A DNA stretch of 44,992 bases, from assembly GCA_025458915.1 (NCBI GenBank), contig JALORL010000002.1:1-44992 (forward strand), read 5' to 3'. A program made the translations under genes and the position numbers. The first letter of the stretch is position 1. Each line of letters opens with the position of its first letter. This DNA is from Hydrogenophaga sp. GTDB taxonomy: Bacteria > Pseudomonadota > Gammaproteobacteria > Burkholderiales > Burkholderiaceae_C. Positions 1 to 44,992 of this stretch are shown here, one piece after another. The notes beneath the pieces were generated by a model. It did no database searches and was not told the DNA's origin. It was given only the letters and a program-made list of their open reading frames with translations.

Positions 1-1905
1 GCGCAGGTACCACTCGCACAGCAGGCGCACCTGCTTGGCGGTGTAGCCCTTTTCCACCATCCGGCTGACAAAGTCCTCGTGCTTCTTCTGTTCGTCGGCA
101 CTGCTCTTGGTGTTGAAGCTGATCACCGGTAACAGTTCTTCGGTGTTGGAGAACATCTTCTTCTCGATCACCGTGCGCAGCTTTTCGTAACTGGTCCAGG
201 CCGGGTTGTTGCCCGCGTTGCCGGCACGGGCACGCAACACGAAATTGACGATCTCGTTGCGGAAGTCTTTCGGGTTGGCAATGCCGGCCGGTTTCTCGAT
301 CTTCTCCAGTTCGGCATTGAGCGAGGCCCGGTCGAACACCTCGCCGGTGTCCACGTCGCGGTACTCCTGGTCCTGGATCCAGTAGTCGGCGTAGGTCACG
401 TAGCGGTCGAAGATGTTCTGGCCGTACTCGCTGTAGCTCTCCAGGTAGGCGGTCTGGATCTCCTTGCCGATGAATTCAGCGTAGCGCGGCGCCAGCATCT
501 CCTTGATGAACCCGATGTACTTCTGTTCGGTCTCGGCCGGGAACTGTTCGCGCTCGATCTGCTGCTCCAGCACATACATGAGGTGCACCGGGTTGGCCGC
601 CACCTCCGCGCTGTCGAAGTTGAACACCTTGGAAATGATCTTGAACGCAAAGCGGGTGGAGATGCCGCTCATGCCCTCGTCCACGCCGGCGTAGTCGCGG
701 TACTCCTGCAAGGACTTGGCGCGCGGGTCAGTGTCCTTGAGGTTCTCGCCGTCGTAGATCTGCATCTTGCTGTAGATGCTGGAGTTCTCCGGTTCCTTCA
801 ACCGCGTGAGCACCGAGAACTGCGCCATCATCTTCAGCGTGCCCGGCGCGCAAGGCGCCTTGGAGAGCGACGAGTTGCGCACCAGCTTTTCGTAGATCTT
901 GATTTCCTCGGACACACGCAGGCAGTAAGGCACCTTCACGATGTAGATGCGGTCCAGGAAGGCTTCGTTGTTCTTGTTGTTGCGGAAGGCCTTCCACTCG
1001 CTCTCGTTGCTGTGGGCCAGCACCACACCGTCGAACGGAATGGCGCCAAAGCCTTCGGTGCCCTTGAAGTTGCCTTCCTGCGTGGCAGTGAGCAGCGGGT
1101 GCAGCACCTTGATGGGTGCCTTGAACATCTCCACGAACTCCAGCAGCCCCTGGTTGGCCAGGCACAGGCCGCCGGAGTAGGCGTAAGCGTCCGGGTCGTC
1201 CTGTGCATAGGTTTCGAGCTTGCGGATGTCGACCTTGCCCACCAGGGAGGAAATGTCCTGGTTGTTCTCGTCACCCGGTTCGGTCTTGGCCACGGCAATC
1301 TGCCGCAGCACCGAGGGGTAGCGCTTGACCACCTTGAACTGGCGAATGTCGCCGCCGTATTCCTCCAGCCGCTTCACCGCCCAGGGGGAAAGGATGCGGT
1401 TGAGATAGCGGCGCGGAATGCCGTATTCCCTTTCCAGGATGTCACCGTCTTCGGCGGCATCGAACAGGCCCAGCGGCGTTTCGTTCACTGGCGATCCTTG
1501 CAGGGAGTAGAACGGCACCTGTTCCACCAGCTGCTTCAGCCGCTCGGCAATCGAGCTCTTGCCACCGCCCACCGGGCCAAGCAGATACAGGATCTGCTTC
1601 TTTTCCTCCAGCCCCTGCGCCGCATGCCGGAAGTAGGACACCACCTGTTCGATGGCGTCCTCCATGCCGTAGAACTCCTTGAAGGCGGGGTAAATCTTGA
1701 TGACCTTGTTCGCAAAGATGCGCGAGAGGCGCGGATCGTTGCGCGTGTCCACCATCTGCGGCTCGCCGATCGCCTTGAGCATGCGTTCGGCCGCGCTGGC
1801 GTAGGCCAGGGGTTCGCGCTTGCAGAGGTCGAGGTATTCCTCCAGCGTCAGGACCTCTTCCCGGGTGCGTTCGTACCGGGCGGCGAAATTGCTCATCACG
1901 TCCAT
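1..1905 (-). CDS. prkA: PrkA-family serine protein kinase (YeaG-like), C-terminus truncated by window start
   Basis: Reverse-strand reading from ATG at 1905-1903: MDVMSNFAARYERTREEVLTLEEYLDLCKREPLAYASAAERMLKAIGEPQMVDTRNDPRLSRIFANKVIKIYPAFKEFYGMEDAIEQVV...LLGPVGGGKSSIAERLK (P-loop). Preceded by a GGAGGTGACC ribosome-binding site. Absent from the ORF track because no stop lies in the window. Confidence 0.95.
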   Translation of the reverse strand, partial: MDVMSNFAARYERTREEVLTLEEYLDLCKREPLAYASAAERMLKAIGEPQMVDTRNDPRLSRIFANKVIKIYPAFKEFYGMEDAIEQVVSYFRHAAQGLEEKKQILYLLGPVGGGKSSIAERLKQLVEQVPFYSLQGSPVNETPLGLFDAAEDGDILEREYGIPRRYLNRILSPWAVKRLEEYGGDIRQFKVVKRYPSVLRQIAVAKTEPGDENNQDISSLVGKVDIRKLETYAQDDPDAYAYSGGLCLANQGLLEFVEMFKAPIKVLHPLLTATQEGNFKGTEGFGAIPFDGVVLAHSNESEWKAFRNNKNNEAFLDRIYIVKVPYCLRVSEEIKIYEKLVRNSSLSKAPCAPGTLKMMAQFSVLTRLKEPENSSIYSKMQIYDGENLKDTDPRAKSLQEYRDYAGVDEGMSGISTRFAFKIISKVFNFDSAEVAANPVHLMYVLEQQIEREQFPAETEQKYIGFIKEMLAPRYAEFIGKEIQTAYLESYSEYGQNIFDRYVTYADYWIQDQEYRDVDTGEVFDRASLNAELEKIEKPAGIANPKDFRNEIVNFVLRARAGNAGNNPAWTSYEKLRTVIEKKMFSNTEELLPVISFNTKSSADEQKKHEDFVSRMVEKGYTAKQVRLLCEWYLR

Positions 1906-2244
1906 GGGGTCACCTCCATCGAGTCATCAAGGCATTGCGCGGGATGGCGCTTCGGTGCAGACGGCCCGACCTGCCTTGCACCAGGGGTGTGCAACAAGTC
2001 GTCCCGAACACCGCAACAACATCCTGGTTTCAGCATAGAGCAAACATCGCGCCTGCTCCACAGTGTTGTTGTTGAACTGTTGTTCTGAACGGTCACTTCG
2101 TATCAAAGTTCCGGTTACCCGAGTGCTTTGCAAAGGTGTTTTGAAAGCGACGTTTCATGCACATCCGCCTTTGCGGTGTGTGGTCTTTCGGCTGGCTTGC
2201 GGGGGGGTGCATGGAGGTCTATGCTGCAAGGAGCCGAGGATGTC

Positions 2245-2907
2245 ATGTCAGCCCAATCGCCAGTGCCCCGCCCCTTGACCGACCATCCCGACCGGCAGTT
2301 CGCCTTGCGGCAGTACGAGCGGCGCTCAAGCGTTTACGACGCCGAGCTGGCCTGGTTCGAACCCCTGCGCATCGCGGCCATCGACGCCTTGCTGCTGCAG
2401 CCCGGATGCCGGGTGATCGATGTCGGTTGTGGTACGGGCCTGAGCTTTGCACCCCTGATGGAGCGGCTCGGGAACGAAGGTGGCATCGTTGGCATAGAAC
2501 AATGTCCGCAGATGCTGGACCTGGCGCGCGAACGCATCCGGCGGTATGGCTGGCATGGCATTGAACTGATCGAGGCACCCGTCGAGCAGGCCCGCCTGAC
2601 CGAGCTGGCCGATGCGGCGTTGTTCCACTTCACGCACGACATCCTGCGCTCGACCGCAGCCATCGAAAACGTGCTGGGCCATTTGCAGCCGGGCGCACGC
2701 GTGGTGGCCACCGGGTTGCAGTGGGCAAGTCCCTGGGCCTGGCCGGTCAATCTGTTTGTGTGGAGTGCCGCCTTGCACTCCGTCAGTACGCTGGAAGGTC
2801 TGGACCACCCGTGGTCCTTGTTAGCCCGCTACCTGCCAGACCTCCGGGTGCGACCGACCTGGCTGGGCGGAGTGTCCATGGCCACCGGCGTATGGCCCGG
2901 TGCATGA
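2245..2907 (+). CDS. Class I SAM-dependent methyltransferase
   Basis: MSAQSPVPRPLTDHPDRQF...; motif I VIDVGCGTGLSF followed by GIVGIEQCPQML. In-frame ATGs at 2221 and 2245 are both possible starts. Confidence 0.8.
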   Translation: MSAQSPVPRPLTDHPDRQFALRQYERRSSVYDAELAWFEPLRIAAIDALLLQPGCRVIDVGCGTGLSFAPLMERLGNEGGIVGIEQCPQMLDLARERIRRYGWHGIELIEAPVEQARLTELADAALFHFTHDILRSTAAIENVLGHLQPGARVVATGLQWASPWAWPVNLFVWSAALHSVSTLEGLDHPWSLLARYLPDLRVRPTWLGGVSMATGVWPGA

Positions 2908-3032
2908 AAACCACCGCAACAGGCCCACGAGGAGTACACTGAACCGCATCCCCATCTGGCCCAAGCCCGGCCTGTCATTCGCTGCCCCGGTACCCGTCGG
3001 TCGGTCAGAGCTTTTCTTTCACCCATCACTCC

Positions 3033-4463
3033 ATGAGCCAACGACCGGAAAAGTCCAACACATTGCAAGATCTCGCGCCGCTTGCGCCGGAGCTTGCATT
3101 GGCGTTGGCTGCGGTTTCCAGCGATGTGGCCATGGTGATTGACAGCTCGGGCGTGATTCGCAACGTGTCCGTTGGAAACCCGAAGCTGTCCGAGGCCACG
3201 CGCGACTGGGTGGGGCGCCACTGGAGCGACACCGTGGCCAAGACCTCCCGCGGCAAGGTGGAGCAACTCATTGGCGAGGCCAGCTCGGCTGGCTTGGCGC
3301 GGCGGCGCGAAGTGAACCTCATGGCCGACGGATCGGCCGGCATCCCCATCGCCTATTCGGCCATCCGGCTCGGCGATGACGGACCGTTGATTGCGGCGGG
3401 CCGCGACCTGCGCGCCATCGCCGCCATCCAGCAGCATTTCATCCAGACGCAGCAGGACCTGGAGCAGTCCTACTGGATCCGTCGCCAGAACGAAGCGCGT
3501 TACCGCTTGCTGTTTCAGGTCGCCACCGATGCCGTGCTGGTGGTGGACGCCTTGAGCCTTCAGGTGGTGGAGGCCAATCCGGCTGCAGCAGAGCTGCTCG
3601 GCAGTGGCGCGGACCTTCTGGTGGATTCGGAGGCACAGCGGTGGATCGAGCCACCCTTGCGACCCGCCTTCACCGAGCTTCTCGTTGCTGCGCGTACCAC
3701 GGGTCGACCCTCCGAGATCCGAACCCGCCTTGCGCACGGCAGCGCGCGGGTGGCCGTGGCCGCCACGCCATTTCGTGCCGACAATACCCTGCTGCTGATG
3801 GTGCGTGTTCGCCCCATGGATGCACTGGATCCTTCGGGGCAGATCCACCCCTCCGAGCTGGTGGAGAAAATGCCCGATGCGGTGGTGGTCACCGACTCCA
3901 ACGGTTCCATCCTCATGTCCAACCCCGCGTTTTCGCGTCTGTGCGCGGCGGGCAGCAACGCCCCTCTGAAAGGGCGCCACATCGAGTCGGTGCTGGCAGA
4001 GCTGGAGCCGCACATGGCCCACCTGGTGGGTGAGGCCCGTCGGCGTGGCCTGGCCGGGCCGGTCCTGGTTTCGCTGCGATCGGCCGATCTGGGGGCCCTT
4101 CGGGTGGAAGTGGTGGCCACCATGCTCGATGAAGGCGATCAGGAGTGCATTGGCCTGAAGCTGCGCATCCTGCGCTCCGAGCCTCCGCCGCTGGCCCAGG
4201 CCACCGACGAACTGAGCCGTGCACTGGGCCTGCTCCTGGCGCAGCTGGGCGAACAGAAGCTTGACCAGCTTGTCGACCGGGCCGCCCGCCTGGTGCAGAA
4301 GCATCTGCTGGGGACCGCCCTGGAGCGGGCAGACGGCGACAGGAGCGCCGCGGCCCGGACACTGGGTATCTCGCTCACAGAGCTCGAAGGGCGTCTGTTC
4401 GAAATCGGTCTCGAGGAGCTCTCCCTGCCTGGTCCTTCGCAACCGTCCGGTTTTCTCAATTGA
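3033..4463 (+). CDS. ppsR: PpsR/CrtJ-like transcriptional regulator (PAS domains plus C-terminal Fis-type HTH)
   Basis: 476 aa; PAS-like segments (VAMVIDSSGVIRNVSVGNPKLSE; DAVLVVDALSLQVVEANPAAAELLG; DAVVVTDSNGSILMSNPAFSRL) and a C-terminal Fis-like HTH (ALERADGDRSAAARTLGISLTELEGRL). Adjacent to a bacteriophytochrome gene. Confidence 0.85.
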   Translation: MSQRPEKSNTLQDLAPLAPELALALAAVSSDVAMVIDSSGVIRNVSVGNPKLSEATRDWVGRHWSDTVAKTSRGKVEQLIGEASSAGLARRREVNLMADGSAGIPIAYSAIRLGDDGPLIAAGRDLRAIAAIQQHFIQTQQDLEQSYWIRRQNEARYRLLFQVATDAVLVVDALSLQVVEANPAAAELLGSGADLLVDSEAQRWIEPPLRPAFTELLVAARTTGRPSEIRTRLAHGSARVAVAATPFRADNTLLLMVRVRPMDALDPSGQIHPSELVEKMPDAVVVTDSNGSILMSNPAFSRLCAAGSNAPLKGRHIESVLAELEPHMAHLVGEARRRGLAGPVLVSLRSADLGALRVEVVATMLDEGDQECIGLKLRILRSEPPPLAQATDELSRALGLLLAQLGEQKLDQLVDRAARLVQKHLLGTALERADGDRSAAARTLGISLTELEGRLFEIGLEELSLPGPSQPSGFLN

Positions 4464-4479
4464 ACTTCCCGGGCGGATT

Positions 4480-4495
4480 GGTCGGTCGACCGACC
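4480..4495. promoter_or_regulatory. 16-bp perfect palindrome GGTCGGTCGACCGACC in the ppsR-bphP intergenic region
   Basis: Read directly: ...GGATT GGTCGGTCGACCGACC GGGCG...; an 8-mer half (GTCGGTCG) also occurs at 2996-3003 upstream of ppsR. Function unknown. Confidence 0.4.
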
Positions 4496-4545
4496 GGGCG
4501 CCTCCCGCTGTCCCCCAAAACCGTTTCCAGAGTACGCCGCTGACC

Positions 4546-6744
4546 GTGTCCAACAGCCCTGCCTTCGGTCAGGCCGACCTGACCAACTGCGAGCGTGAGC
4601 TCATCCACCTGGCCGGCTCGGTGCAACCGCACGGCGTGATGCTGGTGGTGGACCCGTCCCTGTGGACGCTGGTGCAACTGAGCGCCAATGTCGATACCTT
4701 GCTGGGGCACCCGCCTGAGACGCTGCTTGGCAAGCCGTTGTCGGTGCTGGGCGGCAACCTGGCGGACCGTGTGCGAAGCATGGCCAGCAAGATGGCACTG
4801 ACGGAGCCCGAACCGCTGCTGGCCGAACTGCAACAGGGTGCGGTCGAAGGCAGCCTGCACCGGATCAGCCCTGATTGTCTGGTGGTCGAGCTGGAACCCT
4901 TGTGGGGTGGCGCCGGCCATGTCCACACCGTGGCCACCAGCGCTGCGCAGCTGCAGCAGCAGCTTTCGGCCAGCATGGCCACGTTCTCCAAGGCCTCCAG
5001 CGTGGCCCAGCTTGCCGACGCCGCCGCCAAGGCCTACCGCGAGCTCACCGGCTACGATCGCGTCATGGTGTACCGGTTCGACCCGGATGGCCACGGCAAG
5101 ATCATTTCCGAAGCCCGGCATCCGCGCCTGGAATCGCTGCTGGGGCACCACTACCCGGCGTCCGATATTCCGCAGCGCGCCCGCCAGCTTTACATCCGCA
5201 ACCGGCTGCGCGTGCTGGTTGACGTGAACTACACGCCTGCGCCGCTGGTGCCGCGGGAGCTGCCGGCCACCGGAGCCGACACCGACATGTCTTTGTGCGC
5301 CCTGCGCAGCATGTCCCCGCTGCACCTGCAGTACCTCAAGAACATGGGGGTAACCGCGACCCTGGTGGTGTCCCTGGTGTATGAGGGCAAGCTGTGGGGG
5401 CTGGTGGCTGCCCACCACTACACGCCGCGCAATCTGCGTTTTCCGGTGCGCGCCGCAGCCGATCTCATGGCCGAGGTGATCAGCACTCGGCTCGCAGCCA
5501 TTGAAAACTATGCCCACGCACAGGTGGCCATCCAGGTGCGGCGGCTGGAGCAGCGGCTGGTCGAAGCCACCTCTACCGAAGGCGACTGGCGCTTCGCACT
5601 GATGCGCAATCCCCGAACCCTCCTGCAGCCGCTGGACGCCACGGGTGCGGCGCTGTTTCACGAGGGGGAAATCCTCACCACGGGCGATGTGCCATCCACG
5701 CCGGAACTGCGCGCGTTGCAGGAATGGGTGGCTGCCCAGCCGAAGGACGTTCCCTACGCCTGTTCATCCATGTCGCGCGAGAACCCGGCGCTGGCCTCGC
5801 TCACGCCCACGGCCAGTGGTGTGCTCGCGGTGCGGCTGTCGGGCGCCCGGCCCGACTTCCTCATGTGGTTCCGCAAGGAACAACTTGCCTCGGTGACCTG
5901 GGCAGGCGACCCGGCCAAGGTGGTGGTCGGCAACGATCCCATGGAGCTTTCGCCGCGGAGGTCGTTTGCGGCCTGGTCGGAGATCGTGCGGGGAACGGCG
6001 GTTTCCTGGACGGGTGCAGATGTGGCGCTGGCCCGTGCGCTCGGCCTGGCGCTGGTGGACATCATCGTGCAGGTGCAGGCGGTGCGTTACCTCATTGCCG
6101 ATCATCAGCTGCAGCAGATCCGCACCGGCATGCAAAGCGCGAGCGAAGCCGTCCTGATCGCCAGCACGGACGGGCAGGTGGTTTTCAGCAACCAGGCCTT
6201 CCTGTCCCTGGCCGGGCCAGCCAGTGGCGAGTGCGCCAGCCTCGACGCAGTGGCCAGCCTGTTCAGCGAAGCCGATGCCGTGCGTGACCTGCTGGTTCGC
6301 CTGCGCCACGCCCACCAGCCGCTTCGGGCCGAACTCAGCCTGTTGCGGGGCATGGAGACCGACCAGCCGGTGGGCCTGCGCGCCGAAGCCGTGCCCGGTG
6401 TAGGTGGCGCCCCGATCGGATTCATCCTGGTGCTGAGCGACCTGCGCGATGTACGCCGTGCCGAGGCCGCGCGCCGCCAGCTGGACGCGTCCCTGGGGCC
6501 TGCCGCTCGGGGCGCACTCGGATCCCTGGATGTTGTCGGCCTGAACGGTGACGCCAGGCAGGATGCACTGGTCAGCGATCCGGTGGTCAGCGCCATCTTC
6601 ACCAACGTGTCGCTCGCGGCCATGGACATCGCCGATTCGGCCACGGGTCCGACCGTGGCACCGTTGCTGGAACAGCTGGAGTTGTCGGCGCGCAGGGCCG
6701 CCGCGCTTTATGAGCACATCAGGGAACGTGCGGCAAAGGACTGA
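4546..6744 (+). CDS. bphP: Bacteriophytochrome (PAS-GAF-PHY photosensory module plus C-terminal PAS/helical region, no recognisable histidine kinase)
   Basis: GTG start at 4546 in frame with the 4219..6744 ORF: (M)SNSPAFGQADLTNCERELIHLAGSVQPHG (biliverdin-binding Cys15), GAF motifs PASDIPQRARQLYIRN and RSMSPLHLQYLKNMGV, PHY tongue-like WFRKEQLASVTWAGDP and PRRSF. The C-terminus ends in ...AIFTNVSLAAMDIADSATGPTVAPLLEQLELSARRAAALYEHIRERAAKD. Confidence 0.93.
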   Translation: MSNSPAFGQADLTNCERELIHLAGSVQPHGVMLVVDPSLWTLVQLSANVDTLLGHPPETLLGKPLSVLGGNLADRVRSMASKMALTEPEPLLAELQQGAVEGSLHRISPDCLVVELEPLWGGAGHVHTVATSAAQLQQQLSASMATFSKASSVAQLADAAAKAYRELTGYDRVMVYRFDPDGHGKIISEARHPRLESLLGHHYPASDIPQRARQLYIRNRLRVLVDVNYTPAPLVPRELPATGADTDMSLCALRSMSPLHLQYLKNMGVTATLVVSLVYEGKLWGLVAAHHYTPRNLRFPVRAAADLMAEVISTRLAAIENYAHAQVAIQVRRLEQRLVEATSTEGDWRFALMRNPRTLLQPLDATGAALFHEGEILTTGDVPSTPELRALQEWVAAQPKDVPYACSSMSRENPALASLTPTASGVLAVRLSGARPDFLMWFRKEQLASVTWAGDPAKVVVGNDPMELSPRRSFAAWSEIVRGTAVSWTGADVALARALGLALVDIIVQVQAVRYLIADHQLQQIRTGMQSASEAVLIASTDGQVVFSNQAFLSLAGPASGECASLDAVASLFSEADAVRDLLVRLRHAHQPLRAELSLLRGMETDQPVGLRAEAVPGVGGAPIGFILVLSDLRDVRRAEAARRQLDASLGPAARGALGSLDVVGLNGDARQDALVSDPVVSAIFTNVSLAAMDIADSATGPTVAPLLEQLELSARRAAALYEHIRERAAKD

Positions 6745-7402
6745 CGTCCGCAGGGCGCGCCAGTTCCTCGAAAACGCGCACGTGCTGTCCGAAAGCCCAA
6801 CAGGCTTCTTCGATCACGGCATCCGTCTCCGCTGGCGATAGCGGCAGGGCGTCCAGCGCCTGTCGAAGAGCGCCAATGTGGCCGGCCACCACATCGGCCG
6901 AGCCAAAGTGGTAGAAATCCAGACCTCCCGCTTCGGCGGAGGACCGCCATGGAAACGCGTCCCGAACCACGCGGGCCAGCACCTGACCGCCGTGGAGGTC
7001 GCCCAGGTAACGCACATAGGCATGTGCCACCAGACGCGGCGAGGACCCGCGCCCCAGAGTTTCGAGGCGACTCACGTAAGCCCGCATGCCGGGCACCAGC
7101 GGTACCGCCGGATCTGTCACCGGTGCCCCATAAGCCGACAGGTCGCGCTCAATGGCCATTTGGCGGAACAGGGCAGGTTGGCACACCGGGCCCACCTTCG
7201 CGTCGGACTCGCAGCTTTGCAGGGCCTTCTCCAGCGCGGCATACAAAGCCTGCAGGTTTTGCAGCAAGGCAACGTAACCGGGCAGACCCAGCCGTCCACG
7301 GAGCAAGTCGCGCATCACGCCAGTGCGCTCAGCCTCGGCATGCAGCGTTCGGGTGCCCGAGCGCAAGCGCGCGCTGAGCAAGTGGGGGGATACATCGTGC
7401 AT
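6719..7402 (-). CDS. bphO: Biliverdin-producing heme oxygenase
   Basis: 227 aa with a heme oxygenase core: SGTRTLHAEAERTG (candidate proximal His) and VAHAYVRYLGDLHGGQVLARVV. Convergent with bphP; the 3' ends overlap (6719-6744). Confidence 0.9.
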   Translation of the reverse strand: MHDVSPHLLSARLRSGTRTLHAEAERTGVMRDLLRGRLGLPGYVALLQNLQALYAALEKALQSCESDAKVGPVCQPALFRQMAIERDLSAYGAPVTDPAVPLVPGMRAYVSRLETLGRGSSPRLVAHAYVRYLGDLHGGQVLARVVRDAFPWRSSAEAGGLDFYHFGSADVVAGHIGALRQALDALPLSPAETDAVIEEACWAFGQHVRVFEELARPADVSPLPHVP

Positions 7403-7447
7403 GCCGCTGCGAGCTAGGCGCGACCTGCGGCAGCGCCAACTTCTGCC

Positions 7448-8056
7448 TCAGTCAGCCACCGTGGTGCCGACCTGCGCGGTGGTATCGGGCAACACCCTGC
7501 GCGCGCCGTTGAAGCGCGTGTTCCAGTAACTCGCTCGCATGTCTTCCATGCGCACGTGGGCACCCGCCCGGGGAGAGTGGATGAAACGGCCCTCTCCCAC
7601 GTAAATGCCCACGTGGCTGAAGGCACGGCGCATGGTGTTGAAGAACACCAGGTCGCCCGGACGCAGCTCACTGCGGTCGATGACTTCCGTGGCGGCGGCC
7701 TGCTGGTCAGAGCGGCGGGGCAGAATCTTGCCCACCGATTGTTCGAACACCGCCTTGACAAAGCCGCTGCAGTCGAATCCGGTTTCGTGGCTGTTGCCGC
7801 CCCAGCGGTAGGGCACCCCCAGAAAGGCCATGGCATTGATGACCAGGCTCGACGCCTGGTCGGCCACCGACTCCCGAGCCTGTTGCCAGTGGGTCCCCAG
7901 GCGGGTCATCGTGCCGCGGTCGGCCAGCAGGGCGTCCATGTCTTCGTATACCGGGACGTCGGGCGCGGCATGCACCGCAGCCGACAGGCCGAGCAAAAGG
8001 GCGGGGAGACAACGCAGCATGCCGCGCAGGGTATCGGCGCAGCGTTGCGAAGTCAA
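7448..8056 (-). CDS. NlpC/P60 (C40) family cell-wall hydrolase, secreted
   Basis: Signal-peptide-like MLRCLPALLLGLSAAVHA; GNSHETGFDCSGFVKAVFEQ (catalytic Cys), PGDLVFFNTMRRAFSHVGIYVGEGRFIHSP (catalytic His). An alternative start lies at 8020. Confidence 0.9.
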   Translation of the reverse strand: MTSQRCADTLRGMLRCLPALLLGLSAAVHAAPDVPVYEDMDALLADRGTMTRLGTHWQQARESVADQASSLVINAMAFLGVPYRWGGNSHETGFDCSGFVKAVFEQSVGKILPRRSDQQAAATEVIDRSELRPGDLVFFNTMRRAFSHVGIYVGEGRFIHSPRAGAHVRMEDMRASYWNTRFNGARRVLPDTTAQVGTTVAD

Positions 8057-8244
8057 GCGAGAAAGTTGCTACAACCAATTGATTTGCCTGGGTTTTCTGA
8101 TGTGTGGCCTGCTTTCCGGTGCCAGTGGCGCGCGAAACCTCGCAGCGCGAGCGAACCGGGGCCCGACGGTTGCGCTGGCCACACCACTGCGAGAATGCAG
8201 CACCCCCAGACTCTTTCCCACCCAACATCCGAGGAAACCATTGC

Positions 8245-8847
8245 ATGCTGCTGGACGCTGAAGACTCTCAACTCGTGCTCGTCGACTACCAGGAGCGCCT
8301 CCTGCCGGCCTTGTTTGAAGGGCCGCAGGCGCTGAGCAATGCGCTGCGGCTGGCGAAGATGGCCCGGCTGCTGGACGTACCTGTGTGGGGTACCGAGCAA
8401 AACCCGGAAAAGCTCGGCGCCAACGCCGCAGAGCTGAAGGCTCTGTGCGGCAAGACGCTGGCCAAGATGTCTTTCAGTGCTGCGTCAGACGGACTCTTGG
8501 ATTGGCTGCGCCCGCCCGCTCGGCTCCCGGGCGGAAACGCGCGCAGCCTGCCCAAGCATCTGCAAAAACCAGCGGCCGTGCCTGCCGGTCGCCAGACTGT
8601 GGTGCTCGCGGGGTGCGAGGCCCATGTCTGCTTGCTGCAGACCGCACTGGAACTGGTGGAGCATGAGCTTGATGTCTGGATCGTCACCGATGCCTGCACG
8701 TCCCGCACCGAACGCAACCGGGATGCCGCTTTTGACCGGCTCGCCGGTGCAGGGGCCGAACTGGTGACCACGGAGATGGTCGCATTTGAATGGTTGCGCA
8801 GTGCCGACCACCCGCTGTTCCGGGAGGTCCATGCGCTCATCAAGTAG
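8245..8847 (+). CDS. Isochorismatase/nicotinamidase-like cysteine hydrolase
   Basis: ATG at 8245: MLLDAEDSQLVLVDYQERLLPALFEG...TLAKMSFSA...VVLAGCEAHVCLLQTALEL; Asp-Lys-Cys arrangement typical of the family. Confidence 0.85.
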   Translation: MLLDAEDSQLVLVDYQERLLPALFEGPQALSNALRLAKMARLLDVPVWGTEQNPEKLGANAAELKALCGKTLAKMSFSAASDGLLDWLRPPARLPGGNARSLPKHLQKPAAVPAGRQTVVLAGCEAHVCLLQTALELVEHELDVWIVTDACTSRTERNRDAAFDRLAGAGAELVTTEMVAFEWLRSADHPLFREVHALIK

Positions 8848-9061
8848 CGATGCTCGTTCGCTGCTGGGGTAACCCGGGCTTCTGGGCAGAGGCGCACGGC
8901 TTGGCGTCACCCTACAGGGGCCTTGTCAGCGATACGAAAGCCGTTTCACCATAATTATGAATTCAGTTTGTTGATGGTCCTGCCAGTCCCCGGGCGGCAT
9001 CACGATCGCCCGCCCACCTGCAGCCCTGCGCTGACATTCCACCCTGAACCTGGAGACCCCC

Positions 9062-10954
9062 ATGAGCTCATACGAAGCGTTCCACCGCCGATCCATTGAA
9101 GACCGCGATGCCTTCTGGACCGAACAGGCCATGCTCGTCGACTGGCACAGACCGTTTGACCGGGTATGCAACTACGACAACCCGCCGTTTGCCCGCTGGT
9201 TCGAAGGCGGTCAGACGAACCTGTGCCACAACGCGGTGGACCGACATTTGTCGGTGCGGGGCGATCAGAACGCTTTGATCTTCGTTTCCACGGAAACCAA
9301 TGCAGAACGGGTGTACAGCTTCCGTGAACTGCACCTTGAAGTGCAGCGCATGGCTGCGGTGTTGCTCGCCCAGGGAGTCAAGAAAGGCGACCGGGTTCTC
9401 ATCTACATGCCCATGATCCCGGAGGCTGCGTTCGCCATGCTGGCTTGCGCCCGCATCGGTGCCATCCACTGCGTGGTGTTCGGCGGATTCGCAAGCCATG
9501 CCCTGGCCAGCCGTATTGAAGACGCCACCCCGGTAGCCATCGTCAGCGCGGACGCGGGATCCCGCAATGGCAAGGTGGTCCCCTACAAGCCATTGCTGGA
9601 CGAGGCCATCCGGCTCTCCTCGCACAAGCCTTCGTCGGTGGTCATGGTCGACCGGGGGCTTGAACCCTTTGTCAGCTTGCCGGGCCGCGACCACGACTAC
9701 ACAGCGCTGCGGGAACAGCATCTGAATGCGCAAGTGCCCTGCGAATGGCTGGACGCCACCGACATCAGTTACACGATCTACACAAGCGGCACCACGGGCA
9801 AACCCAAGGGTGTCCAGCGCGACACCGGCGGCTATGCCGTGGCGCTGGCGGCTTCGATGAAGCACATCTTCATGGGCGAACCCGGTGAAACCTATTTTTC
9901 GACCAGCGATATCGGCTGGGTGGTGGGGCACAGCTACATCGTCTACGGCCCCCTCATCGCCGGGATGGCCACCATCATGTACGAAGGACTGCCTGTGCGC
10001 CCTGACGCAGGCATCTGGTGGCAGCTGGTGGAGAAGTACAAGGTGTCGGTCATGTTCAGTGCGCCCACGGCCGTGCGCGTGCTCAAGAAGCATGACGCGG
10101 CCTATCTGCAGAAGTACGACCTGTCGAGCCTGAAAGCGCTGTTCCTGGCCGGTGAACCATTGGACGAGCCCACTGCCACCTGGATCGCCGATGCCATTGG
10201 CGTGCCGATCATCGACAATTACTGGCAAACCGAGTCTGGCTGGCCGATCCTCACGATTGCCAACGGCATTGAGAAGAAGAGAAGCGTTTTCGGCAGCCCG
10301 GGCATTCCGATGTACGGGTACAACGTGAAGCTTCTGCACGAGGCCACAGGCGAAGAGCTCACCGGAGCAGACGAGCGGGGTGTCGTGGTGGTTGAGGGGC
10401 CCACCCCGCCGGGCTTCATGCAGACCGTCTGGAAAGACGACGCACGGTTCATCAACACCTACTGGAAAAGCGTTCCCGGAAAAATGGTGTATTCCACCTT
10501 CGACTGGGGTATCCGCGACAAGAACGGCTACTACTTCATACTCGGTCGTACCGATGACGTCATCAACGTTGCAGGGCACCGACTGGGCACCCGCGAAATC
10601 GAGGAAAGCATCTCCAGCCATCCCCGCATTGCCGAAGTGGCGGTGGTTGGCGTGGCCGATGCGCTCAAAGGTCAGGTCGCTATGGCCTTTGCCGTGGTCA
10701 AGGATGCAGCGACGCTGGGCGATGCCGCGGCCCGGCTGGCCCTGGAGGGTGAAATCATGAAGCGCGTGGATGAGCAACTGGGAGCCGTTGCCCGTCCGGC
10801 TCGGGTGCATTTCGTCAGCCTGCTGCCCAAGACGCGGAGCGGAAAAATGCTGCGTCGTGCGATCCAGGCGGTCTGCGAAGGCCGCGATCCTGGAGACCTC
10901 ACCACCATGGACGACCCCTCCGCATTGCAGCAGATCCGGGATCTGCTGGCTTGA
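9062..10954 (+). CDS. prpE: Propionyl-CoA synthetase-like acyl-CoA synthetase
   Basis: 630 aa; MSSYEAFHRRSIEDRDAFWTEQAMLVDWHRPFDRVCNYDNPPFARWFEGGQTNLCHNAVDRHL; AMP-binding motif YTIYTSGTTGKPKGVQRD; C-terminal KTRSGKMLRR. Confidence 0.9.
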   Translation: MSSYEAFHRRSIEDRDAFWTEQAMLVDWHRPFDRVCNYDNPPFARWFEGGQTNLCHNAVDRHLSVRGDQNALIFVSTETNAERVYSFRELHLEVQRMAAVLLAQGVKKGDRVLIYMPMIPEAAFAMLACARIGAIHCVVFGGFASHALASRIEDATPVAIVSADAGSRNGKVVPYKPLLDEAIRLSSHKPSSVVMVDRGLEPFVSLPGRDHDYTALREQHLNAQVPCEWLDATDISYTIYTSGTTGKPKGVQRDTGGYAVALAASMKHIFMGEPGETYFSTSDIGWVVGHSYIVYGPLIAGMATIMYEGLPVRPDAGIWWQLVEKYKVSVMFSAPTAVRVLKKHDAAYLQKYDLSSLKALFLAGEPLDEPTATWIADAIGVPIIDNYWQTESGWPILTIANGIEKKRSVFGSPGIPMYGYNVKLLHEATGEELTGADERGVVVVEGPTPPGFMQTVWKDDARFINTYWKSVPGKMVYSTFDWGIRDKNGYYFILGRTDDVINVAGHRLGTREIEESISSHPRIAEVAVVGVADALKGQVAMAFAVVKDAATLGDAAARLALEGEIMKRVDEQLGAVARPARVHFVSLLPKTRSGKMLRRAIQAVCEGRDPGDLTTMDDPSALQQIRDLLA

Positions 10955-11013
10955 AGGCACTCCAGCCCACGTCCCTCAATCAGGGTGTGGCAAAAAGTGT
11001 TGGGTGCGTAGGC

Positions 11014-11055
11014 TTGTTGTAAGTATGATCCATGCTTATATTCACAACTGTGAAG
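11014..11055. promoter_or_regulatory. Candidate operator region upstream of the ArsR-type regulator
   Basis: TTCACA-AC-TGTGAA perfect dyad at 11041-11054, embedded in ATTC-N8-GAAG (11040-11055). An imperfect dyad AAGTATG-ATC-CATGCTT lies just upstream. Confidence 0.45.
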
Positions 11056-11061
11056 CCCGCC

Positions 11062-11436
11062 ATGGACCAGATGATCGAGACCGGTTCCAACGTCGAAAAA
11101 GCCCGCGTGTTCGAGCTTGCTGCCGAGTTGTTCGGTGTGCTGGCCACGCCCATGCGGCTGCGGGTGCTCAGCGCCCTGTGTGACAAGGAGAAATCCGTGT
11201 CGCAACTCCTGCAGGAAATCGACACCACCCAACCCAATCTGTCACAGCACCTGAACCTGCTGTACCGGGCGGGCGTGCTGGCCAAGCGCAAGGAGGGTAC
11301 CCAGGTGATCTACCGGGTCCAAAGCGAAAAGGCCGTCACGCTGTGCCGCACAGTGTGCACCCAGATCGCTATCGAAATGGACGAGCCCAGTTCGGTGCCT
11401 GCGTCCGAACGCCTCTCGCCCCGCGTCACGTCCTGA
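11062..11436 (+). CDS. ArsR/SmtB-family winged-helix transcriptional regulator
   Basis: MDQMIETGSNVEKARVFELAAELFGVLATPMRLRVLSALCDKEKSVSQLLQEIDTTQPNLSQHLNLLYRAGVLAKRKEGTQVIYRV...TLCRTVC. The upstream ATG at 11032 would overlap the dyad, so the ATG at 11062 is preferred. Confidence 0.87.
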   Translation: MDQMIETGSNVEKARVFELAAELFGVLATPMRLRVLSALCDKEKSVSQLLQEIDTTQPNLSQHLNLLYRAGVLAKRKEGTQVIYRVQSEKAVTLCRTVCTQIAIEMDEPSSVPASERLSPRVTS

Positions 11437-11469
11437 TCGATCGTTTGGCCTTGAGGATGCAGGCTGTTG

Positions 11470-11496
11470 CGCCAAGCCCCAAAAAATGGCGTTTTT
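11470..11496 (+). terminator. Possible rho-independent terminator after the ArsR-type gene
   Basis: CGCCA-(12 nt loop)-TGGCG followed by TTTTT; long loop and short stem make this tentative. Confidence 0.35.
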
Positions 11497-11647
11497 CACG
11501 CACCTTTGCGTTTCCCTGCGGCTGATTTTTACCGGGGTCCTTGCGCCGGTGGCACAATCCGTCCCTGCAGTCAGGTCCTTCCACAGTCACTGTCGCATCC
11601 GCCAAACGGTTCAGCCGTGTCGCGGGAGGTTGTTTTAACCAGCTAAT

Positions 11648-11669
11648 GTTTCCCCAAGGGAAACGGAGG
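11648..11669 (+). promoter_or_regulatory. Leader hairpin abutting the sucA Shine-Dalgarno
   Basis: GTTTCCC-CAA-GGGAAAC (11648-11664), immediately followed by GGAGG (11665-11669), with ATG at 11681. Confidence 0.4.
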
Positions 11670-11680
11670 TCAGCGGATTC

Positions 11681-14572
11681 ATGAGCGATACCCAATCGAA
11701 TGGGGGCAACGTCTATGTTGCCTACAACAGCAACTCCTACCTCTTCGGTGGCAATGCCCCGTACGTGGAGGAGATGTACGAAAACTACCTGGCGAACCCC
11801 GGTAGCGTTTCGGAAACCTGGCGGTCCTATTTCGACGCGCTGCAAAACGTGCCAGCGGCCGATGGGTCCAACGCCCGCGACGTACCGCACCTTCCCGTTG
11901 TCAATGCCTTCGCCGAGCGCGCCAAGCAGGGCGGCACCAAGGTGGTCATTGCCGCCGGTGCAGATTCCGACCTGGGTCGCAAGCGCGTTGCCGTTCAGCA
12001 GCTGATCGCCGCCTACCGCAACGTCGGCGCCCGCTGGGCCGATCTCGATCCTCTCAAGCGCACCGAGCGCGAGCACATTCCCGAGCTGGACCCATCGTTC
12101 TACGGCTTTACAGACGCCGACTTCGAGACGGTGTTCAACACCAGCAACACGTTCTTCGGCAAGGAAGTCATGTCCTTGCGGGACCTGCTGAACGCCCTGC
12201 GGGAAACCTACTGCGGCTCCATCGGTGCCGAGTACATGTACATCACCGAGCAAAGCCAGAAGCGCTGGTGGCAGGAAAAGCTCGAGTCCATCCGGTCCAA
12301 ACCGGCCTTTGACGTTGAACAGAAAAAGCACATCCTCGATCGCCTCACTGCGGCCGAGGGCCTTGAGCGCTTCCTGCACACCAAATACGTCGGGCAGAAG
12401 CGTTTCTCGCTGGAGGGCGGCGAGAGCTTCATTGCTGCGATGGACGAACTGATCCGCTCCGGCGGCAGCGCCGGTCTGCAGGAAATCGTCATCGGCATGG
12501 CCCACCGTGGCCGCCTGAACGTGCTGGTGAACACTCTGGGCAAGATGCCCAAGGATCTGTTTGCGGAGTTCGACCACACCGCGCCTGAAGACCTGCCCGC
12601 TGGCGACGTGAAGTACCACCAGGGCTTCAGCTCCGACGTGTCCACCCCTGGCGGCCCGGTGCATCTCACGCTGGCGTTCAACCCCTCGCACCTGGAAATC
12701 GTGAACCCGGTGGTGGAGGGCTCGGTGCGTGCCCGCATGGACCGCCGCGGCGACCCCCAGGGCAAGCAGGTGTTGCCGGTGCTGGTGCACGGCGATGCTG
12801 CCTTTGCCGGCCAGGGCGTGGTCATGGAAACCCTGGCGCTGGCCGAAACGCGGGGTTATTCCACCGGCGGCACGGTGCACCTGGTGATCAACAACCAGAT
12901 CGGCTTCACCACCTCCGACCCGCGCGACAGCCGATCCACGCTGTACTGCTCCGACATCGTCAAGATGATCGAAGCGCCGGTGCTGCACGTCAACGGCGAC
13001 GACCCGGAAGCCGTGGTGCTGGCCACGCGTCTGGCGCTGGAATTCCGCCTCACGTTCCAGAAGGACGTGGTGGTCGACATCGTGTGTTTCCGCAAGCTGG
13101 GCCACAACGAGCAGGACACGCCTTCGCTCACCCAGCCGCTGATGTACAAGAAGATCGCCAACCATCCTGGCACGCGCAAGCTGTACGCCGACAAGCTGGC
13201 GGCTCAGGGTCTGGGCGAAACGCTGGGCGATGACATGGCCAAGGCCTACCGCGCCGCGCTGGACGCTGGTCGGCACACCGTGGACCCGGTGCTCACCAAT
13301 TTCAAGAGCAAGTACGCGGTCGACTGGTCGCCCTTCCTGGGCAAGAAGTGGACCGACGCGGCCGACACCGCCATCCCGCTGGCCGAGTGGAAGCGCCTGG
13401 CCGAGCGCATGACGACCATTCCGGACAGCATCAACCCCCACCAACTGGTCAAGAAGGTATATGCCGATCGTGCAGCCATGGGCCGGGGCGACATTCCCGT
13501 GGACTGGGGCATGGGCGAGCACATGGCATTTGCCTCGCTGGTGGCCAGCGGCTTCCCGGTTCGCCTGTCTGGTGAAGACTGCGGCCGCGGTACCTTCACG
13601 CACCGGCATGCGGTCATCCACGACCAGAACCGCGAGAAGTACAACGAGGGCACCTACATCCCGCTGCAGAACGTGGCCGACAACCAGGCGCCGTTCGTGG
13701 TGATCGACTCCATCCTGTCGGAGGAGGCGGTGCTGGGCTTCGAGTACGGCTACGCTTCCAACGACCCGAACACCCTGGTGATCTGGGAAGCCCAGTTTGG
13801 CGACTTCGCCAACGGTGCACAGGTCGTGATCGACCAGTTCATTGCCTCCGGCGAAGTCAAGTGGGGCCGCGTCAACGGCATCACGCTGATGCTGCCGCAC
13901 GGCTATGAAGGACAGGGCCCGGAGCACAGTTCCGCACGGGTCGAGCGTTTCATGCAGCTGGCGGCCGATACCAACATGCAGATCGTCCAGCCGACCACGG
14001 CCAGCCAGATCTTCCACGTGCTGCGCCGCCAGATGGTGCGCCACCTGCGCAAGCCGCTGATCATCTTCACGCCGAAGTCCCTGCTGCGCAACAAGGACGC
14101 CACCTCGCCGCTGTCCGAATTCACCAAGGGCGGCTTCCAGACGGTGATTCCCGAGCAGGACGCGGCGGTGAACAAGAAGGCCGACAAGGTCAAGCGCGTG
14201 ATCTGCTGCTCCGGCAAGGTGTATTACGACCTCGTGAAAAAGCGGGAAGAAAAGGGCGCCGACGACGTGGCCATCATCCGCGTTGAACAGCTGTACCCCT
14301 TCCCGCACAAAGCGTTCTCGACCGAAATCAAGAAGTACCCCAACGCCACCGACATCGTCTGGTGCCAGGACGAGCCGCAGAACCAGGGTGCCTGGTTCTT
14401 TGTGCAGCACTACATCCACGAGAACATGCTCGAAGGCCAGAAGCTCGGCTATGCCGGTCGTGTGGCCTCTGCCTCCCCGGCAGTGGGTTATGCCCATCTC
14501 CACCAGGAGCAGCAGAAAACGCTGATCGAAGCGGCCTTTGCCAAGCTCAAGGGCTTCATCCTCACCAAATAA
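11681..14572 (+). CDS. sucA: 2-oxoglutarate dehydrogenase E1 component
   Basis: 963 aa; [93 protein letters not shown]. Confidence 0.97.
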
Positions 14573-14661
14573 GCGCTGCACGAACGGGCCTTGCGCGCCG
14601 GCAACCTGCCCGCGCGAGCCGCCCCGTTTTTTGCTGCCCAACGCAAACCCAGGAAAGAAAC

Positions 14662-15936
<1,275 letters not shown>

Positions 15937-15974
15937 CCCACCCCCGTTTATTGCTCACTTCGTGTAGCCGAATC

Positions 15975-16020
15975 CCCCCTCCAGGGGGCAATCCCTGCGG
16001 TCCGGCCAAGTCGGTTCCGC
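15975..16020. repeat. Double-hairpin intergenic element between sucB and lpdA
   Basis: CCCCCT-CC-AGGGGG (15975-15988) and an imperfect GCGGTCCGGC...GTCGGTTCCGC arm pair (15997-16020). Resembles dispersed intergenic repeats of Comamonadaceae from memory; not searched. Confidence 0.4.
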
Positions 16021-16100
16021 GGGATTTCTGGAAGTTGTTACGTCGCGTTTCTGCAATGGCGTTCCTTCCGGGTTTTGAAGAACCTCATTGAAAGAATTTC

Positions 16101-17528
<1,428 letters not shown>

Positions 17529-17660
17529 ACCCGTCTGAACGCCTGTTCGTGTTCAGGTTTGCCCCGATGAGCCAGCGCTCGGATCCGTTCGCTGGCCGGG
17601 GCTTCCAGGGTGTTCGGGCGGGTCCCCGCCTTGTTCCCGGCAGCTTCCATCAAGGCATTC

Positions 17661-18758
17661 ATGTCTGTCCGTAGCACCTACGAGGCCGCACTGCGCGAGC
17701 GCGGCTACACCTCCGATCCGGCGCAGGAACGCGCCGTGGATGCGCTCGAGCGTTGCGCCAACGAGTGGGCGCGCTACAAGGAGAAACGCTCGAACGCGCT
17801 CAAGAAACTCATCAACCGGCCGGAGATCCCGCGCGGCGTCTACATGTACGGTGGAGTCGGGCGAGGCAAAAGCTTTCTCATGGACTGCTTTTTCAATGCG
17901 GTTCCCATTCGGCGGAAAACCCGCTTGCACTTTCACGAATTCATGCGCGAGGTGCACCGGGAGTTGCGCGACCTGCAAGGCACGGTCAACCCCCTCGACG
18001 AACTCGGGCTACGCATCGCCAAGCGCTACAAACTCATCTGCTTCGATGAGTTTCATGTGGCGGACGTGACCGACGCGATGATTCTCCATCGCCTCCTGGA
18101 CGCCTTGTTCAAGGCCGGCGTGGGGTTCGTTACCACCTCGAACTTCCATCCGGACGGGCTGTACCCCAACGGGCTTCACCGCGACCGCATCCTGCCGGCC
18201 ATCGACCTCCTCAAGCAGCGGCTGGAAGTGCTCAGCGTGGACAACGGGACCGACTACCGGCAGCGCACGCTGACCCATGTGCAGCTCTATCACTGCCCGC
18301 TTGGGCCGGAATCCGAGGCGGCCATGGAAGCCACCTTCAACCAGTTGGCTGAGGCAGGCGACCAGGACCCGGTGATGCAGATCGAGGCCCGGCAGATCCG
18401 CGCCGTGCGGCGCGCAGGCGGGGTGATCTGGTTCGATTTCCGCACCCTTTGCGGAGGCCCTCGCTCACAGAACGACTATCTGGAAATTGCTTCCCAGTTC
18501 CACACACTCCTGTTGTCCAACGTGCCGCAGATGTCGGTGCGGCAGGCGTCGGAGGCCAGGCGCTTCACGTGGTTGATCGATGTGCTCTACGACCGTCGGG
18601 TAAAGCTGGTGGTGTCTGCCGCGGTGCAGCCCGAGCAGCTTTACCTGGAAGGGCCGATGTCGCACGAGTTTCCCCGTACCGTATCCCGTCTCAACGAAAT
18701 GCAGTCGGCCGAGTTCACCGCTCTGGAACATCGTCTGGTGGACACCGGCCTGACCTGA
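17661..18758 (+). CDS. zapE: ZapE/AFG1-like cell division ATPase
   Basis: ATG at 17661; PRGVYMYGGVGRGKSFLMDCFF (Walker A), LICFDEFHVADVTDAMIL (Walker B). Confidence 0.92.
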   Translation: MSVRSTYEAALRERGYTSDPAQERAVDALERCANEWARYKEKRSNALKKLINRPEIPRGVYMYGGVGRGKSFLMDCFFNAVPIRRKTRLHFHEFMREVHRELRDLQGTVNPLDELGLRIAKRYKLICFDEFHVADVTDAMILHRLLDALFKAGVGFVTTSNFHPDGLYPNGLHRDRILPAIDLLKQRLEVLSVDNGTDYRQRTLTHVQLYHCPLGPESEAAMEATFNQLAEAGDQDPVMQIEARQIRAVRRAGGVIWFDFRTLCGGPRSQNDYLEIASQFHTLLLSNVPQMSVRQASEARRFTWLIDVLYDRRVKLVVSAAVQPEQLYLEGPMSHEFPRTVSRLNEMQSAEFTALEHRLVDTGLT

Positions 18759-18808
18759 GCGTCCGCCACTGCGCGAAAGTTGTTTGCTTCGTCGACCCGC
18801 AGCAGCGC

Positions 18809-19567
18809 TCAGTTCAGCGGATCCAGCTTCACGATCACCAGCGAGAGGTTGTCGCCCATGCCTTTGGCACGCGTTCTGGCCTTCTGGATCAGGAACTCGC
18901 AAGCCTCCCGCGGGGACAGCATGGCGACGGTGCTGGAAATTTCGTCGGGCGTGAAGTAGTGCCATACCCCGTCACTGCAGGCCACCAGCGCGTCGCCAGG
19001 CACCAATTGCTGGATGGTGTGCATGTCTATCGGGGGATCGTTGTCGGTACCCAGGCAGCCCATCAGGATGTTGGAATGTGGATGCTCCAGCGCCTCTTCC
19101 TCGCTGATTTCCCCCTGGTTGACCAAGGTCTGCACATAGGAATGGTCCATTGTGCGGAACACCATTTTTCCATTGCGAAAGTGATAGAGGCGTGAATCCC
19201 CGGCGTGCACCCAGTGGCAGTCACCGGCTGGGTTGATCAGGAAAGCCGCAATGGTGCTGTGGGGTTCTTGTTCGGCCGATACCGCCGTGAGCTTGATCAC
19301 GAGGTGCGACTCTTCCACGATTTGCCGCAGCAGGGCTGCACTTTCGTCCGACTCGGGGTCGTAGCGCTCGAACAACTGCCGCGCGGTAAGCATCACCTGG
19401 TCCGATGCCTTGCGCCCGCCGCTGCGCCCGCCCATGCCGTCCGCCACCACCGCCAGAAGACACCCGCTGTGGCGCGCATGGTGCAACAGACAGACCTGGT
19501 CCTGCTGGTAGTCACGGTCACCCTTGTGGATGCCGGTGGACGCCTGGATGCGGTAGCCTTTGGACAT
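18809..19567 (-). CDS. PP2C-family protein serine/threonine phosphatase
   Basis: GDRDYQQDQVCLL, LAVVADGMGGRSGG, WVHAGDSRLYHFRNG, LVACSDGVWHYF, GMGDNLSLVIVKL. Confidence 0.92.
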   Translation of the reverse strand: MSKGYRIQASTGIHKGDRDYQQDQVCLLHHARHSGCLLAVVADGMGGRSGGRKASDQVMLTARQLFERYDPESDESAALLRQIVEESHLVIKLTAVSAEQEPHSTIAAFLINPAGDCHWVHAGDSRLYHFRNGKMVFRTMDHSYVQTLVNQGEISEEEALEHPHSNILMGCLGTDNDPPIDMHTIQQLVPGDALVACSDGVWHYFTPDEISSTVAMLSPREACEFLIQKARTRAKGMGDNLSLVIVKLDPLN

Positions 19568-19725
19568 GTGGAACTTTGTAGTCAGTCAGGGAATGCGGTG
19601 GCTGCGGGACCGTTTGCAATGTTAACGACGAATTGGGGCGGCGCACGCAGCGCCGACGCAATTTCGGGTGCAGTGGCCCCGCGCACGAAGGGCATGCCAG
19701 CTCGAACAATCCCAGAGGAGGGTCG

Positions 19726-21825
19726 GTGACTTCACTAGCAGCCAGGGTGGCATCGACATTCGGGTCCGACGGCGCGCTGGCTCGCCGCTTGCCCGCTCTG
19801 CAGCGCCGTGCTGGGCAGGCCGAGATGGCGCAAGCCGTGTCGGAGACGATCGCTGACGGGGGCATTCTGGTGGCAGAAGCGGGTACCGGCGTAGGCAAGA
19901 CGTTGGCGTATCTTGTGCCGTTGCTCCTCGGTGGTGTACGGGCTGTGGTGTCCACCAGCAGCCATGTTCTCCAGGCCCAGTTGGCGCAGCGCGATATCCC
20001 TGCACTGAGCGAGGCGCTGGGCATTCCAGTGCGTACGGCATTGCTCAAGGGGCGCGCCCATTACCTGTGCAACCACCGGCTGGAGCAGACCGTTCGCATG
20101 GTCGAGGGCGTTACCGGGGCCGATCCCAGGGACCGTGCCGACCTAGCCACCATCCGCCATTGGGCGCTTCAGACCCCCAGCGGTGACTTCGCTGAGCTTC
20201 CAGGGGGAGCAGTCGGCAGCCGTTGGCGCGTGCACCTGGGGTCGACTGCCGACAGCTGCCTTTACGCGGAGTGCTCGCATTTCACCGCCTGCCACTTTCG
20301 GCGGGCCAGGCTGCAGGCCGAGAGTGCCGATTGGTTGATCGTGAACCACCATCTGTACCTTGCAGAAATGCTCATCCGGCGTACCGGGCAGGAGCCATGG
20401 CTTGTGGGGCGCGATACCGTGGTGTTTGACGAAGCCCATCGGCTACCTGAGCTCAGTCGAGCCATGCTGGGGCACTCGGTGGGACAGCAGCACCTCAAGC
20501 ACCTCGCCACAGAGTTCGCTCAAATCGCTCCCATCGAAGCGCCAGGCATGCAGCCTTGGGCCTACCTGGCCATGTGCCTGGGGCAGTCGGTCGACGAACT
20601 GGGTGCTGCGCTGACCCACATGGTGCCTCTGCAGCCACGCATCCGCTGGGTCAACGGCTCGCCGCAGGGGGTACAGCCTTTTCAATGGACCCGCTTGGCG
20701 TCGGCGGTGGCCGATGCGCTGCAGGCCATCCACGACGCATTGGTGGCAGCGGCGCAGACTTCTCCGAATCTGCGCTCGCTGCTCCAGACGGTGATCAAGG
20801 TGATGCAGGACTGGCGGGTGCTGCTGCGCGGACCGGAAGCGAATCCGAACCCCGTCGCGCAGTGGCTGGCGTGGGAGGGCATGCACACGGGCGAGCCCAG
20901 GTGGAGCCTGGTCCAGGCCCCTGTGGCGGTGGAACACGGGCTGTCCCGCTGGATGAGAGACCCGCAGAACGCTGGTGTCAGCTGGGTCTTTACCTCTGCC
21001 ACCCTGGGCAATGACGCCGCTCTCGACTGGTTCACGCGGCCGATGGGTTTGCAGGGCCTGAAACCGCTGAAGACGGTCCGGTTTGATGCCCTGACCCAGC
21101 GTCCCGACCAGATGGCCGTCTATATCCCCCTGGACCTGCCCGACCCTTCGGATCCCCTGCACAGCCTCGCGCTGGCCGATGGCGTTGCGGAATGGGCAAC
21201 GGCGCTGGATGGCAGAACACTGGTGCTGACCACCACCGTGAAGGCAGCACGAAGGATTGCGCACCGACTCCGATGGCGACTGGATCAAACTGGGAAGAAC
21301 ACGTTGCAGGTGCTGGACGAAACACTGGCAAGCCGCGAGCGGTTGCTGGCAGCATTCCGCCAGGCGGGGAGCCTTGGCGACCAGGCGGACTCCCGACAGG
21401 ATTTTTCCCAGCGGCGCGGGGCGGTGCTGGTGGTCTCCATGGCTTTCTGGGAGGGCGTGGATTTTCCCGGTGAGATCTTGCAGTTGCTTGTGATCGACAA
21501 GCTGCCATTTCCCTCGCCCGAAGACCCGATGGTCCAGGCCCGCGCCCTGGTCGGTCAATCCCGGGGACTAGACCCTTTCGAACACACCTTTCTGCCCGAC
21601 ACCGAACTGGCCTTGCGGCAAGGTGCCGGCCGTCTGATCCGGTCGTACTGCGACGAGGGCGTTCTGGTGGTGGGGGACCGGCGCCTCGCGCTGAGATCCT
21701 ACGGGCAGCAACTCCTGCGGTCGCTCCCGCCGCATCGACGGGTCATGGACGCGGCACAGCTTGCGGCGGAATTGCAGCGTCTGCGCCTTACCAGAGCTTC
21801 CACCAGGGATCGCTCCCTTTTCTGA
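19726..21825 (+). CDS. DinG/YoaA-type ATP-dependent DNA helicase (Fe-S superfamily 2)
   Basis: GTG at 19726 after GAGGAGGG; ILVAEAGTGVGKTLAYLVP (Walker A), VVFDEAHRLPE, QGAGRLIRSYCDEGVLVVGDRR; four Cys in HYLCNHR...DSCLYAECSHFTAC fit an Fe-S cluster. Confidence 0.9.
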   Translation: MTSLAARVASTFGSDGALARRLPALQRRAGQAEMAQAVSETIADGGILVAEAGTGVGKTLAYLVPLLLGGVRAVVSTSSHVLQAQLAQRDIPALSEALGIPVRTALLKGRAHYLCNHRLEQTVRMVEGVTGADPRDRADLATIRHWALQTPSGDFAELPGGAVGSRWRVHLGSTADSCLYAECSHFTACHFRRARLQAESADWLIVNHHLYLAEMLIRRTGQEPWLVGRDTVVFDEAHRLPELSRAMLGHSVGQQHLKHLATEFAQIAPIEAPGMQPWAYLAMCLGQSVDELGAALTHMVPLQPRIRWVNGSPQGVQPFQWTRLASAVADALQAIHDALVAAAQTSPNLRSLLQTVIKVMQDWRVLLRGPEANPNPVAQWLAWEGMHTGEPRWSLVQAPVAVEHGLSRWMRDPQNAGVSWVFTSATLGNDAALDWFTRPMGLQGLKPLKTVRFDALTQRPDQMAVYIPLDLPDPSDPLHSLALADGVAEWATALDGRTLVLTTTVKAARRIAHRLRWRLDQTGKNTLQVLDETLASRERLLAAFRQAGSLGDQADSRQDFSQRRGAVLVVSMAFWEGVDFPGEILQLLVIDKLPFPSPEDPMVQARALVGQSRGLDPFEHTFLPDTELALRQGAGRLIRSYCDEGVLVVGDRRLALRSYGQQLLRSLPPHRRVMDAAQLAAELQRLRLTRASTRDRSLF

Positions 21826-22618
21826 AACCCTGACTCAACAACGTGCTGTTGGGATAGTTGGTGGTCAGCACCCGGCGAGCGTCGTCGCGCAGTTGCTCCA
21901 TGCCGAGCGCGTCGTAGGATTGCACCAGGATATACAGCGCTTCTTCCAGTGCAGGCGCATCGGCGTAATCGGCAATGGCCGACTGCGCACGGTTGATGGC
22001 AGCCACATGCGCGCCACGGCTGTGGTAATACCGTGCCACGTGCACTTCGTACTGCGCGAGCGAATTCACGATGTAGGTCATGCGGATGCGCGCGTCTGCC
22101 GAGTACCGCGACTCGGGGAAACGGTTCACCAGTTCCTTGAACGCTTCAAACGACTCCTTGGCTGCTTTTTGATCGCGCTCCGAAAGGTCCTGTCTCGCCA
22201 GAGCGCCGAACAGCCCAAGGTTGTCGTTGAATGACACCAAGCCTCTAAGGTAGAGCGCATAGTCCATGGCGGGGCTGGTGGGGTGCAGTCGCATGAAACG
22301 CGCGATGGCGGCCTGCGCTTGTGCCGGTTCACCGCCTTTGTAGTGGGTGTAGGCCTTGTCGAGCTGGGCCTGCTGCGCCAGCGGCGTACCTGCGGCGCGG
22401 CCTTCCAGCTTCTCGTACAGTTCCACGGCCCGGTCGAAATTGCCCGATTCACGTTCGTCCCGAGCTTCGCTGTACAGCCGGTTGGGACTCCAGGAGAGCG
22501 TGTTGTCTACCGGCGTGCTGCTGCAGCCCGATAGCAGGAACGCAGCGCCGAGCAGGGGCAGAGACACAATCGATAAACTGAATGAACGTCTCACGGGCGC
22601 ACCTTTACAACGGGACAA
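21788..22618 (-). CDS. bamD: Outer membrane assembly lipoprotein BamD
   Basis: Lipobox LLGAAFLLSGCSS; WSPNRLYSEARDERESGNFDRAVELYEKLEGR (TPR-like). 3' end overlaps the helicase gene. TATAAT (22633-22638, reverse strand) lies upstream. Confidence 0.93.
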   Translation of the reverse strand: MSRCKGAPVRRSFSLSIVSLPLLGAAFLLSGCSSTPVDNTLSWSPNRLYSEARDERESGNFDRAVELYEKLEGRAAGTPLAQQAQLDKAYTHYKGGEPAQAQAAIARFMRLHPTSPAMDYALYLRGLVSFNDNLGLFGALARQDLSERDQKAAKESFEAFKELVNRFPESRYSADARIRMTYIVNSLAQYEVHVARYYHSRGAHVAAINRAQSAIADYADAPALEEALYILVQSYDALGMEQLRDDARRVLTTNYPNSTLLSQGFRKGSDPWWKLW

Positions 22619-23628
22619 GCTTGAACGCAGAAATTATATCGACGGGGTCAGAGTCGGACGACCTGCTGGAAGAGGGCGGTACCCTCGGTGAGACGCGGAC
22701 TTGCGCCGTACCCGCTGATGCACATGGTGACCGATTGGATCGGGTTCTGGTTCAACTGTTCCCGGGGTTCTCGCGCTCCTATCTGCAGCAACTGGTGGCG
22801 GGTGGCGCCGTTCAAAAAGATGGCGCGGTACTGCACAAGGCGGCAACCCGCCTGAAAGCGGGCGACCAGCTGAGTGTGTTTCTGAAGCCGACCTTGCAGG
22901 CGCAGGCCTTCGCCCCGCAGTCCATGCCGCTGGACGTGGTGTACGAAGACGCCGACCTGCTGGTGATCAACAAGCCTGCAGGGCTGGTGGTGCATCCAGC
23001 CGCCGGCAATTGGAGTGGCACGCTTCTCAACGGTCTGCTGGCCTACCACCCGGGTGCTACCCAGCTGCCCCGTGCCGGTATCGTCCACCGCCTCGACAAG
23101 GACACCTCCGGGCTGATGCTGGTTGCCAAATCACGCGCTGCGTTCGATGGGCTGGTGCGGGCCATTGCTGCGCGCGAGGTCAGTCGCCGTTACCTGGCTC
23201 TGGCGCATGGCCACTGGACTGGCGATTCCGTGCGGCAGGTGGACCAACCCATTGGGCGAGATGCCCGGAACCGCCTGCGCATGGCCGTGGTGTCTCCCGG
23301 CCAGGGAAAAACCGCGCAGACGACCTTCACCGCCCTGGATTCCAACGCGCAGGCAACAGCGTTCCTGTGCCGGCTGCATACGGGGCGGACGCATCAGATT
23401 CGCGTTCATGCAGCGTGGATGGGACACCCGCTTGTTGCCGACGGACTGTATGGGGGGCATGCACGCTGGGGTCTGAAGCGACAGGCGCTGCACGCCATGC
23501 GGCTGGACCTGGAGCACCCCGTGTCTGCCCGGCCGCTGGGCTTTGAGGCCCTTCCACCCGAAGACCTGTCGGATGCCATGGGGTTCAGCGGGCTCCATTA
23601 CAATCCGGGTATCTTTGGCGAGTCTTGA
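22582..23628 (+). CDS. rluD: 23S rRNA pseudouridine synthase RluD
   Basis: S4-like domain (GDRLDRVLVQLFPGFSRSYLQQLVAGGAV) and catalytic GIVHRLDKDTSGLMLVAKS. Start uncertain; the annotated start overlaps bamD. Confidence 0.92.
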   Translation: MNVSRAHLYNGTSLNAEIISTGSESDDLLEEGGTLGETRTCAVPADAHGDRLDRVLVQLFPGFSRSYLQQLVAGGAVQKDGAVLHKAATRLKAGDQLSVFLKPTLQAQAFAPQSMPLDVVYEDADLLVINKPAGLVVHPAAGNWSGTLLNGLLAYHPGATQLPRAGIVHRLDKDTSGLMLVAKSRAAFDGLVRAIAAREVSRRYLALAHGHWTGDSVRQVDQPIGRDARNRLRMAVVSPGQGKTAQTTFTALDSNAQATAFLCRLHTGRTHQIRVHAAWMGHPLVADGLYGGHARWGLKRQALHAMRLDLEHPVSARPLGFEALPPEDLSDAMGFSGLHYNPGIFGES

Positions 23629-23815
23629 ATGCCGACTGCCCGGCCAGGATTCCGGCAGTGCCGATCCCGGTGGGCTTCAGTGAACGCCAAAATTCACACC
23701 CCACAGGCCCGATCTCCGCGATGCGCGGGCCCGCTGCGGCCAGCGCTTCCCCGAGCAGCCACCGCCCCGAGAGCGGCCACCGCGGGCACGCCAAGCAGCC
23801 CACACTGATACCCAG

Positions 23816-24517
23816 ATGAACACAACCGATGCCAAGCGAGTGTTGGAGACGGCGCTGATCTGTTCGGCACAGCCTTTGTCTCTGCGGGACATGGCGGTTC
23901 TGTTCGACGAAGAGCTCGCCGTCGATACGATCAAAAAACTCCTGGCCGATCTGCAACTCGAATGGAGCAGCAAAGGGGTCGAGCTGGTGCGGATCGCCAG
24001 TGGCTGGCGTTTTCAGTCCCGCCCGGAACTCAGGCCCTATCTGGATCGACTTCACCCGGAAAAGCCCCCCCGGTACAGCCGGGCAACACTGGAGACCCTG
24101 GCCATCATCGCGTACCGGCAACCGGTGACGCGCGGTGACATGGAGGACATCCGCGGAGTGACCATCAATTCCCTGATCATCAAGCAACTGGAAGATCGCG
24201 GTTGGATCGAGGTGATCGGGCACCGGGAAACGGTTGGTCGGCCTGCACTGTTTGCAACCACGCGCCAGTTCCTCGACGATATGGGTCTGTCCTCGCTGGA
24301 CCAGTTGCCGCCGCTGGACGTCAGCGAAATCCAGGAATCGGCACTCGACCGGCTGGACTTTGAAGCGCTCTCCGGTGCCAGCGCCCCGGAGGAAGAAGCG
24401 GCTGACACGGGCCTGGCGCCAGTGCAGGCCGCCACCGAAGCCATCAGCGATCTTGTCCCCGAGCCAGGCGCTGCAAATCAGGAAACCCATGAATCCGACT
24501 CCAAAAACCCCTTTTGA
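23816..24517 (+). CDS. scpB: Segregation and condensation protein B
   Basis: [30 protein letters not shown]...[50 protein letters not shown]. Confidence 0.94.
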
Positions 24518-25838
24518 GGCGTTGCCGGCAACGGATGCATCCTCACCCACCACGGGCGAAGTCGATGCATCTTCTCAGGCGGGGGCGACTCGGGTTGCAT
24601 CGCACGAGCGTCGCGCCGTCGAGATCACGCACAGTCTGCAGTTTGACGATGTCGTCAGTGGGGTGTTCGACGCCGAGCAGGAGCAGGACCTTCCGCTGCC
24701 ATCAAAGCGCGTTCTGGCGCCACAGGCGGAATCCCCCAAGCTTCACAAGGTGCTTGCCCAAGCCGGCATGGGCTCGCGCCTGGAAATGGAGCAGCTGATC
24801 CTGGAAGGCCGCATTTCGGTGAACGGGGAGCCTGCCCATATCGGCCAGCGCATCCAGTTCGGCGATGTGATCAAGGTCAACGGCAAGCCCGTGAAGGTGC
24901 GCATGACGCCACCGCCCCCGCGCGTGTTGGCCTATCACAAGCCAGCTGGTGAGGTGGTCACGCGCGACGATCCGCAGAATCGTCCCACCGTGTTCCGTCG
25001 CCTGCCCAGGCTGATGCAGGGCAAGTGGCAATCGGTCGGTCGTCTGGATCTGAATACGGAGGGTCTGCTGCTCCTGACCAGTTCTGGCGAATTGGCCAAC
25101 CGCCTCATGCATCCCCGCTTTGGCCTGCAGCGCGAGTACGCCGTTCGGGTGCTGGGTGCGCTGTCGAACGACGAAAAGCAGCGTTTGCTGGACGGCATCC
25201 AGCTCGAAGACGGTCTGGCGCAGTTCTCGTCGATCGAGGACGGGGGCGGGGAGGGGGCCAACTGCTGGTACCGCGTCACCATTTCCGAAGGCCGCAACCG
25301 CGAGGTGCGCCGCATGCTGGAGGCCCTGGGTCACGCGGTCAGCCGCCTCATCCGCATCCGTTACGGCGTCGTGATGCTGCCCCGCGGCCTGAAAAGGGGC
25401 GCCTGGGTGGAACTGGACGCCAGGGACATCGACCGGTTGGGTGCTGCGGCGGGTTTGCCAGTCTCTGACCCTGTCCGCCCCGCAACCGGGCGTTCCGGCG
25501 GCGTTCGCCATCCGGCCAGCAATAGCCGGCCAGCCAGCCAGAACAGAAAGGGCGCGCGACCCGCTTCGCCCGATGGGCGGGTTGGCGGATACCCGGCATC
25601 CCGCAAGCCGGCCGGCGATTGGTCTGCTGGCCCGGCGGGCACGCCTTCGCGCAACAGCCGTGCGGGCAAGGCTGCCCCAGGCGCCGGGAGCGGTGTACAG
25701 CCCGACCCCATGAAGACCTCGTTTGGCTACATCGGACAAGACGCGTTGCAGCGGCAGCGCGAGCAGGATGGCCGCCGTCCGAAGCCGGGTTTCGGCGGCA
25801 AGAAGCGTGGTGGAAGCGGTCGCAGCGGCCCGCGCTGA
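24489..25838 (+). CDS. rluB: 23S rRNA pseudouridine synthase RluB-like, with long low-complexity tail
   Basis: ATG at 24489 overlapping the scpB end; [33 protein letters not shown] (S4), [53 protein letters not shown]. Confidence 0.92.
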
Positions 25839-25900
25839 AGGTGCGTCCCTGCGCCGTCCAGGCGCTCGTTTCCAGGCCTGTGCAGCGTGACCCGGCGGCA

Positions 25901-25926
25901 GGCGGAACTGTCCGCCGATGTAGAAT
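25901..25926. promoter_or_regulatory. Candidate ndk promoter with adjacent dyad
   Basis: GGCGGA-ACTG-TCCGCC (25901-25916), followed by a TAGAAT -10-like hexamer at 25921-25926. Confidence 0.3.
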
Positions 25927-25993
25927 CAAAGGCTTGGTCAAGATGCAAACCGCCCTTGGTTTCTTTCCATTTTTCTCAACAATCAGGACTTTT

Positions 25994-26419
25994 ATGGCAA
26001 TCGAACGCACCCTTTCCATCATCAAACCGGACGCCGTGGCCAAGAATGTCATCGGACAAATCTACGCCCGCTTCGAAGCTGCTGGTCTGAAAGTGGTGGC
26101 TGCACGCATGGCCCACCTGTCCCGCGGCGAGGCCGAAGCGTTCTACGGTGTCCACAGGGAGCGCCCATTTTTCAAGGATCTGGTCGACTTCATGATCTCG
26201 GGTCCCGTGATGATCCAGGTACTGGAAGGCGAGGGTGCGATTGCCAAGAACCGCGACCTGATGGGCGCCACCGACCCCAAGAAGGCTGCAGCCGGCACCA
26301 TCCGCGCCGACTTTGCCGACAGCATCGATGCCAATGCCGTGCACGGCTCCGATGCCCCTGAAACCGCCGCTGCCGAAGTTGCTTTCTTCTTCGCTGGCAT
26401 GAACGTTTACGCCCGTTGA
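25994..26419 (+). CDS. ndk: Nucleoside diphosphate kinase
   Basis: [35 protein letters not shown]...[43 protein letters not shown]. Confidence 0.97.
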
Positions 26420-26507
26420 ACGAGCGCAGCGAGCGCCACTTGGTTCCCTTGCCGCGGGCAGGGGCTGGGGCGCTCGTGTGCGGCCGTTTGGCTTCGGGAG
26501 GGCCGGC

Positions 26508-27653
26508 ATGAAGAGCAACCTCCTTGATTTCGATCTGGACGCCATGGCAGCGTTCTGCGAAACGTTGGGCGAAAAGCGCTTTCGTGCCGTGCAGCTGTTC
26601 CGTTGGGTTCACCAGAAGGGTGCACGTCGCTTCGACGACATGACCGATCTGGCGAGGTCGCTGCGTGCCAAGTTGCCCGAGGTTTGCGAAATCGAGGACC
26701 TGCCAGTCTTGTCCCGTCAATCCTCCTCGGACGGGACCATCAAATGGCTGTTTGACGTCGGCGATGGCAATGCGGTGGAAACGGTGTTCATCCCCGAGAC
26801 CGATCGGGGAACGCTGTGTGTTTCATCTCAGGCCGGCTGCGCGGTGGGGTGTCGATTCTGCTCAACCGGTCACCAGGGGTTTTCCCGCAACCTGACCACA
26901 GGAGAAATCCTGGCGCAACTGTGGCACGCAGAGCATTTCCTGCGGCGCGCACTCAGCACGCAGGAGCGCGTCATCACGAACGTGGTGATGATGGGGATGG
27001 GTGAACCGCTGCAGAACTACGCCGCACTATTTCCGGCCCTGCGGGTCATGCTGGATGACCACGGGTATGGCCTTTCGCGGCGCAGGGTCACCGTTTCCAC
27101 ATCCGGCGTCGTTCCCATGATGGACCGGCTTGCGGCTGAGTGTCCGGTGGCATTGGCTGTCTCCCTGCACGCGCCAAACGATCAGTTGCGGGATTCCCTG
27201 GTGCCGCTGAATCGCAAATACCCGATTGCGGAATTGCTGGATGCATGTCTTCGCTATCTTCCGCGCGCGCCCCGCGACTTCATTACCTTCGAGTACTGCA
27301 TGCTCGACGGTGTCAACGATCGTCCTGAGCACGCTGATCAGCTGGTGGCGCTCATTCGTGGCCACGCCGGTGTGGGGGTTCCCAGCAAGGTCAACCTGAT
27401 TCCGTTCAACCCGTTCCCGGACTCTGGTTTGAAATGCTCGCCCAAGGACGTGGTTGCCCGTTTCGCCAAGACGTTGAACGACGCGGGGATCGTCACCACG
27501 GTGCGGAAAACACGGGGGGACGATATCGACGCCGCCTGTGGTCAGCTCGCAGGCGATGTGATGGACCGGACCCGGGTCGCACAGCGCCAAGCGCGGCTGC
27601 GCACCGCGCAGCAGCAGACCATTCGTTTTGTTGAGAGAGTAAAGCAGGCATGA
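26508..27653 (+). CDS. rlmN: Dual-specificity rRNA/tRNA adenine-C2 methyltransferase (radical SAM)
   Basis: ATG at 26508; [30 protein letters not shown] (CxxxCxxC radical SAM motif), [14 protein letters not shown]. Confidence 0.96.
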
Positions 27654-28474
27654 CCCAACCGCTTCGCATTTGGTCCGGATTTGCCAGGGTCGCCGCTGCG
27701 GCTTGGTTGGTCGCGCTGTTGTTCGTGACCGGTTGTGCACAGGCTCCTCTGGACAGCTCGCCAGACACCGCTGGCCCGATCACCGAATCCGATGAACCGG
27801 AAAACCGCAAACGCGCCCGTATCCGGCTGGAACTGGCCTCCAGCTATTTCGAACAGGGGCAGACCAACGTCGCCCTGGACGAAATCAAGCAATCCATCGC
27901 GGCGGATCCCACTTACGCCAAGGCTTACGTGCTCCGTGGCCTGGTGTTCATGCAAATGAACGACAACCGGCTTGCCGAAGAAAGTTTCCAGCGTGCGCTT
28001 CAGCTCAATCCCAGGGACCCTGACGCCTTGCACAACTATGGCTGGTTCGTATGTCAGCAGGGACGTCATGCCCAGGCGGTCGATTTCTTCACCCGAGCCC
28101 TGGCCAGCCCGGTGTACGGTGGGCAATCCAAGACGTTGCGTGCCAAAGGGGTGTGCCAGATACGAATGGGTCAGCTGACCGAAGCAGAAGGCAGTCTTTC
28201 ACGTTCCTATGAGCTTGACCCAGCCGATCCATTCACCTCCTACAACCTGGCTTCCCTCCTGTTTCGCCGGGGCGAAGACACGCGAGCCCAATTCATCATC
28301 CGTCGACTGAACAACAGCGAACTCGCAAACGCCGAGACTCTCTGGCTGGGCATCAAGGTGGAGCGGCGCCTGCGCAACACGGAGGTGGTGGAGCAACTTG
28401 CCCAGCAGCTCGGTCGGCGTTTCGGCCAGTCACCGCAATGGGGTTGGTACCAACGGGGGACGTTCAATGAGTGA
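27650..28474 (+). CDS. pilW: Type IV pilus biogenesis/stability lipoprotein PilW (TPR)
   Basis: Lipobox [92 protein letters not shown] overlaps the rlmN stop. Confidence 0.9.
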
Positions 28475-29447
28475 GGTCGGTAGCGATCCGACCCGGGCGA
28501 CCTCTGTCACGGCGGGCGCCGGGCAAGAGCCTCTTTATGCGCTTCGCGAGGCACGGGAAGCGGCTGGTTTGCACATTGCGGCCCTGGCTGCAGCTCTGAA
28601 GGTTCCGGTGCGCAAGCTGGAAGCGCTCGAAGCTGGCCGGTACGGAGAGCTGCCTGACCTGACCTTTGCGCGGGCACTGGCGTCAAGTGCCTGCCGCCAC
28701 CTGAGGGTGGATTCCAAACCTATCCTGGAGCAGATTCCCATGCGGCGAGATACCGCACTGGGAACCCCTCCTCACGCGATCAGCGCACCCTTCAAGTCCC
28801 CTGCTCCCGGTGGTGCGGTGTCTGCGCCTTCCTGGCTTGGACGCCCATCGGTCATCGTCGCTGGGGCACTCGTTCTGGGTGCGGTTGCGTTGTTGCTGCT
28901 GCCGCCATGGGAACGTCTGCCGACCATTGGCAGCGTTGTGCTGCAAGCCCCCGGTCAGTCCGTGGAGTCCTTGTCATCAGAACCATCGCTCCCCGTGTTG
29001 TCGCCGGGCGCCAACCAGGCTCAAAGCGAAGGCATTCCGGCGGAACAGGATTCCGAGCCCGTTGCCGCGGTCGATTCGGAGGGACTGGTGGAAGTTGCCC
29101 CGGCGCAGCGCACTGACGCAGTTGCCGGGGATACAGCAGCTTCGTCTGTGCTGGAGCCACCTGCTCCGCCCGGAGGACCTTCAACGGCGGCTGCGTCGAC
29201 CGATGGGTCGGGTGCCGTGTTGTACATCGAAGCGACCGGCGAGTCGTGGTTGGAGGTGACGAATGGTGCGGGCGCGGTGGTGGCGCAACGCCTGCTGAAG
29301 CCTGGAGACACACTGGAGTTTTCATCGGCCCCGCCGTACCGCGTGGTACTGGGCCGAGCGGAGGCTGCCAAAGTGCTGGTGCGCGGACAGGCCTTTGACA
29401 TCATGCCTTACGCCCGCAACAGCGTGGCGCGTTTCGAAGCAAGGTGA
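28467..29447 (+). CDS. RodZ-like HTH membrane protein with C-terminal DUF4115-like domain
   Basis: [59 protein letters not shown] segment [23 protein letters not shown]-terminal [49 protein letters not shown]. Confidence 0.88.
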
Positions 29448-29451
29448 ACCC

Positions 29452-30732
29452 ATGAGCCAGATCCTTTCCACGGCGGCCGGCGTTGAACCCATTGCTCTCG
29501 GATCCGCAAAAGCCCGCAGGTCTCGTCAAGGCGTGGTCTCCTGGGGCAGCCATCGGGTGACCGTCGGCGGTGATGCACCGGTGCGGGTGCAATCCATGAC
29601 AAACACCGATACCGCCGATGCAATTGGCACCGCCATCCAGGTCAAGGAGCTGGCGCAGGCCGGCTCGGAATTGGTACGCATCACGGTCAACAATGACGAG
29701 GCGGCCCGAGCTGTTCCGCACATCCGGGAGCAGCTTGACCGCATGGGCATTGCAGTCCCCTTGATCGGGGATTTCCACTACAACGGGCACCGGCTGCTCA
29801 CCGACCATCCGGCATGCGCCGAGGCCTTGTCCAAATACCGGATCAATCCGGGCAATGTGGGGCGTGGTGACAAGGGCGATCGTCAGTTCGGGCAAATGGT
29901 CGAAATCGCTGCCCGACTTGGCAAAGCGATCCGCATCGGCGTGAACTGGGGCAGTCTCGACCAGGACCTCCTGGCGCGGATGATGGACGAGAACGCCCGC
30001 CGCCGGCAACCCTGGGATGCTCGCCAGGTGATGTACGAGGCGCTGATCACGTCCGCGCTGGAGTCATCGGCCAAGGCGGAACAGATCGGTCTCGATGGCA
30101 ATCAGATCACGCTGTCCTGCAAGGTCAGCAACGTTCAGGACCTGGTGGCCGTGTATCAGGCCCTGGCCCAGCGTTGCGACAACGTTCTGCACCTCGGGCT
30201 GACGGAGGCCGGGATGGGCACCAAGGGCGCTGTGGCTTCGGCGGCCGCGCTTTCCGTGTTGCTGCAACAGGGCATTGGCGACACCATAAGGGTGTCTCTC
30301 ACCCCGCAGCCGGGCGAGGCCCGAACCCAGGAAGTGGTCGTGGCCATGGAGATCCTCCAAGCGCTGGGGTTGAGAGCGTTCGTTCCCAGCGTGACGGCCT
30401 GCCCGGGCTGTGGACGCACCACCAGCACCACTTTCCAGGAACTGGCCAAACAGATTGACGATTACCTGCGCCACTCTATGCCGCTGTGGCGTGAGCGCTA
30501 CCCAGGTGTGGAAGGCCTCAAGGTGGCTGTCATGGGCTGCATCGTCAACGGCCCAGGGGAGAGCAAACACGCCGACCTGGGTATCAGCCTGCCTGGCACC
30601 GGAGAGGCGCCTTCCGCTCCAGTCTATATCGACGGGGAAAAGGCCATGACGCTGCGCGGCGACTCCATCGCCAGCGATTTCCAGCAGATTGTTGAAAACT
30701 ACATCGAGAAAAGGTTCGGCGCCGCAGGCTGA
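29452..30732 (+). CDS. ispG: 4-hydroxy-3-methylbut-2-en-1-yl diphosphate synthase
   Basis: [80 protein letters not shown]. Confidence 0.96.
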
Positions 30733-30777
30733 AGCCGGAATCGGCCATCGGCCGATCTGGTAAATGCCTCAGCGCCT

Positions 30778-32082
30778 GTGAGCAACATGGCAGAGAAACT
30801 CTGTGCCGTCAAAGGCATGAACGATATTCTTCCCCCGGCCTCGTCCCATTGGGAATGGCTGGAGGACAAGCTGCGTTCCCTCGTGCAAGGTTATGGCTAC
30901 CGGAACCTGCGAACGCCCATTGTTGAGCCTACTGCCCTGTTCATCCGTGGCCTCGGCGAGGTCACCGACATTGTCGAGAAGGAAATGTATTCCTTTGAGG
31001 ACCGTCTCAATGGGGAACACCTGACCCTTCGGCCGGAGAACACCGCGGGCGTGGTGCGTGCGGCCATCGAGCATTCCCTGACCTACGACGGGGGAAAACG
31101 CCTGTACTACATGGGGCCGATGTTCCGCCACGAACGGCCCCAGCGGGGGCGCTACCGGCAGTTCCACCAGTTCGGTGCGGAAGCGCTGGGCTATGCCGGT
31201 CCGGACATTGACGCGGAATTGATCATCATGGCGTGCGACCTCTGGCGTACGCTGGGACTGACCGGCATCGAGCTTGAGATCAACAGCCTGGGGCAGGCCA
31301 CGGAGCGCCAACAGCACCGCAAGGCGTTGATCGATTACCTCGAAGGCCACATCGACCTCCTCGACGAAGACGCCCGCCGCCGGCTGCACTCCAATCCATT
31401 GCGCATCCTGGATACCAAGAATCCCGCCATGCAGGAACTGGTGGAGGGCGCGCCACGTCTCATGGATCACCTGGGAGCTGAGTCCTTGGCGCATTTCGAG
31501 CGCCTGCGCGCGCTGCTCGATGCACATGGAGTGGGCTACCGCATCAATCCCCGTCTTGTGAGGGGCATGGACTATTACAACCTCTCGGTGTTTGAGTTCG
31601 TCACCCGACAGTTGGGGTCGCAGGGTACGGTATGCGCCGGTGGGCGCTACGATGGATTGTTTGCCCAGATTGGCGCCAAGACTGTGCCGGCCGTGGGGTG
31701 GGCAATGGGTATGGAGCGCGTGCTGGAACTCTTGAACGAACAATCGCTGCTGCCCCGGCAGCTGGCTCCGGATGCCTATGCGGTTGTGCCCGATGCCGCT
31801 CACCTACCGAAGGTCATGCCGGTGCTCAGAATCCTGCGACAGTGCGGCGTAGGCGTACAGATGCACGCGGCTGGGGCCGAAGGGCAGGGCAGCATGAAAT
31901 CCCAGTTCAAGAAGGCGGATGCCAGTGGCGCTCGGTACGCCCTCATTTTCGGCGCCGACGAACTTGCACAAGGGCGTGTGTCGGTCAAGACGCTGCGGCA
32001 ACCGGATGGGTCCGGCACTCCCATGCAGATCCTTCTCTCCCTCGAAGAAGTCCCGGAGTGGGCGAACCGGTTGAAGACCTGA
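30778..32082 (+). CDS. hisS: Histidyl-tRNA synthetase
   Basis: [76 protein letters not shown] 30778 or ATG 30787. Confidence 0.96.
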
Positions 32083-32149
32083 TCCTCTTCGATCACCCTT
32101 CGCCAAACGGACCCGCCCCTACAATCTGCGCCTGCACTACGGAACAGCC

Positions 32150-32824
32150 ATGGCCAAACACCTCGACTTGGAAGAACAGGAACAACTCGACCAGATCAAG
32201 CATTTCTGGGCGCAGTACGGCAATGCCATCACCTGGCTGCTGATCGTGGTTCTGGGTGGATTTGCTGCCTGGAATGGTTGGAACTACTGGCAAAACCGAC
32301 AAGCAATCCAGGCAGCAGCACTGTTTGACGAGGTGCAGGGCGCTGCCCAGGCGGCGGACGCCGAACGACTCAAACGTGCGCTGACCGATATGAAGGCCGG
32401 ATTTGCGAAGACGACGTTTGCGGCGCAGTCCTCTCTTCTGGCCGCCCGGGCGTTCCAGGAGTCGGGAGATGCTGCGGGCGCACGCGAGGCCCTGCAGTGG
32501 ATCGTCGACAACGGCAACGAGCCAGCGTATCTCGCTGTTGCCAGGCTGCGCCTGGCCGCGCTGGATCTTGCAGCAGGGGAGCACGAAAAGGCGTTGGGCT
32601 GGTTGTCCACGTCGATGCCGGCCGCGTATGAACCGCTCGCCGCAGATCGTCGCGGCGACGTGTTTCTGGCGCAAGGCAAGACTGCTGAAGCCAGTACCCA
32701 GTATCAGAATGCATGGCGTACGTTGAGCGAGCAGGCCGAGTACCGACGATTGGTTGAGGTCAAACTGGCATCCCTGGGCGTGGACGTGGCCGCTCTGGCT
32801 CCGGGCCAAGGGGCGGCTCAGTGA
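32150..32824 (+). CDS. yfgM: YfgM-like membrane-anchored tetratricopeptide protein
   Basis: AKHLDLEEQEQLDQIKHFWAQYGNAITWLLIVVLGGFAAWNGWNYWQNRQA, TPR-like C-terminus; position between hisS and bamB. Confidence 0.87.
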   Translation: MAKHLDLEEQEQLDQIKHFWAQYGNAITWLLIVVLGGFAAWNGWNYWQNRQAIQAAALFDEVQGAAQAADAERLKRALTDMKAGFAKTTFAAQSSLLAARAFQESGDAAGAREALQWIVDNGNEPAYLAVARLRLAALDLAAGEHEKALGWLSTSMPAAYEPLAADRRGDVFLAQGKTAEASTQYQNAWRTLSEQAEYRRLVEVKLASLGVDVAALAPGQGAAQ

Positions 32825-33990
32825 AGGACCTCACCTTGTCCGGCCTGGGATGTGCGGGCGCCAGCAACTGGACCTCTCTTGCACGTCGCTGCATTCCCGC
32901 CTTGTTGGCCATGGCTGTCGCCGCGTGTTCGTCGGGACCAGAGAAACCCAGGCCTGCTCCTCTGCCGCCAGTCACTGCCACGCTCGGCGTGGAAACTGTC
33001 TGGACTGCGCAGATCGGTCCCTCCCAGGCGGCGCTTTCCCCGGCGTCCGTGGCAGGCCGGTTGTTCGCTGCATCGTCCACGGGCACGTTGGTGGCGCTTG
33101 ATGCGACCACCGGGCGTGATCTCTGGCGTCTCAACATCGGTACGCCGATCTCCGCTGGCGTTGGATCCGATGGCGAGACGGCTGCGGTGGTGACACAGTC
33201 GAACCAGTTGCTGGCCGTGGCCGCAGGCAAAGAGATTTGGCGTGTGCAGCTGCCTGCAAGAACATTCACTGCACCGCTGGTGGCCGGGAAACGGGTATTC
33301 GTGCTCACAGCCGATCGCACCGTGACCGCCTTCGACGGCCAGACTGGTGCACGGCTGTGGAGCCAATCACGCTCGGCCGAACCCCTGGTTCTCGCGCAAT
33401 CGGGACTGCTGATGGCAGTCGGTGACACCTTGGTGGCAGGCATCTCGGGCCGTCTGGTTGGTTTCAACCCCTTGACGGGGGCTGTGCGATGGGAAGCCCC
33501 GGTGGGTACCTCGCGTGGCACCAACGAAGTGGAGCGTCTGGTGGATATCGTCGCGCCGGCAAGCAGGCTAGGGGACAGCGTGTGCGTGCGCTCCTACAGC
33601 GCTGCGATCGGTTGCGTCGACACCAGCCGAGGAACCCTGGCGTGGACGCGACCTGCCCAGGGCATTGTTGGCGTGCATGGAGACGACCGGCTTGTGTTCG
33701 GTGTCGAAAGCAGTGGCCGTATGCAGGCGTGGCAGCGGTCCTCCGGCGAGCCGGCCTGGCAGTCGGACCGCCTGCTTCACCGCACCCTCACGGCGCCGCT
33801 TGCTGTCGGTCGGGTGGTGGTGCTGGGGGATTCCGAAGGCACCGTGCATGTTCTGTCGCGCGAGGATGGCAGCGAGATGAACAGGCTCACCACGGACGGT
33901 TCGGCGGTGATTGCCGCACCCATCATGGCGGGCAACGTCCTTCTGGTGCAGACCCGCAATGGTGGTCTGTTCGCATGGCGGCCGCGGTGA
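32821..33990 (+). CDS. bamB: Outer membrane assembly lipoprotein BamB
   Basis: Lipobox LLAMAVAACSSG; beta-propeller repeats (GTLVALDATTGRDLWRLNIGTPISAGVGSDG; RTVTAFDGQTGARLWSQS). ATG... overlaps the yfgM stop. Confidence 0.93.
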   Translation: MKDLTLSGLGCAGASNWTSLARRCIPALLAMAVAACSSGPEKPRPAPLPPVTATLGVETVWTAQIGPSQAALSPASVAGRLFAASSTGTLVALDATTGRDLWRLNIGTPISAGVGSDGETAAVVTQSNQLLAVAAGKEIWRVQLPARTFTAPLVAGKRVFVLTADRTVTAFDGQTGARLWSQSRSAEPLVLAQSGLLMAVGDTLVAGISGRLVGFNPLTGAVRWEAPVGTSRGTNEVERLVDIVAPASRLGDSVCVRSYSAAIGCVDTSRGTLAWTRPAQGIVGVHGDDRLVFGVESSGRMQAWQRSSGEPAWQSDRLLHRTLTAPLAVGRVVVLGDSEGTVHVLSREDGSEMNRLTTDGSAVIAAPIMAGNVLLVQTRNGGLFAWRPR

Positions 33991-34041
33991 GTCTGGCTGC
34001 AACAGCCTGCAACCCGTGCGAATGAACGAAAGCAGATCTTC

Positions 34042-35376
34042 TTGAAACCCGTGATCGCCCTGGTGGGCCGGCCCAATGTCGGCAAATCCACCCTGTTCAA
34101 CCGTCTGACGAGTTCGCGCGATGCCATCGTGGCTGACTTTGCCGGCCTGACCCGCGACCGCCACTATGGAAATGGCCGCTTGGGAGTGCGGGAGTACATC
34201 GTCATCGACACGGGTGGTTTTGAGCCAGACGCCAGCGAAGGCATCTACCGCGAAATGGCCAAGCAGACCCGCCAGGCTGTGGCCGAGTCGGATGTGGTGA
34301 TTTTCGTGGTCGATGCCAGGGCTGGCATCAGCGCCCAGGATCACGAAATTGCGCAGTATCTCCGCCGACTCGGCAAACCCACCGTGCTGGTGGCCAACAA
34401 GGCCGAAGGAATGACCCAGGGCCTGCAGCTTGTGGAGTTCTTCGAACTGGGGTTGGGGGAGGTGATTCCCGTATCCGGCGCACACGGCCAGGGCGTGCGG
34501 TCCATGTTGGAGCTGGCCCTGGAGTCCGTGCCCGGCCTGCCTGTCGACGAGGACGACGAGCCTGCAGTGGATGCGGGTGTCATTCGACTGGCTGTTGCAG
34601 GGCGCCCCAACGTGGGCAAATCCACTCTGATCAACGCGTGGTTGGGGGAAGAGCGGTTGGTGGCCTTTGATCTGCCGGGCACGACACGGGATGCGATTTC
34701 GGTGCCGTTTGAGCGCGCCGGGCAGAAGTACGAACTGATCGACACGGCGGGCATTCGCCGCAAGGGTCGGGTGTTCGAGGCCATCGAAAAATTTTCGGTG
34801 GTCAAGACCCTGCAGGCGATCCAGAACGCGCATGTGGTGCTGCTGCTGCTGGATGCCACCCAAGGCGTCACCGATCAGGACGCCCACATCGCAGGGTACA
34901 TCCTCGAAAGCGGTCGTGCGGTGGTGCTGGCCATCAACAAGTGGGATGCTGTGGACGCCTACCAGAGGGAGCAGATCGAGCGTCAGGTGGAGTCCCGTCT
35001 GGCCTTTCTGAAGTTCGCTTCGATGCACCTCATCTCCGCCCAGAAGCGGCAAGGGCTTGGACCCGTGTGGAAGTCGATTGCCCAGGCGCATGCCTCCGCC
35101 ACACGCAAGATGAGCACACCCGTGTTGACCAGGTTGCTGCTCGAGGCGGTATCGTTTCAAGCCCCTCAGCGGTCCGGCATGTTTCGACCCAAGATGCGCT
35201 ATGCCCATCAGGGCGGCATGAATCCCCCGGTGATCGTGATTCACGGAAATTCACTGGATCAGATACCCGACGCCTACAAGCGGTTTCTCGAAGGACGGTT
35301 TCGCAAGGCTTTCGACCTCGTCGGCACGCCTCTGCGCATCGAGTTCAAAACATCCGCCAATCCCTACAAGGAATAG
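34042..35376 (+). CDS. der: Ribosome-associated GTPase Der (EngA)
   Basis: TTG start; two G domains: [23 protein letters not shown] and [23 protein letters not shown]. Confidence 0.96.
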
Positions 35377-35456
35377 GCGTTCAGGTCCGGGTAAACCACC
35401 ACCGGTATGGTATGGTGCCCTCCTCATCAACTCTTCCTCTGAACACGGAGCATATC

Positions 35457-35708
35457 GTGAGCAACAACAAAGGCCAGCTTCTTCAAGACCCATTCCTCAA
35501 CCAGCTGCGCCGGGAACACATTCCGGTATCCATCTATCTGGTCAACGGAATCAAGCTTCAGGGGCAGATCGAATCCTTCGATCAATACGTGGTGCTGCTG
35601 CGAAACACCGTCACCCAGATGGTTTACAAGCACGCAATTTCCACCATCGTGCCGGGTCGGCCGATGCAGTTTTCAGCGGCTCCATCTGACGAATCGTCGG
35701 CCTCTTGA
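35457..35708 (+). CDS. hfq: RNA chaperone Hfq
   Basis: GTG start: [69 protein letters not shown]. Confidence 0.97.
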
Positions 35709-35735
35709 TCCGCTCCGAACGGAAGGTGGGCGACA

Positions 35736-36968
35736 GTGCCTGCCCACGGGTTGCGGCAACACATTGACTGGACCGGTTTGACCTCAAATGACTCTCTAGC
35801 GCCAGCGGGGTCGCCCAAAGTCATCCTGGTAGGGGTTGATCTGGGAGGTCCGCATTTCGATGCTGGCTTGGAAGAGCTGGGGTTGCTGGCCGAATCTGCT
35901 GGCTACACCGTAGCCGGGAAGATGGCCTGCAAGCGCAGAGCACCCGACCCTGCGCTTTTTGTCGGATCCGGCAAAGCGGAAGAGATCCGGTTGATGCTTC
36001 AAGCTTCCGGCTCGACCGAGGTGCTGTTTGATCAAGCCCTGAGTCCGGCGCAGCAACGCAATCTGGAACGCCACCTTGGGGCACCGGTCAACGATCGGAT
36101 CCTGCTGATTCTCGAAATATTTGCCCAGCGTGCGCGCAGCCACGAGGGCAAGCTTCAGGTGGAACTCGCCCGCTTGCAATATCTGTCCACCCGGCTGGTG
36201 CGACGTTGGTCTCATCTGGAACGGCAAAGCGGTGGTATCGGTATGCGTGGCGGCCCGGGCGAAACCCAGATCGAGCTCGATCGACGCATGATCGCCGACG
36301 CCATCAAACGCACCAAGGATCGACTCGAGAAGGTCAAGAAGCAACGTGCTACACAGCGCCGCCAGCGGGAGCGCCGAGAGGCGTTCAACATGTCGCTGGT
36401 TGGATACACCAACGCAGGCAAGTCATCGCTGTTCAATGCATTGGTCAAGGCAAAAGCCTATGCCGCGGATCAGCTCTTTGCCACCTTGGACACCACCACC
36501 CGCCAGATGTATCTCGGAGAGGCCGGGCGCTCCGTTTCGCTGTCCGACACCGTCGGGTTCATTCGCAATCTGCCGCACGGCCTGGTAGACGCCTTCGCAG
36601 CTACCTTGCAGGAATCGGTGGACGCCGACCTGCTGCTGCACGTGGTCGATGCCTCCAATCCCGACTGGGCTGAACAGATGACGGCGGTACAGAGCGTGCT
36701 GGAAGACATCGGCGCTGGCAAAGTGCCGCAGATCCTGGTGTTCAACAAGCTGGATGCCATCGACCCTGACCGAAAACCTCTGGCATTGCAGGACAGTTTG
36801 GAACTTGATGGATTGTCCCGGGATCGGGTGTATGTGAGTGCCCTGACCGGGGAGGGACTGGAGCGGCTGCGCCAAAGGCTGGCCAGCGCGGTGCTGGCCA
36901 GTGGCCGTGTCCGCAGTACCAATTCCCCGGGTGAAGCGGACGTTATCGAAAACGCGCCGACACATTAG
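35736..36968 (+). CDS. hflX: GTPase HflX
   Basis: GTG start; SRLVRRWSHLERQSGGIGMRGGPGETQIELDRR; LVGYTNAGKSSLFNALVKA; LSDTVGFIRNLPHGLVDAFAATLQE. Confidence 0.95.
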   Translation: MPAHGLRQHIDWTGLTSNDSLAPAGSPKVILVGVDLGGPHFDAGLEELGLLAESAGYTVAGKMACKRRAPDPALFVGSGKAEEIRLMLQASGSTEVLFDQALSPAQQRNLERHLGAPVNDRILLILEIFAQRARSHEGKLQVELARLQYLSTRLVRRWSHLERQSGGIGMRGGPGETQIELDRRMIADAIKRTKDRLEKVKKQRATQRRQRERREAFNMSLVGYTNAGKSSLFNALVKAKAYAADQLFATLDTTTRQMYLGEAGRSVSLSDTVGFIRNLPHGLVDAFAATLQESVDADLLLHVVDASNPDWAEQMTAVQSVLEDIGAGKVPQILVFNKLDAIDPDRKPLALQDSLELDGLSRDRVYVSALTGEGLERLRQRLASAVLASGRVRSTNSPGEADVIENAPTH

Positions 36969-37010
36969 GCACAATGTGGCAGTTTTGAATTGAAAGAAGA
37001 TTGGCTCTAC

Positions 37011-38390
37011 ATGGACGTGAATTCGCCTATTTCTGGTCGTGACCTGCCAGCCGGCCTCCGGCTGAAACGCTGGCTGTCGCGCTGGGGCATGTTCAATCTG
37101 AACGATCCTCGTTGGGGGCGGGACGATGACTCCAGCCGAAACGGTGGTGACGCCAACGGTTCGCGCGAGGACAACGATGGTCGGCAGACCCAGAGGCCTC
37201 GTGGCCAGGGTCCCAACCAGGGGCCGCCCGACCTGGATGAACTGTGGCGGGATTTCAACCGCAAGCTCGGCGGGCTCCTCGGTGGTGGCCGAGGTGGTGG
37301 CTCCGGCGGTGGACAGGGGGGTGGCAGTGGCTTGCCCGGCTTCAACCCATCTCCGAAGTCCACCGGCATCGGAGCAGGTCTGATTGGCGGCGTGGCCGTG
37401 ATCATCTGGCTCGGTACCGGTATCTTCATCGTGCAGGAAGGTCAGCAGGCCGTCATCACCCAGTTCGGCAAGTACCACAGTACGGTGGGCGCTGGTTTCA
37501 ACTGGCGTTTACCGTATCCAGTGCAGCGGCACGAGACGGTGTTTGTTACCCAGTTGCGGTCGGTGGATGTGGGTCGGGACAACATCGTTCCGGCGACGGG
37601 CCTTCGGGAATCGTCCATGCTGACCGAGGACGAGAACATCGTTGACATCAAGTTTGCGGTTCAGTACCGATTGAACGACGCCAGGGCTTTCCTGTTTGAA
37701 AGTCGTGACCCGGACGCCGCTGTGCTGAAAGCGGCTGAAACGGCTGTGCGTGAAGTGGTCGGCAAGATGCGCATGGATGCGGTTCTGGCCGAGGAACGTG
37801 ACCAGGTGGCACCCCGCGTTCGTACGCTGATGCAGACCATCCTGGACCGCTACAACGTCGGCATCGAGGTGGTGGGCGTGAACATCCAGCAGGGTGGCAT
37901 TCGGCCCCCGGAGCAGGTTCAGGCCGCGTTTGATGACGTGCTCAGGGCAGCCCAGGAGCGAGAACGGGCCAAGAACGAGGCCGAGGCCTACGCCAACGAC
38001 GTGGTTCCGCGTGCTCGCGGTGCGGCCTCGCGGTTGACGGAGGAGGCCGAGGGCTACCGGGCGCGCATCGTGGCGCAGGCCGAAGGTGATTCACAGCGCT
38101 TCCGTTCGGTCTTGCAGGAGTACCAGAAGGCGCCTCAGGTAACCCGCGAGCGGATGTATGTCGATGCCATGCAGGAGGTTTACAGCAACGTGACCAAGAT
38201 TCTGGTGGACTCCAGGTCGGGCTCCAATCTGTTGTATCTCCCGCTGGACAAGATCATCCAGTCCACGGGGCCGGGGGGTGCGGTGACGCCGACGCCACCG
38301 GCTTCAGCCCCCATGTCTTCCCCTGCGACAACGCCCGCCAGCCGGTCATTGGACAACGCTGCACGCTCGCGTGAGCGTGAGAGCCGCTGA
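37011..38390 (+). CDS. hflK: FtsH protease modulator HflK, Gly-rich N-terminus
   Basis: LGGGRGGGSGGGQGGGSG linker, TM VAVIIWLGTGIFIVQEGQQAVITQFGKYHSTVGAGFNWRLPYP (SPFH). Confidence 0.94.
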   Translation: MDVNSPISGRDLPAGLRLKRWLSRWGMFNLNDPRWGRDDDSSRNGGDANGSREDNDGRQTQRPRGQGPNQGPPDLDELWRDFNRKLGGLLGGGRGGGSGGGQGGGSGLPGFNPSPKSTGIGAGLIGGVAVIIWLGTGIFIVQEGQQAVITQFGKYHSTVGAGFNWRLPYPVQRHETVFVTQLRSVDVGRDNIVPATGLRESSMLTEDENIVDIKFAVQYRLNDARAFLFESRDPDAAVLKAAETAVREVVGKMRMDAVLAEERDQVAPRVRTLMQTILDRYNVGIEVVGVNIQQGGIRPPEQVQAAFDDVLRAAQERERAKNEAEAYANDVVPRARGAASRLTEEAEGYRARIVAQAEGDSQRFRSVLQEYQKAPQVTRERMYVDAMQEVYSNVTKILVDSRSGSNLLYLPLDKIIQSTGPGGAVTPTPPASAPMSSPATTPASRSLDNAARSRERESR

Positions 38391-38429
38391 GTTGTTGGCC
38401 GAAAAAGCCAAGACAAGAGATCAAGCGAT

Positions 38430-39320
38430 ATGAACAAACTGGGTTTCATCCTCACGTCGATTTTCGTGGCGGTCGCTATTGCGAGTTCCATGCTCTTTGT
38501 GGTCGACCAGAGGCAGTTCGGCGTGGTGTTCCAATTGGGTCAGATCAAGCAGGTCGTGACCGAGCCGGGGCTCAACTTCAAGCTGCCGCCCCCGTTCCAG
38601 AATGTCTCGTACATCGACAAGCGCCTGCTTACACTGGAAAGCACCGATACCGAGCCCACCCTGACCGCTGAAAAGCAGCGGGTGGTGATCGACTGGTATG
38701 TGCGCTGGCGCATCAGTGACCCACAGGCTTACATCCGCAACGTCGGGATCAACGAACGGGCTGGCGCACTGCAGCTCAACCGCGTGGTGAGAAACTCGTT
38801 CCAGGCCGAAGTGAACAAGCGGACGGTGAACGAATTGCTGTCCAGCCGGCGCGAGGAACTCATGGCCGATGTGAAGCGAGAGGTGCTCGCCGCGGTTCGG
38901 GGTGCCAATCAGCCCTGGGGCATGGATGTGGTGGATGTTCGAATCACCCGCGTCGACTACGCAGAAAGCATCACGCGGTCGGTCTACGAACGCATGGAGG
39001 CTGAACGCAAGCGGGTCGCAAACGAACTCCGTTCAACAGGCTTCGCCGAAGGTGAAAAAATCCGTGCGGACGCCGACCGCCAGCGGGAGGTGATCGTGTC
39101 CGAGGCCTACCGCGATGCCCAACGCATCAAAGGTGAAGGCGATGCCCAGGCCGCCGCTACCTTTGCGGCTGCTTTTGGTCAGGATCCTGCGTTTGCGCAG
39201 TTTTACCGAAGTCTCGACGCCTACAAGGCAAGCTTCTCGGGCAAGTCCGACGTGATGGTGATGGATCCGTCGTCCGACTTCTTCAAGGCCTTGCGCAGCA
39301 GCAACCTCGCGCCGCGCTGA
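38430..39320 (+). CDS. hflC: FtsH protease modulator HflC
   Basis: MNKLGFILTSIFVAVAIASSMLFVVDQRQFGVVFQLGQIKQVVTEPGLNFKLPPPFQNV (SPFH), directly after hflK. Confidence 0.95.
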   Translation: MNKLGFILTSIFVAVAIASSMLFVVDQRQFGVVFQLGQIKQVVTEPGLNFKLPPPFQNVSYIDKRLLTLESTDTEPTLTAEKQRVVIDWYVRWRISDPQAYIRNVGINERAGALQLNRVVRNSFQAEVNKRTVNELLSSRREELMADVKREVLAAVRGANQPWGMDVVDVRITRVDYAESITRSVYERMEAERKRVANELRSTGFAEGEKIRADADRQREVIVSEAYRDAQRIKGEGDAQAAATFAAAFGQDPAFAQFYRSLDAYKASFSGKSDVMVMDPSSDFFKALRSSNLAPR

Positions 39321-39332
39321 GGTCCTGTTGTT

Positions 39333-39515
39333 GTGGGCGAGCTGGTCTGGGCCGCGCTCGCCCTTGTACTGATCCTTGAGGGGCTTTTGCCATTCCTGGC
39401 GCCCGGAGCCTGGCGCCGGATGTTCACCGAAATGGTGAAACTCAAGGACGGCCAGATCCGTTTCTTCGGGTTGGTGTGCCTGGTGCTCGGCTGTCTGCTC
39501 TGGTGGTGGTCCTGA
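39333..39515 (+). CDS. DUF2065-family small membrane protein
   Basis: 60 aa: GELVWAALALVLILEGLLPFLAPGAWRRMFTEMVKLKDGQIRFFGLVCLVLGCLLWWWS; conserved position after hflC. Confidence 0.85.
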   Translation: MGELVWAALALVLILEGLLPFLAPGAWRRMFTEMVKLKDGQIRFFGLVCLVLGCLLWWWS

Positions 39516-39602
39516 TGCCCAGGCCGTCGCGCTGCATTCGGGCGCTCTCCGGGCCATGTCAGCCAGCCCGGTAAAATTCCCTTTTTATCCTTCCCACAGA
39601 AG

Positions 39603-42190
<2,588 letters not shown>

Positions 42191-42239
42191 GCCGTGCTTT
42201 CGTGCAGAATCAAAAAAAGATCCCACACCCGGAGCCTTC

Positions 42240-42764
42240 ATGCTGACCGAAGACGGCAAACACCTCTACGTTTCCTACGACGAATACCACAACCTGATCG
42301 AGAAGCTCGCCATCAAGGTGTACCAGTCGGGCTGGCAGTTCGACACCATTCTTTGTCTGGCTCGGGGTGGCATGCGACCGGGTGACATCCTCTCCCGCAT
42401 TTTCGATGTTCCACTGGCCATCATGTCCACCAGCTCGTACCGCGCCGAAGCGGGGAAACAGCAGGGGCAGCTGGATATTGCGCGGTACATCACCACGCCC
42501 AAGGGCGAAATTGCGGGCAAGGTCTTGCTGGTCGATGACCTGGCGGATTCGGGTGTCACGCTCAAGGCGGTCATCGAGATGCTGAAGAACAACTACCCAC
42601 CGATCACCGAGTTGCGCAGCGCCGTGATCTGGACCAAGCAGCTGTCCACGTTCACGCCTGATTACTCGGTGGAATTCCTGCCGACCAATCCCTGGATCCA
42701 CCAGCCCTTCGAGGGGTACGACGCCATGCGGCCCGCTCAGCTGCTGGAAAAGTGGAAGCTCTGA
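42240..42764 (+). CDS. Type I phosphoribosyltransferase (purine PRTase-like)
   Basis: MLTEDGKHLYVSYDEYHNLIEKLAIKVYQSGWQFDTILCLARGGMRPGDILSR; PRPP loop VLLVDDLADSGVTLKAV. Confidence 0.87.
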   Translation: MLTEDGKHLYVSYDEYHNLIEKLAIKVYQSGWQFDTILCLARGGMRPGDILSRIFDVPLAIMSTSSYRAEAGKQQGQLDIARYITTPKGEIAGKVLLVDDLADSGVTLKAVIEMLKNNYPPITELRSAVIWTKQLSTFTPDYSVEFLPTNPWIHQPFEGYDAMRPAQLLEKWKL

Positions 42765-42769
42765 GCGGC

Positions 42770-43963
42770 ATGAGCGACGCCCTGCCCACCCACCTGATCC
42801 ACCATCCGTACACCCCGCCCGAGGGGTTTGACGCCATGTCGCCTGGCGTGCACAAGGCGTCCACCGTGTTCTTTCCGGATGTGAACGCCCTGCGCACCAG
42901 GGAGTGGAAAGACAAGAGTGGCTACACCTATGGGCTGCATGGAACCCCCACCACCTTTGTCCTGGAAGAACGCATTGCTTCGCTGGAAGGCGGCAGGCAC
43001 TGTGTATTGACCACCAGCGGGCTTTCTGCCATTTCACTGGTGGACATGGCGTTTCTCAGCCAGGGCCATGAGGTTCTGCTGCCAGACAACGCATACGGTC
43101 CCCGCAAGGCGTTTGCGGCCGGGGAACTTGCGCGCTGGGGAATCACCCACCGCTTCTTCGATGCGATGAACCCCGCCGACCTGGAAGCCAAAATCGGTCC
43201 GGCCACGCGCCTGGTTTGGCTGGAGGCGCCCGGTTCGATCACGCTGGAGTTTCCCGATCTGCCCGGCCTGGTGGCGGTGGTGCAGCGGGCCAACGAGGCC
43301 CGAGGGGATGACAGCCGGGTGCTCACCGCCCTTGACAACACCTGGGGCGCGGGCATTGCGTTCAATGCGTTTGAGCTTGGCATCGACATCTCGGCGCAGG
43401 CGCTGACGAAATACCCCAGTGGTGGCGCAGACGTGTTGATGGGGTCGGTGGTGACGCGGGACGAGCGCCTGCACCAGGAAGTATTGCTGTGCCACATGCG
43501 GCTTGGCATTGGCGTCGGTGCCAACGATGCCGAGTTCGTGTTGCGCGGGTTGCCGTCGGTGGCGTTGCGCTACCACGCGCAGGACGCCGCCACCCGGGCA
43601 TTGGCCGAGTGGATGCAGCACCAATCCGGCGTGGCTGCGGTTCTTCACCCGGCCTTGCCCCACTCGCCAGGCCATGCGTACTGGAAGCGCGATGCCAAGG
43701 CAGCCGCCTGCTTGTTCAGCGCGGTGTTCGACGACGCCATTTCACAGCAGCAGATCGACGCTTTCTGCGATGCGCTTCGCTTGTTCCGGCTCGGCTGGAG
43801 CTGGGCTGGCCCCATGAGCCTGTGCGCGCCTTACCATGTGCCATCCATTCGCACCACGCCTTGGCCCCACCAGGGTGGGCTGGTGCGTTTCGCGGTCGGG
43901 CTGGAGGCCGTGGAGGACTTGCGTGCGGACATTGCGCAAGCCTTGACGGTCCTCAGGACCTGA
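42770..43963 (+). CDS. metC: Cys/Met-metabolism PLP-dependent enzyme, cystathionine beta-lyase-like
   Basis: YTYGLHGTPTTFVLEERIASLEGGRHCVLTTSGLSAISL; ALDNTWGAGIAFNAFELGIDISAQALTKYPSGGADVLMGSVV (PLP Lys). Confidence 0.87.
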   Translation: MSDALPTHLIHHPYTPPEGFDAMSPGVHKASTVFFPDVNALRTREWKDKSGYTYGLHGTPTTFVLEERIASLEGGRHCVLTTSGLSAISLVDMAFLSQGHEVLLPDNAYGPRKAFAAGELARWGITHRFFDAMNPADLEAKIGPATRLVWLEAPGSITLEFPDLPGLVAVVQRANEARGDDSRVLTALDNTWGAGIAFNAFELGIDISAQALTKYPSGGADVLMGSVVTRDERLHQEVLLCHMRLGIGVGANDAEFVLRGLPSVALRYHAQDAATRALAEWMQHQSGVAAVLHPALPHSPGHAYWKRDAKAAACLFSAVFDDAISQQQIDAFCDALRLFRLGWSWAGPMSLCAPYHVPSIRTTPWPHQGGLVRFAVGLEAVEDLRADIAQALTVLRT

Positions 43964-43990
43964 TTTTTCCAACCCCACCGAAAGACTGTT

Positions 43991-44188
43991 TTGGCCACTC
44001 CCAACTACGGATATGAGAAGCGTCAGCGCGAGCTGGCCAAGAAGCAGAAGAAAGAAGAGAAGCTTCGGGCCAAAGCCGCGGGCAAGCGGCAAGGCGAACG
44101 AGAAGGGGAAGACGGCGAATCTTCTGCTGGCCCGGCTGATGGCGATGGCGGCAGCCCGCCTTCCGAGGGTGCGTCGGGTTCTGACTGA
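43991..44188 (+). CDS. Small Lys/Arg-rich hypothetical protein with acidic/Ser-Gly tail
   Basis: TTG start: MATPNYGYEKRQRELAKKQKKEEKLRAKAAGKRQGEREGEDGESSAGPADGDGGSPPSEGASGSD. Confidence 0.65.
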   Translation: MATPNYGYEKRQRELAKKQKKEEKLRAKAAGKRQGEREGEDGESSAGPADGDGGSPPSEGASGSD

Positions 44189-44233
44189 ATCGGCTGTGCG
44201 CCAAGGCCGTTGAAACCAGCGGTACCGTGGGGT

Positions 44234-44992
44234 TCAGGCCTGGGTTTCTGACCGGACGATTTCCCGCGCTGCCGCTGCAAGGGCGTCGGCTTGCCGGTTC
44301 TTGAGCTGGATCGAAAGGGCGCGCGGAAAGCGCACGAAGTTCTTTGCAATAGACTGCTTGTACATCGGGTCGTAGTGGGTGTTCAGCAACTCCAGCACCA
44401 CGTCGGGTGTCCGTCCCTCCATCACCTTGCGGCACCACTCGGCCACCACAGCCTTGCCCCGAAGTTCGGTGAGCGCTTCCAGGCGCTGGCAAAAGAGCGT
44501 GTTGTCGCTGGAGAAATGGGCGTAGTCCTCCAGCAGCAGGGCCACGCGCTCTTCGTCTGACAATTGAAGGTCCACGCACTCGCTGGCGCGCATGCAATCC
44601 ATCAGCGCATCGGGAACCCGCAGGTTGCCCACTTTTTTGCTCTCGCTTTCCACGTACACCAAGCGGGTCGGGTCCATCTGGCGCAACGCCTGCCACACCA
44701 GGCTGTCAAAGCGCTTCTGGCTCGGCTGTGGCTGGCCGGGCAGATGACCGAGGACCGAGCTCAGCAGGCGGGTCTTGCCGCTGCCGGTGGGGCCACAGAT
44801 GACCCGGTATCGCAGGGCTTCAGCGCGTTGGGGTAGGTTGTCCACCAGCGCGGCACGCCAGGCCTTGTAGCCGCCTTCGATCAGCGTGACTCTAAACCCG
44901 ATGGCGCCCAGGATCGTGGCCAGTGCCCCACTGCGGTTGCCACCGCGCCAGCAGTACACCAGCGGCTTCCAGTCCTTGGGCTTTTCAATCAC
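44234..44992 (-). CDS. mnmH: tRNA 2-selenouridine synthase (rhodanese plus P-loop), N-terminus beyond window
   Basis: PLVYCWRGGNRSGALATILGAIGFRVTLIEGGYKAWR (rhodanese Cys); VICGPTGSGKTRLLSSVL (Walker A). Confidence 0.9.
   Translation of the reverse strand: MIEKPKDWKPLVYCWRGGNRSGALATILGAIGFRVTLIEGGYKAWRAALVDNLPQRAEALRYRVICGPTGSGKTRLLSSVLGHLPGQPQPSQKRFDSLVWQALRQMDPTRLVYVESESKKVGNLRVPDALMDCMRASECVDLQLSDEERVALLLEDYAHFSSDNTLFCQRLEALTELRGKAVVAEWCRKVMEGRTPDVVLELLNTHYDPMYKQSIAKNFVRFPRALSIQLKNRQADALAAAAREIVRSETQA

Follow-up and report, generated by a model that had tools for sequence, protein, structure and literature searches.

Loss of DNA-reading residues from a phytochrome-linked PpsR suggests a protein-binding adaptor between a far-red sensor and canonical PpsR

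The window analyzed here, a stretch of 44,992 nucleotides, is one whole contig (C301) of a Hydrogenophaga sp. genome of 3.19 Mb that is 81% complete. Three genes of a putative light-sensing module lie towards its left end: a gene for a BphP-linked PpsR paralogue of 476 residues (3033..4463, + strand), a bacteriophytochrome gene, bphP, encoding 732 residues (4546..6744, + strand), and a bphO/hmuO-like heme oxygenase gene (6719..7402, - strand), the product of which (PF01126, E 9e-44, 150 bits) is expected to supply biliverdin. Coordinates and domain searches bear out all three genes named in an earlier note on this DNA. The note also called them contiguous, which holds for their presence at one locus, but the heme oxygenase gene lies on the opposite strand, convergent with bphP and overlapping its 3′ end by 26 bp, and thus does not form a single operon with the other two. 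Upstream of the module the contig extends for only 3 kb, which limits the view of any linkage to the photosynthesis gene cluster on that side. A PrkA-type serine protein kinase gene (1-1905, - strand) and a small methyltransferase gene (2128-2907, + strand) occupy this interval; a DNA search of 11 congeneric genomes gave no match to the kinase region. As the note had described, the ORFs scanned elsewhere on the contig are of the housekeeping kind, comprising, besides the PrkA kinase, lpd, an AFG1 ATPase, a helicase, a pseudouridine synthase, rlmN, rodZ, ispG, hisS, bamB, der, an hflX-like GTPase, two Band_7 genes, purA and others. Two genes of the tRNA-synt_His family are present (30778-32082 and 39603-40778), one of which is probably hisZ-like. 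On the far side of the module, an NlpC/P60 gene and its divergent neighbor are kept in two related genomes (G024 and G022), in both of which NlpC is followed by a PDH-type operon instead of the module.

The phytochrome comprises PAS_2, GAF, PHY and PAS domains by Pfam and is closest to the solved structures of RpBphP1 (4gw9, E 1e-163; 5oy5, E 4e-146), at 45% identity. Its reading frame is open further upstream, but no start codon other than the GTG at 4546 closely precedes the chromophore cysteine. Alignment with RpBphP1 places this expected biliverdin attachment site, Cys15, within LTNCERELIHLAGSVQPHG (codon 4588..4590, + strand), and both the YPASDIPQ (DIP) motif and a PRRSF tongue of the PRxSF form are present. 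The output half consists of a PAS domain at residues 524-632 (PAS9) and a C-terminal two-helix output sensor, or HOS (6463..6741, + strand), which aligns with 11 alpha-, gamma- and betaproteobacterial BphPs including that of Rhodopseudomonas; no kinase family was found. The function of the HOS has been described (PMC6899989). By these sequence features, the protein is a full type-3, RpBphP1-like phytochrome. The same BphP type, a ppsR gene directly upstream, an opposite-strand heme oxygenase gene nearby and a second PpsR in the genome are found with RpBphP1–RpPpsR2 of Rhodopseudomonas palustris and BrBphP–PpsR2 of Bradyrhizobium, and the relationship to these pairs proposed in the note is upheld.

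The linked PpsR has the N-domain, Q-linker, PAS1, PAS2 and C-terminal HTH order of PpsR/CrtJ. It narrowly passes the NCBIfam PpsR-CrtJ equivalog TIGR02040 (278.1 bits, cut-off 275.4) and matches the PpsR structure 4hh2 at E 8.7e-35, which is also the best Foldseek fold match of its AF2 model (pLDDT 81); its identity to the proteins of Rhodopseudomonas and Bradyrhizobium is only 28-29%. The Q-linker helix, the dimerization platform (residues 126-163; 3408..3521, + strand), retains Q133, Q140, E144, W148 and R151 in 26/26 linked PpsRs of the window's clade. By column counts, the clade has lost the PAS2 Arg-Leu pair while the Q-linker is very strongly conserved; in the window PAS2 (3840..4166, + strand) this pair is Gly-Pro. 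It corresponds to R339/L340 of R. sphaeroides PpsR, a tetramer contact (PMC3949515). Phylogeny did not separate an origin of the window-type proteins as sisters of the alpha-type from an origin among the cluster PpsRs, and a joint clade was not rejected (p-AU 0.51).

A further departure lies in the Fis-type HTH (residues 410-460; 4260..4412, + strand), the fold of which is predicted to be intact but the DNA-facing residues of which are lost. In window numbering, Asn436, Arg437, Arg448 and Gln449 occur together in 72/73 alpha- and gammaproteobacterial BphP-linked PpsRs and 26/27 cluster PpsRs (98/100 jointly), and in 0/26 of the window clade. The window protein keeps only R437 of the four NR...SRQSLY DNA-contact residues, with Leu at position 448, which we take by analogy to be the position of the main base-contacting Arg of Fis. 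Its recognition helix (4371..4409, + strand) reads SLTELEGRLFEIG instead of SRQSLYVKLRRYG. A profile of the canonical HTH gives at least 73.5 bits for held-out canonical proteins and at most 34.2 bits for the window clade (window, 24.7 bits) with no overlap, a separation that is descriptive as training and test sequences share ancestry. Ala429, Ala441, Leu444 and Gly445, which are structural positions, are retained throughout the clade or nearly so. The redox cysteine of the HTH is absent, and this is not decisive because it is also missing in most PpsR2 proteins (PMC6899989). The groups could not be told apart by the net charge of the helix over the stretch compared, which was shifted and too short. 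The note had called this protein a DNA-binding repressor. That description is not supported, since the DNA-reading residues are gone from the window protein and its clade, and are retained in a second PpsR of the same genome. These alignments indicate that the linked PpsR of the whole clade has lost its DNA-reading residues while keeping the fold core and Q-linker.

The HTH nevertheless folds in the model, passes the Pfam HTH_8 cut-off (27.8 bits against 22) and is under purifying selection, and hence does something. The HTH and PAS parts have dN/dS values of 0.19 and 0.16 in the window clade, 0.04 and 0.25 in cluster PpsRs, and 0.05 and 0.13 in alpha/gamma linked PpsRs (four, six and seventeen pairs over the three groups, four of them being the window-clade sample). 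On these codon comparisons, the HTH of the window clade, measured against the PAS part, is less constrained than in both other groups, although still under purifying selection. The main rival explanation follows from these properties: the linked PpsR may still bind DNA at an altered, lineage-specific operator, with BphP controlling a new gene set. The full-length recognition helix, the ordered three-helix HTH of the AF2 model (pLDDT about 90, overall pTM 0.37, in an alignment whose canonical relatives may favor that fold), the HTH_8 score and the purifying selection in close pairs all fit this proposal, as do genera that keep a helix sequence of their own. Arg-rich tails in the linked PpsRs of some relatives could also touch DNA. 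We consider an altered operator unlikely, as hardly any two genera share the same recognition helix, which in many is shortened or broken by Pro or Gly and in the window is acidic, and as the HTH has been deleted outright in a second lineage.

This second lineage is a genus (g170) of f30, a different family within the order, whose linked PpsRs fall in the alpha-type clade. The HTH is absent in four of its six genomes and degenerate in two; where it is absent, the ppsR frame stops behind PAS2 and is followed directly by bphP. A named betaproteobacterial record, Ga0077526 (L152), looks identical to one of these genomes (G680). In a tree built without the HTH, the f30 proteins stand apart from the window clade, and HTH function has therefore been lost at least twice. 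Alpha/gamma loci in general keep the HTH, including that of a Burkholderiales MAG (L123), and every f30 genome of this kind has a canonical cluster PpsR.

No puf, bch, crt or puc gene was found among the ORFs scanned in the 45-kb window, in agreement with the note, and their absence is explained by the contig ends. The search of the full genome that the note had proposed located pufL and pufM on contig C115, while an ORF reading of contig C348 revealed bchH-bchB-bchN-bchF, followed by aerR and the second PpsR, bchG and bchP. This canonical aerR-ppsR protein is 32% identical to the window PpsR and shares its domain order, but retains the canonical HTH with LCIEAALELTGDNRASAAEMLGLSRQSLYIKLRRFG and sits in the photosynthesis gene cluster. 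A consensus PpsR operator, TGTCATTTTTTCTTGACA, lies between the canonical ppsR and bchG (L008:8472-8489).

Operator sites also bear on whether the locus is simply an ordinary BphP–PpsR2 pair, repressing at TGT-N12-ACA until BphP lifts the repression in far-red light. Gene order, BphP type and the TIGR02040 match are those of such a pair. Against this, the protein lacks residues that its DNA-binding relatives invariably carry, and TGT-N12-ACA is at chance frequency in the window (six occurrences, 5.2 expected) with none near the module; this reading is accordingly very unlikely. Imperfect operator-like sites upstream of the window ppsR scored no better than shuffles. Near-perfect operators, TGTCAATTGATATTGACA and TGTCAATTTATATTTACA, do precede linked ppsR-bphP in G022 (L032:8828-8845) and G102 (L185:3171-3188), about 140-180 bp upstream of the aligned linked-ppsR start, suggesting that canonical PpsR likely controls the module in these two genomes.

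Within the family, a BphP of the window type was detected in 29 of 401 genomes, spanning 17 of 141 genera, a recurrence far beyond chance. Nearly all of these genomes have ppsR upstream and a convergent heme oxygenase gene; within the same genus, only G022 of 35 other genomes has BphP. In a first set of 30 genomes, reaction-centre genes occur in 28 and a pair of PpsRs (E 1e-30) likewise in 28; in about 20, either pufLM or the cluster PpsR is found on the contig of the module, no more than about 62 kb away. Eight further BphP genomes of the order all have reaction-centre genes, for a total of 36/38. The module mostly lies inside or adjoins the photosynthesis gene cluster in relatives, and adjoins aerR-ppsR in G022. 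The note had raised the possibility of a transplantable far-red switch with non-photosynthetic targets, and the setting of the module beside housekeeping genes, unlike in G022, would suit it. This tight co-occurrence with reaction-centre genes, the position in or near the cluster in most relatives, and the pufLM, bch and aerR-ppsR genes of the genome itself leave that proposal scarcely credible. Searches of plasmids for relatives returned only distant kinase-type phytochromes.

Canonical PpsR is kept in all but two of the 38 genomes. G432, rated 100% complete with 5% contamination, has reaction-centre genes and an altered linked PpsR, with no canonical PpsR at E 1e-30; neither PpsR was found in G333. 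These two genomes, and G608 described next, speak against the adaptor reading set out below. In the cultured phototroph Roseateles depolymerans, the photosynthesis cluster contains ppsR together with a 'crtJ homologue' (PMC10037100). Two variations on the module raise the question of whether the linked PpsR is a decaying leftover, with BphP acting directly on canonical PpsR or having lost its role. G608 (L192) encodes BphP and heme oxygenase with no PpsR gene within 1.5 kb on either side, and its genome has only the canonical PpsR. In one genus (G448, L181:9099-11171; G254, L183:8133-10211), an additional BphP-like protein that shares 39% identity with the window BphP and is devoid of the chromophore Cys and DIP motif is encoded beside an altered PpsR in the photosynthesis cluster; the tongue is also missing in L181, and an intact BphP with heme oxygenase is found elsewhere in the same genomes. 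Both cases are compatible with decay, which is quite unlikely for the clade at large given that the N-domain, Q-linker and HTH core are strongly conserved over many genera, dN/dS is 0.16-0.19, and the linked PpsR is kept beside bphP nearly throughout.

The loss of DNA-reading residues in the linked PpsR and its counterparts suggests that the sensor probably acts via a protein-binding adaptor rather than a DNA-binding repressor. On a narrow balance of probability, we read the module as a far-red sensor linked to canonical PpsR by a DNA-blind PpsR paralogue, acting as adaptor or anti-repressor. Heme oxygenase would make biliverdin, which BphP would bind, switching in far-red/red light; its HOS helices would then bind the neighboring PpsR-like protein. 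The far-red-lit state of RpBphP1 binds RpPpsR2 through the HOS in a 2:1 complex (PMC6899989). Having kept its dimerizing N-domain, Q-linker and PAS1, and lost the HTH DNA-contact surface and the PAS2 tetramer contact, the paralogue would no longer read the PpsR operator, and may act on canonical PpsR by forming mixed oligomers. R. sphaeroides PpsR without its HTH still forms dimers and tetramers, and its DNA binding requires oligomerization (PMC3949515). In view of such HTH-free oligomers, a paralogue whose Q-linker is intact and whose DNA surface is gone fits an anti-repressor or adaptor on canonical PpsR. If far-red-lit BphP takes the paralogue away, repression would be strengthened; if BphP bridges the two, repression would be lifted. 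Light-dependent binding, the formation of mixed oligomers, the identity of the target and the sign of the light response are all inferred here. A more specific proposal, that linked PpsRs turned at least twice into DNA-blind, phytochrome-gated anti-repressors working through mixed oligomers, and may thereby reverse the far-red response, is plausible if somewhat short of an even prospect. In the event of such a reversal, far-red light would strengthen repression, which fits aerobic phototrophs.

The textbook example of photosynthesis genes under far-red control, RpBphP1–PpsR2, has also been widely adopted in optogenetics. Both RpPpsR2 and its Bradyrhizobium counterpart PpsR2 repress photosynthesis genes (PMC10569730), and the linked PpsRs of these genera keep the HTH, whereas the window PpsR is without DNA-reading residues. 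AppA–PpsR, AerR/PpaA–CrtJ and LdaP–PpsR resemble the present proposal in that PpsR is relieved through contact with a light-responsive protein; AppA, for example, binds the Q-linker of PpsR (PMC3949515). The anti-repressors of those systems carry flavin or B12 and are not related to PpsR, whereas the intermediary proposed here is itself a PpsR paralogue, coupled to a phytochrome. Within optogenetics, Q-PAS1 is an engineered, short, HTH-less BphP1 partner derived from PpsR that does not bind DNA; the present proteins are natural, whole N-Q-PAS1-PAS2 proteins without a DNA-reading HTH. No description of such HTH loss was found in the largely open-access literature searched.

The loss is hidden by standard annotation, as the window protein still passes the PpsR equivalog and HTH_8 cut-offs. 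A clade that has lost DNA reading and a lineage that has deleted the HTH suggest that the light signal can pass by protein contact alone. Overall, these proteins provide natural HTH-free candidates for BphP partners, and allow a clear and inexpensive test of the way in which a light sensor changes over from one regulator to a paralogue of it.
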